From Syntrophorhabdaceae bacterium (GTDB lineage: Bacteria > Desulfobacterota > Syntrophorhabdia > Syntrophorhabdales > Syntrophorhabdaceae): a stretch of 64,000 nt of DNA. Each line of letters begins with the position of its first letter. Within the stretch, counting starts at the first letter, position 1. The stretch covers positions 1 to 64,000 of the forward strand of contig DATKMQ010000055.1 in the NCBI GenBank assembly GCA_035541755.1, read 5' to 3'. Under the pieces are notes generated by a model. The model was not told the DNA's origin, made no database searches, and saw only the letters and a list, made by a program, of their open reading frames with translations. Below, one piece after another: positions 1 through 64,000 of this stretch. Position numbers and translations under genes: made by a program.

Positions 1-58
1 TTAAGCTTTAATTACCCCCTTTTCAACACACCGCATAAAGGAACTTCTGAATTTTTGC

Positions 59-90
59 TTGACAAATGGCCTCCATTCATAAAATATAGT
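59..90 (+). promoter_or_regulatory. Possible sigma70 promoter for the first ETF operon
   Basis: A perfect -35 hexamer TTGACA lies at 59-64. The -10 is less clear: AAATAT sits at 17-nt spacing and TATAGT at 20-nt spacing (85-90). It lies about 90 bases before the GTG start of etfB. Bases 1-58 hold no gene I can see. The -35 match is direct; activity is inferred. Confidence 0.35.
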
Positions 91-182
91 ATGCGAAATT
101 TTGTCGTTTCACATGCTTGAAGATCAAAAGATCTGCATGATTTGACGCAGGAGAGGGTGATGCGCGAGAGGGAGGACGGAAA

Positions 183-974
183 GTGAATATTCTGGTTTTT
201 ATTAAACAGGTGGCTGATACGGAAGCGAGAATCGTGATCAACAATGACCGAAACGCGCTGGAAATAGAGAATAAGTATGCCATTAATTTTTTCGATGAAT
301 TTGCCGTGGAAGAAGCAGTGAGAATCAAAGAAAGCATGAAAGAGGTCCGGGTTACGGTTTGCACGTACGGTCCGCCGAGGGCAATAGAGGCGCTCCGGAC
401 TGCTGTGGCCATGGGGGCTGATAGGGCCTTTCTCATTGACAGTACCGTTCATGAAAGCGATGACCCCCTAATCATCGCAGAGACGCTCGCATCCTTCGCC
501 ACGTCAGATGGTTTCGATCTTATTCTGTGCGGGAGACAGGCCATTGATGACGAGAACGCGAACATAGGCCCCATGGTCGCCGAGTATCTGACAATCCCGC
601 ATGTAAGCAGGGTCACTAAGATTGAGGTCCTTGACGGGAAGCGAATCAAAGTTGAAAGCGAGATCGAAGGAGGTAAACAGATTTCTCAGGTGGAAATGCC
701 CGCCCTCCTTACTGCTCAGAAAGGACTTAACGAGCCTCGTGTGCCGCTCATTACCGGTGTCATGAAGGCCATGAAGACAGAAATACCGACGATTGATCCA
801 TCAACCCTTAAGGTGGCAAGTCCAAGCTTAAGCAAAAACGGGTCGGATATAACGATCCTCTCTTATGAACCCCCTGCACAGAGGCCGCCAGTGAAGATCG
901 TGGAGGGTGAAACCCCCGAGGAGAAAGTGAGAAACCTTGTGAAGGCATTGAAGGCAGATGCAAAGGTGATATGA
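183..974 (+). CDS. etfB: Electron transfer flavoprotein beta subunit (FixA-type), copy 1
   Basis: Beta subunit of an electron transfer flavoprotein, 263 aa, the normal family length. It starts at GTG with a GGAGG ribosome site about 7 bases upstream. The N-terminus MNILVFIKQVADTEA is the family opening, and the GRQAIDDENANIGPMVAEYL segment (residues about 118-137) is the conserved ETF-beta signature region near the nucleotide site. It is first of four closely spaced genes etfB-etfA-fixC-fixX, so it should pair with the adjacent alpha subunit and pass electrons to the FixC/FixX quinone oxidoreductase. Whether this ETF bifurcates electrons or serves an acyl-CoA dehydrogenase cannot be read from the sequence. 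Confidence 0.95.
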   Translation: MNILVFIKQVADTEARIVINNDRNALEIENKYAINFFDEFAVEEAVRIKESMKEVRVTVCTYGPPRAIEALRTAVAMGADRAFLIDSTVHESDDPLIIAETLASFATSDGFDLILCGRQAIDDENANIGPMVAEYLTIPHVSRVTKIEVLDGKRIKVESEIEGGKQISQVEMPALLTAQKGLNEPRVPLITGVMKAMKTEIPTIDPSTLKVASPSLSKNGSDITILSYEPPAQRPPVKIVEGETPEEKVRNLVKALKADAKVI

Positions 975-987
975 GAGGAGGAACATA

Positions 988-1968
988 ATGCCGAAAGATA
1001 TTTTCGTTCTCGTAGAGTGCAAGGACCGCTCAGTTCGCAAAGCGTCCCTTGAAATACTTTCCAAAGGCAAGCAGATAGCGGGCAAGCTCGGATGCGAGGT
1101 ATGCGCCGTTATCATGGGAAACGACATAAAGGATCTTGCTGAATCCCTGAAAGCCTACGCGGACAAGGTAATCGTGGCGAACCATGCGATGCTTCACGAG
1201 TATAGCTGGGACACCTATACAATGGCGTCCGAGCAGATTCTCAAAAAATACGTGCCGCGGATGGTTCTCGGCGCTTCCACCGTGACCGGAAAAGATTTCT
1301 TTCCCAGGCTCGCGGTAAGGCTTAAGGGTTCGATCGTATCCGATGCCATCGGAATAGATGTGAACGAAAGCATTATCAGGATCAAGAAACCCCTCTACGG
1401 CGGAAAAGTCTTTTCCTGGATCGAATGCAAGGGAGATTCAACAGCCTTTGTCACCTTCAGGCCCAACTCATTTACCGTGGAGAAGAGGGATCTCGACGGA
1501 GAGATCGTTGAAGAACAGTTGCAGATTAATCCGGATCCTCGACTGGTCAGACTAAGTGTGGAAAAGACAGCCTCCAAGAAGGTCGATCTCCAGGAGACTG
1601 ATTTTATTATCTGTGGCGGCAGGGGCATGAAGGGTCCGGAACATTTTCAGTTGCTCGAAGAGATAGCCGATCTTTCGGGGGGAAGAGTGGGCGCGTCTCG
1701 TTCCGTCGTGGACAGCAAGTGGAGAGATTATGATGATCAGATCGGCAAGAGCGGCAAGACGGTATCGCCCAAGCTCTACATAGGCTGTGGCGTGTCCGGG
1801 GCTCTCCACCATATTATGGGCATGGATACGTCTAAGGTGATCGTGGCTATTAACAAAGATCCCAAAGCCCCGATCTTTCAATACGCCGACTATGGAATCA
1901 TTGACGATCTTTTTACCGTGCTCCCCGTGCTCAAGGAAGAGCTGAAGAGAGTCAGAGAAGAAAGCTAA
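988..1968 (+). CDS. etfA: Electron transfer flavoprotein alpha subunit (FixB-type), copy 1
   Basis: FAD-binding alpha subunit of ETF, 326 aa. The C-terminal half holds the classic FAD domain: GGRGMKGPEHF (about residue 210), the VGASRSVVD segment, the GQ/IGKSGKTVSP-like stretch, and YIGCGVSGALHH with the final NKDPKAPIFQYADYGI. It starts at ATG 13 bases after etfB with GAGGAGG in the gap. Unlike the second alpha subunit in this window (6462-7727) it has no N-terminal ferredoxin domain. Electrons probably pass from a partner to the FAD here and on to FixC. Confidence 0.95.
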   Translation: MPKDIFVLVECKDRSVRKASLEILSKGKQIAGKLGCEVCAVIMGNDIKDLAESLKAYADKVIVANHAMLHEYSWDTYTMASEQILKKYVPRMVLGASTVTGKDFFPRLAVRLKGSIVSDAIGIDVNESIIRIKKPLYGGKVFSWIECKGDSTAFVTFRPNSFTVEKRDLDGEIVEEQLQINPDPRLVRLSVEKTASKKVDLQETDFIICGGRGMKGPEHFQLLEEIADLSGGRVGASRSVVDSKWRDYDDQIGKSGKTVSPKLYIGCGVSGALHHIMGMDTSKVIVAINKDPKAPIFQYADYGIIDDLFTVLPVLKEELKRVREES

Positions 1969-1969
1969 G

Positions 1970-3259
1970 ATGGAAAAGATTGACGTTGTCGTAGTGGGTG
2001 CCGGACTCGCGGGACTTTCCTGCGCATACAAGCTCGCCGAAAAAGGGCTTCAAGTTATCGTTGTAGAGAGAGGAGATTTCCCCGGGAGCAAAAACGTGAC
2101 CGGCGGACGCCTTTACACTCTGCCGATAAAGCCTTTTATCGGCGATATGCTTGACGAAGCTCCTTTCGAGAGGCAGGTCGTTCGTGAGCGTCTGAGCCTT
2201 CTCGCGAAAGAGAATTCGATCACCGTAGATTTTACCGGTGATCGATTAAGAAGAGAGGGGCACAGCTACACGGTGCTCCGCGCGCGCTTTGACAGATGGC
2301 TCTCGGAAAAGTTGACGTCAAAGGGCGTTTTCGTCATATCCAGGCATAAGGTTGACGATTTGATCTGGGAGGAAGGCTTGGTGTCAGGTATCAGGGCAGG
2401 CAGCGAGGAGATTCGCGCTCACGTCGTGGTCGCATCGGATGGTGTGCTCTCGTTTATGGCGGAAAAGGCAGGGCTCAAATCCAGGCTGGCACCAGAGAGA
2501 TACGCCCTGGCTATGAAAGAGATCATAGAACTGCCCGAGGGAAAGATAAATGACAGATTCAACGTAGAGACGGGCCAAGGCGTTGCACACCTATTTGCAG
2601 GTGACGTAACAAAGGGTATTTTCGGAGGTGGATTTCTTTATACCAACAGAGATACGGTTTCCATAGGCGTGGTGGCCGGTATAGAGGGGCTCATGGAAAG
2701 GACCCCTCCTATTGATGCGTACACCCTGATTGACGCCTTCAAAGAACGCTACGAGATAAGAAGGCTCTTGGACGGAGGAAATCTCGTCGAATATTCGGCC
2801 CACATCATACCCGAGGGCGGATATAAATCCCTCTCCAAGCTCTATGGCAACGGTATCATCGTAACCGGGGACGCGGCCGGTTTTGCGCTGAACATGGGTG
2901 TCACGGTGCGCGGTATGGATTTTGCGATAGTTTCCGGAATCCTTGCTGCTGAGACCATTTTTCAAGCGAAAGACAGGGGAGATTTTTCTGCGGCGAGCCT
3001 CGCATCATACGAAAAACGATTGCGAGAAACCTTCGTATTGCAGGACTTCGAGGCCTCCCGCGAGATGACCGAATATCTTGAGCACGAAGACTTCTTTTCC
3101 TTCTATCCCGAACGTTTTCCCGGTTTTTTGGAAAAGATCATGTGGTTCGGGGAAGGCCCTAAGGAGAGATTAGGAAGATCCCTGTGGAATGAACTCAAGT
3201 CATCAGGCATGCTCAGTTTTAAAAGAATAAAAGACCTCTACCATATAAGAAAGATCTGA
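1970..3259 (+). CDS. fixC: FixC-like ETF:quinone oxidoreductase flavoprotein, copy 1
   Basis: FAD-dependent oxidoreductase of the FixC/ETF-QO family, 429 aa. The N-terminal dinucleotide-binding motif VVGAGLAGLSCAYKLAEKG is followed by an acidic end of strand 2 (VVERGDFPGSKNVTGG), typical of FixC. A second FAD contact, GIIVTGDAAGFALNMG, lies near residues 300-320. It takes electrons from the ETF and, with the small FixX ferredoxin next to it, hands them to membrane quinone; FixC lacks the iron-sulfur domain found in mitochondrial ETF-QO. The ATG is one base after the etfA stop, which suggests translational coupling. Confidence 0.93.
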   Translation: MEKIDVVVVGAGLAGLSCAYKLAEKGLQVIVVERGDFPGSKNVTGGRLYTLPIKPFIGDMLDEAPFERQVVRERLSLLAKENSITVDFTGDRLRREGHSYTVLRARFDRWLSEKLTSKGVFVISRHKVDDLIWEEGLVSGIRAGSEEIRAHVVVASDGVLSFMAEKAGLKSRLAPERYALAMKEIIELPEGKINDRFNVETGQGVAHLFAGDVTKGIFGGGFLYTNRDTVSIGVVAGIEGLMERTPPIDAYTLIDAFKERYEIRRLLDGGNLVEYSAHIIPEGGYKSLSKLYGNGIIVTGDAAGFALNMGVTVRGMDFAIVSGILAAETIFQAKDRGDFSAASLASYEKRLRETFVLQDFEASREMTEYLEHEDFFSFYPERFPGFLEKIMWFGEGPKERLGRSLWNELKSSGMLSFKRIKDLYHIRKI

Positions 3260-3271
3260 GGTGGATAGAAT

Positions 3272-3550
3272 ATGCGCATAGACGAAAAGCTGGCCCTCGA
3301 TGCCTTTAAGACCGATAAGGAAAGCCATATCAGGATTGATCATGCGACATGCAGGGCAAAGTGTACCACCAGGTACTGCTTGTTTGTGTGCCCCGGTCAC
3401 CTGTACGAATATGATGAGGAACACGACGAAATGAAAGTAGAGTACGCAGGATGCCTCGAATGCGGCACATGTATGGTTGCGTGCAAAGAGGGTGCGATCA
3501 ACTGGGTTTACCCGCGCGGCGAATTCGGCGTTCAGTATCGACATGGTTAG
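3272..3550 (+). CDS. fixX: FixX-like ferredoxin, copy 1
   Basis: Ferredoxin-like protein of 92 aa, the usual FixX size. Cysteines fall in two groups: C-x3-C-x4-C-x3-CP at about residues 28-40 and GCLECGTCMVACKEGAINW at about 62-80, the latter a canonical 4Fe-4S arrangement. It follows fixC by 12 bases with a GAGGTGG ribosome site. It should carry the iron-sulfur cluster of the ETF:quinone oxidoreductase. A second FixX at 9033-9314 shares the same ending (G-Y/V-S/Q-H/Y-R-x-G). Confidence 0.92.
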   Translation: MRIDEKLALDAFKTDKESHIRIDHATCRAKCTTRYCLFVCPGHLYEYDEEHDEMKVEYAGCLECGTCMVACKEGAINWVYPRGEFGVQYRHG

Positions 3551-3574
3551 GCTCACTCGTAATGATCCGGCTTC

Positions 3575-3591
3575 ATTGGCTTTTTGCCAAT
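3575..3591 (+). terminator. Weak hairpin after the first ETF operon
   Basis: A 6-bp perfect stem ATTGGC / GCCAAT with a TTTTT loop lies 25 bases after fixX. It has no clear T-run after it, so it is at best a weak terminator or a transcript 3-prime end stabiliser. Confidence 0.25.
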
Positions 3592-3685
3592 ACAACCCAA
3601 TTTATTCTGAAAGTTTTTGGATAATTTCCTCACCTATTACTTAAAGTGTACAATTAAACTGCGTGATTAGACTCACATTTTTTTC

Positions 3686-3713
3686 TTGACAATTGTTTTA
3701 AACTGTATATTAT
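3686..3713 (+). promoter_or_regulatory. Sigma70 promoter of the cyclase gene
   Basis: TTGACA (3686-3691), 16-nt spacer, TATTAT (3708-3713). The expected start of transcription, about 3720, is only some 14 bases before the ATG at 3734, leaving almost no leader and no visible Shine-Dalgarno sequence. Confidence 0.6.
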
Positions 3714-3733
3714 TTACTCTATGACGGTATGCC

Positions 3734-5275
3734 ATGCAAGATACCAAGAGTGATAATTTGCAGTTTAAGAGCGAAAATGAAAAGTGGATCAGTAGCGAGG
3801 AGTTGCTGAGCAAGTGCGACATCTCTCGATCCACCCTGAATAACTACATAAAGGTAGGTATCGTACCAAGACCAAATATCATAAAGAATGCCGATGAAAG
3901 CTTGGTCGTTTGTTTCCCCATAGGGGTTGTGGATATAGTCAACAAGGTGAAGCGGGCTAGGGATGAGGGGGAAACAATGGAGGAAATCATCAAACGGATG
4001 AAGGAGCAGCAGGCAGACGATCATAGCGTTCAAATCGACAAAAAAAACACGCTCTTAGACGAAAAAGTTAAGAAAATACTGGAAATAGGTGGCAACGGAC
4101 TGCGGCTCACTTTGGAGGACCTCCGTACTCCCGCCTATCTTCTCAACTATCAATTCGAAATTGAATGGATCAATGCACAGGCCGAAGAGTCAATCTTTGG
4201 TAAAAGCATCAAGACGATCAGGGATGTTGAATACAGGAACGTTTTTCGTCTGTTTCTCAACTGGGAATTCAGCCATTTCATAAAGAACTGGGAAGAATTC
4301 CTCAACTATCACATGACCTTTTTCAGGGCAAAATCGAAGAAGGAGAATATCGACAGTCTTTACACGGGCATATCCGGTAAGGAAGTAGATTACCTGCAGA
4401 AGGCCTTCGATAAGGCCAAGGATATACCCATGGAAAAGATCTACCAACAGCCCGTCACCGTTGCGGAAAAGGGTAAGCCCGAGGAAAAGTACGTTACCTA
4501 TACGACGTTTTTTAGAGAAGGTATGTTCTTCCTCTATTTGTCGGCCGATAACGTGCCCGAAGGCATCACCGAGTACCTGTCGAACCGTGAGATGGTGGTG
4601 AGAGACCTCTTGCAAAAAAGACTGCCGACTCTTGTTTCGTTCAGCGTACTGGTCGCTGACCTTCAGAGTTCTGTGCGCATATGTGCCGAGCTCCAACCGG
4701 AAGAATATTTCGAACTGATAAACTCTATGTGGAGGCTCCTCGAAGAGTCCTTCAAGAAATTCAATGGTATCTTTGGAAAGCGGATAGGCGATGGTGTTGT
4801 CTATTACTTTCTCAAGAAGCAGGATCCCAATTACATCATGAATTCGATCAACTGTGCACTGGAGATTCGTGAAAGAATGGAACGGTTCTCCAGCGAGTGG
4901 AAGATTCGTAAGAAATGGATCAATGACCTTTACCTCAATATGGGTATCAATGAGGGCCGTGAATATTTCAGTACAACCACCCCGTCGTCGACGAACGTAG
5001 AGTTTACCGCCCTGGGCGACACCATCAACTACGCTTCGAGACTCTCAAATCTGGCCCGGTTTGGCTCGATTATTACGACGAAAAACCTTATGAACGAACT
5101 CACCGAAGAAAATAGGAACACGCTACGTTTCGGCGTAACCAAACGGATCCATGACAGAGATGTCTTTGTTGAGAAAGTCTTCTCGCGCGTGGTCGATCTC
5201 GCGAGCGGTGATGACACAAGCAAACAGAGATTTGTTGATATTGCGGCCCTTCCGGTCACGGAGATTATCGGATAG
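3734..5275 (+). CDS. MerR-like HTH / PAS-like / class III nucleotidyl cyclase fusion
   Basis: Three-part protein of 513 aa. Residues about 17-75 look like a MerR-type winged HTH (WISSEELLSKCDISRSTLNNYI). Residues about 125-235 resemble the PAS-like ligand domain seen in MmyB-type regulators (TPAYLLNYQFEIEWINAQAE, then RNVFRLFLN). Residues about 300-490 form a class III adenylate/guanylate cyclase domain: the metal Asp in VLVADLQSS (about 308), the substrate Lys and second metal Asp in GKRIGDGVVYYF (about 352), and the transition-state Asn/Arg in LGDTINYASRL (about 428). All key catalytic residues are present, so it probably makes a cyclic nucleotide. It sits alone between two ETF/FixCX operons with its own promoter. 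Substrate (ATP or GTP) and ligand are unknown. No membrane segment seen. Confidence 0.85.
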   Translation: MQDTKSDNLQFKSENEKWISSEELLSKCDISRSTLNNYIKVGIVPRPNIIKNADESLVVCFPIGVVDIVNKVKRARDEGETMEEIIKRMKEQQADDHSVQIDKKNTLLDEKVKKILEIGGNGLRLTLEDLRTPAYLLNYQFEIEWINAQAEESIFGKSIKTIRDVEYRNVFRLFLNWEFSHFIKNWEEFLNYHMTFFRAKSKKENIDSLYTGISGKEVDYLQKAFDKAKDIPMEKIYQQPVTVAEKGKPEEKYVTYTTFFREGMFFLYLSADNVPEGITEYLSNREMVVRDLLQKRLPTLVSFSVLVADLQSSVRICAELQPEEYFELINSMWRLLEESFKKFNGIFGKRIGDGVVYYFLKKQDPNYIMNSINCALEIRERMERFSSEWKIRKKWINDLYLNMGINEGREYFSTTTPSSTNVEFTALGDTINYASRLSNLARFGSIITTKNLMNELTEENRNTLRFGVTKRIHDRDVFVEKVFSRVVDLASGDDTSKQRFVDIAALPVTEIIG

Positions 5276-5619
5276 GCGTGATCGGTATATAAGCGGCCCG
5301 CAAAAGCAATCCTAAACAAATTTATATCCAGCAAGCCCTAACGTCGGACTCTTTCGTCGCAACCCGAGCCTGGTATCGCGCGCAATTGCCCTTGACGCAT
5401 CTTTTCTCACCTCCTGCGACCACGGCCTTTCGGCCGCCTTGTAAGGTGCGCTTAAGCCCGTGCTGCGCAATTACGCGGCCTTTCTTGGCCGATAGGCGAG
5501 CCTCGGAAATCTTCGATAGCGGTCGCCATGCCTGGCTATCTATCTTTTTGTACTTATATTATATGAGATGAGCATAGGTCGATCCGTAATTCGTATTCTT
5601 AACTGACGAAGGATGTGGC
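5276..5619 (+). other. Intergenic region with two small GGCC hairpins
   Basis: There is no convincing gene here. Two short hairpins of like design occur: GGCC-TTTC-GGCC at 5424-5435 and GGCC-TTTCTT-GGCC at 5477-5490. An AT-rich stretch near 5545-5570 (TTGTAC, then TATATT/TATTAT at poor spacing) may hold the promoter of the second ETF operon. A 61-codon reading frame at 5386 has no ribosome site and no recognisable sequence. Confidence 0.4.
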
Positions 5620-6456
5620 ATGCACGTTGTCTGTTGCATAAAGCAGGTACCTGATACTGCGGAGGTGAAGATTGATCCGGAAACCAATACGCTGATTCGG
5701 GCAGGGGTAGAGTCGATCGCCAATCCTTATGATATGGTGGCCCTTGAGGCGGCATTATCCATAAAAGACAGGTACGGCGGACGCGTCACCGCAGTGAGTA
5801 TGGGACCGCCTCAAGCCGAAGAGGTGTTAAGAGAGGCAATAGCCCTGGGCGCTGATCAGGCAGTGCTTCTTTCTGACCGGGCGTTTGCCGGGGCCGATAC
5901 GCTCGCGACGGGCTATACGCTTACAAAGGCCATCGAGCATATCGGACGTACTAACCCCGTGGATCTGATTCTCTGTGGAAAGCAGGCCATCGACGGAGAT
6001 ACCGCCCAGGTTGGACCGGGTGTCGCCACCGGCCTCGGTTATACCCAGTTGACCTATGTTGTTAAGATCAGAGAGATTGATGAAAAAGCCCGTACCATCA
6101 CGGTAGAGCGGAAAGTCGAAGGCGGCTCGCAAGTCGTCCGGGGTGTAATTCCCGCCGTGCTTACCTGTGAGCTCGATCTCGCGAAGCCGAGACGGGCTTC
6201 TCTTCCCCGGCTCATGCATTCCATCCGGATTGATATTCCTGTATGGAACGGTGCAACCATCGAGGCGGACCCCGATAGGCTCGGCTTAAAGGGCTCTCCC
6301 ACGTGGGTGAGAAAGATATTCTCCCCTCCTCTGAAGCAAGGAGGACCGCTTCTTGACGCTCGCGATGAAGTTGACGAGGCAGTGGAGAAGTGCCTGAGCA
6401 TCATACTGCTCGATGAAACATTTGCCTCAAAGTTGCTGAAGCGCGAGGTGCTCTGA
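5620..6456 (+). CDS. etfB: Electron transfer flavoprotein beta subunit (FixA-type), copy 2
   Basis: ETF beta subunit, 278 aa, starting MHVVCCIKQVPDTAEVKIDP, a typical ETF-beta/FixA opening. The CGKQAIDGDTAQVGPGVATG stretch near residue 120 is the conserved signature; the spacing of motifs matches copy 1 (183-974) but the sequences differ clearly throughout, so this is an old paralogue and not a recent duplication. It leads the second etfB-etfA-fixC-fixX operon and should pair with the ferredoxin-bearing alpha subunit 5 bases downstream. Confidence 0.95.
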   Translation: MHVVCCIKQVPDTAEVKIDPETNTLIRAGVESIANPYDMVALEAALSIKDRYGGRVTAVSMGPPQAEEVLREAIALGADQAVLLSDRAFAGADTLATGYTLTKAIEHIGRTNPVDLILCGKQAIDGDTAQVGPGVATGLGYTQLTYVVKIREIDEKARTITVERKVEGGSQVVRGVIPAVLTCELDLAKPRRASLPRLMHSIRIDIPVWNGATIEADPDRLGLKGSPTWVRKIFSPPLKQGGPLLDARDEVDEAVEKCLSIILLDETFASKLLKREVL

Positions 6457-6461
6457 ACGAT

Positions 6462-7727
6462 ATGCCTAAGAATTCAAAGGGTATCGAAATAGCCGAGATT
6501 ATTTCCGACAAGTGTATCGGATGTCAGATCTGTGTTGCTGAATGCCCTGTGGGTGCGATTGAGATGTCCGGTGGCACTGCGGTCATAGATCCCGAAGTCT
6601 GCATCGGCTGCGGCAAATGTTTCGATGTCTGTCCTGTGAATGCCGTCAAGTTTGAAAGGATACGGCGAAAGGGAACCACCATCAGGAAGGAAGAGACCGT
6701 AAACGTTGCCCTTGCCAACTATCAGGGCGTTGCCATCTTTATTGAGATAAGGGATGGTCGGGGGGCACCGGTTTCATGGGAGCTTGCCGGGGCGGCATGT
6801 GAATTGGCGCAAAAGCTCAAGACCAAAGTGATCGGTTTTCTTATCGGCAGGGATGCGGGCCATATCGCTCAAGAGGCAATCGCGTACGGATGTGACGAAG
6901 TCCATGTAGTTGACGACCCTTTGCTTGGAACCTATTTTTCAAAGTCTTACGGGGCTGCGCTGGCCAACCTCTGTCGCACCGTGAAACCGGCGATCGTACT
7001 CATCGGAGCCACGTCCGTCGGCAGGGATTTGGCGAGCGTGGTCGCCACCGAGATTCAAACAGGACTGACGGCGGACTGCACAAGCCTTGATATCGATGAA
7101 GAAAAGAAGATGCTCCTCATGACAAGACCCACATTCGGAGGTAACATCATGGCCACCATCTTCTGTGAGCGCCATCGCCCGCAGATGAGCACGGTTCGGC
7201 CAAAAGTCTTCCGGCTTCATCCGAAGGACAATACCAGGACGGGCAGTATATACGCATATCCGTACACGCCTCCCCTGGGAGCTGTTCCCGAGATCATTGA
7301 TTTCATAAGGGATGCGGCAGATACGGACGCCGTTGATATCACAAGGTTTCCTGCGCTCGTTGTCGCGGGAAAGGGGGCGTGTGATCCCGAGACCATGCCC
7401 ATGCTTCAACAACTTGCCGATCTCGTCGGAGGGGTGGTAGCGTGTTCAAGGCCTGTTGTCGAAGCCGGTTTGATGCCCTACGAGCGTCAGGTCGGCCAGA
7501 CGGGGAAGACCGTGGCGCCGGATCTCTATCTCGCAATCGGGGTGTCAGGGGCCGTACAGCATCTTGTGGGCATGCAGGGTTCAGCCAAGGTCGTTGCGGT
7601 TAACTCCGATCCGAGGGCGCCCATCTTCAGTGTTGCTGATGCGGGGATCGTGGGCGACTACAGACAGGTAGTGCCGGTGATGATCGAAAAGTTGCGGATA
7701 CGGGCAAACCGTATCAGATCAGGATAA
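6462..7727 (+). CDS. etfA: ETF alpha subunit with N-terminal 2x[4Fe-4S] ferredoxin domain, copy 2
   Basis: ETF alpha subunit of 421 aa, about 95 residues longer than copy 1. The extra N-terminus carries two ferredoxin motifs, CIGCQICVAECPVGA (about 20-34) and CIGCGKCFDVCPVNA (about 47-61). The rest is a standard alpha subunit ending in the FAD domain (VVAGKGACDPETM, YERQVGQTGKTVAPDLYLA, IGVSGAVQHLVGM, NSDPRAPIFSVADAGIVGD). Ferredoxin-extended EtfA proteins are known in strict anaerobes, where the clusters give an extra electron entry or exit. Together with FixCX it could link ferredoxin, a soluble donor and quinone. The ATG lies 5 bases after the etfB stop. Confidence 0.94.
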   Translation: MPKNSKGIEIAEIISDKCIGCQICVAECPVGAIEMSGGTAVIDPEVCIGCGKCFDVCPVNAVKFERIRRKGTTIRKEETVNVALANYQGVAIFIEIRDGRGAPVSWELAGAACELAQKLKTKVIGFLIGRDAGHIAQEAIAYGCDEVHVVDDPLLGTYFSKSYGAALANLCRTVKPAIVLIGATSVGRDLASVVATEIQTGLTADCTSLDIDEEKKMLLMTRPTFGGNIMATIFCERHRPQMSTVRPKVFRLHPKDNTRTGSIYAYPYTPPLGAVPEIIDFIRDAADTDAVDITRFPALVVAGKGACDPETMPMLQQLADLVGGVVACSRPVVEAGLMPYERQVGQTGKTVAPDLYLAIGVSGAVQHLVGMQGSAKVVAVNSDPRAPIFSVADAGIVGDYRQVVPVMIEKLRIRANRIRSG

Positions 7728-7731
7728 TGAT

Positions 7732-9036
7732 ATGCAGGAAAGATTTGATGTAGCCATCGTGGGCGCGGGACCGGCAGGCATCTCGGCGGCATATATCCTC
7801 GCCAGCAAAGGCATTAAGACGGTAATTTTTGAGCGGGGAATGTATCCCGGGGCCAAGAATATTTCGGGAGGCGTTCTCTACGGACATGACCTGGCGGAGA
7901 TTATCCCGGATTTCATGGACCGGGATTGCCCCGTTGAGCGCAATATCATTGAATCACGACTCTGGTATCTCGCGAGGGATGGCGGATATAGCGTGGCCTT
8001 TAGGGATAGGGTATTCGCAGAGAAAAAACCGTTCAATTCGTTTACGGTTGGGCGGGCAAAATTCGACCGGTGGTTTGCGAATCAAGCACAATCACAGGGC
8101 GTCCTTCTTGTGCCAGGCACGGTGGTGACGGGTTTACTCAGAAACAGCCGGAACCACGTCGTCGGTATTCAAACGGATCGCCCCGATGGAGCAACGGAAT
8201 CAAGGGTGGTGTTGCTTGGCGACGGAATCAACTCGGCCCTCGCGGCTAAGACAGGATTTCGTCCTGAGCCGCGGCCTCGTGATGTGGCGCTTGCGGTCAA
8301 AGAGGTTATTGAGCTATCCGAGGAGACGATCAATGAGCGGTTCGGGGTGACAACAGGCCAGGGGGTGACTGCAGAAATCTTGGGGGAGATGACCGGCGGC
8401 ATGGACGGCATCGCGGTGATCTACACGAATAAAAAGTCTCTCTCCCTTTGCATAGGGGCCAATCTTTCCGACCTTATGGAACGGAAGATCAGACCGTATG
8501 AAATGCTGGAAGAGTTTAAATCCCACCCCATGGTAGTGCCTCTGATCAAAGACGGGCAACCCAAGGAATACATGGCCCATTGGATAGCCGAGGGTGGGTA
8601 CGACAGTATCCCCCGGCTCTCAGGCGACGGGTTTCTTATTGCCGGTGATTCCGGTATGTTGTTTAACGCCCTGCACCGCGAGGGGTCTAATATGGCGATG
8701 ACGTCCGGCCGGTTAGCAGCCGAGACCATTATCGAAGCTTTCAATAAGGGCGACTTCACGCAACACGGATTGGCGGGCTACGCGGATCGGTTGCGGAACT
8801 CCTATATCATGCCTGATATGAAGAAGTACCGGGGCTTCAACGAATTCCGGCTTCACCATCATGAACTTTTTACGGTGCTGCCTGAGCTCGCAAGCTTTGC
8901 AGCCCGTCAAATGCTTACCGTGGACGGAAAGCCGAAGAAGGTGAAACAAAAAGCCATTTGGAGAAAGATCAGGCGAGATATCTCACTACGAAGATTGCTT
9001 AAGATCTTCTGGCACGGATTAAGGAGTGTAAGATGA
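7732..9036 (+). CDS. fixC: FixC-like ETF:quinone oxidoreductase flavoprotein, copy 2
   Basis: FixC-type flavoprotein of 434 aa. N-terminal FAD motif VAIVGAGPAGISAAYILASKG, then FERGMYPGAKNISGG, and GFLIAGDSGMLFNA near residue 305. It is related to copy 1 over its whole length (for example the paired EAGGYDS/EGGYKS regions and MAMTSGRLAAETI) but is clearly divergent. It probably receives electrons from the ferredoxin-type ETF upstream and reduces quinone with the FixX protein whose start overlaps its stop by 4 bases (ATGA). Confidence 0.93.
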   Translation: MQERFDVAIVGAGPAGISAAYILASKGIKTVIFERGMYPGAKNISGGVLYGHDLAEIIPDFMDRDCPVERNIIESRLWYLARDGGYSVAFRDRVFAEKKPFNSFTVGRAKFDRWFANQAQSQGVLLVPGTVVTGLLRNSRNHVVGIQTDRPDGATESRVVLLGDGINSALAAKTGFRPEPRPRDVALAVKEVIELSEETINERFGVTTGQGVTAEILGEMTGGMDGIAVIYTNKKSLSLCIGANLSDLMERKIRPYEMLEEFKSHPMVVPLIKDGQPKEYMAHWIAEGGYDSIPRLSGDGFLIAGDSGMLFNALHREGSNMAMTSGRLAAETIIEAFNKGDFTQHGLAGYADRLRNSYIMPDMKKYRGFNEFRLHHHELFTVLPELASFAARQMLTVDGKPKKVKQKAIWRKIRRDISLRRLLKIFWHGLRSVR

Positions 9037-9314
9037 CCGCAAAGGTTGAAGACAAACTGTTCCTCGACCGTTTTCGCGTGGACGAAACTGCCCATATCCG
9101 GATCGTTGACCCGACAATCTGCATGAACGCATGCGAGGAGCAGCCCTGTCTCTACTTTTGCCCTGCCAATGTGTACAGACTCGAAAAAGACCGGATCAGC
9201 GTCTCCTACGAGGGATGCCTGGAATGTGGCTCCTGCCGCATCGGCTGCCCTCATCTCAATATCGAATGGCGATTTCCCACGGGGGGATATGGCATAAGCC
9301 ACAGATTCGGATAG
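9033..9314 (+). CDS. fixX: FixX-like ferredoxin, copy 2
   Basis: Ferredoxin-like protein of 93 aa overlapping fixC by 4 bases. Cysteine groups: CMNACEEQPCLYFCP (about 30-44) and GCLECGSCRIGCPHLNIEW (about 64-82). It keeps the FixX ending (YGISHRFG). It closes the second ETF operon and should hold the iron-sulfur centre of the FixC/FixX quinone-reducing unit. A GGAG ribosome site lies inside the end of fixC. Confidence 0.92.
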   Translation: MTAKVEDKLFLDRFRVDETAHIRIVDPTICMNACEEQPCLYFCPANVYRLEKDRISVSYEGCLECGSCRIGCPHLNIEWRFPTGGYGISHRFG

Positions 9315-9468
9315 ACAGACACACCGTTACGGTCAGTCGCGTTAAGATCGCATGCTGCAGTGCCCCTTGAAAGTGCGCCTTATGATGACTTATCTTCGAT
9401 AATAGGATGCAGGTTCTAAACGGGGCGGAAAGCAACACTCTCGAATGGGCGAAGAAGGTGAGCCAATC

Positions 9469-9582
9469 ATGGAGCGATCAAATCTGTGGGTCAAGACTTC
9501 TTTCTTAAGACCCCTGTGGTGGGTCATTCACTTCGTCGGCATATCGGCGGTCTACGCAATCGGTCATTTGCTGTGGAGATAA
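9469..9582 (+). CDS. Micro-membrane protein A (37 aa)
   Basis: A 37-aa reading frame starting ATG at 9469 with an AAGGTGAG ribosome site about 9 bases upstream. The protein (MERSNLWVKTSFL..., then RPLWWVIHF and YAIGHLLWR) has one predicted membrane helix of about 20 residues, basic ends and two histidines at the helix borders. It is one base from the start of a second micro-protein with the same pattern (P-x-WW-x-I/L-H, then Y-x-x-GH). Conservation of that pattern, tight spacing and good ribosome sites argue it is real. Function unknown; histidines at both ends of the helix would suit a haem or quinone site in a small respiratory subunit (speculation). Confidence 0.6.
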   Translation: MERSNLWVKTSFLRPLWWVIHFVGISAVYAIGHLLWR

Positions 9583-9583
9583 C

Positions 9584-9685
9584 ATGATACGCCACTTCAT
9601 GAGATTCAAGCCGGGCTGGTGGATTCTGCACGCGGCTGCGGTGGCCTTTACGCTCTACCTGGGACATGCGGTCAAATTCTTTTGA
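9584..9685 (+). CDS. Micro-membrane protein B (33 aa)
   Basis: A 33-aa frame starting at ATG 9584, one base after the stop of protein A, with GGAGAT just upstream. The sequence MIRHFMRFKPGWWILH runs into a helix and ends YLGHAVKFF. It shares with protein A the motif P-x-WW-x-I/L-H and, about 12 residues later, Y-x-x-GH, so the two look like a tandem duplication that has diverged. The next gene starts 3 bases after its stop. Function unknown. Confidence 0.58.
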   Translation: MIRHFMRFKPGWWILHAAAVAFTLYLGHAVKFF

Positions 9686-9688
9686 CGG

Positions 9689-10102
9689 ATGGGAAACATG
9701 ATAAGAAGATCGCTCATCTTTGCCCTCCTTTTTCTCGCGCTCGGCGGCTTTATGCTGCACTTGAGAATACATCACTTTATGATCGCCGACAAAATGAGTC
9801 CCGGAGCGCTTCATTTCAGTGGGACATATTTCTTGTCGAATCTTATGCCTTTCATCGATGTGTTTCTGGTGACAACCCTCTTCCTGTTCAGAAAAACGGC
9901 CGCATACGGGTATCTGTTAAACGGCCTCATCGTTATATTCGGTACCATATTGATGACCCATTTTAGCATCGCCTCTTTTATGGTCAAGCACGTCCCCCCG
10001 AGTCAGTGGATTATGAATTCCTTGCTACCTGACATCGGCGTGGCGTGGGCTGATTTCTTTGTAGGCAAGGCCCTGTACGACTACTACCTGGGTCGAACCT
10101 GA
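9689..10102 (+). CDS. Membrane protein of unknown function (137 aa)
   Basis: A 137-aa protein with about four hydrophobic segments (near residues 8-24, 48-66, 72-95 and 105-128). The first helix ends in the histidine-rich stretch MLHLRIHHFM. It begins 3 bases after micro-protein B and so ends a chain of three tightly packed membrane-protein genes behind the second ETF operon (gap of 154 bases). I do not recognise a family. Its last 19 bases overlap the 3-prime end of the convergent carboxypeptidase gene. Confidence 0.7.
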   Translation: MGNMIRRSLIFALLFLALGGFMLHLRIHHFMIADKMSPGALHFSGTYFLSNLMPFIDVFLVTTLFLFRKTAAYGYLLNGLIVIFGTILMTHFSIASFMVKHVPPSQWIMNSLLPDIGVAWADFFVGKALYDYYLGRT

Positions 10103-11721
10103 TGGCGCGTGCGCGCACGTGCATTAAAAGCGCTTACATGCAGATTCTGCCTTCGGGAAAAGCTTGAGAGTTTCTGAAGAATGCGGTTGTAAAGACCGTC
10201 GACAACCGTTCTGTCGCCATCATAGTTGTTGCAGAGGAATGAGAAGGCGATGAGCTCACCGTCCGATGTAGTGACGTAGCCTGAGAGGTTTCTCACGTGC
10301 ATCATTGTCCCCGTTTTCGCACGGATCGGGGAGGAAAGCGCTTCATGCGGCCAGTTCTTCAGAGTGCCCTCTTGACCGGGGCTCGCAAGAGAATCATAGA
10401 ACACGTTAAAATAGGCGTTTGCCGCCATGATACGGAGGAGGCTAACGGTCTGTTCCGGTGTAATGAGATTAAGCCGCGAGAGCCCGGAACCGTCTGCCAT
10501 GAAGAGCCCTCGCGTATCGAGTCCGGCTTTGGCGAGGATATCCCTGACGGTTTTCATAGCCTGCGCAGAGTCGCCCTGTCTCTGATTCTCTCTGGCGAGC
10601 GTGAGAAACAATTGTTCGGTATAGAGATTATTGCTGATTCTGTTTATGACCTTGAGAATTTCGGATAGTTTAGGGGAACGGTAGACGGCAAGAGTGCGCA
10701 GGGATGATGCGGACACGCCGGTAGGTAGCGGGCCGAAATCTCTAATTTGGGAACATTCACCCTGCAGGCAGACTATTTTTCCGTGGAGCGCCACACCTTT
10801 CATGGTCAAACTTTCTTTAAAAACAAATGCGCCGAACTCAGCCGGATTTTTCACGGACAAATATTTCACGGAATTTCCGTGATTGACAGGGACAACACCC
10901 GATACAACAATCGTATATGGATCTGCCCCGTAAGCTACCCCAACGTCAAAGCTTTCGCGTGAATCGGCAGTCACGGCGGCGTTCAGGATTTTCATATACC
11001 GGGTCATAGGCTCGATTTCTACCGTGGCGGGTGCGCCTGAGCTTCCTGCCGGGGATATAGTAAGGGCGAGGCAATTATTGTTGAATGAAAAGGCGTCTCT
11101 TGGGACCGAATAACAGCGATCCATATCATCTATGCGCCAGCCCATTCCAAAAGGACTGTCATTGAAATAAGAGTTGTCTACAATAATATCGCCCTCGATC
11201 TGATTGATGCCTGCTCGTATAAGCGAATCGGCCCACGCCTCAAAGACTTCTGTGGGGTTATTGTGGTTAAAATAGCCGGATATAGTCGGATCACCGGAAG
11301 CGACTATAATCAAGTTTCCCTTGAGGACCCCTGATTCGACGGCGGCATCAGTCATTACCTTCGTTTCATAGGTAAAATCGGGCGACAGAGATAAGAGGGC
11401 TGCAGCAGACGTGAAAAGCTTCATATTCGATGCAGGGATGAAGCGTTTTTTTTGGTTGAGCGTAAAGAGCGGCTCGCCGGTTCTTGCCCACTCGACCGCG
11501 ATCCCGAGTTCGCTGGACTCAAATGCCTCTTCCTTTACCATCTGAGACAGTTCTTTCTTAAGCTTTGCAATCTTTGTGGTTTCAGCCGCTGTGACCTCGC
11601 TGAAGGGTATTAAAAAAAGGAGCGCTGACAGCACGATCGCCGAAATAGTTTCTACGGCTCGCCTCAAGGGCCTGTCAGTAATTTGCAACAAGGCATCTAT
11701 CGTTTTCACATGCGCGCACAT
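10084..11721 (-). CDS. dacB: D-alanyl-D-alanine carboxypeptidase/endopeptidase, PBP4 (S13) family
   Basis: Penicillin-binding protein of the PBP4/DacB type, 545 aa from the chosen ATG (554 from a TTG at 11748). A basic, hydrophobic signal sequence (about residues 20-45, ending VTAAE) sends it to the periplasm, where it trims peptidoglycan side chains and cross-links. The three active-site motifs are visible: SxxK in PASNMKLF, SxN in RISNNLYTE and KTG in RAKTGTMM. The N-terminus overlaps the upstream glycosyltransferase by some 47 bases, so the exact start is uncertain; the ATG at 11721 has AGGA 7 bases upstream. Confidence 0.9.
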   Translation of the reverse strand: MCAHVKTIDALLQITDRPLRRAVETISAIVLSALLFLIPFSEVTAAETTKIAKLKKELSQMVKEEAFESSELGIAVEWARTGEPLFTLNQKKRFIPASNMKLFTSAAALLSLSPDFTYETKVMTDAAVESGVLKGNLIIVASGDPTISGYFNHNNPTEVFEAWADSLIRAGINQIEGDIIVDNSYFNDSPFGMGWRIDDMDRCYSVPRDAFSFNNNCLALTISPAGSSGAPATVEIEPMTRYMKILNAAVTADSRESFDVGVAYGADPYTIVVSGVVPVNHGNSVKYLSVKNPAEFGAFVFKESLTMKGVALHGKIVCLQGECSQIRDFGPLPTGVSASSLRTLAVYRSPKLSEILKVINRISNNLYTEQLFLTLARENQRQGDSAQAMKTVRDILAKAGLDTRGLFMADGSGLSRLNLITPEQTVSLLRIMAANAYFNVFYDSLASPGQEGTLKNWPHEALSSPIRAKTGTMMHVRNLSGYVTTSDGELIAFSFLCNNYDGDRTVVDGLYNRILQKLSSFSRRQNLHVSAFNARARTRHQVRPR

Positions 11722-13315
11722 GGATCCGTCCTGGGAAGTGTTCTTCAAGAGTCTTTATCCTCTTTTGCTTTGTCACAAAAAGGACGTTCTTTTCTGACGA
11801 GACGAGATCGAGAAACGCCGCATCGCTGATAAAAATGTCCTTTGCGTCTTCATACTTGGCGCCCATCTCGAGCTCTCCCGTATACGAGGCTATGGTAATG
11901 CCACGCCTCATATAAAAGGGAAGCGTCTGGTCATAGGATGAATAGTCGATGACATAGTCTGCCTTGGCCTTTTCCTGATTGATCATGACGGCGAGGTTTT
12001 TGGCTGTGTTCAGTCTGTCAACCACGCCGAGGTTGAGAAGTATCCCACACACCACGGCAAATGAAAAAAACGAAAGAAGGATAACAATCCGTGAATACCT
12101 GGTTAGGCCTCCGGACAGAAACAAAAAGCCTGCAATGAAAGAGCAAAGGGATATCCATATGGAAAAAAGAGCGAGGTTCTTCATGATGAGGGGCGCATCG
12201 GTCGACATGTTCTTTACGTACGCACTCAAAGGAGAGAAAGAAAGAAGCGCTGCGGCCAGCGCGAAAATGAGAAAAATGAACGCATAAACGAGACCTTCGG
12301 CCCATCTGTTCGCTAAGGACCCCCATTTTTCCTGGAAGAAGTGGCCGAGTACCATGGCAAGCGGCGGAAATACGGGCAGGATATACGGCGGCAGCTTTGA
12401 CCCCGATATACTGAAGAAGACGAAGACAACGGCGGCCCAGATCACCATGAGTCTGAGACTTTTATCCCTAAAGAGGTGCGCCATGGCCCGTGGTATGAAT
12501 ATAGACCAGGGAAACATGCCTCCGAACAAAACCGGAAGGAAATAGTAAATGGGGCCGCTCCTGTTATGTCTTGACGTCAGGAATCTGAGGAAGTGCTGGT
12601 CCACAAAGAAAAAATAGAGGAACTCCTTTTCCCTGAATGATATGGCTACAATCCAGGGGAGCGTGATGACGAGGTAGATAGCGAGACCCCGTATCAGTCT
12701 CATCTCCGGTACAAAATGAAGGTTATGCTCGGTAACAAGGAAAATGAGGATTGTAGCGCCGAGCAATATAAGGGCTACAGGCCCCTTTGCCAGGGTTGCG
12801 GCGCCAAGGACTGCATAAAAGAGATAGATGAAGAAAGGTTTCCTTTCCCTATAGAACTCATGGAAGGAGAGGAGCGCGAGGAACAGACAGAGCGTGAAAA
12901 GCATGTCGATGGTAACAATTCTCGCCATAGCAAAAAAGCCGAAACAGGTGATGAGTATGATGGACGACAGAAACGCCGACTCCCGGCCGAGCCATCGCCG
13001 GGCGAAGATAAAAAGAAAAAGAACACAGAGCAGGGCACTGAGCGCATTAGGGAACCTGAAGGACCATTCGTTTGTGCGCAACACTTTAAACGACAACGCG
13101 TCGACCCAATAGAGCAGAGGTGGCTTTTCGAAATACCTGACGTAGTTGAGATGGGGCACGATGTAGTCGTGGAGTTCGTTCATCTCGCGGGGTATCTCCG
13201 CGTATCTTCCTTCATCGGGTTCTTTCAGGGAATAGTCGCCTATGCCGTAGAACAGAACGGCATAAGAGAGGATGAGAAGCGCGAGGATTTGTTTTATTTG
13301 TCGGTCTTTCGTCAT
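11675..13315 (-). CDS. ArnT-like lipid-linked glycosyltransferase (GT83/PMT fold)
   Basis: Integral membrane glycosyltransferase of 546 aa with about 11-12 hydrophobic segments. The hallmark is KEPDEGRYAEIPREM in the first periplasmic loop (about residues 32-46), the motif of ArnT-type enzymes that move a sugar from undecaprenyl phosphate to lipid A or another acceptor. The C-terminal about 100 residues are a soluble periplasmic domain (YDQTLPFYMRRGI). Donor and acceptor cannot be read from sequence, since ArnT-like proteins have diverse sugars. It lies 10 bases after the kinase gene and overlaps dacB, so the three form a minus-strand operon. Confidence 0.85.
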   Translation of the reverse strand: MTKDRQIKQILALLILSYAVLFYGIGDYSLKEPDEGRYAEIPREMNELHDYIVPHLNYVRYFEKPPLLYWVDALSFKVLRTNEWSFRFPNALSALLCVLFLFIFARRWLGRESAFLSSIILITCFGFFAMARIVTIDMLFTLCLFLALLSFHEFYRERKPFFIYLFYAVLGAATLAKGPVALILLGATILIFLVTEHNLHFVPEMRLIRGLAIYLVITLPWIVAISFREKEFLYFFFVDQHFLRFLTSRHNRSGPIYYFLPVLFGGMFPWSIFIPRAMAHLFRDKSLRLMVIWAAVVFVFFSISGSKLPPYILPVFPPLAMVLGHFFQEKWGSLANRWAEGLVYAFIFLIFALAAALLSFSPLSAYVKNMSTDAPLIMKNLALFSIWISLCSFIAGFLFLSGGLTRYSRIVILLSFFSFAVVCGILLNLGVVDRLNTAKNLAVMINQEKAKADYVIDYSSYDQTLPFYMRRGITIASYTGELEMGAKYEDAKDIFISDAAFLDLVSSEKNVLFVTKQKRIKTLEEHFPGRIHVRACENDRCLVANY

Positions 13316-13325
13316 CTGTGGCTGG

Positions 13326-13895
13326 TCATTTAACCGATGTGGCCCTCAACGGTTCTGGTGTGGATGTTTTGACCAGGGCATCGAGGTCGGCCAGGGCCTC
13401 ATCCATGGTGCCCGTGTTGAGTATATATGCGTCGGCGAGAGCCACAGGGACGGCTGTCCCGTACGCTATTTCTCGTAAATCCCTTTCATCAAAGGCCGAG
13501 GGGAGGTCATCCGCTCTGGCGCGCGATTTCATCCGGTCACGCCTTGTCTGTCGCGGGGTGACAAATGCGATAACGAGACAGCCGGTCTCACTGCGGATCA
13601 GCTCAATTTCGGGCCATGAGCGCATCCCTTCCACAAAAACAATGGGACTCTCGCATGCAAGAGCCGCCGAAAGCGCCATTCGGGTAACACCCATGCCATC
13701 TTCACCCCGCATTTCGGTAGAGACAATGCTGGTGTTTTCCGCGCTCGCGTTAAGGCCTCTTTTCGCGATCTCCCGGCGCACGATATCGCCCGTCGCAAAG
13801 TACGGGATCAAGCGTTCCTCCGCGTAGAGGCGGGCTATGTTCTTGCCCGATGCAGGCATTCCCACGACAACGAAAACCATTCCGACCTCCTTCAT
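13326..13895 (-). CDS. UPF0200 / dephospho-CoA-kinase-like P-loop kinase
   Basis: Small P-loop NTPase, 189 aa. It opens VFVVVGMPASGKNIA, a Walker A in which the usual final Ser/Thr is replaced by Asn, and continues YFATGDIVRREIAKRG. This resembles the UPF0200 group of nucleotide-kinase-like proteins best known from archaea (GMPGAGK opening, then GD-x-R-E). Arginine-rich lid segments follow (TPRQTRRDRMKSR). The role is unknown; a nucleoside-phosphate or CoA-precursor kinase is possible. It stands between rnpB and the glycosyltransferase gene, with an AAGGAGG ribosome site. Confidence 0.7.
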   Translation of the reverse strand: MKEVGMVFVVVGMPASGKNIARLYAEERLIPYFATGDIVRREIAKRGLNASAENTSIVSTEMRGEDGMGVTRMALSAALACESPIVFVEGMRSWPEIELIRSETGCLVIAFVTPRQTRRDRMKSRARADDLPSAFDERDLREIAYGTAVPVALADAYILNTGTMDEALADLDALVKTSTPEPLRATSVK

Positions 13896-14004
13896 CGAAA
13901 AGCACCATTCCTCTCAACAAGGGGCGACGAGCTTACTCGTTGGCGACTTCTCCTGCGCATAGATCAGGTTCCAGAATCATAACTTCAAACGTGTCAGAAA
14001 TCTA

Positions 14005-14367
14005 AAAAGGGTAGACTGTAAGCCGGGTTCTGTTTTCCGCGCAAGCGGAACGGTGATCATTCCTCTGAAGATCCAGGTTGCCCTGAACCTTTTGCGGCCT
14101 ACCCGGGTTTAGGACGGGCCATCCCTGTCGCCTTTCGGCGACACCCTCTTTGGCCTTGCATCGAATGGGGTTTGCCAAGCCGCCCGGTCACCCGGACGCT
14201 GGTGAGCTCTTACCTCACCTTTTCACCCTTACCCCTTTAAGGCGGGGCGGTATATTTTCTGTTGCACTTTCCTTAGGGTTGCCCCCAGTTCTCGTTAAGA
14301 ACCATTCTGCCCCTTGATGCCCGGACTTTCCTCAGGTTTTCACCCGCGATCACCCGTCTACCCTTTT
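14005..14367 (-). ncRNA. rnpB: RNase P RNA, bacterial type A
   Basis: On the minus strand this is a clear RNase P RNA: the universal GAGGAAAGTCCGGGC near the 5-prime end, and ACAGAACCCGGCTTACAG near the 3-prime end. The ends pair as a 12-bp perfect P1 helix (AAAAGGGTAGAC with GTCTACCCTTTT), which sets the boundaries. The P1 3-prime arm runs into TTTTT, so it can also serve as the terminator. The 5-prime end overlaps the last codons of the RNase H gene by about 10 bases. Confidence 0.97.
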
Positions 14368-14759
14368 TGTATACCATTCTTCGCAAGCTTATCGGCAATC
14401 CTGTTACGTTCCCTTGGTATATATTGTATTGCAAAATGGTCGAAATTGCCCACAATTTTTTTTACCTCAAGCACATATTGCCGCATTCTATCGTTATGTA
14501 TTTTGTATGCACCGGTTACCTGATTTGCCACGAGCTGAGAATCGGTATAAACGATGACATCTCTTGCAGCATATTCTATGGCCTTATGCAAGCCCCTGAC
14601 GAGCGCCTCATATTCAGCCATATTGTTCGTCATGGTTCCGAGAGAAATGCTCTCTTGAAGTACCTCCCGCCCGTTGCCGTCGCGGATATAGATACCCGCG
14701 CCGGAATCTCCCGGATTGCCGGAGGAAGCCCCGTCTACGTAAATCTCCCAGGCCATCAT
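14358..14759 (-). CDS. RNase HI family protein
   Basis: RNase HI-like nuclease of 133 aa from the ATG at 14759, which overlaps the stop of the upstream zinc-ribbon gene (ATGATG...). The D-E-D-D catalytic set is present: Asp in IYVDGASSGNPG, Glu in NNMAEYEAL, Asp in VIYTDSQLV and Asp in RNRIADKLA. It lacks the extra C-terminal and basic-protrusion features of E. coli RnhA, as do many short homologues. It would cut RNA in RNA-DNA hybrids. Its stop codon TAG lies inside the P1 helix of rnpB, an unusual overlap of a coding region and RNase P RNA. Confidence 0.88.
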   Translation of the reverse strand: MMAWEIYVDGASSGNPGDSGAGIYIRDGNGREVLQESISLGTMTNNMAEYEALVRGLHKAIEYAARDVIVYTDSQLVANQVTGAYKIHNDRMRQYVLEVKKIVGNFDHFAIQYIPRERNRIADKLAKNGIQKG

Positions 14760-15466
14760 TCGTTTTCTATGAAATAGAGTATCCTGTTGCAACTCGGACA
14801 CTGTATGAGTTCTTTATTCTTCGTGACCTCGATGAAGAGCTGAGGGGGTATATTCATGTAACAGCCGAGACAGACCCCGCCTTTTACATTGACGACCGCG
14901 ACTCCGTTTCTTTTTTCCGCGAGCATCCTGTAGATGGACCTCAGTCGGTCGCTCACAACGGATAAAAGATTATCCCGTTCCGTCTTAAGTTTTTCTATGA
15001 TCTTGTCCACGGATTGCATCTCTTTTTCAATCTTACCTTTCTCCGCTTCGATCTCTTTCTCCCTTTTCTTGAGATGTGCTGCGGAAGAGACCTGGTCTTT
15101 CTTTAAATCTTCCACTTTATCCATTAAGACGAGGACATCCTCTTCAATCTGATCATTAGCTGCCTTGACCGTCTCTATCTCTTTGAGCATGGCCTGGTAT
15201 TCTTTATTTGTTTTTACTTCGTAGAGCTTGGCTTCGAGTTTCTTGATTTTATCCTTATCGACTTCCAGTTCCTTTTCTTTCTTTTTGCGCTCTTTTTCAA
15301 GCTCCTCGATGATCTCTTTCTCTTTTTCTGCTTTGGTTTTTAGGCCGTTCAACTCCTCATCCATTTTTTGTATTGCTTTTGGGGCATAGGATAATTTGCG
15401 TTCCTTCTCGATTATCTGCAGTTCAATTTTCTGTGCTTCATAGATGGTGCTTAATTCTTGCTCCAC
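14756..15466 (-). CDS. Coiled-coil protein with C-terminal C4 zinc ribbon
   Basis: Protein of 236 aa. Residues about 15-180 are almost all Lys/Glu-rich heptads, a long coiled coil. The C-terminus has four cysteines in CLGC (about 198-201) and CPSC (about 222-225), a C4 zinc ribbon. This matches the widespread zinc-ribbon/coiled-coil family (COG1579), tied in other bacteria to RNA or protein quality control, though its role here is unknown. Start GTG with GGAGG 7 bases upstream. It directly precedes RNase HI and rnpB. Confidence 0.85.
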   Translation of the reverse strand: MEQELSTIYEAQKIELQIIEKERKLSYAPKAIQKMDEELNGLKTKAEKEKEIIEELEKERKKKEKELEVDKDKIKKLEAKLYEVKTNKEYQAMLKEIETVKAANDQIEEDVLVLMDKVEDLKKDQVSSAAHLKKREKEIEAEKGKIEKEMQSVDKIIEKLKTERDNLLSVVSDRLRSIYRMLAEKRNGVAVVNVKGGVCLGCYMNIPPQLFIEVTKNKELIQCPSCNRILYFIENE

Positions 15467-15488
15467 GTGAGGTCCTCCGAAAATTTAA

Positions 15489-15516
15489 AGGGGGTGCACC
15501 ATATGGTGCACCCCCT
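15489..15516 (-). terminator. Perfect 28-base palindrome, probable terminator of the tRNA
   Basis: A perfect inverted repeat with arms AGGGGGTGCACCAT / ATGGTGCACCCCCT. It lies 60 bases downstream of the CAT tRNA on the minus strand and just before the zinc-ribbon gene. The minus strand then reads TTTAAATTTT. It can fold on either strand, so it may stop or process transcripts leaving the tRNA. Confidence 0.6.
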
Positions 15517-15576
15517 CTTATTAGAGTCTGGCGTTTGTCTCGGACATAAATTTGTTTTTTTCATATCATTTAAATA

Positions 15577-15649
15577 TGGGCCCACCTGGGTTCGAACCAG
15601 GGACCTACCGGTTATGAGCCGGTGGCTCTTCCAGCTGAGCTATAGGCCC
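15577..15649 (-). tRNA. tRNA with CAT anticodon (elongator Met or lysidine-type Ile2)
   Basis: A 73-base cloverleaf: acceptor GGGCCTA/TGGGCCC (one G-T pair), D-stem GCTC/GAGC, anticodon stem ACCGG/CCGGT with loop CTCATAA (anticodon CAT), T-stem CCTGG/CCAGG with TTCGAAC. Discriminator base A; CCA is not encoded, unlike the two tRNAs at 62491-62662. It is not an initiator by its first pair (G-C). Met-elongator and Ile2 cannot be told apart by anticodon alone. Confidence 0.93.
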
Positions 15650-15662
15650 ATCATGTGCATAT

Positions 15663-15692
15663 AAAATAAGCGATTTTGACATGCTTTGTCAA
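15663..15692 (-). promoter_or_regulatory. Sigma70 promoter of the CAT tRNA
   Basis: On the minus strand TTGACA (15692-15687), 18-nt spacer, TATTTT (15668-15663), placing the transcript start only a few bases before the tRNA at 15649. Confidence 0.6.
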
Positions 15693-15883
15693 TGGTTCTA
15701 TTGAGTTTGGGCTGTCAATTGAATGATGGATGCGGGTCCTTGCCGATTTGCGAGCGGCGGCATCCCGTTCTTTGCGCCTGTCGACGGAGCATGAACATGC
15801 ATTACGTGAGATTGTTATTTTCTTTTTGTAAAATTCTTTATACAATGTTCCAGTCTGTTTAAGCGCCAAGATCAGGAGAAATC

Positions 15884-17230
15884 ATGAAGAATTCAAAAGT
15901 GACCAAGGAAGAACTCATAGCAAATGCAAAGAAACCGGCTCAGGATGCCATGAAAATGCATCCCTACTACAAGGGCAAGATCGAGGTCGTGCCTAAATGT
16001 GTCATCAGAGACATCAATGATTTTGCCATATGGTACACGCCGGGGGTAGCTGAACCGTGCAAAGAAATCCACGCTCATCCCGAGAAGGTTTTTGAATATA
16101 CCAACAAGGCCAATATGGTGGGGATAGTGACGGACGGGACAAGGGTCCTGGGCTTAGGCGATATAGGGCCTCTGGCCGGACTGCCCGTTATGGAGGGGAA
16201 GGCGTTACTCTTTAAGTACCTGGGCGGTGTAGATGCTTTTCCTATCTGCCTCGATACAAAAGACCCCGATGAAATCATACGCACGGTCAAGATCATAGCG
16301 CCTGCTTTTGGAGGCATAAACCTGGAAGATATAGAGAACCCCAAATGCTTCTATGTGCTCGAAAAACTCCGGGCGGAAGCGCCCATTCCCGTTTGGCACG
16401 ACGACCAGCAGGGGACCGCGGCGGTGACCCTTGCAGGACTTATCAATGCCCTGAAGGTTGTCAAAAAGAAGTTGAGTGACGCGAAAATCACCATGATCGG
16501 CATAGGCGCTGCTAACGTGTGTATTGTAAGAATGCTCATTAAGGCGGGGGCGGACCCCAAAAAGATCATTGTTGTGGATAGCAAGGGTATTCTCAACAGA
16601 AAAAGGGATGATATAGAGCCTGCCCGAAAGGAAAAGATAGAGCTCTGTCAGATGACAAACGGTGAGAACAGGGATGGCGGCATCGGCGAAGCCATGAAGG
16701 GCCAGGATGTGGTTATCGCCCTTTCAAAACAAGGCCCTGACGTGATTGAAAAGGCCTGGGTCGCTGGCATGGCGGACAACGCGGTTGTATTTGTGTGCGC
16801 TAACCCCATACCCGAAATGTGGCCATGGGATGCCAAAGAAGCGGGCGCGCGAATAGTTGCCACGGGCAGGAGTGATTTTCCCAATCAGGTCAATAATTCC
16901 ATAGGCTTTCCGGCAATATTCAGAGGTACCCTTGACGTTATGGCGCGGACTATTACGGACGAGATGTGTATTGCCGCCGCCATGGAATTGGCGCGCTGCG
17001 CTGAAGATAAAGGTTTGAGCGAGGACTATCTCCTCCCCACTATGGATGAATGGGAGGTATTCCCCAGGGAAGCAACCGCCGTTGGCAAAAAGGCCATGGA
17101 ACAGAAGGTGGCACGCCTTAATTTGAGTGAAAAAGAACTGTTTGCCATGGCCGAGGCCAAGATAAAAAGGGCGAGAGACGAGGTAGGGCTTCTCATGGAA
17201 AAAGGCATCATCGTTCCCTATTCGGAGTGA
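15884..17230 (+). CDS. NAD(P)-dependent malic enzyme (oxaloacetate-decarboxylating)
   Basis: Malic enzyme of the short bacterial/archaeal type, 448 aa, converting malate to pyruvate and CO2 with NAD(P) reduction. Visible motifs: YTPGVAEPC (about residue 50), the catalytic Lys region LFKYLGGVDAFPICLDT, the metal site NLEDIENPKCF and VWHDDQQGTAAVTLAG (about 170-187), and the dinucleotide fold IGIGAANVCIVRM. There is no phosphotransacetylase-like domain, so this is not full-length MaeB. The fumarase genes start 3 bases later, suggesting a fumarate-malate-pyruvate module. Ribosome site AGGAG. Confidence 0.93.
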   Translation: MKNSKVTKEELIANAKKPAQDAMKMHPYYKGKIEVVPKCVIRDINDFAIWYTPGVAEPCKEIHAHPEKVFEYTNKANMVGIVTDGTRVLGLGDIGPLAGLPVMEGKALLFKYLGGVDAFPICLDTKDPDEIIRTVKIIAPAFGGINLEDIENPKCFYVLEKLRAEAPIPVWHDDQQGTAAVTLAGLINALKVVKKKLSDAKITMIGIGAANVCIVRMLIKAGADPKKIIVVDSKGILNRKRDDIEPARKEKIELCQMTNGENRDGGIGEAMKGQDVVIALSKQGPDVIEKAWVAGMADNAVVFVCANPIPEMWPWDAKEAGARIVATGRSDFPNQVNNSIGFPAIFRGTLDVMARTITDEMCIAAAMELARCAEDKGLSEDYLLPTMDEWEVFPREATAVGKKAMEQKVARLNLSEKELFAMAEAKIKRARDEVGLLMEKGIIVPYSE

Positions 17231-17233
17231 ACC

Positions 17234-18073
17234 ATGCGGGAGATTGACAGTGAAAAGATCATCTCAGCCGTAGAAGCCCTGTTTATCGACGCCAATATTA
17301 ACCTGTCGCAGGGTATTCTGGACGCTATAGGCGATGCCGTTGAACGGGAGGAATCTCCCCAGGGAAAAGAAGTCTTGAGAGAGCTGCTCCACAACGCCGA
17401 GATCGCGGGAGCAGAAAAACTCCCTGTGTGCCAGGACACTGGCTTGGCCGTCACGTTTGTCGAGTTGGGACAAGATGTGCATATTACCGGTGGAAGCCTT
17501 TCCGACGCCGTTACCGAGGGAGCGAGGAGGGCCTACCGGAAAGGATATCTGCGAAAATCCTGTTGCCATCCACTCACAAGGAAGAATACGGGAGACAATA
17601 CACCTCCTATTATACATATGAAAATCGTCCCCGGTGACGCGATAAAGATTACCGCCATGCCCAAGGGTGGTGGAAGTGAGAACTACGGTGAAGTGCGGAT
17701 GTTAACCCCTGCGGAGGGGAAGGAAGGTATTAGAAGATTCGCCCTCGAAATGGTCGAAAAGGGGGGACCGAATCCCTGTCCGCCGATCATAGTGGGCGTG
17801 GGTATCGGCGGTAATCTGGAGACAGCGGCCGGGCTTTCAAAGCAGGCGTTGATGCGACCTTTGGGCATAAGGCACGAGGAAAGCGACATTGCCGCTCTCG
17901 AGATGGAGATCCTTCACGATATAAATAGGACAGGGATTGGACCTCAGGGTTACGGGGGAACGGTAACCGCGCTGGAGGTCCATGTCGAGATCATGCCGTG
18001 TCACATAGCATCCCTCCCGGTTGCCGTAAACATACAATGCCATGCACATCGGTTGAAAGAGATCGTACTGTAG
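17234..18073 (+). CDS. Fumarate hydratase class I, alpha subunit
   Basis: Alpha subunit of a two-subunit, oxygen-sensitive 4Fe-4S fumarase (FumA/TtdA N-terminal family), 279 aa. Cluster cysteines are probably those in LPVCQDTGL (about 62), RKSCCHPLTRKNTGDN (about 112) and NPCPPIIVGVGIGG (about 182). It interconverts fumarate and malate with the beta subunit encoded 55 bases downstream. The class I type fits an anaerobe. L-tartrate dehydratase is a possible alternative, but the malic enzyme next door favours fumarase. Confidence 0.92.
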   Translation: MREIDSEKIISAVEALFIDANINLSQGILDAIGDAVEREESPQGKEVLRELLHNAEIAGAEKLPVCQDTGLAVTFVELGQDVHITGGSLSDAVTEGARRAYRKGYLRKSCCHPLTRKNTGDNTPPIIHMKIVPGDAIKITAMPKGGGSENYGEVRMLTPAEGKEGIRRFALEMVEKGGPNPCPPIIVGVGIGGNLETAAGLSKQALMRPLGIRHEESDIAALEMEILHDINRTGIGPQGYGGTVTALEVHVEIMPCHIASLPVAVNIQCHAHRLKEIVL

Positions 18074-18128
18074 GTACTGTTTATTTACGAATAAGCCGCG
18101 TAGGCAGGCTTCTTTGGCGGGGTAAATT

Positions 18129-18680
18129 GTGGATATAAAAAAGATTAACGCTCCTCTCAGCGATCAGGTTACAAGGGAACTTACAACCGGTGAAAAGGTG
18201 CTTTTGAGTGGTTATATTTATACGGCACGGGATACGGCCCACAAAAGGTTCATGGAGGTCCTGAAGTCAGGCGAAAAGCTGCCTTTTGAGACAAAGGGCC
18301 AGGTCATTTACTATTGTGGACCCTCGCCGGCTGCCCCGGGAAGGGTCATCGGGGCGTGCGGTCCCACGACCAGCTCGAGAATGGATGTGTATACGCCCCA
18401 ACTGCTGGCGCTCGGTTTAAAAGGCATGATCGGTAAGGGAAAACGTTCGCCTGCGGTGAGAGAGGCGTTAAAGAAGTTTCAGGCGGTCTATTTCGGGGCG
18501 ACGGGTGGGGCAGGCGCTCTTCTGGCTCAACATGTTATCTCCTCGGAGGTCGTAGCCTATGAAGATCTTGGGCCCGAGGCCGTTCTCAAACTGGGGGTTA
18601 GAGACATGCCGCTTTTTGTCATAAATGATATCTATGGCAATGACCTTTATGAGCAAGGTATGGAGCGATACCGCAAATGA
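18129..18680 (+). CDS. Fumarate hydratase class I, beta subunit
   Basis: Beta subunit of the two-part class I fumarase (C-terminal FumA-like domain), 183 aa. Start GTG. Landmarks: LLSGYIYTARDTAHKR (about 25-40), YCGPSPAAPGRVIGACGPTTSSRMD (abbreviated; about 60-84), a KG-x-GKG segment, and YFGATGGAGALLA (about 117-129). It completes the active site with the alpha subunit at 17234-18073. Confidence 0.92.
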   Translation: MDIKKINAPLSDQVTRELTTGEKVLLSGYIYTARDTAHKRFMEVLKSGEKLPFETKGQVIYYCGPSPAAPGRVIGACGPTTSSRMDVYTPQLLALGLKGMIGKGKRSPAVREALKKFQAVYFGATGGAGALLAQHVISSEVVAYEDLGPEAVLKLGVRDMPLFVINDIYGNDLYEQGMERYRK

Positions 18681-18747
18681 AATATCGTTTTCTTTTGACT
18701 TTTCATGACAAATAGCTTAAAAGAAAAAAAATTCACGAGGGATGATG

Positions 18748-19839
18748 ATGCGGGAAATTCGTGTTGCTGTGACAGGCATCGGTAACTGTGCAAGTTCGCT
18801 CATTCAAGGGCTTCACTATTACGCAGGCAGACAGAAGGAAATGATAGGCCTCATGCACTACGATATCTGTGGGTACAAACCGGCGGATATCAGAATCGTC
18901 GCTGCCTTCGACGTGGACAAGAGAAAAGTCGGAAAACCCCTTGAACAGGCAATCTTTTCTTCACCCAATTGCACAAAAACCATCACGAAAGATATCCCGC
19001 GGTCAAACGTGACGGTATCGATGGGGCACGTTCTTGACGGTGTCTCGCCTCACATGAAAGAGTATCCTCCGGAACGTACCTTCATCGTTTCTAAAGATAG
19101 TCCCTGCGACGTGGTAAAAACGCTTAAGGAGAGACAGGTTGAGATTCTTATTAATTATCTGCCTGTGGGCTCTGAAAAAGCGGCCCGGTATTACGCCCAG
19201 TGTTGTCTCGAAAGCGGCGTTAGCTTCGTAAACTGCATCCCCGTATTTATCGCATCGGACAAGGAATGGGCAAACAAATTCAAGCAGAAGAAGATTCCTG
19301 TTATCGGTGATGACGTGAAGTCTCAGATTGGTGCCACAATTATTCACAGGACCCTTACAAAGCTGTTCAGCGACAGAGGCGTCACCATCGACAGGACATA
19401 TCAGTTGAATACCGGTGGGAACACAGATTTTCTCAATATGCTGAACAGAGATCGTCTCGTTTCCAAAAAGATTTCCAAGACTGAGGCCGTCCAATCGATG
19501 CTCGACATGCCCCTGCTTCCCGAGAATATTCATATCGGCCCCTCAGACTACGTGCCATGGCAAAAGGACAATAAAGTCTGCTTCATGCGTCTGGAGGGCA
19601 GAATTTTCGGCGATATACCGATCGATCTTGAGCTACGACTCTCCGTAGAAGATTCCCCTAACAGCGCCGGATGTATGATTGACGCCATCAGATGCTGCAA
19701 GGTTGCTCGCGACAGACGCGTAGGCGGCGTTCTTGAATCAATATCCGCTTATACCATGAAACATCCTATCCATCAGTACCCTGACGAGATTGCCCGCACC
19801 ATGGTGGAGCAGTTCATACGAGGCGAGAGAGAAAGATAG
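18748..19839 (+). CDS. Inositol-3-phosphate synthase
   Basis: Myo-inositol-1(3)-phosphate synthase family, 363 aa, turning glucose 6-phosphate into inositol 3-phosphate with bound NAD. The NAD motif VAVTGIGNCASSLIQGL is at the N-terminus, with IGDDVKSQIGATIIHR (about 190) and NTGGNTDFLNM (about 222) as the family signatures. Three ATG codons in a row (18742, 18745, 18748) follow GAGGG; the third gives the best spacing. A CDP-alcohol phosphatidyltransferase follows, so the product probably goes into an inositol phospholipid, uncommon outside Actinobacteria and archaea. Confidence 0.92.
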   Translation: MREIRVAVTGIGNCASSLIQGLHYYAGRQKEMIGLMHYDICGYKPADIRIVAAFDVDKRKVGKPLEQAIFSSPNCTKTITKDIPRSNVTVSMGHVLDGVSPHMKEYPPERTFIVSKDSPCDVVKTLKERQVEILINYLPVGSEKAARYYAQCCLESGVSFVNCIPVFIASDKEWANKFKQKKIPVIGDDVKSQIGATIIHRTLTKLFSDRGVTIDRTYQLNTGGNTDFLNMLNRDRLVSKKISKTEAVQSMLDMPLLPENIHIGPSDYVPWQKDNKVCFMRLEGRIFGDIPIDLELRLSVEDSPNSAGCMIDAIRCCKVARDRRVGGVLESISAYTMKHPIHQYPDEIARTMVEQFIRGERER

Positions 19840-19999
19840 ACCCGTTTTGGGACCCTCGATATTAAGAGTAGCTGGCAGGATGATGCTTTCTCGCGGGTGA
19901 GTCTGTTCATGAACGATTCGATGTGCGAATAAACCGGAGCGACGACCCTATCATTAAGCAAATTCAAGGAGCGTGAAGGTATGTGCGTGCGAACCCTTT
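19840..19999 (+). other. Intergenic leader between inositol-phosphate synthase and the phosphatidyltransferase
   Basis: No gene seen. Palindromic snippets occur (GTTCATGAAC near 19906, then the CTCATTCATGAG units of the repeat). The 315-base gap to the next gene is long for two genes likely to act in one pathway and is mostly made of repeat. Confidence 0.4.
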
Positions 20000-20165
20000 A
20001 GCTCATTCATGAGCGAGAAGGGGTGGCCGGGTACCCGCTTGCGGGTGTAGCTTCGCTGATGGAGGGGGCGACGTGAGCCCCAGGACGTAGATAGACAGCT
20101 CATTCATGAGCGAGAAGGGGTGGCTCCGACAGCTTCGCTGATGGAGGGGGCGACGTGAGCCCCAG
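20000..20165 (+). repeat. Two-copy direct repeat carrying the ribosome site and start codon
   Basis: Two copies, at 20000-20083 and 20097-20165. Each has the 27-base block AGCTCATTCATGAGCGAG... and the 35-base block AGCTTCGCTGATGGAGG... ending in GTGAGCCCCAG. Copy 1 holds an extra 15 bases between them with the hairpin ACCCGC-TT-GCGGGT. Both copies have GGAGGGG and GTG. In copy 1 the GTG opens only a 5-codon frame (20073-20090); in copy 2 it starts the real gene. Confidence 0.85.
20147..20163 (+). promoter_or_regulatory. Hairpin that hides the ribosome site, start codon in its loop
   Basis: GGGGC (20147-20151) pairs with GCCCC (20159-20163) around the loop GACGTGA. The stem takes up most of the Shine-Dalgarno GGAGGGG and the loop holds the GTG start at 20155, so translation may depend on melting of this stem. 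The same hairpin is present in the upstream repeat copy. Confidence 0.5.
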
Positions 20166-20763
20166 AAGAAGGTATTGCCTGATAAGCTTGAAACTCAATC
20201 ATTCTCTTGATCCGCTTATTCTTAAGGTCTACCGTTTTGTCCTGAGGGACAGGAAGGTCAATCCCAATACCCTCACCGTCTGGGGCACGGTTCTTGGATT
20301 TGCTTCATCAATCTGCATCGCTTGCGGATGGTTCTTGTCCGGCGCTCTGCTGCTTCTTATGTCGGGGTTCTTTGATCTGCTCGATGGGGCGCTCGCTCGC
20401 GACACCGATAGCGTCACCAGTTTCGGAGGCTTTCTCGATTCAGTGCTCGACCGCTATACCGATCTCGCTGTGATGGGCGGGATATTCGTGTTCTTTGTCT
20501 TGCACGGTTCCGTGCGCTACTCCGTTGTGACATTCGTGGCAACCATCGGTACCGCCGTCATACCCTACGCGAGGGCAAGGGCAGAAGCGGCTTCTATTCG
20601 ATGCAGGTCAGGTCTGTTGGAGAGACCGGAGCGGGTTATACTCCTACTCGTAGGCCTTTTTTTGCCGCCATTGTTGCCCTCCGTGATTCTGGTTCTGGCT
20701 GTTTTGACTCACGTGACGGTCATTCAACGCATAGTTCATGTGAGAAGAGCGGTCGGCAGATAA
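20155..20763 (+). CDS. CDP-alcohol phosphatidyltransferase (probable phosphatidylinositol-phosphate synthase type)
   Basis: Membrane enzyme of 202 aa with about 5-6 hydrophobic segments. It has the full CDP-alcohol phosphotransferase signature D-G-x2-A-R-x8-G-x3-D-x3-D in DGALARDTDSVTSFGGFLDS followed by VLDRYTD (about residues 77-103). Substrate is inferred from the neighbour: with inositol 3-phosphate synthase upstream, CDP-diacylglycerol plus inositol phosphate to phosphatidylinositol phosphate is most likely; glycerol phosphate remains possible. The GTG start is preceded by GGAGGGG inside a hairpin and lies in the second copy of a repeat. Confidence 0.85.
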   Translation: MSPRRRYCLISLKLNHSLDPLILKVYRFVLRDRKVNPNTLTVWGTVLGFASSICIACGWFLSGALLLLMSGFFDLLDGALARDTDSVTSFGGFLDSVLDRYTDLAVMGGIFVFFVLHGSVRYSVVTFVATIGTAVIPYARARAEAASIRCRSGLLERPERVILLLVGLFLPPLLPSVILVLAVLTHVTVIQRIVHVRRAVGR

Positions 20764-20798
20764 AAAGCCTTTCGGCCTCCTTCTCCCCGCCTTGTTTT

Positions 20799-21863
20799 TC
20801 AGGTTATCATGTTGTGGATTTCTTCTTTGAGGACATTCTTGGCCAGTTCTTTGGATATACCTGTCTTGACCACAGTTCCCTTCTTGAAGAGGATGGCTTT
20901 GTTCGCTCCGAAGGCGATACCGATATCGGCCTCCTTTGCCTCGCCCGGGCCGTTGACCTCGCAGCCCATGATGGCCACATTCAGATAGTCATCAAAGTCG
21001 GTAATCTCCTGTTCGAACTCTTGCACGATGTCCATAAGGTTTCGTGTTTTGCACCTTCCACAGGTGGGACAGGATATGATGTTAATCCCTCTTTTTCTGA
21101 GGCCCATATCACGCAGAATATGATATGCGGCAATAACTTCAAAGACGGGATTACCCGTGAGGGAGACCCTTATGGTGTCGCCGATTCCTTCATACAGGAG
21201 AATGCCAATGCCGATCGCAGACTTGATGGCCCCGGAAAATATAGGTCCCGCCTCGGTAATGCCGACGTGTAGCGGATAATGAGACTGTTTTGCGAATTTC
21301 TTGTAGGCCTCGACGGTTTGGTAAATGTCTGAGGCCTTGAGCGATACCTTGAGTTCCGTCCAACCGGCATCTTCAAAGAGTTTCGTGTAGTAGAGAGCGC
21401 TCTCCACCATTGCATCAGCCGAGGGCTTTTTGTACCGTTTCAGAATCCGTTTCTCGATGGACCCGGTATTCATGCCTATCCTGATGGGTGTTTTTGTATC
21501 CCTCGCCGCGTTGGCCACTTCCTGCACCTTGTGGACATTATTGATCGTGCCGGGGTTGATTCTGACGGCGTCCACACCAAGTTCCATTGCCCTGAGTGCT
21601 ATTTTATGATTGAAATGAACATCCCCAATAATCGGTATGTCCACCTCTTTCTTCAAGAAAGGAATGATCTTGCAGGTTTCTTCCTGGGGCAGGGCAATTC
21701 GTACGAGCTCGCATCCGGCCTTCTTTAGCTCTCTCGTCTGGCTAAGCGTAGCCTGGAAATCCTCCGGATCGGTCTTCAACATGGACTGGACAACGATCGG
21801 ACTGTCTCCGCCCACGAACACGTTGCCTACCTTGATCTTCTTTGTTCGTTTTCTTTTTGTCAT
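20799..21863 (-). CDS. ispG: 4-hydroxy-3-methylbut-2-enyl diphosphate synthase
   Basis: IspG (GcpE) of the MEP isoprenoid pathway, about 354 aa from the ATG at 21863; it reduces ME-cPP to HMBPP with a 4Fe-4S cluster. Motifs: KVGNVFVGGDSPIVVQSM at the N-terminus, RINPGTINN (about 110), ISCPTCGRC (two cluster Cys, about 255) and MGCEVNGPGEAKEADIG (third Cys and the essential Glu, about 295). The frame opens upstream to a GTG at 21938, but the added 25 residues do not look like the family and no start has a good ribosome site. Confidence 0.93.
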   Translation of the reverse strand: MTKRKRTKKIKVGNVFVGGDSPIVVQSMLKTDPEDFQATLSQTRELKKAGCELVRIALPQEETCKIIPFLKKEVDIPIIGDVHFNHKIALRAMELGVDAVRINPGTINNVHKVQEVANAARDTKTPIRIGMNTGSIEKRILKRYKKPSADAMVESALYYTKLFEDAGWTELKVSLKASDIYQTVEAYKKFAKQSHYPLHVGITEAGPIFSGAIKSAIGIGILLYEGIGDTIRVSLTGNPVFEVIAAYHILRDMGLRKRGINIISCPTCGRCKTRNLMDIVQEFEQEITDFDDYLNVAIMGCEVNGPGEAKEADIGIAFGANKAILFKKGTVVKTGISKELAKNVLKEEIHNMIT

Positions 21864-21955
21864 AGCACGGTGTGGCCGGTTACTGGATGCCCCTATCATA
21901 ACTGGCTTTGTCGCCCTTGTCAATGATCGCTTTTTCACGAGCGTGATTTATTTTG

Positions 21956-21985
21956 TTGAATGATCTCGAATAATTCTTGTATATT
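21956..21985 (+). promoter_or_regulatory. Sigma70 promoter of the TerC-like gene
   Basis: TTGAAT (21956-21961), 18-nt spacer, TATATT (21980-21985), about 65 bases before the GTG start at 22052. The leader has AAAGGGGG as the ribosome site. I see no match to the manganese-sensing yybP-ykoY RNA. Confidence 0.5.
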
Positions 21986-22051
21986 AGTTCAGCGTGCTTT
22001 GCTGGTGGTCGACAGCTTTGATCGACAAAAAACTAAAAGGGGGTAAACAGA

Positions 22052-22780
22052 GTGGACTTAGGCATACTGGGACAAATTCATTTTACCTTAGAGTATCTCC
22101 TCGCCTTCTTAAGCATCATTGTGATCAATCTTATCCTTTCCGGTGACAACGCCGTTGTTATTGCCATGGCTGTGAGGACGCTGCCTCATAAGCAGCGCAT
22201 GAAAGGTATATTCTTTGGAGCCGCCGCCGCGGTCGTGCTGAGGATCGTGCTCACCTTCTTCGTGATGAAGCTCTTGAATATCAGTTTCCTCAAATTTGTC
22301 GGCGGGTCTGTGATCCTCTGGATCGCGGTCAAGCTGTTTATCGAAGGGGCAGGAGGGGAAGAAGTAAAACAGGAAGCCAAATCAATCGTGCAGGCGGTAT
22401 GGGTCATTCTTGTAGCCGACATTACCATGTCCATAGACAATATCCTCGCAGTGGCGGGGGCGGCTAAGGGTAACCTGTTTCTCCTTATTGTGGGGCTTAC
22501 TATCAGCATCTTCTTTGTCGTTTTTGCGAGTAACATTCTTGCCATGCTCATGGACAAATACCCCGTTATTGTCTATTTCGGCGCCGCCATTCTCGGAAAA
22601 GTCGGCGGGGAAATGATAATCGGTGACGCCTACGTGGTGAGCCTGATCCATCCTTCGCAGTGGCTCGTCTATGGCGTTGAAGCGTTTTTCGCCGCCATGG
22701 TTATTGTGGTAGGCAAATTATGGTTGCGATGGAAGCTTGCCAAAGAGGAACGGAAAGAAAAGCTCGTTTCTCATAACTAA
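22052..22780 (+). CDS. TerC/YjbE-family integral membrane protein
   Basis: Membrane protein of 242 aa with about seven helices, of the TerC superfamily (YjbE-type). Conserved acidic membrane residues lie in INLILSGDNAVVIAMA (about 28-43) and VADITMSIDNILAVAGA (about 118-134), the family metal-site motifs. Relatives export manganese or take part in metal loading of secreted proteins; which applies here is unknown. Start GTG with an AAAGGGGGT ribosome site. A basic cytoplasmic tail ends the protein. Confidence 0.85.
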   Translation: MDLGILGQIHFTLEYLLAFLSIIVINLILSGDNAVVIAMAVRTLPHKQRMKGIFFGAAAAVVLRIVLTFFVMKLLNISFLKFVGGSVILWIAVKLFIEGAGGEEVKQEAKSIVQAVWVILVADITMSIDNILAVAGAAKGNLFLLIVGLTISIFFVVFASNILAMLMDKYPVIVYFGAAILGKVGGEMIIGDAYVVSLIHPSQWLVYGVEAFFAAMVIVVGKLWLRWKLAKEERKEKLVSHN

Positions 22781-22800
22781 CGCACACTGAGGAGGTTACT

Positions 22801-23619
22801 ATGGCAATTCTGACAATATCCCGTCAAATGGGAAGCGAAGGTTTGCAAATTGGGAAAACCGTGGCCGAGCAAATAGGGTACGATTTCTTCGATAAAGAAA
22901 AGATTCTTGACCAGTTGAAACAGGACGGCCCGCTGTGGGAGGAAACAGGAAGAGAACTTGATGAACGCAACCCCTCGCTCTGGGAAAAATATGAATGGCA
23001 ATACAGAGGTCTCATCGCCCTTGAACAAAGCCACATACTCGATTGTGCGCTTAGGGACAGGGTCGTTATCATAGGCAGGGGAGGGAATTTCCTTCTCGAA
23101 GGCATCCCTTATGCGTTAAGAACACTCGTCGTCGCACCGATGGAGGTGAGACTCAAGAGGGTCACTGAGGAGAAGACATGCGCTGATTTCATCTGTATAG
23201 ACCCGAAACTGGCGCATAGTATACTTGAAAAGGCGGACAGGGAAAGCGACGAACTGATGCACTCCGAGTTCGGCAAGCGCTGGGATGACCCGAGCGGCTA
23301 TGACGTGATATTCAATTTAGAAACGCTGAGTGTGGAAGAGGTAGCCGCGACGCTCAAGGCCATGCTCGCAAGAAGGGATGCGTTCAAGAATACACAGGCC
23401 GAGAGCGAGCTAAAGAAGCGTGCCGTTGCCGCGAAGATAAATGCAGCGATTCTTACGAATCCTGCCGTCTCAATTCCGACCCTCGAGGTAATGAATGTCG
23501 ATGAGGGGATACTCTTGCGCGGCCTTGTCCATAACGCAAAAGAGCATAAGCTCATCGAAGATCAGGCCAAGAAACTTGCCGGGAATGTTCCTGTCAAGTG
23601 CGAGTTGCACTACCGGTAA
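22801..23619 (+). CDS. Cytidylate-kinase-like protein with C-terminal BON-like domain
   Basis: Protein of 272 aa. Residues 1-195 match the cytidylate-kinase-like family: ILTISRQMGSEGLQIGK with a relaxed P-loop, YDFFDKEKILDQL, VVIIGRGGNFLLEG and VVAPMEVRLKRVTE. Residues about 205-272 (KINAAILTNPAVSIPTLEV... then GILLRGLVHNAKEHKLIEDQ) look like a BON domain, a fold usually found in envelope proteins that bind lipid or surfaces. The pairing is unusual for a kinase. No signal peptide. It follows the TerC gene by 20 bases with GAGGAGG, so the two are probably co-transcribed. Confidence 0.75.
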   Translation: MAILTISRQMGSEGLQIGKTVAEQIGYDFFDKEKILDQLKQDGPLWEETGRELDERNPSLWEKYEWQYRGLIALEQSHILDCALRDRVVIIGRGGNFLLEGIPYALRTLVVAPMEVRLKRVTEEKTCADFICIDPKLAHSILEKADRESDELMHSEFGKRWDDPSGYDVIFNLETLSVEEVAATLKAMLARRDAFKNTQAESELKKRAVAAKINAAILTNPAVSIPTLEVMNVDEGILLRGLVHNAKEHKLIEDQAKKLAGNVPVKCELHYR

Positions 23620-23728
23620 GGCGGAACTCTCGAGACCTGAAGGGGCTTATTGCTGTATGGTCTTCAGGGCTCGTTCGGGTAACGTACTGAGAGGACTATC
23701 TGTTGACATAGAGCTTATTCGGGCCATA

Positions 23729-25711
23729 CTACATGTTGACCCTGATGGGCAAAATTACTGTTGCAATGCCGTCCCATTGGAGCCGCCGCTGAATGGCGTA
23801 AGCGGTCTCGTTGTGCAGGACCTTTTGGAACGGGGTCTCATGCTTGAATACGAGTTTTCCGGTGAACACGGTGGAACGGGGAAACTCATTGACCGTGGCT
23901 TCCACGAGTTCTGTTACACTGTCGACAACGTCAGTCGCGATGTTTGTCCGGTAGTCAGCAGGAAAGCCGTGGGAACGGGTTATTTTCACGTATTTCATTA
24001 GCCCTTTCTTTGCCGATTCCCTGAGGGCCTCCATCTCGGCAATCCCCTTAAATGATCCTGAATCTACCTCTGCCACGGAAACAAAGATAAAGTTCTTATA
24101 CACGTTTGGAAAATTCTTAACGATCGAAAGAAGTGTATGAAGTCCGAAGCCGTTAAAGCCGCCCACGAGAAGAACCGCCGTCATTTCTTTCGGGTCCACA
24201 GGCTCATTGTTGAAGGGGGCCGTTGCCGGTATGTCGGAGAGCGTCTCTTCGAGTTGACGCACGCTGCTTCTGACCTTTCGATAGTGGCTTCGAATGAGAT
24301 AGCACAGGCCTACCACCAGAGAAGTGATAAAAAGGGTGACCCAGCCTCCTTCGGTAAACTTCTCATAGACCGTTACCATGAGAATTGTGACGCAGAGACC
24401 GAGACCTATGATATGGATTACGATGTGCTGTTTCCATTTCAGGTCCAGTTGCCTGTTTTTGAGATAAAAGCGAACCATGCCGAATTGTGAAAGGGAGAAG
24501 GTGAGAAAAACGTTGATCGAATACATAACCACAAGGGCAGATACCGACCCTCGTGTATAGACAAGCAGGCAGATTGCAGCCGTACCCATGAGGAGTACCC
24601 CGTTCTGCATGGAAAGCCTCTCCGAGAGCGCGGCAAACCGTCTCGGAAACCATGAATCAATCGCCATATTTGACATGACCCGAGGACCGTCAATAAAACC
24701 GGCCTGGGCGCCAACAACGAGGAGGGCGCCTTCCGAGAGAATCGTAATCAGAGCGAGATAATACCCCAGAGGCCACCTTCCAAAGATACTATCGGCGAGA
24801 ACGGCATTGAGAGTTCTGCCTTCGATCGGTTGTATTCTGAAGAGGAAATAACAGAACAAGAGGCCGCCGGCCGTGATGGCAAGGGAGGTTGCCATATACA
24901 GCATCGTGCGTTTCCCCGTATGGACTTTGGGCTCGCGCATGATCTGCATGCCGTTGGATACGGCCTCAAGACCTGTGTATGTGCCGCCGCCGAGAGAAAA
25001 GGCGCGCAGAAACAACGATAGCACCCCGATGAACCCTATGGCCGAGAGGTCATAGCGAAATGAGCCTTTGAGCTCGCTGACAAGCGGCCTGACCTGGTCC
25101 GTGTGGGTGATTATGCCATGTCCGATCAAGATAGCGTGTGTCAGCACGAATACCATGAAGATGGGGGCAAGCATTGTAACCGATTCCTTGACCCCTCGGA
25201 GATTGAGCACCACGAGGAGAAAGATGAGGAAGACGACGAAGAATATTTTATACTGCTGGTACGAGAGGGGTAGAAAACTGAAGAGTGCGTCACCGCAGGA
25301 GACGAGCGACACCGTGATTGTCAGCATATAGTCGACGAGCAAGGCACATCCCGATATGACGCCGGCATTTTCGCTTATCGTGTGGGTCGCAACGATGTAG
25401 CCGCCACCCCCGTGAGGGAAATGTTCGATGATCCGGGAGTAGGCATAGGATATGATAATAACAGTGAACGCCGTGGCGAGTCCCAGAAAGAGGGCGAGAT
25501 AGGTATGCCTCCCCAGGGCCCTGAACGCTTCCTCGGGGCCATAGGAAGATGAGGAAAGTCCATCGGCCCCAAGCCCTATCCATGCCAGAATAGGAATGAG
25601 GGACAATTTGTGAAATATGGAAGGTTCGTTGACGTCACGGGGCGCACCGATAATCTTTCTCTTTAGCCTTTCGAGTATTCTCTGTTCGTTTTCCGGAGCG
25701 GCCGGTTCCAT
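23729..25711 (-). CDS. APC-superfamily permease with long cytoplasmic C-terminus
   Basis: Transporter of 660 aa. About 12 membrane helices cover residues 35-470; the first is followed by GADGLSSSSYGPEEAFRALG and FPHGGGGYIVATHTISENAG, features of the APC amino-acid/cation permease superfamily. Residues about 490-660 form a soluble domain (TAVLLVGGFNGFGLHTLLSI) resembling a nucleotide- or universal-stress-like fold. Substrate unknown; the arrangement is like large permeases often annotated as amino acid or potassium carriers. Monocistronic and convergent to the kinase/BON gene. Confidence 0.8.
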   Translation of the reverse strand: MEPAAPENEQRILERLKRKIIGAPRDVNEPSIFHKLSLIPILAWIGLGADGLSSSSYGPEEAFRALGRHTYLALFLGLATAFTVIIISYAYSRIIEHFPHGGGGYIVATHTISENAGVISGCALLVDYMLTITVSLVSCGDALFSFLPLSYQQYKIFFVVFLIFLLVVLNLRGVKESVTMLAPIFMVFVLTHAILIGHGIITHTDQVRPLVSELKGSFRYDLSAIGFIGVLSLFLRAFSLGGGTYTGLEAVSNGMQIMREPKVHTGKRTMLYMATSLAITAGGLLFCYFLFRIQPIEGRTLNAVLADSIFGRWPLGYYLALITILSEGALLVVGAQAGFIDGPRVMSNMAIDSWFPRRFAALSERLSMQNGVLLMGTAAICLLVYTRGSVSALVVMYSINVFLTFSLSQFGMVRFYLKNRQLDLKWKQHIVIHIIGLGLCVTILMVTVYEKFTEGGWVTLFITSLVVGLCYLIRSHYRKVRSSVRQLEETLSDIPATAPFNNEPVDPKEMTAVLLVGGFNGFGLHTLLSIVKNFPNVYKNFIFVSVAEVDSGSFKGIAEMEALRESAKKGLMKYVKITRSHGFPADYRTNIATDVVDSVTELVEATVNEFPRSTVFTGKLVFKHETPFQKVLHNETAYAIQRRLQWDGIATVILPIRVNM

Positions 25712-25945
25712 TCATTCTCCTTGTGTGTGGATATGTTATCGTGTGCGACCAGGATATGGCAAGAGAAATGTCTTCATCAGATTATGGCGGATAGTGTAAC
25801 GCAGGTCACAAAAAAAATGCAACTTATAGAGCGCACTACCTTACAGAAAGCCCGATCCAGGAAAGAGCGTACAGGAACCGCAGAGGCTGCCAAAGCACCT
25901 ACCCGGGAGGCTTTCGAAGCGAGGGAGAGTGGCCTTGATTTTTCA

Positions 25946-25976
25946 TTGACACATTTTTTGGAATAAGTTCTAATAT
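25946..25976 (+). promoter_or_regulatory. Sigma70 promoter of the HTH/ExeA-like pair
   Basis: A perfect TTGACA (25946-25951) with TAATAT (25971-25976) at 19-nt spacing, or TCTAAT at 17. It lies about 130 bases before the HTH gene, and its transcript would include the dyad at 26001-26035. Confidence 0.5.
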
Positions 25977-26000
25977 AGTAGGACTTGTTTCAGGAAGTAA

Positions 26001-26035
26001 TTTGATATAAAATGCGCATAAATGTTTATATCAAA
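26001..26035 (+). promoter_or_regulatory. 11-bp perfect inverted repeat, possible operator or leader hairpin
   Basis: TTTGATATAAA (26001-26011) and TTTATATCAAA (26025-26035) are exact reverse complements around 13 bases that include the palindrome ATGCGCAT. Just downstream of the promoter, it could bind the dimeric HTH protein encoded next, or fold in the RNA leader. Confidence 0.5.
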
Positions 26036-26104
26036 AGTAAAGAAACCGACGGCAAATGCGATAATAAGCGTATGGATTTATAAAAACGTTGGAGAAGAGG
26101 AATC

Positions 26105-26650
26105 ATGGAAAAACTCTGCATTGTAAAAAGGAGAACCAAAACCACAGAACCGGGGCAGGATTCCACAACAACGATAGTCACCCAGGAAAGGGAGACGGTT
26201 GTGGAGGAAACGGATGTCCAGGAACTGGACAAAACCCCAAGTTCCAGTCCATCGAACGGCTTTAACGTTCATGATGGCGACCACCTGATATTCAAAGAGG
26301 TTGCCGGCGATGAGGAGCAGATATTTTCCATCCAGTTGACGCCGGAGCAGTCGCAGGTTGTCCAGTCCATGAATTGCATTAAAGACCTCCTCTCAGGAAA
26401 ACATCACGGCGTGAAGATGTCCATGCAACAGACGGTTGACGGAAAGACTGCCTTCAATTTTCACTTCAAACCTGTGTACACCACCCGAATGCTGGATGCA
26501 CACGATGTGGCTATTATGCTTCAAATAAGCAAGAGCATGCTTTACCGACTCGTCAGAGAAAAAGAGCTGAAGAGCTACAAAGTGGGTCATCTGAGACGCT
26601 TTTTGCTTGAAGATGTTGTGGGATATTTGAGTGGTAGTATTCGAATCTGA
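26105..26650 (+). CDS. HTH protein with C-terminal excisionase/MerR-like domain
   Basis: Protein of 181 aa. The last about 55 residues (LDAHDVAIMLQISKSMLYRL, then YKVGHLRRFLLEDVVGYLSG) are a short excisionase-type HTH (HTH_17 family). The N-terminal 120 residues have a Thr/Glu-rich, low-complexity opening and then a beta-rich segment (DEEQIFSIQLTPEQSQVVQS) that I do not recognise. The order is reversed relative to most regulators: the DNA-binding part is last. It sits 80 bases before an ExeA-like ATPase and may regulate it. No integrase is near, so it is not a simple excisionase. Confidence 0.7.
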   Translation: MEKLCIVKRRTKTTEPGQDSTTTIVTQERETVVEETDVQELDKTPSSSPSNGFNVHDGDHLIFKEVAGDEEQIFSIQLTPEQSQVVQSMNCIKDLLSGKHHGVKMSMQQTVDGKTAFNFHFKPVYTTRMLDAHDVAIMLQISKSMLYRLVREKELKSYKVGHLRRFLLEDVVGYLSGSIRI

Positions 26651-26730
26651 AGCCTTGCAGGTTTGTGTGGTAATGACGATAACAGCCGGTTTTAATATAT
26701 GCAGTTCCCGAAGTGAAGGAGGTTATCTAC

Positions 26731-28461
26731 ATGTATACTGATTATTGGGGACTCAAGAAGGCGCCGTTCGACAACGTGCCGGACCCTTCGATGTATGTTG
26801 AAGCGCATGCATCCGTTGAGAATACCATAGCGGAAACTCTGTTTGCCATTGAGGAAGGGAATGAATGTCTCACCGTCATAGTGGGCGATGTTGGCTTGGG
26901 AAAAACACTGTCTCTACGGATGATCCTTGATTCGCTGGATCATGAGAAATATAAGATCGCTTTCGTCACAAATCCGGATATGTCATTCGTGCAGCTCTTG
27001 CGGGAGATCATTGGCCAACTTACCGGCAAAGAGTGCGAGGTAAAGGGAAAGATCGAGTTACTCGAAGTCTTCAACAAGCTTCTTTTTTCCACGGCCGACG
27101 AAGGAAAAAAGGTGCTCATATTCATTGATGAGGCAAACGCGATCTCCCCCACAAATCTGGAGAGCTTAAGACTTCTCACGAACATGCAGGATGATGACAG
27201 GAATCTTTTCACGATAGTTTTAGCCGGACAGCTGGAATTTGCCAAGAGGCTCGAGCATCCCAAGCGGGCAAATCTTTATCAACGCATCGGTACATACAAC
27301 CGAATCGAAAAGATGGAAAGCGAAGAACTGGTCAAGAAATACGTCGAGACGAGACTTAAACTGGCGGGAGCTTCGAAAAACTTTTTTACCGACGACGCCG
27401 TGCACTGGCTCTGGGAGTTTTCGGAACACGGTGTGCCTCGGCTCATCAACAAGATAGCGAAACTATGCCTCAAAGCCGGCGAAACGAATAATTTTCACAC
27501 AATTAATGGAGAGATTGTACAACAGATCGGAGACCGGTTCGACAAAATGACAGGTCCCGCTGTGCAAAGAAGACGGATGAAAGAATCGCCGGTCCCTCAG
27601 GTCGCCAAGAAGGAAGCGGCTGAAGAGACCTTTGTGCCGGAGAAGCCCATAAAGACTCCTGAACACGCACAAGAGAAAGCGCCCGCTTTTATGGCCCCGC
27701 CGCCTCCACCGCCCCCTCCTCCCCCTCCTCCCCCTCCACCGCCCCCTCAGGCTGCCCCTGCGGTCAGCACTGCGCCGGAGATGAGCGTAGCGCGCCCACA
27801 GACGGAACCCGTTGAACTGGAATCTCAAGCGATGGCAGAAGAGCCGGTGATTGAAGTACCGAAACAGGATTTGAAGGAAGAAATCTTCCTTAAGCTCGAA
27901 GAAGAAGTCGAAGAATCATCGGCCGAGCCGATCCTGGAAAAGGCTGCGGCCGCTCCGCCGCCTCCTCCTCCGCCGCCTCCGCCACCACAGATATCGGCAG
28001 ATTCTATTCCTCAACAGAAGATTGAGGAGCGCCTGGAAACAAGGGTGCCTGCGCCTGAAGTGCCAAAAGAAGTGCCTGTTGTCGAAAAATTGGAAGATAA
28101 GATTGTCGAAAAGGCAGCGCCTCCGCCGCCTCCTCCTCCACCTGCACCACCAGAAGCAAAAGAAACGGAACCAATGGAAGCGGCGACAAAGGATGTGGTT
28201 CGCCCGACCGAAAAAGAGGCGCCTGAAGCGGGGGAAGACCCGGACACGATAATCATAGCCGGTTGCAAGATTAAGATCGATATAGCGCCGCATATTATTG
28301 AGCAGACGCACTCGGTGAGCATTGAACAACGCCGGAAGGTTGCCGGTGTGCTCGCGGCCCAGACCCTTGAAAAGAACCCGCAATTAACGGCTTCACCCAC
28401 GGTGGATCCGGTGTCCGTGTGGAGCGACATTTTGAACTTGATTATGAAGAGGCTTGAGTAG
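26731..28461 (+). CDS. ExeA/GspA-like AAA ATPase with three polyproline tracts
   Basis: ATPase of 576 aa from the ATG at 26731, placed after AAGGAGG. It opens YTDYWGLKKAPFDNVPDPS, the ExeA family start. Walker A is VGDVGLGKTLSL (about residues 51-62) and Walker B KVLIFIDEAN (about 126-135). After about residue 275 the chain becomes low in complexity: proline runs of roughly 18, 12 and 8 near residues 317, 405 and 462, separated by Glu/Val/Pro-rich linkers. A conserved-looking tail of about 80 residues follows (IIIAGCKIKIDIAPHIIEQT). Relatives couple ATP use to secretion-machine assembly or peptidoglycan passage, usually with a membrane helix that is absent here. The proline spacers may reach a distant target. 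Confidence 0.82.
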   Translation: MYTDYWGLKKAPFDNVPDPSMYVEAHASVENTIAETLFAIEEGNECLTVIVGDVGLGKTLSLRMILDSLDHEKYKIAFVTNPDMSFVQLLREIIGQLTGKECEVKGKIELLEVFNKLLFSTADEGKKVLIFIDEANAISPTNLESLRLLTNMQDDDRNLFTIVLAGQLEFAKRLEHPKRANLYQRIGTYNRIEKMESEELVKKYVETRLKLAGASKNFFTDDAVHWLWEFSEHGVPRLINKIAKLCLKAGETNNFHTINGEIVQQIGDRFDKMTGPAVQRRRMKESPVPQVAKKEAAEETFVPEKPIKTPEHAQEKAPAFMAPPPPPPPPPPPPPPPPPQAAPAVSTAPEMSVARPQTEPVELESQAMAEEPVIEVPKQDLKEEIFLKLEEEVEESSAEPILEKAAAAPPPPPPPPPPPQISADSIPQQKIEERLETRVPAPEVPKEVPVVEKLEDKIVEKAAPPPPPPPPAPPEAKETEPMEAATKDVVRPTEKEAPEAGEDPDTIIIAGCKIKIDIAPHIIEQTHSVSIEQRRKVAGVLAAQTLEKNPQLTASPTVDPVSVWSDILNLIMKRLE

Positions 28462-28494
28462 TCGAGTACTGAACAGGAATCCGCAAAAAAAGGT

Positions 28495-29388
28495 TTATCT
28501 CAATTCTTCCAACAGTTGCTTGGCGCCCCAGTGATTGGGATTGACGGATAGCACAAACTGAAGCCTTTGTTTGATTTCACCGATGCTGTCCTGGTTGAGT
28601 TTCGATTTATCCTCGAGATATTGGAGTCTGGCTACATTAAAATGGATTTCTTCCTGGTAATTGTCGATGGCTAGAGATTTGCCATAGGCAAAAACCGCTT
28701 GCTTGATACTCCCTAGCTCCTCATAGATGGTGCCCAGGCTATTCCATGCATCGGTGTTGTCCTCGCTAAGTTGTATGATCTGAGAGTAGCAGTCAAAGGC
28801 TTTCCTGTGTTCCCCCTGCTGCATCTGAAGACGTCCCAGATTATTTAGAGCTTTGAGATGGCGAGGATCGATCTTTAAGACCTCCATATATTGTTCGATG
28901 GCTTCATCGAACATATCGTGTCGGTCGTAGACTGCGGCGAGGTAAAAATGTGGCTGTGACGCATTGGGCTCGATACTGATCGCTTTCTCCCAGAGCGCTA
29001 TGGCGCCGTTATAGTCCCCCTGAAGCTCGGCTATGTGGGCGAGGTTGATGTAAGACTCCATGTGTTTGGGGTTAAGTTTTAATGCCAGCTCATACATCTG
29101 TTTTGCGCTGCCAAAGCGTTCCATTTTTTCGTATGCGTAGCCGAGATTGTTGTATGCTTCGATATTTTCTGGTTCCAGTTGAACGACCTTGGCAAAGAAC
29201 TTGAGCGCCTTCTCATACTCTTCCCTCTTGATGTATATGAGGCCGAGATTGACGTAGGCGTCAGTATATTTGGGGTCAAGCTGTATGCACGTCTTGTATG
29301 CCTTGATAGCTTTATCAAATGACTGCTCCAGTAAATGGCAGTGATATCCTTCCAAGAACCATTGCTGGGCAGTCTTTCTTACCGCCAT
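28495..29388 (-). CDS. Tetratricopeptide repeat protein
   Basis: Protein of 297 aa made of about seven TPR units between residues 18 and 250, with typical repeats such as DAYVNLGLIYIKREEYEKAL, EAYNNLGYAYEKMERF and KALNNLGRLQMQQGEHRKAF. There is no signal peptide or membrane helix, so it is probably a cytoplasmic scaffold. It lies convergent to the ExeA-like gene; the polyproline tails of that ATPase would be a possible ligand, but this is speculation. Confidence 0.85.
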   Translation of the reverse strand: MAVRKTAQQWFLEGYHCHLLEQSFDKAIKAYKTCIQLDPKYTDAYVNLGLIYIKREEYEKALKFFAKVVQLEPENIEAYNNLGYAYEKMERFGSAKQMYELALKLNPKHMESYINLAHIAELQGDYNGAIALWEKAISIEPNASQPHFYLAAVYDRHDMFDEAIEQYMEVLKIDPRHLKALNNLGRLQMQQGEHRKAFDCYSQIIQLSEDNTDAWNSLGTIYEELGSIKQAVFAYGKSLAIDNYQEEIHFNVARLQYLEDKSKLNQDSIGEIKQRLQFVLSVNPNHWGAKQLLEELR

Positions 29389-29599
29389 TCATCCCTCTCT
29401 GTATGATGAAATATGAAATTAAATACTGTCACTTGGCTCGTAGTAAATCATATGAATTTGCGGTGGCCGAAACACCAGTCTCATGTTAGCAAAGAGGTGC
29501 TTCATTGTCAAGGGCAAAAGGGGCAAGAAGCCATGCGGGTGAAGGCGCGGCGATTGAGAGCTTTCGACACATTCATTTGATCAAAGGCCAACCAATTTC

Positions 29600-31558
29600 T
29601 CATACCCTGGACGGTATCTGTCGAATGATTTCTTTGAGAGCATTAATCTTTCCTCTATCGAATTTCTTATCATGATAGTAGGTTTTTTCAAACTCCGTCA
29701 CGAAGCGGCACGCATATGTTCTGACCTCACTATCAGCAACGGAGGCGACAAATTCCTCAAGACCCTGGCAATCTCTTCTGTTATAGCCATGCTTCTCCAT
29801 TCTTCTCAAGAACTGCCCGATGACTCTGTTTTCGGGCGTCATTTTGTTGAGCAAGAATCGTCTGGCGAGAAAGATGATAGAGGTCGTAAGGGCGAGAACC
29901 AGGACGATTGCTAAAATGCGCCGTCTGCTAAGAGAGAGATTGAAAGAAGGTTTCCTGAATCCTGTCATGAAAGTGTGGGCGATAGATAACTGCTTTTCAA
30001 GATTGTAATTGATCACGATGCCATACCAGTAATAGTTGATGGTGTCGAAAAAAATCTGTAAGTGAAGAAACGTATTTTTCCCGGGAAAGGTGTAGACATC
30101 CGTGGATGCAGGCGTAGGATCCAAGCGCACCCATCCCCTTCCTGCAATGAAGGCTTCCACCCAGACATGGGCGGTCTTCTGCGGGACTATATAATAATCT
30201 CCCATATCATTGTAATAGCCGCCGTGGTATCCTCCGATAAGTCTTGAGGGGATCTTCGCGATCCTCAGCATAACGGCCATGGCAGAGGCAAAGTATTCGC
30301 AATTTCCACGCTTTGTTTCAAAGAGGAAAGATTCAAGCGGATTCTTGGACACAGGGAGGCTCTCGAGAGAATATCCATACTGTCCGCTCTTAAGATAGCG
30401 AAAGATAGCGCTCACGGATTCTTCCTGGCTCTTTGTGGAAGTAAGGCTGCGGACGAGTTCGACGATCTTCGGCGATAGTCGGGCGGGTAGCTGTAGATAG
30501 GTCTTAACGTCTATCTTTTCCTCCGCGATAGTGTCCGATATAGCCGACGTAACTTCGTAGCGGATCCTTCGCTCCATAGTCGCAGGCGAGACGTAGGTCA
30601 GATCTTTACGCCTCTTCGCCCTTCTCTGCGACATGAAGAGAGGTTTGTCGAGACCAAAGAGATAGACGTTCTGATAGGGTTCAAGGTATATAGTCTGCTT
30701 CAAAATCCTGCCAGACATGCGCGGATGCGATGGGTACTCGGTCACGGCCGTTAATGCCGTTTTTTCTGAAGTGTTCCAGGAAGTCCCGTCAAAATAGTCA
30801 AGGGTGATTCCTCTCCAATAGAGTAGAGCTTCATCAATCTTTTCCATATGCGCCCTGAAGATGACGCTTGCGTCCTCCTGAATGCTCGATATTTCGCCAA
30901 GCCTCACCCTGTCAGTGAAACCGGTTTTAGCATCACCCGGTCTATTGAGAAAGTCGAGAAGGGGATATTGCGCTCTTGGAAGTATTACGAACATCAGCGC
31001 AGAGAGAGGAATGGCGAGGATGGGTATGTAGAGGCATTTCAGGACCATTTTTCTGGCGGTCTCGCGAGTGAGCTCGAGGTTGGGGTCCTGGGCGTAGTAC
31101 GTGAGAAACACGAAGGCTATGGACAGAAGAAAGACGAAGAGCAGTAGATAGACAACAAAGATCACACCGAGCGTGAAAAGCCCTATGCCGGAAAGGAGGA
31201 AGAGCGATATGGCGTATATTTGCATGTAGTCTCTCACCTGTTCAAGCTCAAGAAACTTGATGCCGAGAAGCATGAGAAGGGCCTCAAGCATCTCGGTCAC
31301 AAAGTCGTCCTTGTTAAGCGTGAAAAGAAAAAAGAGCACCACCGCTATGGAAAAGATCGTGAGTAGACGGCGTGACACGGAAATGCCTTTGAATTCCCTG
31401 TAGATCGCGACTGCAAAAAGAAGCAGGAAGATAAGGGAGTATTCAAGATGGATATAACCCGTGAGCGCGGCAAAAGAAAGCATGCCGATGCACGCGGTCA
31501 ATCCCTTTATGAGAGACTCTATTCTGAACTGACGTGGGATGATCATCGCTACTGACAT
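29600..31558 (-). CDS. TgpA-like membrane transglutaminase
   Basis: Membrane protein of about 652 aa (ATG at 31558, 4 bases after the DUF58 stop). About seven helices lie in residues 20-200, then a periplasmic transglutaminase-like domain with the Cys-His-Asp triad: Cys in KRGNCEYFASAMAVML, His in TAHVWVEAFIAGRG and Asp in WVRLDPTPAS. One more helix and a cytoplasmic tail follow. This is the TgpA/DUF3488 architecture. It forms the standard trio with moxR and DUF58 genes, a module linked elsewhere to envelope maturation and growth in several proteobacteria. Substrate unknown. Confidence 0.88.
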   Translation of the reverse strand: MSVAMIIPRQFRIESLIKGLTACIGMLSFAALTGYIHLEYSLIFLLLFAVAIYREFKGISVSRRLLTIFSIAVVLFFLFTLNKDDFVTEMLEALLMLLGIKFLELEQVRDYMQIYAISLFLLSGIGLFTLGVIFVVYLLLFVFLLSIAFVFLTYYAQDPNLELTRETARKMVLKCLYIPILAIPLSALMFVILPRAQYPLLDFLNRPGDAKTGFTDRVRLGEISSIQEDASVIFRAHMEKIDEALLYWRGITLDYFDGTSWNTSEKTALTAVTEYPSHPRMSGRILKQTIYLEPYQNVYLFGLDKPLFMSQRRAKRRKDLTYVSPATMERRIRYEVTSAISDTIAEEKIDVKTYLQLPARLSPKIVELVRSLTSTKSQEESVSAIFRYLKSGQYGYSLESLPVSKNPLESFLFETKRGNCEYFASAMAVMLRIAKIPSRLIGGYHGGYYNDMGDYYIVPQKTAHVWVEAFIAGRGWVRLDPTPASTDVYTFPGKNTFLHLQIFFDTINYYWYGIVINYNLEKQLSIAHTFMTGFRKPSFNLSLSRRRILAIVLVLALTTSIIFLARRFLLNKMTPENRVIGQFLRRMEKHGYNRRDCQGLEEFVASVADSEVRTYACRFVTEFEKTYYHDKKFDRGKINALKEIIRQIPSRV

Positions 31559-31562
31559 GAGC

Positions 31563-32525
31563 TCAGCCTGAAGTATGATTCGGTATTGCGTCGGGCACGA
31601 GCGTACCGGCGCTATTGATTCTCGTGTTCGTTCCGTACAGGGCAAGTTCTCTGAGAAGATTAAGTCTGTGGCTCGGTGAAGCTTCGGGTGGATAGAATCT
31701 TCCGTCTATCTTTAACCCTACGGGAATGTTCTTTTTTGACAGTTGAACAATGGTGTAAGCGAGAGACGAAAGCCTTTCTTCGATATCCTTGACTGCCACC
31801 TTTTCAAAATCTATGATTACAGGCCTGTATGAAAGGGAAGAGAGCTCTTTTGTCTTGAGTTTGCCCGTCTTTGCCGTAGCTTTCCAGTGTATGTATTTGA
31901 AAGGGTCTCCCCGCACATATTCTCTGATAGACACAATGTCCGATTCATAACCTAACGCGTCCGAGAGCCGTTCTCCGCGTCCCCTCGTTTCGACCGGATA
32001 GACCGTAAAGAGTTCGCAAGGTTTAAGCGAAGGGAATACAATACAGCTCACGCTCCGACCCGTATCTTTGAAACGTGTGAAGAAGTTAAAGGGGAACACG
32101 GAATAGATGTGAGAATCTTGTATGGTATGCAATCCCCTTTTTGGAAAGGAGATGTCCGTATTAAGAGACGACGTGTCGGCCGCGTCAGTAAACGGAAACA
32201 GGGCGTCGAACTTATCTGTCTTCAGTCGGACGAGAAAGGCGGGCAAAAACCTCTTTTTGTTGTTGAGGGTGATTCTTATCGGAACCGGGGCGCCCGCGTA
32301 GATTTCTCGGGGCATATCGATGGCGAAATCAAGTTTAGAAAGATTTGCTTTTCCGAAAAGGCCGGAGAGGCTCATGAAGCTTAACAGTGCGGAAACGATG
32401 ATATAAATGAGGTTATTGTTTGTATTAGTTGCAGCGACCCCGAGGAAGATGGTGACTACGATATAAAGAAATCCCGCCTTGGAGATTCTGATTACAGGGG
32501 TATTGGTATTGCGTTTACGATGGAT
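31563..32525 (-). CDS. DUF58 membrane protein, apparently starting at a non-standard ATC codon
   Basis: DUF58 protein. The first ATG in frame (32375) would delete the conserved membrane part: upstream codons in the same open frame read IVVTIFLGVAATNTNNNLIY and further, which is the typical DUF58 opening with two helices. That frame is open back to 32565 but holds no ATG, GTG or TTG. The best start is ATC at 32525-32523, with GGGAGG 7 bases upstream, giving 320 aa and a 34-base overlap with moxR. Later landmarks: SDALGYESDIVSIREYVRGD and IHWKATAKTGKLKTKEL, the family core. It acts with the MoxR ATPase and the transglutaminase next to it. Confidence 0.8.
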   Translation of the reverse strand: MHRKRNTNTPVIRISKAGFLYIVVTIFLGVAATNTNNNLIYIIVSALLSFMSLSGLFGKANLSKLDFAIDMPREIYAGAPVPIRITLNNKKRFLPAFLVRLKTDKFDALFPFTDAADTSSLNTDISFPKRGLHTIQDSHIYSVFPFNFFTRFKDTGRSVSCIVFPSLKPCELFTVYPVETRGRGERLSDALGYESDIVSIREYVRGDPFKYIHWKATAKTGKLKTKELSSLSYRPVIIDFEKVAVKDIEERLSSLAYTIVQLSKKNIPVGLKIDGRFYPPEASPSHRLNLLRELALYGTNTRINSAGTLVPDAIPNHTSG

Positions 32526-33424
32526 CTTATGACCTCCCTTTTGTTGATGTTTTCGTATTCTTCCTTAAATATTACCCGGTGCGATATGGTATATTCCGCG
32601 AGTTCCTTGATGTCTTCGGGAATGACGAAATCCCTTCCATGAAAGTACGCGTTCGTTTTCGCAGTATTCGTGATGGTGAGGGCGCCCCGCGTGGATAGGC
32701 CGGCGGAGAGATAATCGCTCTCTCGTGTAGCATGGAGTATTAAGAGGGTATATTCAAGAATCTTGTCCGAAATATAAACGGTCTTTGTTATCTCGTCCTG
32801 TATCGCGGCCACGTCGTCCTGGTTTACGACCGGGTCAATGAGATATATGTCTTCCCGTTTGCTGCCTATCTTCAGTATCTCTCTTTCCGCGTCCCGCGAA
32901 GGATAACCGATACTGATTTTCATCATGAACCTATCGAGCTGTGACTCAGGAAGAGGAAACGTACCGAATTGTTCAGCCGGGTTCTGAGTGGCGATGACGC
33001 TGAATAATTTTGGAAGTTTGTATGTTCTTCCCTCGATGGTTACCTGCTTTTCTTCCATGGCCTCGAGGAGAGCGCTCTGCGTTTTTGGTGTCGCCCTGTT
33101 TATTTCATCGCAGAGCACTATGTTATTGAATATGGGGCCTGGATGGAATTCAAACTCCCCGGCCGTTTTGTTGTATATGGACAGTCCGGTAATGTCTGTG
33201 GGTAACAGGTCGCTTGTGCACTGAATTCTCCCAAATGTGAGGCCCAGAGATTTTGCTATGCCGATAGCGAGCGTGGTCTTTCCCAAGCCGGGCAGATCTT
33301 CTATGAGAAGGTGGCCTCGTGAAAAAAAAGAGATAAGCGATAGGTTAAGCGGCTCCTCCTTTCCCTGAAGATAAGTGGATAACGAGCTCTTTATAAAATC
33401 TATCTTATGCGAATTGGGCCCCAT
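32492..33424 (-). CDS. MoxR-family AAA+ ATPase
   Basis: MoxR ATPase (AAA_3), 310 aa. Walker A LIEDLPGLGKTTLAIGIA (about residues 36-53), the CTSDLLPTDITG segment, Walker B ILFCDEINRA-like VLCDEINRATPKTQSALLEA (about 100-119), sensor 1 FSVIATQNPAEQ and a C-terminal lid. These ATPases act as chaperones for partners that often have VWA or DUF58 domains; the DUF58 and transglutaminase genes overlap or follow at once, so the three form one operon. The protein ends in the usual way (NAIPIPL). Confidence 0.93.
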   Translation of the reverse strand: MGPNSHKIDFIKSSLSTYLQGKEEPLNLSLISFFSRGHLLIEDLPGLGKTTLAIGIAKSLGLTFGRIQCTSDLLPTDITGLSIYNKTAGEFEFHPGPIFNNIVLCDEINRATPKTQSALLEAMEEKQVTIEGRTYKLPKLFSVIATQNPAEQFGTFPLPESQLDRFMMKISIGYPSRDAEREILKIGSKREDIYLIDPVVNQDDVAAIQDEITKTVYISDKILEYTLLILHATRESDYLSAGLSTRGALTITNTAKTNAYFHGRDFVIPEDIKELAEYTISHRVIFKEEYENINKREVIRSIVNAIPIPL

Positions 33425-33528
33425 ATGATGTCCGCCGGTCTCCTTTTTGCATTATAGTAACATATTTGTGCGCTTAAGGTCTTGATCTACGGCACAGTTT
33501 GACAAAATCGGTATTTTCATATTCAATT

Positions 33529-34440
33529 ATGCCTATGCAAAATCCGCAGTTCCCTGATTTTAAACCAATCGGGCTTGAAGATCGTGAGTTCATTGATGGT
33601 CTTTTGTCCGCAGATAACCCAACGATTTCCGAGATGACCTTCACGAATCTTTTTATATGGCGCCGTCATTACGCGTTTCAATGGTCGATATACAAGGACT
33701 GGCTTTTTATCATATCCGGACAAGGCCAGGGTGGCGTCTACGCTTTCGAGCCCATAGGCTCGTCGCCGCGGAAAGAAGCCGTTTTCACACTTCTCACGTG
33801 GCTTCGCGATACCATGCAAGTAGAAGACGCGAGGATAGAAAGGGCAGATCAAAAACTTATTTCGGAGTTAAGCGACCTGCCAGACTTCTCTATTGAGCCT
33901 CTCCGGGACCATTTCGATTACGTCTATCGCAGGGAAGACCTGGTGCAGCTTGCAGGCAACAAGTACCGATCCAAGAGAAACCACATTAACCAGCTCCTGC
34001 GTTTTCACGCGTGCGTCTACGAACCTCTTCAAGGTCGGCATATCGACGACTGCCTGGAGTTGCAGGAAAAATGGTGCCAGATGCGCAGATGCGAAGACGA
34101 CTTGAGCCTGCTCAGCGAACATGAGGCGATTGTGGAAATACTCACCCATTTTGACGCATTGCAAGTCCAGGGCGGAGTGGGTCTCGTGGGAGGAAAACTC
34201 GGGGCTTTCACTATCGGTGAGCAACTGAATAGTGATACGGCCGTAATCCACATCGAAAAGGCGGACCCGGAGATGTCGGGTCTCTATTCGTTCATTAACC
34301 AGCAGTTTTGTGAAAATGTGTGGCAGCACGTTACCTACATCAACAGGGAACAGGATCTGGGCATACCTGGACTGCGTGAAGCAAAGCTTTCCTACTATCC
34401 CGATCACTTTTCGGAAAAGTTCAGGATTCGTTTGAAATAG
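33529..34440 (+). CDS. DUF2156 GNAT-like protein
   Basis: DUF2156 family protein of about 303 aa (ATG 33529; an upstream in-frame start at 33499 is less likely). It opens FPDFKPIGLEDREFIDGLL and has the family core YRSKRNHINQLLRFH (about residue 150), then GALGGKLGAFTIGEQL-like VGGKLGAFTIGEQLN (about 225) and INREQDLGIPGLREAKLSYY near the end. The family has a double acetyltransferase (GNAT) fold related to the aminoacyl-phosphatidylglycerol synthase domain, so an aminoacyl-tRNA-dependent transferase is possible. No membrane helix. It is divergent from moxR. Confidence 0.82.
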   Translation: MPMQNPQFPDFKPIGLEDREFIDGLLSADNPTISEMTFTNLFIWRRHYAFQWSIYKDWLFIISGQGQGGVYAFEPIGSSPRKEAVFTLLTWLRDTMQVEDARIERADQKLISELSDLPDFSIEPLRDHFDYVYRREDLVQLAGNKYRSKRNHINQLLRFHACVYEPLQGRHIDDCLELQEKWCQMRRCEDDLSLLSEHEAIVEILTHFDALQVQGGVGLVGGKLGAFTIGEQLNSDTAVIHIEKADPEMSGLYSFINQQFCENVWQHVTYINREQDLGIPGLREAKLSYYPDHFSEKFRIRLK

Positions 34441-34545
34441 TTCGGGCGGTTTGCCGGAAAAGATCCTGCCCGGCGCCCGGCATCGTGCGCAACAGGTTCT
34501 TGTCGGAGCCGTCTATTTTCTCTCGGGCAAGTTGTGGTTCAGCGT

Positions 34546-36174
34546 TCAGACGTTTTTCTGGTTTCTCCATGGTGGTGGGGAAACGGGGTGCACGAATTCG
34601 ATGAGAAAGGGTTCATCCCACGTTACATCGTTGCGGAATATTCTTGCGAGACCCTTGAGGGTTTTAGTGCGTTTTGCCTTAATGTCAAACGCCCGGGCCA
34701 ACTTCACGAAATCGGGATTTCTGAGATTCATGAAGCCTTGAATGGCGTAGCGATCGATCATGGCGTCTTCGAGAATAGCGAAGCTATTGTTGTTGTAAAT
34801 AAAGATTACGACCGGGATGTTATATTGCTTCATAACGGCTATTTCCGACAGGGTGGGCAGAGCCCCGCCATCCCCGCATAAAGCGAGGCACGGCCTGTCC
34901 GGACGCGCGATTCTGGCTCCGATGGCCGCCGGTATGGAATAGAAGATCGGTGATACGCCCCGGGGCATGAGAAAGCTGTTCCTAAGATATACCGGCAGGT
35001 AATATTCCGACCAGTAAGAGGGGATATTCAAGTCGCACGCAATAGTCGTGCTCTCGGGAATAGAATCACGTATACATTTCATCACGGCGTACCCCGGAGC
35101 GCTTAGGGCAAGCCTCGCTTCCTCCTGACGCTGCAAGGTCTTGAGATGTTCGAGATCCCATCGGAAGACTTTCCTCTCCATGATGCGTTTTATGCCAAGA
35201 AGAGCCTCCTCCACATTGCCGGCGAACTTGAGCCGTGCAGCATAGTTCTTATCCATCCATTGATCGTCGATATCGATGTGAACAAGTTCCCTGAAACTCA
35301 CGCCTCTCCGCCCGGCATCGACGTCGCGGAGCCTTGTCCCTATAGCGATGATGAGATCGGATGATGTGAGGATATCCCGCACAACACCCTTTCTCATGAT
35401 ATTACCGAAGGCGTACGGGTTATCTTCGCGCACGACGCCTTTGCCTCCCGTGGTGCTTAAGAACGGGATGGAAGAATTGCGGCATATGTCGTTAAGAGCA
35501 AGACTGGCATTCTCGGTCATGAGAGCGGCTCCTCCCACAATAATCGGGTTCGTCTTGGTCTTAAGGAGCTCTGCGAAGGTGTGAAGAAAGGTGCGAATAT
35601 CACCTTCTTTCCGGTCTTTCGGAACGGGGTCGGAGGCGTCGATCTGTTTGTGCACGGGAGCAATTCCCGAAATCTCTTTACCGAACATGGTGTGTGGAAC
35701 GGATATGAGAGTGGGGCCGCGCCGGCCGGAGCCGGCTTCTTCGTATGCCTGCTGAAGAACTTGGGGCAGATCAGTTGGATCGATTACCCGATAGCTCTTC
35801 TTGATGAAGCGGCTAAAGATATTTTCGGGCTCCACAATGCCATGGAGAATACCTTTATTCAATTCGCTTGTTTCCACGTCTATGTGTATGATGAAAAGAG
35901 GAATGTCATCATGAAAGGCTTCCATGCATCCGGAGACGATGTTACCGAGTCCTGGTCCGGCGGTAACGAGCAGCACGCCGGTCCTCCCCGACGCCTTTGC
36001 ATAGCCTTGAGCCATAAATATCATGTCAGATTCATGTCTGCACGTAATTATGCGCATATTTTTCTGGTGGGACAGACGTTCGTTGAGCGGGAGCGTATGT
36101 ATACCGGGTAACTGGAAGATGCACCGAATGTCATTTCTCTCAAAAAAATCTATAAGTGCTTGTTTTACCAGCAT
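34546..36174 (-). CDS. Thiamine-diphosphate-dependent enzyme, acetolactate-synthase-like
   Basis: ThDP enzyme of 542 aa with the three-domain acetolactate synthase layout. The catalytic Glu is in IITCRHESDMIFMAQGYA (about residue 48), the middle domain in PIIVGGAALMTENA (about 205), and the ThDP/Mg site in LALCGDGGALPTLSEIAVMK with YNNNSFAIL (about 430-465, GDG-x25-NN). No small regulatory subunit is nearby and key residues for FAD use are not evident. It might be a catabolic acetolactate synthase or a 2-oxoacid decarboxylase; substrate unknown. It is divergent from the polyamine regulator, sharing a 120-base control region. Confidence 0.85.
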   Translation of the reverse strand: MLVKQALIDFFERNDIRCIFQLPGIHTLPLNERLSHQKNMRIITCRHESDMIFMAQGYAKASGRTGVLLVTAGPGLGNIVSGCMEAFHDDIPLFIIHIDVETSELNKGILHGIVEPENIFSRFIKKSYRVIDPTDLPQVLQQAYEEAGSGRRGPTLISVPHTMFGKEISGIAPVHKQIDASDPVPKDRKEGDIRTFLHTFAELLKTKTNPIIVGGAALMTENASLALNDICRNSSIPFLSTTGGKGVVREDNPYAFGNIMRKGVVRDILTSSDLIIAIGTRLRDVDAGRRGVSFRELVHIDIDDQWMDKNYAARLKFAGNVEEALLGIKRIMERKVFRWDLEHLKTLQRQEEARLALSAPGYAVMKCIRDSIPESTTIACDLNIPSYWSEYYLPVYLRNSFLMPRGVSPIFYSIPAAIGARIARPDRPCLALCGDGGALPTLSEIAVMKQYNIPVVIFIYNNNSFAILEDAMIDRYAIQGFMNLRNPDFVKLARAFDIKAKRTKTLKGLARIFRNDVTWDEPFLIEFVHPVSPPPWRNQKNV

Positions 36175-36232
36175 TTGGTGTCCAGACCCATTAGTTTAGC
36201 ATAGTGAACATAGAAGTTAAATAAAAATTTAC

Positions 36233-36274
36233 TTGACAAAGAAAAATAATACTAATAGTTTAATAACGTAAACT
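36233..36274 (+). promoter_or_regulatory. Promoter and dyad operator of the polyamine regulator
   Basis: TTGACA at 36233-36238 with a weak -10 (TAGTTT, 36256-36261) at 17-nt spacing. Overlapping that -10 is an inverted repeat AGTTTA-N6-TAAACT (36257-36274). The site is where an XRE-type regulator encoded 24 bases downstream would bind to repress itself and possibly the divergent ThDP gene. Confidence 0.5.
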
Positions 36275-36297
36275 TTGTGTAAGCGTATATTGTTATT

Positions 36298-36849
36298 ATG
36301 AAGATCGATAAAACAAGTATAGGTGACCGTATCAAAACCTTAAGGCAGGCGAAGAGCCTCACTCAGGAAGAATTGGGCACAAGAGCAGGCCTGACTAAAG
36401 GGTTTATTTCACAGGTGGAGCGAAACCATACCTCGCTTTCTGTTGAGAGCTTGATCGGCATTCTTGATGCCCTTGATGAGAAGCCATCGGCTTTCTTCAA
36501 CGGGGCCTACGACGAAAAGATCGTGTTTGAGCCCAAAGACAGGGTGGACCTGGACATTAACGGCGTCAAGATGTTTCAGATACTCGTTCCCGCTGCCCAG
36601 AACAGGATGATGGACCCCGCACTGCTCATACTTGCAGTTGGAGAGAAAACCCCCGAGGAAGAACCGCACGAGGGCGAAGAGTTTGGATTCGTTATTGCGG
36701 GCAGTGTAGACCTTGTGCTCGGGGCAAGGACATACAAGTTGAAGAAAGGCGCATGTTTCTTCTTCAAAGCAAAAAAGAGACATTACATAGCGAACAGGCG
36801 AGCGAAAGAAGCTGTGGTGCTGTGGGTGTCTTCGCCTCCTAATTTTTAG
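36298..36849 (+). CDS. XRE-family regulator with cupin domain
   Basis: Regulator of 183 aa. An XRE helix-turn-helix covers residues about 8-65 (IKTLRQAKSLTQEELGTRAG, then ISQVERNHTSLSVESL), and a small cupin beta-barrel covers about 110-180 (EEPHEGEEFGFVIAGSVDLV, HYIANRRAKEAVVLWVS). The layout is that of PuuR-like regulators, several of which sense polyamines or amino acids. It sits directly before a polyamine biosynthesis cluster, so polyamine- or arginine-responsive control is the natural inference. Confidence 0.88.
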   Translation: MKIDKTSIGDRIKTLRQAKSLTQEELGTRAGLTKGFISQVERNHTSLSVESLIGILDALDEKPSAFFNGAYDEKIVFEPKDRVDLDINGVKMFQILVPAAQNRMMDPALLILAVGEKTPEEEPHEGEEFGFVIAGSVDLVLGARTYKLKKGACFFFKAKKRHYIANRRAKEAVVLWVSSPPNF

Positions 36850-36893
36850 GACCCCGTAACGGGAAAGGAATTTGTTTTAGGGAGGATGATAAT

Positions 36894-36965
36894 ATGGAAC
36901 ATCGTAAAAACACGCGTCGGGAGCAGGATGACGTTGGGTTTGCTGCCGTTGTCTCGTGGGATTAG
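36894..36965 (+). CDS. Possible leader peptide of the arginine decarboxylase gene (23 aa)
   Basis: A 23-codon frame, [20 protein letters not shown] plus SWD, with a strong GGGAGG site 8 bases before its ATG, ending 19 bases before the decarboxylase ATG. It has three Arg codons (CGT, CGT, CGG) in its first nine, which would suit arginine-sensitive leader control. No homology can be claimed, and it could simply be translated leader sequence. Confidence 0.35.
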
Positions 36966-36984
36966 GCGAATGGAGGATGAAGGA

Positions 36985-37530
36985 ATGACCCCAAAAAAAG
37001 TTTTTCTTACAAAAGGAGTAGGCGTCCATAAAGACAAGTTATCATCCTTTGAGGTCGCATTGAGAAATGCCGGCATTGAGAAGTGTAACCTTGTCTATGT
37101 ATCGAGCATATTTCCGCCCAAATGCAAGATTATCTCGAAGGCGGCTGGGCTCAAACAACTTCGGGCCGGCCAGATCACGTACTGTGTAATGTCACGTAAT
37201 GAAACGAATGAGCCGAACCGTCTTATCTCCGCATCGGTCGGTTTTGCCATGCCCAAGGATTTTACGAACTATGGCTATATTTCCGAACACCACGCTTTCG
37301 GTGAAAAGGCTGTCGTGTCCGGCGAATATGCCGAAGACCTTGCCGCAACAATGCTCGCGAGTACACTTGGTTTGCCTTTTGATCCGAACGAGGCGTGGGA
37401 TGAACGCAAGCAGTTCTACAGGGCGAGTGGCCATATATTCAAAACCAAGCACATTTGCCAGTCAGCGGAGGGAAACAAGGACGGTCTCTGGACCACCGTG
37501 CTGGCTTCGGCAGTCTTTATAATGGAATGA
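36985..37530 (+). CDS. Pyruvoyl-dependent arginine decarboxylase
   Basis: PvlArgDC, about 181 aa from the ATG at 36985 (GGAGG 8 bases upstream). It converts arginine to agmatine. The proenzyme cuts itself between two serines to form the pyruvoyl group; the motif is [11 protein letters not shown] (about residues 37-47). Also conserved: [20 protein letters not shown] and [10 protein letters not shown]. This type is common in archaea and some anaerobic bacteria. It is the first enzyme of the polyamine cluster; agmatinase begins one base after its stop. Confidence 0.9.
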
Positions 37531-37531
37531 G

Positions 37532-38404
37532 ATGTCGGATCGTCGCCTTGATTTTTGCGGGCTAAGAAGCAACGAGTCGCAATATGGGTCGGCTACTGCG
37601 GTCATTCTTCCGGTCCCCTTCGACAAGACGAGTACCTGGTGTAAGGGTGCAGACCAGGGGCCGAAAGCAATCATCGAGGCTTCGCGATATCTCGAATTCT
37701 ACGATATCGAAACGGATACCGAGATTCTCACAAAGGGAATTTACACGGCAAGACCGATCAAAGCCGCCTCCTCCTCTGCGCTCATAAGAAAGACTGAAAG
37801 AGCCGCCTTACGGTTTATTCAAGACAATAAGCTCGTTGTAACGTTGGGCGGCGAACACTCCGTTTCCATCGGTGCTATTAAGGCGTACGCTGACCGGTTT
37901 CAAGGTTTAAGCGTATTGCACCTTGATGCTCATGCCGACTCCCGCGACTCATATGAAGGGAGCCGTTACAACCATGCCTGCGTCATTGCCCGTGTCCGTG
38001 AGGTTGTCGGGAACATCGTTTCCGTGGGAATACGCAGTATGGATGCGTCTGAGCGGCCGGGCATGGATAAGAAGAGAATGTTCTTCGCGCACACGATCTA
38101 TGATTCCGAGGAGTGGATAACCCGGGTGGTGCGGCTACTCGGTAGGAACGTATACGTCACCATCGATCTCGATGTGTTCGATCCGGGCATCATGCCATCC
38201 ACAGGCACGCCGGAGCCGGGCGGCCTGTCTTGGTATCAGGTCATGAAACTCCTCCGCGCGGTCTCGAAATCGAAGCGGGTTCTCGGGTTTGATGTGGTCG
38301 AACTGTGCCCGTCTCATGTGAAAGCGCCCGATTTTCTTGCCGCTAAATTGATCTACACGTTCTTAAGTTATATAGAAGCGAATGCGCCTCGTGGCATATC
38401 GTAG
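37532..38404 (+). CDS. speB: Agmatinase
   Basis: Ureohydrolase of 290 aa that turns agmatine into putrescine and urea. Manganese ligands are seen in TLGGEHSVSIG (His, about 110), LHLDAHADSRDSYEG (about 130-144) and VTIDLDVFDPGIMPSTGTPE (about 208-227). The GSRYNHACVIARV segment and PEPGGLSW follow the agmatinase pattern and not arginase. Its position straight after arginine decarboxylase supports the call. Confidence 0.94.
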   Translation: MSDRRLDFCGLRSNESQYGSATAVILPVPFDKTSTWCKGADQGPKAIIEASRYLEFYDIETDTEILTKGIYTARPIKAASSSALIRKTERAALRFIQDNKLVVTLGGEHSVSIGAIKAYADRFQGLSVLHLDAHADSRDSYEGSRYNHACVIARVREVVGNIVSVGIRSMDASERPGMDKKRMFFAHTIYDSEEWITRVVRLLGRNVYVTIDLDVFDPGIMPSTGTPEPGGLSWYQVMKLLRAVSKSKRVLGFDVVELCPSHVKAPDFLAAKLIYTFLSYIEANAPRGIS

Positions 38405-38515
38405 TGGTGTGTTGCGGAACTCGTCCGGAGCGCTTCCTGAGGCGCTGAAGTTGATGTGAAATGGAGCATTATAGTATAGAACCTCGCATGGAAGCCGTTG
38501 AGCTAGGAGACACAT

Positions 38516-39754
38516 ATGGATGATAGAAAGAAGCATGGAAGGATCATGATAATCGGGGCAGGGGGCGTTGCCCAGGTCGCCTGCCACAAGTGTGCGCAGG
38601 TTCCGGAGGTCTTTACGAGCATACTGGTTGCGAGCAGGACGCTCTCCAAGTGCGAGGCCATAAAGACCGACATCAAGTCAAGATATGAGAAAGACATTGA
38701 GGTAGCACAGGTAGATGCCGACAATGTGCCGGAATTATCGAAACTTATTCAGACGTACAAACCCGATTTGGTTCTCAATCTCGCGCTCCCCTACCAGGAC
38801 CTGCACATCATGGATGCGTGCCTTGCCACAGGCGTTCACTACATAGATACGGCCAATTATGAACCGCTCAACGAGGCCCGTTTTGAATATAGATGGCAAT
38901 GGGCCTATCAGGAACAGTTTGCCAGAAAAGGGATTATGGCGGTCCTCGGTTCGGGCTTCGACCCCGGCGTAACGAATGTCTTTACCGCCTATGCGATGAA
39001 GCATTTCTTTGACGAGATCAACTACCTGGACATACTTGACTGCAACGCGGGAGATCACGGCCGGGCCTTCGCCACCAACTTTAACCCCGAGATCAATATC
39101 AGGGAAGTGACACAAGTCGTACGACACTGGGAAGAGGGCAAATGGATAGAGTCACCGGCTATTATCGAAGAGGGTAGTACCCATTTCAGCTTTGACTATC
39201 CGGTTGCGGGAACCAGGGAGAGTTATCTGCTCTATCATGAGGAACTGGAATCGCTTGTTCAACACATAAAGGGACTCAAACGGGCCAGGTTCTGGATGAC
39301 CTTCTCGCAGAACTATCTCACCCATCTCAGGGTACTCAGGAATATCGGTATGACACGCATAGATGAAGTGGATTACGAGGGCTGCAAGATCGTGCCTGTG
39401 AAGTTCCTCAAGGCGTTGCTCCCTGAGCCCGCTTCGCTCGGAGAGAGGTATACGGGAAAGACGGCGATCGGCAACATAATGACCGGAAAGAAGGATGGCA
39501 AAGCCCTTACCCGATATATCTACAATGTCTGCGACCATGAAGAGGCATTCAAGGAGACCGGAACACAGGCGATTGCCTATACCACAGGCGTTCCCGCCAT
39601 GATCGGCGCCATGATGGTGCTGACCGGTGCGTGGCAGGGAGCCGGCGTGTTTAATATGGAGCAGCTTGATCCGGACGGATTCATGGAGGCCCTGAACAAG
39701 TACGGTCTCCCCTGGCAGGTTGTGGACCACGTACCCCTTCCCGGGAAAGCTTAA
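38516..39754 (+). CDS. Carboxynorspermidine/carboxyspermidine dehydrogenase (saccharopine dehydrogenase family)
   Basis: Oxidoreductase of 412 aa. NAD(P) motif IMIIGAGGVAQVACHKCAQV at the N-terminus, then GSGFDPGVTNVFTAYAM (about 143-159), a signature of the carboxynorspermidine dehydrogenase branch. It joins aspartate semialdehyde to putrescine (or diaminopropane) and reduces the imine, giving carboxyspermidine (or carboxynorspermidine). With speB upstream supplying putrescine and the decarboxylase downstream, carboxyspermidine is the likely product. Ribosome site AGGAG. Confidence 0.9.
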   Translation: MDDRKKHGRIMIIGAGGVAQVACHKCAQVPEVFTSILVASRTLSKCEAIKTDIKSRYEKDIEVAQVDADNVPELSKLIQTYKPDLVLNLALPYQDLHIMDACLATGVHYIDTANYEPLNEARFEYRWQWAYQEQFARKGIMAVLGSGFDPGVTNVFTAYAMKHFFDEINYLDILDCNAGDHGRAFATNFNPEINIREVTQVVRHWEEGKWIESPAIIEEGSTHFSFDYPVAGTRESYLLYHEELESLVQHIKGLKRARFWMTFSQNYLTHLRVLRNIGMTRIDEVDYEGCKIVPVKFLKALLPEPASLGERYTGKTAIGNIMTGKKDGKALTRYIYNVCDHEEAFKETGTQAIAYTTGVPAMIGAMMVLTGAWQGAGVFNMEQLDPDGFMEALNKYGLPWQVVDHVPLPGKA

Positions 39755-39763
39755 AACACGCAC

Positions 39764-41104
39764 ATGGGCATTCAAATAGAAATTGATAGGGTGGTGAGGG
39801 CGATCTCAGATAAAGATCCGTCTTGCCCACGGGCATATTATACTCTGTCAGATAGCGCGAGAAATAAAGTGATCGGCGCGCTTAACCCGAATTTACTTAA
39901 GTCGCTTACCGCCATACTCAAGAGAGAAAGAAAGAAAGCATTGAGCGCCGCAAATCGAAGATTTCTTGAGAGTGCGGCGGCATCGATACGCACCCCGGTC
40001 TATTTGATCGATGAGACATTGCTCGAAGAAAACATGCGGATCCTAAGGTACGTGAAGGACCGCACAGGCTGTAAGATACTGCACGCACTCAAGGCGTATG
40101 CGTCCTTCGCCACTTTTCCCGTGATGAGCCGGTATCTTGACGGGGTCTCGGCAAGCGGTCTCAACGAGGCGCGGCTCGGCCGTGAAGAATTCGGCAAGGA
40201 AGTGCATACCTTTGCAGCGGCGCTTAAGGACGATGAAGTGGGCAATGTACTGAAATATTCGGACGTATTGATCTTCAATTCTTATTATCAGCTCGAAAAA
40301 TACGGGCCTCAAGCCCGAAAAACCGGGGTAGAGACCGGTATCAGGGTCAATCCCGGTTACGCCGAAGTGGTGACTGAGATGTACAACCCCTGTGCGCCCA
40401 ATTCACGGCTTGGAATGGTCTACGATTCGTTCCGTCGAGAGTTTTCCCTGTATAAAGGTATGATTAGGGGTTTACACTTTCACGCCATGTGTGAGCAGAA
40501 TTCGGACGTGCTTGAGAGGATACTTAAATCGTTTGAAAAGCTCTACGGGCCGTACATCAAGGAGGTGAAATGGGTCAATTTCGGCGGTGGACATCACATC
40601 ACACGTGAGGATTATGACCTGGAGCGACTGATAAGGATGATAAACGCCTTCAAGAACAGATACGGGGTGCAGGTTTATCTGGAGCCCGGTGAGGCGAGTG
40701 TCCTGAATGCCGGAGTGCTGATCTCCTCGGTGCTTGATGTCGTGAAGAACCAAATGGACATCGCCATCATGGATGCTTCAGCGGAGACGCATATGCCCGA
40801 CGTGCTGCTCATGCCTTATAGGCCGCACGCGTTGCAGTCGGGTACAGCGCGCGAAAAGAAATACACATACAGGGTTGCAGGACCAAGTTGTCTTGCCGGG
40901 GACGTAATCGGCGATTACTCCTTTGACCGGCCTCTTAAACGAGGCGACAGGCTCGTGTTTACGGACATGGCCCTATACAGCATTGTAAAGAACACCACAT
41001 TCAACGGGATCAATTTACCCGATATAGCGGTGGTAGGACAAGGGAAGGCCGCGAAGGTAATAAAGCGATTCGGCTATAAGGATTACAGAAATAGACAATC
41101 GTAA
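39764..41104 (+). CDS. nspC: Carboxynorspermidine/carboxyspermidine decarboxylase with N-terminal extension
   Basis: PLP-dependent decarboxylase of the alanine-racemase fold, 446 aa. The PLP lysine lies in KILHALKAYASFATFPVM (about residue 110), with the glycine loop WVNFGGGHHITREDYD (about 270) and YLEPGEASVLNAG (about 305). The usual NspC domain begins near residue 75 (TPVYLIDETLLEENM), so about 70 residues (DKDPSCPRAYYTLSDSARNK...) are extra. It makes spermidine (or norspermidine) as the last step of the cluster. It starts 9 bases after the dehydrogenase gene. Confidence 0.9.
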   Translation: MGIQIEIDRVVRAISDKDPSCPRAYYTLSDSARNKVIGALNPNLLKSLTAILKRERKKALSAANRRFLESAAASIRTPVYLIDETLLEENMRILRYVKDRTGCKILHALKAYASFATFPVMSRYLDGVSASGLNEARLGREEFGKEVHTFAAALKDDEVGNVLKYSDVLIFNSYYQLEKYGPQARKTGVETGIRVNPGYAEVVTEMYNPCAPNSRLGMVYDSFRREFSLYKGMIRGLHFHAMCEQNSDVLERILKSFEKLYGPYIKEVKWVNFGGGHHITREDYDLERLIRMINAFKNRYGVQVYLEPGEASVLNAGVLISSVLDVVKNQMDIAIMDASAETHMPDVLLMPYRPHALQSGTAREKKYTYRVAGPSCLAGDVIGDYSFDRPLKRGDRLVFTDMALYSIVKNTTFNGINLPDIAVVGQGKAAKVIKRFGYKDYRNRQS

Positions 41105-41268
41105 TGGGAAGGCCTGTCCTCGCGTGATTCATGTAACGCTACGCCTGCCTTTCAAGCTCGGGCACCTCGCAAAAATCTGGATTGAGCGTAGGGATGGAGT
41201 GAGTTAGAAGTGGCACCGTGGCCGGGCAGCTTAGCCGAATCCCGACTGCTTCTTTATAAAATCTTCAC

Positions 41269-41296
41269 TTGACTTTGGGTTATGCACTGTGATACA
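41269..41296 (+). promoter_or_regulatory. Promoter before the GEMM-like leader
   Basis: TTGACT (41269-41274), 16-nt spacer, GATACA (41291-41296). Transcription would start near 41303, right at the edge of the structured leader described next. Bases 41105-41268 hold nothing I can identify. Confidence 0.4.
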
Positions 41297-41305
41297 CGTT
41301 ATTCC

Positions 41306-41394
41306 GCCTGAAAAAGCCAAACTATCTGTGAGGGTGGCACAGCAAGCCGACAGTTATCACTTGCTCGACCCTGATAGGGAGCTTCGAGATGGCC
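41306..41394 (+). promoter_or_regulatory. GEMM (cyclic-di-GMP-I class)-like riboswitch, divergent
   Basis: The leader reads AAAAAGCCAAACTATC, a loop TGTGA, GGGTGG, then CACAGCAAGCC, which parallels the GEMM core GGGCAAACC-stem-GGGACGCAAAGCC. The second half (TTGCTCGACC, then GATAGGGAGCTTCGAGATGG) parallels the P2 part of known members (GCACTCC, GGTAGGTAGC...GATGG). Several otherwise conserved positions differ, so it may be degenerate or a variant binder. It lies directly before a PEP-CTERM gene, a usual setting for such switches in Geobacter-like bacteria. By-eye comparison only. Confidence 0.45.
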
Positions 41395-41440
41395 TGAGAC
41401 TTTGGATAGCAAGATAAGCTTATCAAAAGGAGTGGGACGA

Positions 41441-42136
41441 ATGAAGATGCTCAAAATGCTTTGCTTTGCAGCCTGCTTATTACTTGCGGTCTCTTTAGCC
41501 GCGACCACGGGCGAGGCAGCTCTTGTCGGGTCCCTACCGGGCGGCGCGACGGTGATCTCCATGCCTGAAGTGAATTACCAGGGCCAGGGCCCTCAGACTT
41601 TCGGCCCAGGGATCACGTGGAGCTCGACGAATACCCAGACTGCCCCCCCGAACGACTACAACTATCAATCAGTGTTTGGTTTTACCGGATATTATTACTA
41701 CGGTAACAACGGCTATTGGAACGGGGCTCTCGGGCCTATGGCGGGCCTCAACGACGACAGTTATAGCTTTGACACGACAGACACCATGACCTTCGCGTTC
41801 ACGACCCCCGTCCAGGGTGTAGGCGGATTTCTCAACTACTTCATGCCGGGAGGCCCCGGCGGCAGAAATCCGACAACGATAGCTGTCTATGACTCCTCGA
41901 ACAACCTGATCGAGTCCTATACCCTGACTTTTGCGACGGGTGGAGGGGTCAACACCGGTGCGTTTTACGGATTCCTGGTGTCGAGCCCGAACATCTCCTA
42001 TTTTACACTGACCGACAACGAAATTGGCATTGCCAACCTCACGGTCCTCGACTCTGTGCCAATTCCCGGCGCCCTTCTGCTTCTCGGTCCTGGGCTTGTC
42101 GGCCTTGGGGTCTTAAGAAGAAGGTTCGCACAGTAG
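41441..42136 (+). CDS. PEP-CTERM-type exported surface protein
   Basis: Exported protein of 231 aa from the ATG at 41441 (AGGAG upstream). An N-terminal signal peptide (LKMLCFAACLLLAVSLAATT) leads to a Gly/Tyr/Asn-rich beta domain (NYQSVFGFTGYYYYGNNGYW) and a C-terminal sorting tail: VPIPGALLLLGPGLVGLGVL then RRRF, a PEP-CTERM variant. Such tails are processed by an exosortase, which is not in this window. It may belong to the matrix or cell surface. It is controlled by the structured leader upstream and followed by a good terminator. Confidence 0.85.
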   Translation: MKMLKMLCFAACLLLAVSLAATTGEAALVGSLPGGATVISMPEVNYQGQGPQTFGPGITWSSTNTQTAPPNDYNYQSVFGFTGYYYYGNNGYWNGALGPMAGLNDDSYSFDTTDTMTFAFTTPVQGVGGFLNYFMPGGPGGRNPTTIAVYDSSNNLIESYTLTFATGGGVNTGAFYGFLVSSPNISYFTLTDNEIGIANLTVLDSVPIPGALLLLGPGLVGLGVLRRRFAQ

Positions 42137-42167
42137 TAGCTGTTATTTACCGCGCAATTGTCGCCAC

Positions 42168-42199
42168 GGGCAGAGTCGAAAGGCTCTGCCCTTTCTTTG
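42168..42199 (+). terminator. Intrinsic terminator of the PEP-CTERM gene
   Basis: GGGCAGAG (42168-42175) pairs with CTCTGCCC (42184-42191) around TCGAAAGG, followed by TTTCTTT. Confidence 0.8.
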
Positions 42200-42251
42200 T
42201 ATTCTCGCCTTAATCATTATTGATCCAATGGCAAAATATCGAACAAATCTT

Positions 42252-42674
42252 TCAAAACAAACGAGCAGCGCCTTCTTTGCGAAAAACGTATGGGAACGGG
42301 ATTGCTATCAGGTCGCCGATAACATAAATGGCGAAAATTGCCACATGGAGCACTGCGTACGATGGAAATTTGCCCTCCAATAACAGACGCAGGATTACTC
42401 CAACGAACCACAGAACTTTGTACGTAAGCTGGAGCAGCAGCAAAGAGACAAACTTTAGGGGGGATTTAAGACCGAGGATGGACAGAAGTGCAAACGCCAC
42501 GTATACACTCCCACAAATGCCAAAGACCACTGGATCCTGAATAGGCCAACCGTACGTGGAACGCATGAGATCGGGAATGATAATGATTCCTAAGCCCACA
42601 CTGCCCGCGCCCACGATAGTCAGGATATACATGGCCCTGAGCCAACCCCACCGAACACGAGTATCTTCCGGCAT
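42252..42674 (-). CDS. Four-helix membrane protein of unknown function
   Basis: A 140-aa protein from the ATG at 42674, which has AAGGGGGTG upstream (a longer frame to 42716 lacks this). Four hydrophobic segments are seen at about residues 11-33, 40-60, 66-92 and 105-125, with a short basic tail. I do not recognise the family. It stands alone between the PEP-CTERM gene and the response regulator, convergent to the former. Confidence 0.65.
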   Translation of the reverse strand: MPEDTRVRWGWLRAMYILTIVGAGSVGLGIIIIPDLMRSTYGWPIQDPVVFGICGSVYVAFALLSILGLKSPLKFVSLLLLQLTYKVLWFVGVILRLLLEGKFPSYAVLHVAIFAIYVIGDLIAIPFPYVFRKEGAARLF

Positions 42675-42960
42675 GATGCACCCCCTTTTTATGTCTGATC
42701 CTAACTTATGTAACACTCATAGACGGATTGTCAACCTAAATCATGGGTGGACATTCAGGATGAACCGTATTGCAGAAGGTCTTGACAAGATCGGAGAGCC
42801 CATGAACTTGGGGGCGGGCTTGGGGAGGGATGATCGGCCCCAAGTTCATGAGACTACACCTGTAACGCAGGGCATTGGGAATATCATGAAAGAGTGAGGA
42901 TTACCGATGACATGCCGGTTATGCAAGCCGGAGTGTGCATCAAGTCGCCATCTTTCGATG

Positions 42961-43611
42961 TTATTTTGCGTCCTGCTTGCGCATCCCTCTGATTTCGACA
43001 ACAGTTTTCTGAAAACATTCAGGGCAGAGGCCATGGGTAAAGATGGCGTCGGTATGCTCACTTAAATAAGATTCCAGCTGGTCCCAGAAGCCCAGGTCAT
43101 TGCGTATCTTCTTGCAGGATGAGCAGATCGGTATCAGGCCCTTCAGTACCTTAATCTCTGAGAGAGCGGCCCTCAGATACGAGACCGATTCCTGCAGCTC
43201 TCTCTCTTTCTCTCTTAAAGCGTCCTCAGCGATTTTGATTCGTTCCATGGCCTGAACCCTTGCCACAAGCTCCTTGTTGGAAATAGGTTTCGTGATATAG
43301 CCGTCCGCCCCTATATTGAGACCATCGGCTTGCCTTTCCGAGGACACATCGACACCGGACATGAGGATCACAAACGCGTCGGTCAAAGTGGGAGAAGACT
43401 TGACCTGTCTTAGGACCTCGATGCCGGATATATCGGGTAGCACAACATCCAACAGGAGCAAGGCAGGACGGCAGTCTTGCGCTGCATGGAGACATTCCTC
43501 CCCGCTCTTTGTCGGAAAGACATCGTAGCCTGCTCTTCGCAGAACAGAAGTCATCAAAGCGAGGTTATCCGGATCATCGTCGGTAATAAGTACCCTGAAA
43601 TCCTTGCTCAT
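42961..43611 (-). CDS. Response regulator with C-terminal Cys-rich PAS-less tail
   Basis: Protein of 216 aa. The receiver domain (residues 1-125) has the acidic pair VLITDDDPDN, the phospho-acceptor Asp in LLLLDVVLPDISG (about 55), and Thr/Lys switch residues in VILMSG and YITKPISN. A coiled linker follows and then ICSSCKKIRNDLGFWDQLES with ECFQK, a cysteine motif common at the end of sensor proteins in these bacteria (C-x2-C ... C-x2-C), perhaps a metal site. No DNA-binding domain. Its partner kinase may be the hybrid kinase at 45869-49597, but that has its own receiver. Confidence 0.88.
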   Translation of the reverse strand: MSKDFRVLITDDDPDNLALMTSVLRRAGYDVFPTKSGEECLHAAQDCRPALLLLDVVLPDISGIEVLRQVKSSPTLTDAFVILMSGVDVSSERQADGLNIGADGYITKPISNKELVARVQAMERIKIAEDALREKERELQESVSYLRAALSEIKVLKGLIPICSSCKKIRNDLGFWDQLESYLSEHTDAIFTHGLCPECFQKTVVEIRGMRKQDAK

Positions 43612-43856
43612 TCGTTTCCTCCCTTATTATGTGTTGCTCTTCATACTTAATACCCCGTGGGCAGGATATCAAGAGGGTCAAGTTATGGCCGGTTTGTTCG
43701 GCCAGCAACGAAGTATCTGAAATATTTTGGGGAAGCTCGATCAGAGATCGCAACCAATCATGCCCGAGTACGCGATATTGGCCATGGGACTTTATTGCTG
43801 TGATTGCAGCCAGGAATCGTTACTTACAGAAATAACAGGTGAAACGATGCGTGTTT

Positions 43857-44234
43857 TCAGCTGGAAGGGAGCCAGTCCACGGCGGTCTTTCGTTCCGAGA
43901 AGACCTCGACCGTAAAGCCCCGGTTCCTGCACGCAGTCTGGTAGAAATAGGACGCCGGGTGTTCTTCCATGGCAGTCGGCATAACAAAGGCGATGTGACT
44001 TCTCCTGTTCGCTCCGAGGCTTTTATAGAGTTGCTCGGGCAGATTGAGCAGGTCGAGGGTGGTGGCGGAGAGCTCAGCGCCCGTTACGTCAATGAGGGTC
44101 CGTGTAACACCTGTTTCCTTCTCAAGAGAGATACGTTTGTGAGCGGCCTCTATCATTTCATCTGCGGTGATATAGCCACTGCATACCGCTTGAATGATGC
44201 CGGCCGAAGAATCACATTTTACATCACATCCCAT
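43857..44234 (-). CDS. STAS/SpoIIAA-like protein
   Basis: A 125-aa protein resembling the SpoIIAA-like/STAS group: GIIQAVCSGYITADEMIEAA, TRTLIDVTGAELSATTLDLL and RSHIAFVMPT, then VFSERKTAVDWL at the end, alternating strands and helices. Such proteins act as switch or lipid-binding domains. A fragment of a close paralogue lies upstream at 44371-44480. Start ATG with GGAG 7 bases upstream. Confidence 0.65.
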   Translation of the reverse strand: MGCDVKCDSSAGIIQAVCSGYITADEMIEAAHKRISLEKETGVTRTLIDVTGAELSATTLDLLNLPEQLYKSLGANRRSHIAFVMPTAMEEHPASYFYQTACRNRGFTVEVFSERKTAVDWLPSS

Positions 44235-44370
44235 AGGCGCTCCGATCTATTATGCTACATATGCTCAATCAGGCTGTCAATAGATTCAACCGGGTTCCTC
44301 ATGGTCTCACTTTCGTTTGAGAAGATCGGGTGGAAAGATAATTGACAAAAAGAACAAAGGGCCAAGATGG

Positions 44371-44480
44371 ACACCCGTTTCCCTCTTACGAGAGATGCGT
44401 TCGTGGGCGGCCTGCACTATTTCCTCTGCAGTGATAGAGCCCGCGCGCGCAACTTCCAAAATGCCGGCTAGAGAATCCTT
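44371..44480 (-). pseudogene. Fragment of a second STAS-like gene
   Basis: The minus strand reads DSLAGILEVARAGSITAEEI then VQAAHERISRKRETGV, matching residues about 8-44 of the protein at 43857-44234 (DSSAGIIQAVCSGYITADEM, IEAAHKRISLEKETGV) with more than half of the positions alike. There is no start codon at the front and the match stops abruptly after the ETGV motif, so this is a broken copy left by duplication and partial deletion. Confidence 0.7.
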
Positions 44481-44516
44481 TTTTGGCCTGTAGGACAGGG
44501 TAGAGCCGGTCCTGAA

Positions 44517-44783
44517 CTATGGGTGGTCAAACACCATTTGCTTGACCTCTACACCGACAACCTTGCCCAATTTCTGCGTGAACTTCTTGAACGTGGCATC
44601 AGTTCCAACAAATTCGATCACGAGAAGCCCGTTTGGCCCTTCGCCCGCGACGCTCAGCTCGTGCAAACCTAAGCGGGTCTTAATATTTCCACCAAATTCG
44701 GTGAGAATCTGTTGTACTTCTAATGCGTGCTTTAACCGCTCAGTGATATGAACGCCGCAAATGAGATGTTTTGATCGTGCCAT
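44517..44783 (-). CDS. Small ACT-like (ferredoxin-fold) protein
   Basis: An 88-aa protein with beta-alpha-beta character: KHLICGVHITERLKHALEVQ, GLHELSVAGEGPNGLLVIEF and VGVEVKQMVFDHP. It resembles small ACT-like/NikR C-terminal-like regulators found in anaerobes (for example those tied to iron hydrogenase systems), but I cannot place it firmly. Good ribosome site (AAGGAGGG, 8 bases before ATG). It lies 14 bases after the hemerythrin gene, so they are probably one transcript. Confidence 0.65.
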   Translation of the reverse strand: MARSKHLICGVHITERLKHALEVQQILTEFGGNIKTRLGLHELSVAGEGPNGLLVIEFVGTDATFKKFTQKLGKVVGVEVKQMVFDHP

Positions 44784-44797
44784 ACTCTTATCCCTCC

Positions 44798-45340
44798 TTA
44801 TGGGAACTGTGTGGTCAGTTCGCTGACCACGGCCTTATATTTGTCATGAATCATTTTTCTATCAAACTCATAGAATTCCTCAAGCATCTTCTGATCCTCT
44901 TGATCGGATAAGTAGGCCCGGGAAGCAGGAAAGAACACCTGGTCTTCCTTGTTGATGTGCCCGGGATAAAAATCGACGAGTGTTCTTAAGCAGGATGTAA
45001 CTTCCCCAAGCGCTTTCGTGTCTTTATTCCGGTACCTCGTGTTGGCTTCTACGAGCTTCTTCGTAGTAGCACGACTGAAAATGTGTTGCTCAATGAGGTC
45101 TTCCATAAGCTTACGGTCTTCGCCGGACATATTTTTTGCCCGAAGATATCTAAAGAGGATATCTTCTTCTTTCCCATGGTGGGTACGATCGGCGTATACC
45201 CGAATGAAGTCCACGGCTGTATCCACAAAGTAGGGATCAATGGACTGTGTCTTTTCAACACGCACCAGGACGCGCCCGATTGTGTTCAGCATTTTTTCAA
45301 TCAGGCGGTGTTCTATCATGAGTGGGCCGCGGGCTTGCAT
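44798..45340 (-). CDS. Hemerythrin-domain protein
   Basis: Hemerythrin-like four-helix protein of 180 aa from the ATG at 45340, which has AAGGAGG 7 bases upstream. Di-iron ligands fit: His in PLMIEHRLIEK, HH and Glu in RTHHGKEEDILF, His in LIEQHIFSR, and His/Glu/Asp in FYPGHINKEDQVFF. It probably binds oxygen, NO or peroxide, or stores iron, and would help an anaerobe cope with oxygen. The frame stays open far upstream (to 45574) through what looks like a different, broken gene, so longer versions of this protein should be distrusted. Confidence 0.88.
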   Translation of the reverse strand: MQARGPLMIEHRLIEKMLNTIGRVLVRVEKTQSIDPYFVDTAVDFIRVYADRTHHGKEEDILFRYLRAKNMSGEDRKLMEDLIEQHIFSRATTKKLVEANTRYRNKDTKALGEVTSCLRTLVDFYPGHINKEDQVFFPASRAYLSDQEDQKMLEEFYEFDRKMIHDKYKAVVSELTTQFP

Positions 45341-45743
45341 GTCGTGCCTCCTTTGCGTTGTCCCTGACGAATTCATGCCAGGGCGTCTATATGGTGTTCG
45401 AAAACTGGTTATCAGGTTCTTGTCCCGTAGTATTTGCTCTGCTTGATCTCCATTCTCCGCGGTGAGCCCGATGTTGATGCGCTGGTTTTTTAGAATAGCA
45501 AAAAAAGTCTGTCTCGTTTTTGGCCGTTTGAAGTCCAGAGGAAACCAGGTCTTAAACCTTTCCATCCTAAGCAATCTCCACTTTTGCGTTCCATAGAGTC
45601 GGAGGTTTCACCGTAATTCGTTCAATGTCCGCCAGACCTACAACTTTTTTTCGTCCTGTGGGGAAATAGCAGTGTTCGAAGATTGTTTGATTGTCTGTTA
45701 TGGCAACAGGCGCATCTGAGTGAAGTGTAGCTGCGGCCATCAT
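45341..45743 (-). pseudogene. Frameshifted small gene upstream of hemerythrin
   Basis: Two adjacent frames read as one protein. Frame 1 (45743-45567) is 58 aa, starts ATGATG and contains FEHCYFPTGRKKVVGLADIE and PPTLWNAKVEIA. Frame 2 starts 2 bases later, MERFKTWFPLDFKRPKTRQT then FFAILKNQRINIGLTAENGD, and after QAEQILRDKNLI runs in frame into hemerythrin. Both parts look like a single compact beta-rich domain of about 120 aa split by a shift of one base. A real mutation, a sequencing error or two tiny genes are all possible. Family not recognised. Confidence 0.45.
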
Positions 45744-45868
45744 CTCGCTATTTCGCTCACAGGCTTTTTCTCACGTTCTTGTTATCATACTTGCTGTCTT
45801 AAGAAATCACAACAGATAATTGATCGATCAAATCGTTTCACAATTTTATGGCCTGCCTCTACGCGCGG

Positions 45869-48800
45869 TCATACGCAGGTGCCGGTATCCAGGGCCTTTT
45901 TTACCGCTACCGCCAGGTCCTGCTTAGAGAGCGGCTTCATGAGGAACTGCTTGATCCCCGCTGCCCTGACGCTTACCGGATTCACGCCGTCGCTATGGCC
46001 TGTGCAAAGGATGATCGGCAGGTCGGAACGAATGAGGAGCATCTCTGATGCGAGCCGCATACCGGTGAGCTCAGGCATGGTCTGGTCGGTAATAACAAGG
46101 TCGAAGTCGGAGGGATGATCGTGAAAGAGCTTCAGAGCTTCCGAACTGTTTGTCACGGACGCGACCGTATAGCCCAGCCTCTCGAGGATCCCCTGGCCCA
46201 GTTCGGCAAGCATCTGTTCGTCGTCCACGAAGAGGATCCTTCCATGCCCTGTGGGCATTGCAGCCGGCATCGAGTCTTCAGGCTGCTCATCTGTTTCTGC
46301 CTTAGGGAAAAGAATCCGGAAGACAGAACCCGCGTTGGGCCTACTCTCAACGGTGATATCCCCGTGCAAGCTTTTGACGATGCCGTAGACCACGGCAAGA
46401 CCCATGCCCGTGCCCTGGCCCGGTTCCTTGGTGGTAAAGAACGGCTCGAAGATCCTCTTTTGCACCTCCGTATCCATGCCTACCCCCGTATCCTCTACGG
46501 CAAGTTGAACGTAAGGGCCCACTTCAAACAGGGTTATTCCCAATCTTCCGCCTGTCTCTCTCATGGCATAGGCGGCGTTCGTCGCAAGGTTCATGATGAT
46601 TTGCTGGATGCCCGTGGCATTGGCGAGGACCGTGTGGGATTTTGCCCCGGTGTCGAGGTCTATCTGGATGGTGGATGGTATCGTGGCCCGAAGGAGTTTG
46701 ACCGTCTCTTTGATGATGGGAGGCAGTGGGATGGCCTTTATCTCATACGAGTCTCTCCGGCTAAAAGAGAGCATTTGCCTAATAAGGTCACGCGCCCTGA
46801 AGCCGCTTTTCAGCACGAGCTCCAGATGGCGCTGTGCCGGATTGTCAGGAGGGATGTCGTCAAGCGACATCTCGGTGAAGCCGATCATGCCGGCGAGGAT
46901 GTTGTTGAAGTCGTGGGCGATGCCTCCTGTCAGGGTACCGATGGCCTCCATTTTTTGGGCCTCGCGGAGCTGGTCTTCGAGCAAGCGTTTTTCCGAGACG
47001 TCGTGTACGGTTGCCACGTATGATCCAATGACCCCTTGCTCGTCCCTTACCGGTGAGACGGTCATTTCCGCGAGGATTTCGGAACCGTCCCTGCACCGTA
47101 GAGGATAGTCTCCGGACCAGGCCTTACCTTTTGCAATCTCGCTACGAACGGATTCGTAGAAATCTTCTCCGCGACGGTCGCTTCTCAGTCTCCTTGGATC
47201 CCCATCGATTAGTTCGACAGAGGCATACCCCGAAAGGCGCTCGACAGAAGGATTCGCGTAGAGGATCTTTGAAAGGGATTGATCGAGGACGAGAACACCT
47301 TCTGCAGACTGTTCTATCGCCGTTATGAGCCGCCGCCGCTCCTCAAGCTCCTTCTCAAGCCTTTCGTATGACTTGCTGAGCTCAAGGGTTCGTTCCTCGA
47401 CACAGACCTCCAGCTCATCACGGGCCTTGCGGATCGCTTCCTCGGCGTGCCATCGCTCTATAATGTCTAGCGCCTGACGCGCGAGGATGTCGAGCAACCC
47501 GAGGGTCCTCTCGTCAGGCCGATGCGGTTTTTTGAAGTGTGTTGAGAACATGCCGACGGGTTCTCCCGAGCGGCTAATGAGGGGAGTGCACTGAACGGCG
47601 TGTACCCCGGCCTTAAGCTGGATATCGAGAGCAGGGGTGCCGACAAAAATCGGGCTTTGCTCCACGTCCTCGATGATAACCCGCTCGCCCCTTTCAAGGG
47701 CAGTGCCGCACGCGCCGTGTCCCTTAGAGACGCTCTCCCAGTAGTCGATCCACCACTCTGGAAAACCCCTGTGGGCAACGATCTTCAAGGTGGAGGTTTC
47801 TGCGTCCATGAGCTGGATATTGCCGAAGTCGGCGCCGGAGATGGCAATAGCCGCATCGACTATTTCATCGAGGACCGGTTGCAGATTCCCCTCTCGCAAA
47901 AACAGCGTGCCTATCCGTTGCAGCCTTGTCATTGCATCCAGGTCAAAAGCGAGTTGATCCTTTGCTTGCAAAAGATCTGTCTCGACGCGCCTGCGCTCGG
48001 TAACATCCATAAGGATAACGGCAAACTGCATGGGAGCCGGACGATAAGCCAGAACTTCGAAGTAGCGCGCAAGCGTCGGGGCATAATTTACAAATTGCAC
48101 CGGCTGTCCGGTCAAAGCAACCTTGCTATAGATCTCGAGCCAACTGGTATCATCTCCGGGGAGAACTTCGTTATGTGTCTTGCCCACCACGGTCTTTCTA
48201 CTAAGTCCGGTCAGACGCTCAAACGCCGGATTAACGTCGAGAAAACGCCAATCAACAGGTTTGCCGGATTCATCGAGAAGCAGTTCATGGATGGCAAAGC
48301 CCTCGTTCATGCCCGTAAACAGGGTGTGATACCGCTCCTCACTTTTCTGCAGTGCCAGCGCCACGGATTCCCGTTCGGCTGACAACAGGGCGTGCGCCTC
48401 TGCCGCCGAGGCGCGAGCCGTGGCCCGACGCATGGCGTTAGCTACCCAAACGACCATCACACCGGACAAAAAGAAGACGAACAATGCTAACCAGTCGGCC
48501 GTATGCGCTATGGTGAGCTGACCTACCGGCTCTACCCACAGGTAATTGGCTAATAGGACGGAGAGGCCGACCGCAACGAGCCCGGAGCGCATACCCCCAT
48601 AAATCGCCGCGCAAACCACGGCGGGAAAGAATATGACATAGGGGGCTCTCAAGCCCATTGCCCCCAAAAAGGTGAGGCGTAGTGCAGCCGCGGCCAAAAC
48701 GAGCGCCACGGCGACAGCGCCCCGGTAATAGGCGGAGCGCGGGAGTTTTTCCGGCGCGGGAAGAAGAGTTAAACGCGACTCGCTGAGCGAGGCAATGGCA

Positions 48801-49597
48801 GAGAGCAACAGATAGACGCCGCCCAGCCACTGCGCGGAGCGGGAAAGCCAGTTGACTACGCTCCCGAGGGAGAGCTGAATCATGATACCGAAGAGCCCCA
48901 CGGAAAGTAGAAGCAGAGCCATCGCGTACCAGGAGGTAAACGCCGATTTCTTTCCATCGCCGGAGAGCGAAAGACCGGCGGAAAGGGCGAACGCCAGGAT
49001 TGCCGAGACGAGCACCCAGTAACGTACCGGCGTACCTCCCTGTCCTGTGATAAAAAAGACAGGCAGCCAGTTGGCAAGCGTGGCCTGCGTGACGAGCCAG
49101 AGTACTACCATGCTTGCCGTCCAGCCTATAACCAGGAGCAGGGTTCGGGAGCGAAGCGCCCGTTGTGGCCTGAGTAAAAGGGTGGCGCTTAGAAGAAGGC
49201 ACAACCCGGCGAGCAGGATGCCCACGTTATAGATGGTCACGACGGCATTCACGTCGCCGCGGGAGAAGGCATCACCCACAGTCCCTGCGAGGCCCCATAT
49301 GACGAGTCCACATTCCAAAAATAGTAGCCCGGGGCTGCCGGAGGCCAAAAAACTCCGTGCCACAAGAAAAAGGGCGCCCAGGGAGACCAGAATGTAGAAA
49401 ACAAAGCCCAAAAGGAGTGTCAGGGTCTCGGCCCGGTGAGATTCGTTGAAACCGATAAGCCTTGCGGCGACGATCGCCATCAAGAGCAATGGAACGGGCA
49501 GCCAGGCGATGCGTATGATCTTCGCGGACCTCAAGACCTGGGTCGCTTCATGCGGGTCGTTGGAATGTGCATCCAAAGGGGCAGCCTGTTCGCTCAT
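45869..49597 (-). CDS. Hybrid sensor histidine kinase with membrane, PAS, GAF and receiver domains
   Basis: Large signalling protein of 1242 aa. Residues about 25-285 hold eight or so membrane helices; about 290-400 a DUF4118 (KdpD-like) four-helix unit ([20 protein letters not shown]). Then PAS (about 415-530, [20 protein letters not shown]), GAF (about 570-710), a second PAS (about 755-870, [20 protein letters not shown]), HisKA with His in [13 protein letters not shown] (about 899), HATPase ([20 protein letters not shown], about 1045) and a receiver with Asp in [14 protein letters not shown] (about 1169). It should sense membrane or quinone state and small molecules; no output regulator is adjacent. 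Ribosome site GAGGAA. Confidence 0.93.
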
Positions 49598-50049
49598 GAA
49601 AATTCCTCATCTTCTGTTCTTTGGACCAGCGAATCCGGTTCGGGTAGCCCTGGATACGCGCACGATACCTCTTCGCGCAAAAGTAGCCGCGCAGGGTCGA
49701 GGACGATTGCGATGGAGTGCTTTATGTAAGTGACCACGTTCACCACGATAGGACAATGCAATATCTTTTTGCAAATATATTATCGTTTTCTTGGCATTGC
49801 AAGAGGAATTAGCTCGGGCCCCACAGGTATTTCGATCTTTATGCAAGTGCTCAGAACCTCCGTCAATGGGCGCAGGCGGGGGCCTTGGTGCGTTGTCCTG
49901 ACATAGAGATAAGGATGCGATGGAAAATAATGGACAAGAAAGAGTCAAAGCGCGAAGATTGAAAGAAAAGTGTTGGGGAAATAGGGCGCTAAAAATCTGT
50001 AGGGAGTGCGGAGAGGAAACAGACCGCAATCAATAACAAGGAGGTTCAC
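49598..50049 (+). other. Gene-free stretch
   Basis: No gene with both a ribosome site and recognisable sequence on either strand. An AT-rich segment near 49755-49800 could hold the promoter of the kinase gene (minus strand). Nothing else seen. Confidence 0.4.
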
Positions 50050-50415
50050 ATGCCTTTCTGGTTCAAGATAGCGATAGTATGGTTTATCTTGCTGTTGCTC
50101 ACAGGATTTCTCAGGCGTAAATCGATGCCGAGGACGATACTTGTCATCTCGGCTCTGCCAAAAGAGAAAAAAGACAAATTCCTTCGCAGATATTCGCTTG
50201 CGGTCATATGCCAGAAAATCCTCCTCTTCATTTTTCCATTGGTTTCATGTATCAGTTTGTACTCCCTCTATGTTTCCGCTTCCGGATATTTCGTCTATGC
50301 TACAATAACCTTTATATTGGTCTATTTACTTTTGCTTGATGACTACACGTACAGGAGAGGAATTCTCAATGCAATCAGAACCAAAGAGGATCATTCGCAA
50401 GCCTCCGAAGCATAA
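50050..50415 (+). CDS. Small membrane protein of unknown function (121 aa)
   Basis: A 121-aa protein with three hydrophobic segments at about residues 5-20, 55-72 and 77-95, a basic loop (RRKSMPRTIL, KEKKDKFLRRYS) and a charged C-terminal tail. Strong ribosome site AAGGAGG 6 bases before ATG. No family recognised. It stands alone; the next gene follows after 258 bases with no obvious signal apart from a hairpin ACGGGC-TTAAAT-GCCCGT near 50480. Confidence 0.65.
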   Translation: MPFWFKIAIVWFILLLLTGFLRRKSMPRTILVISALPKEKKDKFLRRYSLAVICQKILLFIFPLVSCISLYSLYVSASGYFVYATITFILVYLLLLDDYTYRRGILNAIRTKEDHSQASEA

Positions 50416-50673
50416 CGAGGGACAGGACGGTTTCCTTCTTGGGCCGCACTGCATCGCGGCGATACGCTTCAATAAGGGAAACGGGCTTAAATGCCCGTAG
50501 CCGAACAGTTCTGGTGCTGTGATTCAGCAATACTACTTCTTGCGCGTCTGCCATCTTTAGAGTTTATTCTTCCCTCTTATTTGTGTAAAATGAGAAAAGC
50601 TTAAAAGGTGTACCGCTGGTGCACACAATACGCGGTACGGGCGAGCGCCAGATTAATCGAAAGGAGCTCTATT

Positions 50674-51345
50674 CTGAAGGGAACTATTGTGAATGCCGCC
50701 GCCATCGTAGCGGGTGGTCTCGTCGGCGTGTTAGCCGGGTATAGACTGCCCGAGCGTGTGAAGACCATTCTCATGCAGGCGCTCGGGTTATCAACATTGC
50801 TTATCGGCCTGCAAATGGCCCTTTCTGCTTCCAGTGTGATTCCCACGATCGGCTGCCTTCTTTTAGGAGCACTGACCGGAGAACTGGCTAGAATTGAAAC
50901 GGGTCTTGAACGCTTTGGCCTGTGGGTGAGGGATCGGAGCCGTTCTGATTCCTCCACATTCGTGGAAGGTTTCGTCACGAGTTCATTGCTTTATTGCACA
51001 GGCGCCATGGTCATCGTCGGCTCCATCCAGGACGGAACAACGGGGAACGCGACCACATTGTACGTGAAAGCAATGCTGGACGGCGTGGCATCCGCTGCAC
51101 TTGCATCTACCCTCGGTACCGGTGTGATATTTTCTGCCGCAAGTGTCTTTATAGTCCAGGGGACCATAACGATGGCGGCCTCGAGACTTGTTTTTCTGCA
51201 GTCGCCTGTGGTTTTGAGCGCTGTCACGGCAACGGGTGGTCTTCTCATCGTGGCTATAGGGATCAACCTTCTTAGCACCGCTAAGATCCGTATCGGCAAC
51301 CTGCTACCGGCCCTCGTATATGCCGTCATCTGGGCGCTGCTCTGA
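50674..51345 (+). CDS. DUF554 membrane protein, probably starting at CTG
   Basis: DUF554 family protein of 223 aa with about six to seven helices: KGTIVNAAAIVAGGLVGVLA at the N-terminus, then GLSTLLIGLQMAL, CTGAMVIVGSIQDG and GGLLIVAIGINLL. Homologues begin M-x-G-T-I-V-N, which here puts the start at CTG 50674, preceded by AAGGAG at 7-base spacing. An ATG at 50608 in the same frame would add 22 residues unlike the family and has no ribosome site. Function unknown; possibly a small-molecule or amino acid transporter. Confidence 0.85.
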   Translation: MKGTIVNAAAIVAGGLVGVLAGYRLPERVKTILMQALGLSTLLIGLQMALSASSVIPTIGCLLLGALTGELARIETGLERFGLWVRDRSRSDSSTFVEGFVTSSLLYCTGAMVIVGSIQDGTTGNATTLYVKAMLDGVASAALASTLGTGVIFSAASVFIVQGTITMAASRLVFLQSPVVLSAVTATGGLLIVAIGINLLSTAKIRIGNLLPALVYAVIWALL

Positions 51346-51661
51346 TATTAGTTCCCACTTCTTTGCCCGGCTAATCGAGATGAGAGCGGCACGGTTCTAT
51401 AGGACGTATTCATGACCGTTCGTATTTTCAATCTTCGTGTGGGGGGATCGGCCGGGGCATATGCTTACGAGAAAATTTTCTCTTTTGTGACGCAGGTCAT
51501 TTCATTTACTTGACGAGGATGATAGAGTTACCAGGACACGACGTACTACCCCCCAAGCCTCCTTTCTTAATCCACCGGTCTCGCACAGGCCGGTGGTCTA
51601 TCCAAAAAGCGATTCGGCATTGAGATGGTGTTGTAATCCCTCCTCAAGAACCAAGCCACGT
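51346..51661 (+). other. Gene-free stretch with one hairpin
   Basis: No supported gene. An inverted repeat CCACCGG ... CCGGTGG with an 11-base loop lies at 51572-51596, downstream of the minus-strand zinc protein gene; it lacks a T-run, so it is a weak transcript end at most. Confidence 0.4.
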
Positions 51662-51904
51662 CTATTTTTTGGGACACGAGCAGGACACCAGTCGGCGTCC
51701 GCATCGGGGGCACCTTTCGATATAGCACCCTGCGTGGTGGAATCCCCCTGGCGTTGCGTGACATACCGGGCATCGATTGTTTTCATCGTCGGGGTAGGGC
51801 AGGCGGGGGAGAGAGACTTCATCCTGGTATTCAACCTGCTGCCAAAGACATGTTGTCGTATGTGAATCATCAGTATCTCTGCTGCACCATTTGCACGTCG
51901 TCAT
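51662..51904 (-). CDS. Small cysteine-rich zinc-ribbon protein (80 aa)
   Basis: An 80-aa protein with paired cysteines: TTCKWCSRD at the start, NNRCPVCHATPGGFHHAGC in the middle and ERCPRCGRRLVSCSCPKK at the end. The C-x2-C-x5-GGxHHxGCxxExCPRCGxxLxSCxC pattern is found in many small bacterial proteins and fits two zinc sites. Role unknown, perhaps nucleic acid or protein binding. It is isolated in a gene-poor stretch, and its ribosome site (GAGG, 9 bases away) is modest. Confidence 0.65.
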   Translation of the reverse strand: MTTCKWCSRDTDDSHTTTCLWQQVEYQDEVSLPRLPYPDDENNRCPVCHATPGGFHHAGCYIERCPRCGRRLVSCSCPKK

Positions 51905-52689
51905 CTGTCATCGCCTCTTCAAAGCCGTGGGGTGGGTGTTCATCTGCCGTTATAGATCAATGGATTAAGCAGGCTTTCATACATGCAAACGTAATGCTTA
52001 ACTTTCATGCGGTCAAACCCATGGCGGATGAAAAAGGCGGCTACACGCAATCCGTTGAGGTAATGTTGAACCAATCTTATGATGACATATATTAGTTTTT
52101 GGTTCATCCTGACGCTTTATACGCATCCGGTATGCCGCGATCCAGGCTGATTGGAAAAGTCAGGATTATTATATTGTTAGGTGCACAAAGGACGAATAGT
52201 GTGCATCAGGAATAGCTACAATCGTCGTAGGAGGGTCTACTGGAATCGAAGCTTAGAGCCAGGGTGTCCCCCTCCCGCAATGACGAGTATCTGGCAAGGA
52301 TAGCGAGTGAGCTCCACCGTGATGGTTGAGCGCCGTTCTTTCGGCTCACGGAAGAGAATAAAGAGAGCCGGAATCGCGGCGATTCATCAAAAAATGTCTT
52401 GTCCAAGAAGACAAAGTCTTGTCCCGCGGAAGGATTTTTTAACAAAGACAATACTTTTCTTACTATCCATGTCTTTTCCCATCCTCTCATAACGACCAGT
52501 AACACTCCGGAATATAAGGATAATCTTAATTTGGCGGCACGTCATCCTTTACTGGCATGTTTCTTGATATATGAAAATCCTATCTGACAACGAATACCGC
52601 AGGATGAGGCATCGAAGGTCAGATGTCACAGACGAGTGTGCATGATGACTCGCCTGGGGCTAACGGAAAAGAAGGAGGTACCGGACATG
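51905..52689 (+). other. Gene-poor stretch
   Basis: Nearly 800 bases without a gene I can support on either strand. Several open frames exist (for example at 51754-52095 and 52206-52505) but none has a good ribosome site with recognisable protein sequence. It may be decayed sequence or hold the control region for the small gene and rpoH downstream. Confidence 0.4.
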
Positions 52690-52875
52690 GGATTCTTAAT
52701 GACACAGGCACAACCTTCGATTGTGGCGCGAGCCATGTCCGACGGCGATCTCAAAGACAAGCTTAGTTTTACGGATAGGGCTGAGAGGAGCCTGTCCGAG
52801 GCTCTGCTGTTCACGCTTTCCGTTGTCCTTCATCTTTCTCATTCGCTCGGGGGAGAGCATGGTGCTGCGCGATAA
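52690..52875 (+). CDS. Possible small protein (61 aa) before the sigma factor
   Basis: A 61-codon frame starting at ATG 52690 with a strong AAGGAGG site, MGFLMTQAQPSIVARAMSDG then DLKDKLSFTDRAERSLSEAL and a short hydrophobic stretch LLFTLSVVLHLSHSL. No family recognised. The ribosome site is the main support; it could be a decayed gene or a small membrane-associated protein linked to the rpoH gene 128 bases downstream. Confidence 0.35.
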   Translation, partial: GFLMTQAQPSIVARAMSDGDLKDKLSFTDRAERSLSEALLFTLSVVLHLSHSLGGEHGAAR

Positions 52876-53003
52876 AGCGAGGGTCAGAAACTCAAAACAA
52901 AATGTTTTCGATTGGTTCAGGCAGGATCAGGTGGGGCTGTCGGCACTTCAGATAGGTTAATACACGACGGCCGGTGGAATTCAAATCAGAGGAGGGTAAT
53001 GCC

Positions 53004-53948
53004 GTGTTTGAAGAGACGAATTCGTATGAAGAAAAAGAATCAGAATCCATGGAAGAGAGCGATCTACCTCTTCATTTTGACACGTTTAAGAAATACCTTG
53101 CGGAGATACGAAAATATCCCGTGTTGACGAGAGAGGAAGAAAGCAAGGTTTCCCGCCTTATCTTTGATCACCAGGATCTGACGGCAGCCCAGAAACTGAC
53201 CGTGTCGAACCTGAGGATCGTGGTGAAGATCGCCCTGGAATACCATAATACTTACCTTAATATTCTCGACCTTATTCAGGAAGGCAACGTAGGCCTGCTT
53301 CACGCGGTCAAAAAGTATAACCCTCACAAGGGAACCAAATTTTCTACCTACGCTTCGTTCTGGATCAGGGCATATATTCTCAAGCACATTATGGATTCGT
53401 GGAGCCTGGTGAAGGTCGGTACCACACAGGGCCAGAGAAAGCTCTTTTACAGGTTAAATAGTGAAAAGCAGAGACTCGAGGCGCTCGGCATATATCCCAC
53501 GCCAAAACTCCTGGCAAGCAACTTTGGTTTGAAAGAACGTGAAGTGGAGGACATGGAAAAGAGGCTTTCTTATAATGACATAGCCCTGGACGTACCGGTC
53601 TACGATGGCAGCGACGAAACGCTTATGGATAGGATGTGCTCTGATCAGGATGTGGAAGAGATAGTGTCTGAGCGTCATAAATCGGCGGTGTTATCTAGAA
53701 TGATGAAGGAATTCAAAGCTACCCTGGATGACAGGGACCGCTATATCTTCGATCATCGCATCGTGGCCGAGGAGCCTCTTTCGCTCCAGGAAATAGGTGA
53801 TACCTGCCGCATATCTCGCGAACGGGTAAGGCAGGTAGAGACGAGGATAATCAAAAGGTTCAGGAATCATTTCCAGGGGAACCTTGCGGATCTCGGCCTG
53901 CAAACAAGCGTCGGGGGTATGAGGATGGCCCAACAACGAGCCATGTGA
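53004..53948 (+). CDS. rpoH: RpoH-family (heat-shock type) sigma factor
   Basis: Alternative sigma70-family factor of 314 aa from the GTG at 53004 (GGAGGG 7 bases upstream). Region 2 is seen at about residues 60-140 (NLRIVVKIALEYHNTYLNIL, DLIQEGNVGLLHAVKKYNP, GTKFSTYASFWIRAYI). The RpoH box QRKLFYRLNSEK follows at about residue 145, distinguishing it from RpoD and RpoS. Region 4 HTH: LSLQEIGDTCRISRERVRQV (about 260-279). It should direct RNA polymerase to stress promoters. A second, earlier GTG (52974) is less likely. Confidence 0.9.
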   Translation: MFEETNSYEEKESESMEESDLPLHFDTFKKYLAEIRKYPVLTREEESKVSRLIFDHQDLTAAQKLTVSNLRIVVKIALEYHNTYLNILDLIQEGNVGLLHAVKKYNPHKGTKFSTYASFWIRAYILKHIMDSWSLVKVGTTQGQRKLFYRLNSEKQRLEALGIYPTPKLLASNFGLKEREVEDMEKRLSYNDIALDVPVYDGSDETLMDRMCSDQDVEEIVSERHKSAVLSRMMKEFKATLDDRDRYIFDHRIVAEEPLSLQEIGDTCRISRERVRQVETRIIKRFRNHFQGNLADLGLQTSVGGMRMAQQRAM

Positions 53949-53999
53949 CCCCCCGAGGTACATCCGCTCTGCGTGAGGAGCATTTGGCCTTCCTAGCAG

Positions 54000-54371
54000 T
54001 TATTTTACGGTAATGGTTGCCGTCATTCCTTCGTGGCCGCTTCCGCAGAAGTCGTCACAGTGACAGGGGAACACGCCGGTTGTTGCGGGTGTGAAACGGA
54101 TGGTGGCGACTTTGCCCGGCTCGATGTCGGTCCTGATTCCGAGGTCGGGACAGTTGAATCCATGGAGCACGTCCGCGGAGGTAAATTCCAGCACATAAGA
54201 CATGCCCTTGCTGAGGATGATATTGTTCGGAGTGTAGAAGAATCTTTGGGCTGTGATTCGAACCGTTTGTTCGGTTTCCTGGGCAAAGAGCTGACCTGTG
54301 GGGAAACCCGCCGCAAGAATTGCCAGCAGAGTGAGCGTACCGATGAGTCTTGACGCGCGTCTTTCTGTCAT
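54000..54371 (-). CDS. Standalone CuA-like cupredoxin
   Basis: Exported cupredoxin of 123 aa with a signal peptide (RLIGTLTLLAILAAGFPTGQ). The copper ligands fit a CuA site as in cytochrome oxidase subunit II or N2O reductase: an upstream His in ADVLHGFNCPDLG, then C-x3-C-x3-H-x2-M in CHCDDFCGSGHEGM near residue 105. There are no membrane anchors or oxidase genes nearby, so it is a soluble periplasmic protein, probably a copper-bound electron carrier or copper-delivery factor. It begins 8 bases after the Tat phosphoesterase stop. Confidence 0.82.
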   Translation of the reverse strand: MTERRASRLIGTLTLLAILAAGFPTGQLFAQETEQTVRITAQRFFYTPNNIILSKGMSYVLEFTSADVLHGFNCPDLGIRTDIEPGKVATIRFTPATTGVFPCHCDDFCGSGHEGMTATITVK

Positions 54372-54379
54372 ATGCACCT

Positions 54380-55273
54380 CTAAATCACGGGAAGTTCCGT
54401 AAGCGTGTACTCGCCTTTCTTGTTTTCCACGGTTACCCGGCGGAATCCTAATCCCCGGTACGGATGAGAAGTATCCCAGGGCACGGGGGCTTTTTTCGGA
54501 ACCGACGCCGCGACGGGAAGGGGATACATGAGTCCGCGTGCGGCGTGGTGCGCGATATGTCCTGTCTTTTGATGGTGTTCCTGATGAATGTGTCCGTACA
54601 GAACCGTCACATCTTCATACGGCATGAAAAGATCAATCGCTTTGGCCCCGTCGCGTGTGGCCCAATCCCACGCCGGATAGAGGTCAAACAGGGGCCGATG
54701 GGTGAGAATCACGATCCGGGCCGCCTTATCCTGCTTCTTGAGGTCTGAAGCCAGCCACTCGAGCTGTGCGTCTCCGATCACGGCCCGCGGATCTGAAACG
54801 TTGTCTATGGCGATAAAATGCACACCTTTATGGTCGAATGAGTAATGTGTTTCCACGAAGAACTCACGATATGCCTCGCCCGCATCCAGGGCAGCATCAT
54901 GCTCTCCGGCAAGGAATTTCAGATTCTTAACCTTCAGGTCCTTGACGATGTTGCGGAATTCGCCGAGCCGCTCCCTGCGCTCCTTCGGGTCATCGGTGGT
55001 ATGTGTCAGATCCCCCGTGAAAACGATAAAATCGGGCTCCTGTTTCCAGCTGTTGATGAGCGCCACTGCCTTGCGGAGTGTGCCCGCGTAATCGAGGTTG
55101 ACCGCAGGGTCATTGAATCCCCAATGCGTGTCCGATAGTTGAACGAAGACGAAACCGCCGTTACTTTCGCCGGCAGCGGCCGAATACCCGAATTTGCTGA
55201 GGCCCCCCATCACAAAAACGGCGCCCCCTAACCCTGCCAGCTTAAGAAAATCCCTTCTGTCCATCATGCTCAT
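54380..55273 (-). CDS. Tat-exported metallophosphoesterase
   Basis: Calcineurin-like phosphoesterase of 297 aa from the ATG at 55273 (GAGGTG upstream). It carries a twin-arginine signal, MDRRDFLKLAGLGGAVFVMG. Metal motifs in order: QLSDTHWG, FTGDLTHT, AGEHDAA (Glu in place of the usual Asn of GNHD), LTHRPLF and YGHIHQEHH. It acts outside the membrane on a phosphoester not predictable from sequence. It lies between a CapA-like gene and a CuA cupredoxin gene, all on the minus strand with tiny gaps. Confidence 0.88.
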   Translation of the reverse strand: MSMMDRRDFLKLAGLGGAVFVMGGLSKFGYSAAAGESNGGFVFVQLSDTHWGFNDPAVNLDYAGTLRKAVALINSWKQEPDFIVFTGDLTHTTDDPKERRERLGEFRNIVKDLKVKNLKFLAGEHDAALDAGEAYREFFVETHYSFDHKGVHFIAIDNVSDPRAVIGDAQLEWLASDLKKQDKAARIVILTHRPLFDLYPAWDWATRDGAKAIDLFMPYEDVTVLYGHIHQEHHQKTGHIAHHAARGLMYPLPVAASVPKKAPVPWDTSHPYRGLGFRRVTVENKKGEYTLTELPVI

Positions 55274-55319
55274 AGCGCACCTCTTATGGAAATATGGGCA
55301 CAATTGAAGGGATGTCAAG

Positions 55320-56459
55320 TTACCGTTCTGAATTCTGAGTGAAGGAGGAGGGCTTTTGCCGGGCAGGCAGAAGGGCGCCCGACCGTTCGTCAACAACGAG
55401 TACGCCGTTTTTGATATCTGCTGCCGTAAGCTGCTTGAGCAGCACCGCGCCCTGGTGTCCGGGGTCGATCTGAGGGATGCCATCTTTAGTGAGTTTGATC
55501 GAAACAGCCCTTCCTCCGATGAAGTCACCGCTTGAGGAATCTATCCTGAGTGTGAGAATAATACTGAGACCGTTCACCCCTCTCACGTTGAACATCTTGT
55601 AGGTGAGGAAGTTACCCAGGCTGTAAACGATGAGCTTACCCCTATGGACCTCCAGTGCCCTGAGCACGTGAGGCCCATGACCCAGGACAAGATCGGCGCC
55701 GGCATCGATGACCGATCGGGAGAACTTCACGACGTTTCCCCGGTGCTCACCCAGGAACTTCTCGTTCACATCCAGTGTGTGCATCGCCGATCTTCCTTCG
55801 TTTCCACCGTGAAAGGAGACGATGACGATATCGTTTTCCTGTTTAAGCCCTTTGACAATCTGTTTTGCCGTGTCAACATCGAGCATGGAATACGCATAAT
55901 CGCTTAACGTGAAGGAGAAGGAAACCACGGCCACCCGCCTCCCTTTTTTAAGCATCCGGGCGATGGTGGCGCCGCCTGCGGGTTCTATGCCCACCGCTCT
56001 CAACGTATTGACAGTACTTTCTACGCCTGACACTCCACAATCAAACGTATGGTTGTTGGCGATGTTTACCACGTTGAAGCCGGCGTCTTTCAGGTGGTCC
56101 GCATATCTGGTGGGTGTGATAAACTCATAGCACTGGGGCAATTTCCTCGTGCATTTTTCCGGAACACCGTGATCAACCAGAGGGCCTTCGAGATTGCCGA
56201 AGATGATGTCGCCCGTTTTAAGGTTTTCAAGAACGGCGTCGAAGATTCCCTTGCCGTCTTCCGGGGGAAGCTTGTTGACCGGGTGCACAGACCCCATCAT
56301 GATGTCGCCCACGGCCACGATCACAAGCTGATCGTCTTCTTGTGCTTGAGAGGGGACGGATTGAGGCTCAAAAGTCTCGGCACGCACATAACTTGAAAGA
56401 AGAGCCAGCCACAGGGCCGATGTTATCGTCGCCGATAGTAAGCTCCTTCGTCTATGCAT
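55320..56459 (-). CDS. CapA/PgsA-like exported phosphoesterase-fold protein
   Basis: CapA family protein of 379 aa with an N-terminal signal peptide (RRRSLLSATITSALWLALLS). Family motifs: VAVGDIMMGS, IIFGNLEGPLVD, VNIANNHTFDCG, VSFHGGNEG and DLVLGHGPHVLRALE, a metallophosphoesterase-type fold. Relatives take part in poly-gamma-glutamate capsule making, but no PgsB/C genes are here, so its role is probably another envelope process. First of three minus-strand genes (with 54380-55273 and 54000-54371). Confidence 0.87.
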   Translation of the reverse strand: MHRRRSLLSATITSALWLALLSSYVRAETFEPQSVPSQAQEDDQLVIVAVGDIMMGSVHPVNKLPPEDGKGIFDAVLENLKTGDIIFGNLEGPLVDHGVPEKCTRKLPQCYEFITPTRYADHLKDAGFNVVNIANNHTFDCGVSGVESTVNTLRAVGIEPAGGATIARMLKKGRRVAVVSFSFTLSDYAYSMLDVDTAKQIVKGLKQENDIVIVSFHGGNEGRSAMHTLDVNEKFLGEHRGNVVKFSRSVIDAGADLVLGHGPHVLRALEVHRGKLIVYSLGNFLTYKMFNVRGVNGLSIILTLRIDSSSGDFIGGRAVSIKLTKDGIPQIDPGHQGAVLLKQLTAADIKNGVLVVDERSGALLPARQKPSSFTQNSER

Positions 56460-56534
56460 CCCTTGACCCGAGGTGAATAGTATGAACGACTGATCTTTTT
56501 ACCACGTTATGGAACAAACATAAAGAGATAATTA

Positions 56535-57293
56535 TCACTCAAAGAGAACGCTCGTGGGGATGCCCCTTTTCTCAAATCCTGTTTTGAGCGCCATGGCTGT
56601 TGAGCGAAAATATTCATCCTCGAGGAACCTCTTCAGTCCGAAGCGGCGGTAGATGGATACGGTCTTGTGAGAGTAATTCAGGCGATCGATGAGCACGGAA
56701 TCGGCACTGTCCGATATGGCGTCGATGAGCCTTTGTGGATCGAGGCCAAGCATGGGGCCAATGAACACGTATGTTTCTATTCCCGCGTCGTGGATCTTCT
56801 TCAAGGCCTCAAGGCGAGATGCAATGGAAGGCGAAGCCGGTTCAAATATCTTTTTAATTCTTTCATCATCGGTCGTGATGGAGAGGCCGACTTCAATATC
56901 CTGAAACTCCTTGAAAAGATCGATGTCACGAATGACAAGCGGAGAGCGCGTAAGCAGATGAACGGGGAACTGATGTGCAGAAAGAGCCATGAGACAACCG
57001 CGCGTGATACCATACCTTTTTTCCAGCGGCTGGTATGGATCGGTGACGGTCCCCAGGAGCACACTTCCCTTGCTCATCCGCGTAAGCTGCCTTGTCAGCA
57101 CCTGAGGCGCGTTAATTTTGACATCCACAAACTCACCCCAGGGCTCTGGGTGCCCGGTAAACCGTTTCATGAAACTTGCGTAGCAATACTTGCAGCCATG
57201 GGCGCACCCCACATAAGGATTGACGCAGAAATCATAGCCACTGATACCCGTCTTCGTGAGGATTGCCTTAGAAAAAACTTCCCGGACGTTCAC
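56535..57293 (-). CDS. SplB-like radical SAM protein
   Basis: Radical SAM protein of 252 aa of the SplB-like/COG1533 group. The cluster motif C-x3-C-x2-C is in NPYVGCAHGCKYCYASFMKR (about residues 26-45). Further conserved parts: SVLLGTVTDPYQPLEKRYG and VGLSITTDDERIKKIFEPAS. Members are often annotated as DNA-repair photolyase-like, but most have no known substrate, and the spore photoproduct lyase cysteine is not evident. Monocistronic, divergent from the CoA-transferase genes. Confidence 0.87.
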   Translation of the reverse strand: MNVREVFSKAILTKTGISGYDFCVNPYVGCAHGCKYCYASFMKRFTGHPEPWGEFVDVKINAPQVLTRQLTRMSKGSVLLGTVTDPYQPLEKRYGITRGCLMALSAHQFPVHLLTRSPLVIRDIDLFKEFQDIEVGLSITTDDERIKKIFEPASPSIASRLEALKKIHDAGIETYVFIGPMLGLDPQRLIDAISDSADSVLIDRLNYSHKTVSIYRRFGLKRFLEDEYFRSTAMALKTGFEKRGIPTSVLFE

Positions 57294-57437
57294 AACCTAT
57301 GCTATCACGAAAAAGAGCGACCCCGCAATAACGCACGGGGTAAGACCATTCATCTGTTGACAAGGCCAATATGAACAATATAACTTTAATCTCGTGACAG
57401 GAAAGAAGCATTCTTCCAGGGTCGCAGGATAGCTGAC

Positions 57438-58415
57438 ATGGACGAATATGGCGAGATTTCAGATAAGCTCATGAGCCTTGATCAGGCCGTGAGACGTTTT
57501 GTGAGGCCGGGAAGCCAGGTCGCGCTCGGCGGGTTTACCATTACGCGTAACCCCATGGCCTTCGTATATGAGATCGCGCGCCAGGGGATTAGAGATCTCC
57601 ATCTGGTCTGTCATTCCAACGGGCAGGCCCTCGATGTCCTCATAGGAGCCGGATGTGTGAAGAGGCTCGAGATAGCGTATAGCGGGAATGGCCGTTATGC
57701 GCCGACCTGCGTGCGCTTTAAAAAGGCTGTGGAGTTAGGAGACGTAGAATTCGAAGACTATTCCAATTTTCAGATGGGCCTGCGCTTTCTCGCGGGTGCG
57801 CTGGATTTGCCTTTCATGCCTGTTAAGTCGGGACTCGGTTCTGATCTCATTAACCGGAAGGGATTTTCTCGTAAGGTCCGACGGGAGAGCGGTGTTGCCC
57901 CGAAGAAATGCGCGCTTATCCAAAACCCTTTTTCCAAAGACGATGACAGGGTGATTCTCGTGCCGGCGCTCACGCCCGACCTTGTCGTACTCCACGCGCA
58001 GTATGTAGGAGATGACGGAACGGTGAGGATCAAGGGGTTGACTTTCGCCGATGTGGAGCAGGCGAAAGCGGCAAGCGCGGTCGTTGTTACCTGCGAACAG
58101 ATTGTTCCAAAATCGTCTATCCGACTCGACCCGGATCAGAACACCTTACCGCCTTTTCTTGTCGATGCGGTGGTAAAGGCGCCATTTGGCGCCCACCCTA
58201 CAGGATGCTACGGCTTCTACGATTATGATCCCCTGTATTTGAATCTGTATAAGAACGCGGCCCTGGATGACGATCGCTACAGGAGATATCTTGATGAATG
58301 GGTCTATGGTGTGGGCTCACACGAGCAGTACCTGAAGAAAATAGGGGAAAAGAGGCTCGCAGAAATTAAGGCCGACCCTGTGCTTGGTTATACGCCCGGC
58401 CTTGAAAGGAAATGA
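57438..58415 (+). CDS. CoA-transferase family I, subunit A (GctA-like)
   Basis: Alpha subunit of a family I CoA-transferase of the glutaconate type, 325 aa. It opens MSLDQAVRRFVRPGSQVALG-like (SLDQAVRRFVRPGSQVALGG), with AHPTGCYGFYDYDPLY (about residue 253) and ELGDVEFEDYSNFQMGLRFL. Paired with subunit B 7 bases downstream. It would move CoA between acyl groups, such as an aromatic or dicarboxylic acyl-CoA and acetate, feeding a degradation pathway in a syntroph. Substrate uncertain. Confidence 0.9.
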   Translation: MDEYGEISDKLMSLDQAVRRFVRPGSQVALGGFTITRNPMAFVYEIARQGIRDLHLVCHSNGQALDVLIGAGCVKRLEIAYSGNGRYAPTCVRFKKAVELGDVEFEDYSNFQMGLRFLAGALDLPFMPVKSGLGSDLINRKGFSRKVRRESGVAPKKCALIQNPFSKDDDRVILVPALTPDLVVLHAQYVGDDGTVRIKGLTFADVEQAKAASAVVVTCEQIVPKSSIRLDPDQNTLPPFLVDAVVKAPFGAHPTGCYGFYDYDPLYLNLYKNAALDDDRYRRYLDEWVYGVGSHEQYLKKIGEKRLAEIKADPVLGYTPGLERK

Positions 58416-58422
58416 TTCCGAT

Positions 58423-59208
58423 ATGACCACGCGATACACCGACAACGAAATCATGGCGCTTAATGCCGGCAGGCTGATAAAGGACGGGGACATTGTCTTT
58501 GCCGGAACAGGCCTATCCATACTCGCCGCAACCGCTGCAAAGCATGTTTTTGCCCCGAGGGCGGTCATCTTCTTTGAGACGGGCGGGATCGACCCTTCGC
58601 TTCAGGAGATGCCCATGGCCGTGGCAGATTTGCGGGTCATGTCCGGAACATCCATAAACGTTGGTCTTATCGATGCCTTCTGTCTGCTGACGCACAGAAG
58701 GCTTCACACCATAGCCCTTCTCGGGGCCGCTGAGATTGACAGATATGGCAACCTGAACACAACATCCATCGGCGATTACCATCGCCCTAAGACACGGTTT
58801 CCCGGGAGTGGAGGCGCGGCTGATGCAGCGGCTCTTGCATCGGGGTTCATTGCTTTCGTTAAGCATGAGAAAAGACGTTTCGTGGAAAGACTCGATTATT
58901 TGACGAGCGTGGGGTGGTATCAGGGTTACGACACACGCAAAAGGCTCGGGCTAAAAAGAGGAGGACCTATTGCGGTGGTGACCAACCTGGGCGTCATGCA
59001 ATTTGACGCGTCGTCTAAGGCCATGTACCTCGCAGAGTATTATCCGGGCGTAACCATCGAGAGGATCGTTGAGAATACCGGTTTCGAGATGGATGTTTCG
59101 AGGGCAAGAGAAGCGCCCATGCCAAGTGATGACGAACTGCGCCTTTTACGCACCGAGGTTGACCCGCAGGGACTCATGTGCATGACCCGCAAACATCACC
59201 GAATCTAG
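58423..59208 (+). CDS. CoA-transferase family I, subunit B (GctB-like)
   Basis: Beta subunit, 261 aa from the ATG at 58423. Landmarks: RYTDNEIMALNAGRLIKDGD, FAGTGLSILAATAAK, the likely active-site Glu in VIFFETGGIDPSLQ (about 46-48), LGAAEIDRYGNLNTT and SGGAADAAALASGF. Works with subunit A as a hetero-oligomer. GctAB-like pairs also include 3-oxoadipate and acetate CoA-transferases, so the exact acyl group is open. Confidence 0.9.
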   Translation: MTTRYTDNEIMALNAGRLIKDGDIVFAGTGLSILAATAAKHVFAPRAVIFFETGGIDPSLQEMPMAVADLRVMSGTSINVGLIDAFCLLTHRRLHTIALLGAAEIDRYGNLNTTSIGDYHRPKTRFPGSGGAADAAALASGFIAFVKHEKRRFVERLDYLTSVGWYQGYDTRKRLGLKRGGPIAVVTNLGVMQFDASSKAMYLAEYYPGVTIERIVENTGFEMDVSRAREAPMPSDDELRLLRTEVDPQGLMCMTRKHHRI

Positions 59209-59237
59209 CACAATATCCACTGCATACCTCAAAGATA

Positions 59238-59266
59238 TTGATAATTTGAGCAGTTCCGTTTATAAT
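59238..59266 (+). promoter_or_regulatory. Strong sigma70 promoter of tig-clpP-clpX
   Basis: TTGATA (59238-59243), exact 17-nt spacer, perfect TATAAT (59261-59266). Transcription would start near 59274. The leader holds an imperfect hairpin (AAAGGGGGC / GCCCTCTTT, about 59277-59302) and a GGAGG ribosome site. Confidence 0.8.
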
Positions 59267-59318
59267 AGGGCAGTTAAAGGGGGCTTTACACGCCCTCTTT
59301 CATATTCCGGAGGATTGA

Positions 59319-60596
59319 ATGAAGGTTCAGGTGGAAAACGTTGATGGCGTGCGAAAAAAGGTTGAGGTGCTCATTCCTGACGAGACGATTGACCGCATAC
59401 GGGAGACGATTTACGAAGAGGTAAGGAAGAACGCGAAAATCAAAGGATTCAGGCAGGGCAAGATTCCGAAACCGATCATAACGCAGTACTACAAAGAATA
59501 CATCGATGATGAGCTGAAAAAGAGAATGGTGCAGGAGACCATGTACGAGGCGCTCCTTGAGGCGAAGGTAGAACCAATCCTCGAACCGCGGGTAGACTTT
59601 CTGGAAAGGGCTGGTGAACATGGCTATACCCTCGAATGCGAAGTGCTTCCTGAAGTAACGCTTCCTGAATACAAGGGGATAGAAGTGGAAGCCGAACCGG
59701 CCACGGTGAGCGATGAAGACATCGACAAAAGAATAGAGGGCCTGCAGCATATGCACGCCGAGGTGGTCGCAAAAGAGGGCGAGGCATTAGCGGCCCTCGG
59801 TGATTTCGTGGTCGTCAAGTATCAGGGCTACCACAACGGGGAGCCGCTCAAAGAAGTTGCGGCCGAGTCATACCCGTTAGAGCTGGGTAACGCCATGCTC
59901 ATGCCCGAGTTCGAAAATGGCGTGATAGGCATGAGGGAGAAGGAAGAAAAGGATATCGAAATCGCTTTTCCGGAGGATTATCCGGATAAAAACATCGCCT
60001 CCAAAAAGATTGTCTTCAAGGTAACGATGAAAGAAGTCAAACAGAAGAGACTTCCGGAAGTGAACAATGAGTTTGCCAAGGATTTGAGCTTCGAGAATGT
60101 CGACGCCTTGCGGCAAGGTGTGAGGGCGGAACTGCTCAAAGAGAAGGAAGCCGCGCGCAAACGCGACATTACACAGAAGATCATTGAGTCGCTGCTTAAG
60201 GGTCTTGTGGTGCCTGTGCCTGAGAGAGTCCTTGAGAGAAGGGTTCAGGGCATGATAGAAGAAGCAAAATCACGATACAATGTGGGTAAGCTGTCACCTG
60301 ATGAAATGGCGTCGATCGAGGCCAGATTGAAAGCGGATTTTGAGAAAAAGGCCGAGGAGAGAATCAAGGTTGAAATCGTGCTTGCCCGGATTGCAGAGAA
60401 GGAAGGCATCAAGGCCGATGAGAAAGACCTGGAAGAACGGATAAAAAAGATTGCGGAAGATACCAATAAGACGTACAATGAAGTAAGGGACGTCTATGAA
60501 CAGTACCACCTCATGGGAAGCCTGAGGGAGACCGTGATTGAGGAGAAAACGGTCGATTTTCTGCGGGACAGCGCCGTTGTAAAGGAGAAAGCATGA
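59319..60596 (+). CDS. tig: Trigger factor
   Basis: Ribosome-bound chaperone and peptidyl-prolyl isomerase, 425 aa. The ribosome-binding signature [11 protein letters not shown] lies near residue 45. The FKBP domain spans about 160-240 ([36 protein letters not shown]) and the C-terminal arm about 250-420 is helical. The start has GGAGG 6 bases upstream. clpP begins inside its last codons (ATGA overlap), so the tig-clpP-clpX order common in bacteria is kept. Confidence 0.96.
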
Positions 60597-61177
60597 GCCT
60601 TGTGCCAATCGTAATAGAAAAAGACGGCAGAGGGGAGAGGGCCTACGACATATACTCGCGGCTGCTCAAAGAGAGGATCATCTTTCTCGGGGATGCCATC
60701 GATGACAACATAGCCAATATCATCATAGCGCAGCTTCTGTTTCTCGAATCCGAAGACCCTTCCAAGGATATCTACCTTTATATAAATAGTCCCGGAGGCT
60801 ATATAACGGCCGGTCTCGCGATTTATGATACCATGCAGTATGTGAAGGCGCCTATCGTGACGACCTGTATCGGTCAGGCGGCAAGCATGGGTGCGGTGCT
60901 TTTGGCGGGCGGAGAAAAGGGAAAGCGCTATGCCCTGCCTCATTCAAGAATCCTCATCCACCAGCCCCTCGGCGGTGCACAGGGACAGGCGAGCGATATC
61001 GACATTCAAGCCAGGGAGATCCTGAGAATGCGGCAAGAAATCAACAAGATACTCGAGAAACACACGGGACAGCCCCTCGAAAAGGTTGCCAAGGACACAG
61101 AACGCGATTATTTTATGAGCGCCGAACAGGCCATCGAGTATGGCATCATCGACCAAATACTTGAAAAGAGGTTTTAA
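60593..61177 (+). CDS. clpP: ATP-dependent Clp protease proteolytic subunit
   Basis: ClpP serine protease subunit, 194 aa. Catalytic Ser in [14 protein letters not shown] (about residue 98), His in [14 protein letters not shown] (about 123) and Asp near 172 ([20 protein letters not shown]). [20 protein letters not shown] is the conserved substrate-groove strand. Forms 14-mer barrels with ClpX, whose gene starts 2 bases after this stop. It overlaps tig by 4 bases. Confidence 0.97.
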
Positions 61178-61179
61178 TA

Positions 61180-62433
61180 ATGATCAAGAAAACGAACGGA
61201 AGGACCATTAAATTGAATTGTTCCTTCTGCGGCAAGAGTCAGGATGAAGTGAAGAAGCTCATTGCGGGTCCTATGGTCTATATCTGCGATGAGTGCATCG
61301 AGCTGTGCAACGAGATCATCCAGGAAGAAGCGAAGAAGGAACGTTTTGACTATATCAAGACATCGATTCCCAAACCGCACGAGATCAGAAAACTCCTGGA
61401 CGATTATGTGATAGGTCAGGATCACGCCAAGAAGGTTCTTTCTGTGGCTGTGTATAACCACTATAAACGGATTGAGTCGAGGACGCAGTTTGATGATATC
61501 GAGATACAGAAGAGCAACATTCTGCTCATCGGGCCCACCGGTTCGGGAAAGACCCTTCTCGCTCAAACGCTCGCCAAGATACTCCACGTGCCTTTTACCA
61601 TTGCCGATGCAACGACGCTCACCGAGGCCGGCTATGTGGGCGAAGATGTAGAAAATATTATCCTCTACCTTCTGCAGGCAGCCGATTATAATGTTGAGCG
61701 GGCAGAACGGGGTATCGTCTATATCGATGAGATTGACAAGATTTCAAGAAAGACCGACAGCCCCTCGATCACGAGAGATGTATCCGGAGAAGGTGTGCAG
61801 CAGGCTCTCTTAAAGATCATAGAGGGAACGGTTGCCAATGTACCGCCCAAGGGAGGAAGAAAGCATCCTCAGCAGGAATACATCAAGGTAGATACGTCCA
61901 ATATTCTTTTCATCTGCGGCGGGGCCTTCCACAGCATCGAATCGTTGATCGCTGCAAGAATCGGCAAGAAAGGCATCGGTTTTGGGGTGGACGTCGAGGG
62001 TGGCAGGGACAAGCGGTATTCGGAACTCATCATGGAGATCCAGCCTGAGGACCTTCTGAAATACGGGCTTATCCCCGAGTTCATCGGTCGGCTTCCTATC
62101 ACGGCAACGCTCGAAGAGCTAAGCGAGGAGAATCTGGTCGAGATCTTGAGAAGGCCGCGCAACGCCATCGTGAAACAGTACAAGAAACTCTTCGACCTGG
62201 AAAACGTGAAGCTGACGTTTACCGAAGGAGCGCTTCGCGGCATCGCAAAGGAAGCCATGAAGAAAAAGACCGGCGCCAGAGGCTTGAGGTCCATCATGGA
62301 GAAGGTCATGCTCGATGTGATGTACGAAATCCCAACGCTCTCAAACGTCAAAGAGTGCGTGATCAGCGAAGAAGTGATCCTCAACCATGAAAGGCCCATA
62401 CTCATTTATGAGGAAGTGGCTGAAATTGCGTAA
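61180..62433 (+). CDS. clpX: ATP-dependent Clp protease ATP-binding subunit ClpX
   Basis: AAA+ unfoldase, 417 aa. N-terminal zinc domain with cysteines CSFCGKS and CDECIELC (about residues 9-37). Walker [13 protein letters not shown] (about 112-123), Walker [13 protein letters not shown] (about 183-194), sensor FICGGAF and the IGF-type ClpP-binding loop as KKGIGFGVD (about 265). The arginine finger region PEFIGRLP and the sensor-2 stretch [10 protein letters not shown] complete it. Partner of the adjacent ClpP. Confidence 0.97.
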
Positions 62434-62451
62434 TATAAAGCCATCTCACCG

Positions 62452-62480
62452 TTGACATCGCAGCGTAAAGCTGCTATATT
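62452..62480 (+). promoter_or_regulatory. Sigma70 promoter of the tRNA-Val/tRNA-Asp pair
   Basis: Perfect TTGACA (62452-62457), 17-nt spacer, TATATT (62475-62480), with transcription expected a few bases before the tRNA-Val at 62491. Confidence 0.8.
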
Positions 62481-62490
62481 GACGAGCATT

Positions 62491-62565
62491 GGGCGGATAG
62501 CTCAGCGGGAGAGCATCGGCCTTACAAGCCGAGGGTCGCAGGTTCAAAACCTGTTCCGCCTACCA
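62491..62565 (+). tRNA. tRNA-Val (anticodon TAC)
   Basis: Cloverleaf with acceptor GGGCGGA/TCCGCCT (one G-T), D-stem GCTC/GAGC, anticodon stem CGGC/GCCG with loop CTTACAA, T-stem GCAGG/CCTGT-type with TTCAAAA, discriminator A and an encoded CCA (62563-62565). Confidence 0.95.
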
Positions 62566-62585
62566 TTTGTGTATGCTGTATATGC

Positions 62586-62662
<77 letters not shown>

Positions 62663-62681
62663 TTTTTCAAATTCAAATCGA

Positions 62682-64000
62682 ATGAATTTCATACTATGTA
62701 TACATAACCACCAGCCAGTCGGAAATATGGATTACATCATTGAGGAGGCATATATGCGTGCATATATGCCTTTTTTTGATGTGCTCAAGTCTTTTCTGGG
62801 GATCAAGATTAATCTTCATTTCTCGGGGTATCTTTTTTCGTGGCTACAAAAGCATAAGCCCGACTACATCGAACTCATCAGAGAATTAGCGAGAAAAGGA
62901 CAGATTGAAATCGTATGCGGGGGCATGTACGAGCCGGTGTTAGCCCTCTTGCCGGAACAAGACGGCATCTCGCAGATCGTGATGCATAAAGACCTTATGA
63001 AGCGCGTCTTTAGCGAGGAGCCCATGGGTATGTGGCTTGCAGAGCGGGTATATGAGCCGCAGATACCGAGGATACTCCATAAGGCGGGCATTGCCTACAC
63101 CTTAGTCGATGACAACCATTTTAAATCCGTGGGGTTTTCCGACGAGGACCTCTACGGTTATTATGTAACCGAATACGAGGGCCATCCCCTTTCCATCTTT
63201 CCCGGGCTCGAAACATTACGCTACACCATCCCTTTTAAGCCTCTTAGCACGCTTGACGAGTATCTCAAGGGTGTTGCCGGTGAGGGCGGCGATCTCGTTG
63301 TGTTCGGGGACGACGGGGAGAAGTTCGGCCTTTGGCCGGGCACTTATGATTCGGTGTATGGAGAGGGCTGGCTCGAATCATTTTTTGAGTATCTCACCGC
63401 AAACAGGTCATGGCTCACGACCACCACATTCGGAGAGTACGCAGTCAAACATCCGCCAAAGGGCCGGGTCTATCTGGAGTGCTCATCATACAAAGAGATG
63501 GGAGAATGGAGCCTGCCCGCGAAGCTTGCAAGGGATTATGGCGAGTTGCTCCACAAGACCGACATCCCCTACGGGGATTTTCTCAAAGGCGGTTACTACA
63601 AGAATTTTCTCATCAAGTATGATGAAAGCAACGACATGCATAAGAAGATGTTGCGTCTCTCCGACAAGGCTCAAAAACATGATGAAGCGAGAAGGCACAT
63701 CTTCATGGCCCAGGCAAACGACAGTTACTGGCACGGTGTTTTCGGAGGTCTTTACCTGCCGCACCTGCGGGCGTCCGTATATGGACATCTCATAGAAGCT
63801 GAAAAACTGCTTGACCCCGGTAAGCCGTTCGTGAGCGGTTATATCGAGGATGTGAATATGGACGGCCACGATGAGGCGGTTCTGGTAAACGACATAGTCG
63901 AAGCCACATTTCTTTTGAAAGAAGGAGGCGTTCTCTACGGCCTCGATTACAAGCCCTGTTCAGCGAATGTAACGGCTACTTTGCGCCGTAGATACGAAGG
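62682..64000 (+). CDS. Glycoside hydrolase family 57 (4-alpha-glucanotransferase/amylase type), partial
   Basis: GH57 enzyme acting on alpha-1,4-glucans, at least 439 aa and cut by the window end. The true start is ATG 62682: the frame reads MNFILCIHNHQPVGNMDYII, containing conserved region 1 (HNHQPVG), which shorter start choices lose. Region 2 is GQIEIVCGGMYEPV, region 3 MGMWLAERVYEP with the nucleophile Glu, region 4 VVFGDDGEKFGLWPG with the general acid Asp, the form found in 4-alpha-glucanotransferases. A downstream HGVFGGLYLPHLR segment matches the GH57 C-terminal part. No ribosome site is visible. Likely role: glycogen turnover. Confidence 0.9.
   Translation, partial: MNFILCIHNHQPVGNMDYIIEEAYMRAYMPFFDVLKSFLGIKINLHFSGYLFSWLQKHKPDYIELIRELARKGQIEIVCGGMYEPVLALLPEQDGISQIVMHKDLMKRVFSEEPMGMWLAERVYEPQIPRILHKAGIAYTLVDDNHFKSVGFSDEDLYGYYVTEYEGHPLSIFPGLETLRYTIPFKPLSTLDEYLKGVAGEGGDLVVFGDDGEKFGLWPGTYDSVYGEGWLESFFEYLTANRSWLTTTTFGEYAVKHPPKGRVYLECSSYKEMGEWSLPAKLARDYGELLHKTDIPYGDFLKGGYYKNFLIKYDESNDMHKKMLRLSDKAQKHDEARRHIFMAQANDSYWHGVFGGLYLPHLRASVYGHLIEAEKLLDPGKPFVSGYIEDVNMDGHDEAVLVNDIVEATFLLKEGGVLYGLDYKPCSANVTATLRRRYE

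Follow-up and report, generated by a model that had tools for sequence, protein, structure and literature searches.

The window analysed here, a stretch of 64,000 nucleotides from a Syntrophorhabdaceae bacterium, carries three small genes in tandem on its forward strand, which we name m1, m2 and P. The m1 gene (positions 9469-9582) encodes a single-helix protein of 37 amino acids, MERSNLWVKTSFLRPLWWVIHFVGISAVYAIGHLLWR, that resembles PsbE, the alpha subunit of cytochrome b559. The m2 gene (9584-9685) encodes a single-helix protein of 33 amino acids with a WWxxH motif, MIRHFMRFKPGWWILHAAAVAFTLYLGHAVKFF, that resembles the beta subunit, PsbF. As the preliminary description had it, the two frames of 37 and 33 codons lie one base apart, and each is preceded by a Shine-Dalgarno-like sequence (AAGGTGA and GGAG, respectively). 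The same description placed a membrane protein of 137 amino acids three bases further on. The frame, from 9689, holds up but its start does not: homologues begin at an ATG nine bases downstream, so that P most likely spans 9698-10102 and encodes a 134-amino-acid membrane protein with four predicted helices and an HxRxH motif. Between fixX and m1 (9315-9468, forward strand) there is no terminator-like site; a weak promoter-like site at 9367-9396 is a consensus match only and says nothing on function. Further upstream, positions 6462-7727 encode an EtfA/FixB protein with an N-terminal two-cluster ferredoxin domain. None of the three genes is named by any library searched, and the region has no match in Rfam.

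Comparing the window with its relative G019, pN/pS in the named frames is 0.25 for m1, 0.28 for m2 and 0.28 for P, against 1.1-2.0 when this DNA is read in its other two frames. Over pooled close pairs it is 0.26 for m1 and 0.17 for m2. Homologues of all three are grouped together in other genera and phyla. The codon-level test and the search of relatives proposed in the preliminary description thus both came out in favour of the short frames: m1, m2 and P are real genes under purifying selection.

A single scan covering 84,980 species genomes recovered 72 P loci. Going by the titles of the records, which are mostly metagenome bins, they belong to Nitrospirota, Desulfobacterota, Omnitrophota, Planctomycetota, Elusimicrobiota, Kiritimatiellota, Acidobacteriota, Aminicenantes, Riflebacteria, Armatimonadota and others. 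Relatives occur in the window's own family and phylum, with a patchy distribution in the latter (23 of 395 genomes). In nearly all loci where P is intact, m1 and m2 adjoin it or m1 is fused to it, the exceptions being the group in which P stands alone, a few loci at contig ends and a few without a detected m2; m2 homologues lie beside P in 62 of the 72 loci. Four arrangements can be distinguished: m1-m2-P as in the window (type A); P with m1 fused to its C-terminus, followed by m2 (type B, 41 of 72 loci); P, m1 and m2 all separate (type C, L071); and P alone (type D, seven loci). The fusion in 41 of 72 loci argues that m1, m2 and P very probably form one membrane complex. To this extent the earlier proposal of a small undescribed membrane complex is borne out: the genes are real and they are conserved as a unit.

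A tree built from few columns and with many open forks divides type A from types B plus D as two clades (100/100). Within the type A clade the window and G019 are placed among Nitrospirota while their family-mates carry type B, which suggests horizontal transfer. In G024 a degenerate P remnant of 75 amino acids (L019:8327-8554) lies between lolD and a glycosyltransferase gene, where the sister species G019 carries an intact m1-m2-P. At L063:5387-6500 the P-m1 fusion occurs twice in tandem, and the first copy has lost the arginine of HxRxH (HLLVH).

P is modelled by AlphaFold2 as four membrane helices (pLDDT 95.2, pTM 0.84). In the P-m1 fusion, m1 becomes a fifth helix of a single confident bundle (pLDDT 91.5, pTM 0.86). 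The conserved residues of P comprise HxRxH where helix 1 ends, MxHxS where helix 3 ends and an aspartate where helix 4 starts, and three histidines and the aspartate lie on one face of the protein. H26, H30 and M80 (L058 numbering) are invariant in 72 of 72 sequences, partly by selection in the case of H26 and H30, which belong to the motifs used to find the loci. H82 is histidine in 57 and aspartate in seven of the 65 sequences accompanied by m1/m2, and is mostly lost in the seven type D sequences. Searches of P against Pfam, NCBIfam, PHROGs and PDB sequences gave only scattered matches at chance level and no family; Foldseek returned nothing at E 0.001 or better. Fold searches brought up no specific relative, only four-helix bundles of a generic kind (best Z 10.5 for P-m1 and 11.3 for P), among them an artificial haem maquette, from which we read no function. 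On these comparisons P is an undescribed four-helix family.

The preliminary description noted a motif shared by m1 and m2, WW-H followed by GH, and took histidines at both ends of a single helix as typical of haem ligands. The first histidine is present in 64 of 64 m1 and 62 of 62 m2 sequences while its flanking residues vary, although the 126 of 126 must be read as an upper bound because the motif used to collect the sequences requires that residue. The glycine at +11 from this histidine is also nearly constant (63 of 64 m1, 59 of 61 m2). However, the residue after it is histidine in only 16 of 64 m1 and 34 of 62 m2 sequences. Only the first histidine is invariant, and since the second varies, the idea that a helix carries a haem ligand at either end is not supported. 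A role as haem ligand is the best reading for the invariant histidine of WWxxH; with just this N-terminal-side residue invariant, the pattern points to one haem shared between m1 and m2, in the manner of cytochrome b559.

In cytochrome b559, a single haem is shared by two single-helix proteins, PsbE and PsbF, each of which contributes one histidine. Like them, m1 and m2 are two distinct single-helix proteins encoded in tandem, each with one conserved histidine. The motif of both can be written as W-x-x-H, placed towards the N-terminus (the cytoplasmic or stromal side), with isoleucine or valine at +4 from the histidine, an aromatic residue at +8 and glycine at +11; in m1 of the window the tryptophan of WVIH is at -3 and the glycine at +11. 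The same spacing is found in PsbE (RYWVIHSITIPALFIAG) and PsbF (RWVAVHTLAVPTIFFLG). In an unbiased search of all 177,635 PDB sequences, the m2 profile gave 30 matches, all 30 to PsbF (best E 0.0021), which count as one family-level match because PsbF chains are near-identical. The m1 profile gave eight matches, seven of them to b559 (E 0.25-0.97), and its top match was a potassium channel (E 0.12). As a yardstick, a single PsbF sequence reaches PsbE at only E 0.045. Among single sequences, the b559 family PF00283 is the commonest Pfam match of m1 members (11 of 56, best E 0.001) and the second commonest of m2 members (9 of 53). In the reciprocal direction, a PsbE+PsbF profile run against 9317 open frames ranked m1/m2 sequences in all of the top 17 places and in 43 of the top 50. 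When the columns of this profile were permuted, the observed scores were reached in 0 of 120 trials, and in 1-3 of 120 with W, H and G held fixed. Profile-profile comparison with hhalign gave a probability of 95% for both m1 and m2 against b559, with decoys at 13% or below, and it separated the subunits, PsbE scoring higher with m1 and PsbF with m2.

No m1 or m2 match exceeded the curated cut-off of Pfam PF00283 or of NCBIfam, the best standing at about E 0.001. Over 18 whole genomes, the Pfam b559 model gave nothing above cut-off (0 of 18) and did not single out m1/m2, except weakly in G028. Since no curated cut-off was reached and the Pfam model did not discriminate within genomes, we describe the pair as b559-like without assigning it to the family. 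The type II reaction centre (PF00124, D1/D2) was absent from 16 of 16 hosts, with a Synechococcus control positive. The best reading of these comparisons is that the m1/m2 pair resembles cytochrome b559 alpha/beta, with no photosystem in the hosts tested, though convergence on a bis-histidine helix pair is possible because the segments compared are only about 22 residues long.

Further likenesses and differences can be named. Rubredoxin lies near psbEF in cyanobacteria, where the gene order is rubA-ycf48-psbEFLJ (PMC3772215), and in two relatives m1 carries a fused rubredoxin-like domain. Unlike b559, m1/m2 have the four-helix P as partner and no long lumenal tail such as that of PsbE, besides falling below every curated cut-off. 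Light-harvesting antenna alpha/beta helices, which bind bacteriochlorophyll, are also tandem single-helix proteins with one histidine each; however, m1/m2 matched no antenna chain in the PDB and no antenna family in Pfam, and the hosts tested have no type II reaction centre. Cytochromes b of the b561 and ferric-reductase types are small multi-helix membrane redox proteins, and a ferric-reductase-type flavocytochrome accompanies P at type D loci, but P matches neither family and its HxRxH at one helix end is unlike theirs.

Some neighbours of the unit are redox proteins. Only in L034 and L044 does m1 have the rubredoxin-like domain, fused at its N-terminal end (PF21349 RUBY_RBDX, 35.5 and 32.1 bits, cut-off 26.5; see PMC7020446), and as these are sister rows they count as one event. 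Desulfoferrodoxin is encoded near the unit in four loci (L024, L034, L044 and L076), the first of which also has rubrerythrin nearby. Homologous small cytochromes c lie just upstream of the unit in L024 and L122, and a tetrahaem cytochrome c lies upstream in L062, L064 and L089. A ferric-reductase-type flavocytochrome follows every type D P but that of L091; in L078, L084, L086, L087, L088, L090, L131 and L132 it is on the same strand and has FAD and NAD domains. Clustering of 747 neighbouring ORFs for recurrence revealed no general partner gene. Because most loci have unrelated neighbours instead, we treat the redox neighbours as hints only.

Two of these neighbourhoods can be described further, with names given by eye from sequence. 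In L122, from the complete genome G173, a run on one strand (about 3000-8444) encodes a YeeE/YedE-like transporter, a SirA-like protein, two DsrE-like proteins and the small cytochrome c, followed by m1-m2-P. In L062, L064 and L089, the latter two from Omnitrophota, the 6 kb upstream of the P-m1 fusion encode multihaem cytochromes c together with what may be a barrel protein of the outer membrane and a HAMP-like membrane protein.

The best explanation, which we consider probable, is that m1, m2 and P form an inner-membrane complex with a shared haem b that transfers electrons between quinone or periplasmic cytochrome c and rubredoxin-type proteins. All three proteins have lysine and arginine residues on the N-terminal side, which favour an orientation with the N-terminus inside. 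WWxxH would then lie near the cytoplasm and HxRxH of P would face outward. This would put WWxxH on the side of the fused rubredoxin and on that of the b559 haem, which is near the stromal side (PMC12661325). In such a complex m1 and m2 would be single-pass helices whose invariant histidines, one from each, together bind one b-type haem near the cytoplasmic face, as in PsbE/PsbF. The four-helix bundle of P would hold m1, to which it is fused in many relatives, and its periplasmic-side site may bind quinone or a metal, or contact cytochrome c. Electrons would pass between the quinone/cytochrome c pool and cytosolic rubredoxin-type proteins, redox partners that we infer from few loci. Defence against oxygen or superoxide may be the most likely use of the complex, a speculative suggestion with the chances well against it.

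A less likely, though appreciable, possibility is that the complex is real but that m1 and m2 play a structural part and bind no haem, with WWxxH serving as an anchor at the membrane face and packing on P, and the likeness to b559 a product of convergence. Tryptophan pairs are common at the membrane interface, and the shortness of the segments compared and their scores below the curated cut-offs fit this explanation as well. So does the haem supply of some hosts: G063, G064 and G430 have neither a convincing AhbD nor a ferrochelatase, which is evidence against haem unless it is taken up. Enzymes of haem b synthesis do occur in the window's own genome, which encodes AhbD-like and AhbC-like proteins (best match under the curated cut-off); a ferrochelatase was not found there. 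On the other hand, haem-free helices do not readily account for the constancy of the WWxxH histidine amid variable flanks, even as an upper bound in motif-selected sequences, or for a likeness to b559 that exceeds W, H and G alone and is specific to the subunit. Other histidine-bearing single helices in the PDB, such as antenna proteins, never appeared in the profile searches.

Two further explanations have less in their favour. P could be a transporter or channel for a metal or small molecule, its HxRxH binding a metal ion and m1 and m2 being accessory helices: the three histidines and aspartate on one face make a plausible metal site and the fold is generic. We think this improbable in view of the redox fusions and redox neighbours of the unit, and of the flavocytochrome that takes the place of m1/m2 beside type D P. 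Least likely by far is the tie to FixCX electron flow in the preliminary description, by which m1-m2-P would be a small cytochrome module of the FixCX/ETF path. In the window m1 does follow fixX by 154 bp on the same strand with no terminator-like site between them. However, EtfB, FixC and FixX are all missing from 97 loci (1.06 Mb) around relatives, where the cassette lies beside lolD, an acyltransferase gene, groEL, uvrC and others; the four EtfA matches there are short segments of 56-79 amino acids that we take to be its ferredoxin part. Membership in a FixCX/ETF system is not supported on this ground, and the position behind fixX therefore appears peculiar to this genome.

Cytochrome b559 is essential for photosystem II. 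No consensus exists on a redox role for it (PMC12661325), and a literature search found no report of b559 relatives outside oxygenic phototrophs. It is conceivable, although we would not wager on it, that b559 arose outside photosystem II, from an older and widespread two-microprotein haem b family of anaerobic bacteria that already had links with rubredoxin and with defence against oxygen or superoxide and was later recruited, together with its rubredoxin, by the ancestor of photosystem II. In addition, m1-m2-P is a membrane complex of many phyla that has gone unannotated, and two of its genes are small enough for gene finders to miss. With a b559-like pair in bacteria that have no photosystem, b559 chemistry could be studied apart from photosynthesis; such a pair would bear on the evolutionary assembly of photosystem II and make the role and origin of b559 testable.

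What the first reader, a model, noticed from the sequence alone, without database searches (positions are those of the whole stretch)
20000..20165. Duplicated ribosome site and start codon with a hairpin hiding the start
The 5-prime region of the phosphatidyltransferase gene is present twice. Each copy has GGAGGGG and GTG within a 5-bp GGGGC/GCCCC hairpin whose loop contains the start codon. In copy 1 translation would stop after five codons (GTG 20073 to TAG 20088), giving a tiny upstream frame. Copy 1 also has an extra ACCCGC-TT-GCGGGT hairpin. Looks like RNA-level control by structure or by reinitiation.
Basis: partly seen in the sequence, partly recalled or inferred. Interest (0 to 1): 0.7.

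Follow-up and report, generated by a model that had tools for sequence, protein, structure and literature searches.

The report
Dispersed three-hairpin repeat, two tandem copies
The doubled sequence before the phosphatidyltransferase gene is two side-by-side copies of an undescribed, roughly 80-base hairpin repeat that has spread to dozens of places in this bacterium and its relatives, usually lying in the direction of transcription just before a gene's ribosome site, so it is not a control device made for this one gene.

Summary
In detail: 35-nt and 28-nt blocks occur twice at 20000-20165 with the hairpins described. It is not a local duplication of a gene leader. Each copy is one unit of a dispersed repeat: hairpin P1, linker GAGAgGGGGaGGC, hairpin P2, hairpin P3 (GGGGC/GCCCC), then AGTAATAG. 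I found 30 units at 19 sites in this genome, and more in most genera of the order Syntrophorhabdales; none in Rfam, phage or plasmid records. The ino1-pgsA gap lacks the insert in at least 11 relatives, including the congener, and among congeners other sites are filled, empty or expanded into tandem arrays. The start codon in the P3 loop is not conserved (30 of 74 units) and rarely opens into the next gene (4 of 38). The other refuting condition fails: stems P1 and P2 vary with compensation. Between co-directional genes the repeat runs with transcription 55:14 and usually ends 10-35 nt before the start codon, suggesting a role or constraint in mRNA. Best reading: a mobile, transcript-oriented structured repeat, comparable to REP/BOX elements but meeting neither REP tag definition. 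The mobilising enzyme is unknown.

The parts
19995..20085 (+). Repeat unit 1 (variant with the 5' arm of P2 replaced by another hairpin)
   Evidence: Covariance model match, E 3.3e-7 in own genome; sequence
20092..20167 (+). Repeat unit 2 (canonical P1-P2-P3 form)
   Evidence: Covariance model match, E 1.1e-14 in own genome
20001..20014 (+). P1 of unit 1, GCTC-ATTCAT-GAGC
   Evidence: Sequence; P1 covaries across units
20033..20046 (+). Hairpin ACCCGC-TT-GCGGGT that replaces the 5' arm of P2 in unit 1; the same module occurs in other copies
   Evidence: Sequence; other copies
20065..20081 (+). P3 of unit 1, GGGGC-GACGTGA-GCCCC
   Evidence: Sequence
20098..20111 (+). P1 of unit 2, GCTC-ATTCAT-GAGC
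   Evidence: Sequence
20124..20146 (+). P2 of unit 2, CTCC-GACAGC-TTC-GCTGAT-GGAG
   Evidence: Sequence; P2 covaries across units
20147..20163 (+). P3 of unit 2, GGGGC-GACGTGA-GCCCC, loop holding GTG 20155
   Evidence: Sequence; stem invariant in the 25-unit alignment
18742..19839 (+). ino1, myo-inositol-1-phosphate synthase, upstream neighbour
   Evidence: ORF, PF01658
20155..20763 (+). CDP-alcohol phosphatidyltransferase gene; the codon aligned with the relatives' start is CTG 20179, while GTG 20155 lies in the repeat
   Evidence: ORF, PF01066, comparison with relatives

Best explanation
The two copies are two head-to-tail units of a dispersed, mobile, structured repeat of about 80 nt, almost confined to the order Syntrophorhabdales. 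Shown: it occurs at 19 sites in this genome; it is inserted here relative to the congener and other relatives; sites are polymorphic between congeners; units multiply in tandem; stems P1 and P2 vary with compensation; and it lies mainly between co-directional genes in the sense orientation with its 3' end just before the next ribosome site. Inferred: it spreads by an enzyme supplied in trans, is transcribed as part of operon mRNAs, and is kept or tolerated in sense orientation because the three-hairpin fold separates the cistrons or protects mRNA ends without blocking the next start. At this locus the likely effect is to uncouple ino1 and pgsA translation, since a native gap of about 5-20 nt has become about 340 nt.
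For: Many copies in own genome and relatives. Insert absent from this gap in relatives. Empty, filled and tandem states at the same gaps in one genus, one copy with a ~20-bp flanking direct repeat. Compensatory change: 29 two-sided cells against 10.4 in shuffles. Orientation 55:14 between co-directional genes, p 7e-7, 3' end mostly 10-35 nt before the start codon.
Against: No mobilising enzyme found. Folding energy against shuffles does not separate sense from antisense. Gene calls were simple ORF calls, and not all sites are independent. Some 14 co-directional sites are antisense and 35 lie between convergent or divergent genes, so sense orientation is not essential. No transcript or expression data.
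Confidence: 0.75

Rival explanations
1. A local duplication of the pgsA leader that controls pgsA: the P3 hairpin hides the start codon, and the five-codon frame in copy 1 couples by reinitiation.
For: GTG 20155 is in frame with pgsA and has GGAGG at good spacing; the codon at the relatives' start position is the weak CTG.
Against: Same unit at 19 sites before or after unrelated genes; start codon in the P3 loop in only 30 of 74 units and rarely in frame (4 of 38); gap lacks it in relatives.
Confidence: 0.07
2. A cis-regulatory RNA class (riboswitch or protein-bound leader) whose many copies form one regulon, rather than a repeat that merely tolerates being transcribed.
For: Conserved linker and P3 across genera, compensatory stems, sense placement before ribosome sites, orthologous copy before flgA in two genera.
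Against: Neighbour genes are unrelated; copies also at 3' ends of convergent genes and in frame inside an ammonium transporter gene; tandem arrays and rapid gain and loss between congeners; no Rfam match.
Confidence: 0.2
3. A REP-type element moved by a Y1 (RAYT) transposase acting on the folded single strand.
For: Short, palindromic, dispersed, with TAGC next to a hairpin; Y1 genes in many of these genomes, rank correlation with copy candidates 0.47.
Against: No GTAG tag (base before TAG is most often T, 38%); three hairpins in about 80 nt; own RAYT-like gene not flanked by it; copy-rich G004 and G037 without a detected Y1 gene.
Confidence: 0.15

Closest known systems
REP/BIME elements and RAYT enzymes (PMC8266576, PMC3733652)
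   Same: Short hairpin-forming repeats, dispersed and mostly intergenic, many copies, tandem groups, likely mobile
   Different: About 80 nt with three hairpins instead of 20-50 nt with one; no GTAG tag; head-to-tail groups; strong sense orientation; no flanked RAYT gene found
CGTC-tagged repeats, including Rickettsia palindromic elements (PMC3733652)
   Same: Palindromic repeats that can lie inside genes and lack a dedicated transposase, as two units do here in frame in an ammonium transporter gene
   Different: No unpaired CGTC at the end; nearly all copies are intergenic and run with transcription
BOX elements of Streptococcus pneumoniae (own knowledge, not tested here)
   Same: Modular intergenic repeats with hairpin subunits that are swapped or multiplied
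   Different: No sequence comparison was made; different phylum and module layout
TAACTGA direct repeats of Beggiatoaceae (PMC4679880)
   Same: Many copies placed just before start codons of unrelated genes, proposed as post-transcriptional sites
   Different: Those are 7-nt direct repeats without this fold

Membership tests
GTAG-type REP | Palindrome of about 20-50 nt preceded by conserved unpaired GTAG | tested here: not met
   Consensus NTAGC with T commonest before TAG (38%); three hairpins over about 80 nt
GTAG-type REP | Association with a RAYT gene flanked by the repeat | tested here: not met
   Own Y1 gene (L137:1424-2368) has no copy in 3.5 kb; G004 and G037 have no Y1 gene detected. 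RAYTs in other genomes were not checked for flanking copies
CGTC-type repeat | Unpaired CGTC at one end of the palindrome | tested here: not met
   Ends are TTTAGC and AGTAATAG; CGTC appears only on the antisense strand of the P3 loop
Known Rfam family | Match above the family's gathering score | tested here: not met
   no relevant match
Cis-regulatory RNA (riboswitch or protein-bound leader) | Conserved fold supported by compensatory change | tested here: met
   (P1 and P2; P3 invariant and uninformative)
Cis-regulatory RNA (riboswitch or protein-bound leader) | Consistent association with functionally related genes | tested here: not met
   Neighbours are unrelated; few shared contexts between genomes
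Cis-regulatory RNA (riboswitch or protein-bound leader) | Ligand or protein binding that changes expression of the downstream gene | not testable with these tools
   Needs binding and expression experiments
Mobile repeat | Presence/absence at orthologous sites among close relatives | tested here: met

The most novel reading that the evidence does not exclude
A mobile RNA element that works as a post-transcriptional module throughout an order of bacteria: the P1-P2-P3 fold with its conserved GAGAgGGGGaGGC linker is read in the mRNA by a common factor (ribosome, RNase or RNA-binding protein), so that each insertion places another operon under that factor.
Probability: 0.2. Interest if true: 0.75.

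Novelty: new variant of a known kind. Interest (0 to 1): 0.45.

Why it matters
It is an apparently undescribed repeat family (no Rfam match, and none noticed in the papers searched) that marks dozens of operons in a little-studied order of syntrophic bacteria. The mix of clear mobility, compensatory change and strong sense orientation makes a concrete test case for whether short bacterial repeats are kept for work in mRNA. It also warns annotators: gene starts near such repeats, including this pgsA, may be miscalled.

Tried and rejected
Rfam search of the locus and of the other copies: no family. Exact core pattern in viral contigs and distant search in phage and plasmid records: no match. IS200-like genes as mobiliser: only a weak correlation, contradicted by copy-rich genomes without them. 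Reverse transcriptases: no pattern; many copy-rich genomes have none. Sense versus antisense folding energy as proof of RNA function: sense is lower in 72 of 72 but z-scores are equal, so composition explains it. G-U against A-C counts in stems (81 against 6): suggestive, but made on an alignment fitted to the sense model, so not used as proof. P3 loop as a general start codon: rejected. An earlier count said the gap is empty in all 16 genomes; that was too broad, because both flanks were matched or read in only 11 of them.

Full report
What is in the window. Between ino1 (myo-inositol-1-phosphate synthase, PF01658) and a CDP-alcohol phosphatidyltransferase gene (pgsA-like, PF01066) there are two identical 28-nt blocks and two identical 35-nt blocks.

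It is a dispersed repeat. The 181-bp stretch matches 26 places on many contigs of the same genome. Aligned copies show one unit: TTTAGC, hairpin P1, GAGAgGGGGaGGC, hairpin P2 (CTCC...GGAG), hairpin P3 (GGGGC...GCCCC), AGTAATAG. A covariance model built from 25 units finds 27 units in the genome, and 30 at 19 sites in the stretches searched again. In some units, including unit 1 here, the 5' arm of P2 is replaced by a CGGGTACCCGCTTGCGGGTG hairpin, and a few P3 loops carry inserted hairpins, so the unit is modular.

Range. Half of 60 relatives carry it, with cores often 88-97% identical across genera and into a second family of the order; none of the other families of the phylum sampled did. In 297 genomes spread over the phylum only Syntrophorhabdaceae and one genome of another family (one copy, before etfB) have it. 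The nearest named relatives by Ino1 are Syntrophorhabdaceae MAGs. Rfam, viral contigs, phage and plasmid collections gave nothing.

Mobility. In relatives pgsA starts about 5-20 nt after the ino1 stop. This was read directly in the named MAGs L028-L031 and in L280, L281, L282, L284, L288, L290, L292 and L293. In one search the matches flanking the gap are also much closer together than in the window: 169 against 502 nt between anchors in congener G001, and about 10 nt in G029 and G018. The window has 340 nt. Together the empty state is shown for 11 of the 16 genomes; in the others one flank was not matched. About 150 nt of the window's insert (19840-19994) is not part of the two units and is unexplained.

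Within one genus of seven species, the livM-livG gap is empty in G018 and filled in G009, G023, G029 and G031; the G009 copy is flanked by a ~20-bp direct repeat. Another gap is empty in G023, has one unit in G018, G029 and G009, and a tandem array of 77-bp period in G027. A few sites are shared between genera, such as flgG-flgA in G003 and G020, so some copies are old. The enzyme is unknown: the single IS200-like gene here is not flanked by the repeat, copy-rich G004 and G037 have none detected, although numbers correlate weakly, and reverse transcriptases show no pattern.

Structure. On 25 aligned units, 90.5% of stem cells pair, 29 cells have changes on both sides against 10.4 in shuffles, and slid versions pair at 40-54%. 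P1 and P2 carry this signal; P3 never varies there and so says nothing. The P1 figures are lowered by one-base misalignment of loops. Folding energy relative to shuffles does not tell sense from antisense.

Place and direction. With simple ORF calls, and stops placed in the repeat so that no frame ran through it, 55 sites lie in the sense direction between co-directional genes and 14 in the opposite direction (binomial p 7e-7; 19 convergent, 16 divergent). An earlier count with fewer sites gave 37 against 8. In most of the 55 the unit ends about 10-35 nt before the start codon. Two units lie in frame inside an ammonium transporter gene, after its signal peptide (family).

The start-codon idea. 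The P3 loop holds GTG, ATG or TTG in 30 of 74 units. Of 38 GTG loops facing downstream, 4 open into 80 aa or more, and two of those genes have their own ATG just after. The window's GTG 20155 is in frame with pgsA, and the codon aligned with the relatives' start is CTG 20179, so use of the repeat's GTG at this one locus is possible but unproven.

Conclusion. The finding is a mobile, structured, transcript-oriented repeat, close in kind to REP/BIME or BOX elements but not meeting the tag definitions of GTAG or CGTC REPs (PMC8266576, PMC3733652). That it is a repeat inserted here is well supported; an mRNA role is a reasonable inference from covariation and orientation; a common binding factor is speculation. 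Numbers of sites are not all independent, since some may be shared by descent.

Noticed in passing
L009/L148 (own genome C158, about 24901-25054): Two repeat units lie in frame in an ammonium transporter gene between the signal peptide and the mature part, adding a repeated stretch (AAREGKAGYPLAGGASLPEGATRVPV and AAREGKAPTASLPEGATRVPV); the frame stays open.
   Followed up: partly
window 20155-20181: The pgsA codon at the position where relatives start with TTG or GTG is CTG (20179); the annotated-looking start GTG 20155 lies inside the repeat.
   Followed up: partly
window 19840-19994: About 150 nt of the ino1-pgsA gap is neither the two repeat units nor present in relatives; its origin is unexplained.
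   Followed up: no
L137:1424-2368 (own genome C96): The genome's single IS200-like gene is RAYT-like, with a C-terminal stretch resembling the DnaA helix-turn-helix (below Pfam's cut-off), and has no repeat copy within the 3.5 kb read.
   Followed up: partly
L013, L019, L126, L247: Several copies lie in tandem duplications or between direct repeats of flanking sequence, about 20 to 150 bp long.
   Followed up: partly
L230-L249 (genus g9 genomes): Many copies there are preceded by a second repeated sequence such as TATAGGTCTTATATGACCTATTGGACCTATA, or lie inside another repeat with TTTGCTAT...ATAGCAAG.
   Followed up: no
L165 and L166 (flgG-flgA gap, genomes G020 and G003): In these two low-copy genomes of different genera a unit sits at the same place before flgA, which suggests an old or retained copy.
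   Followed up: partly
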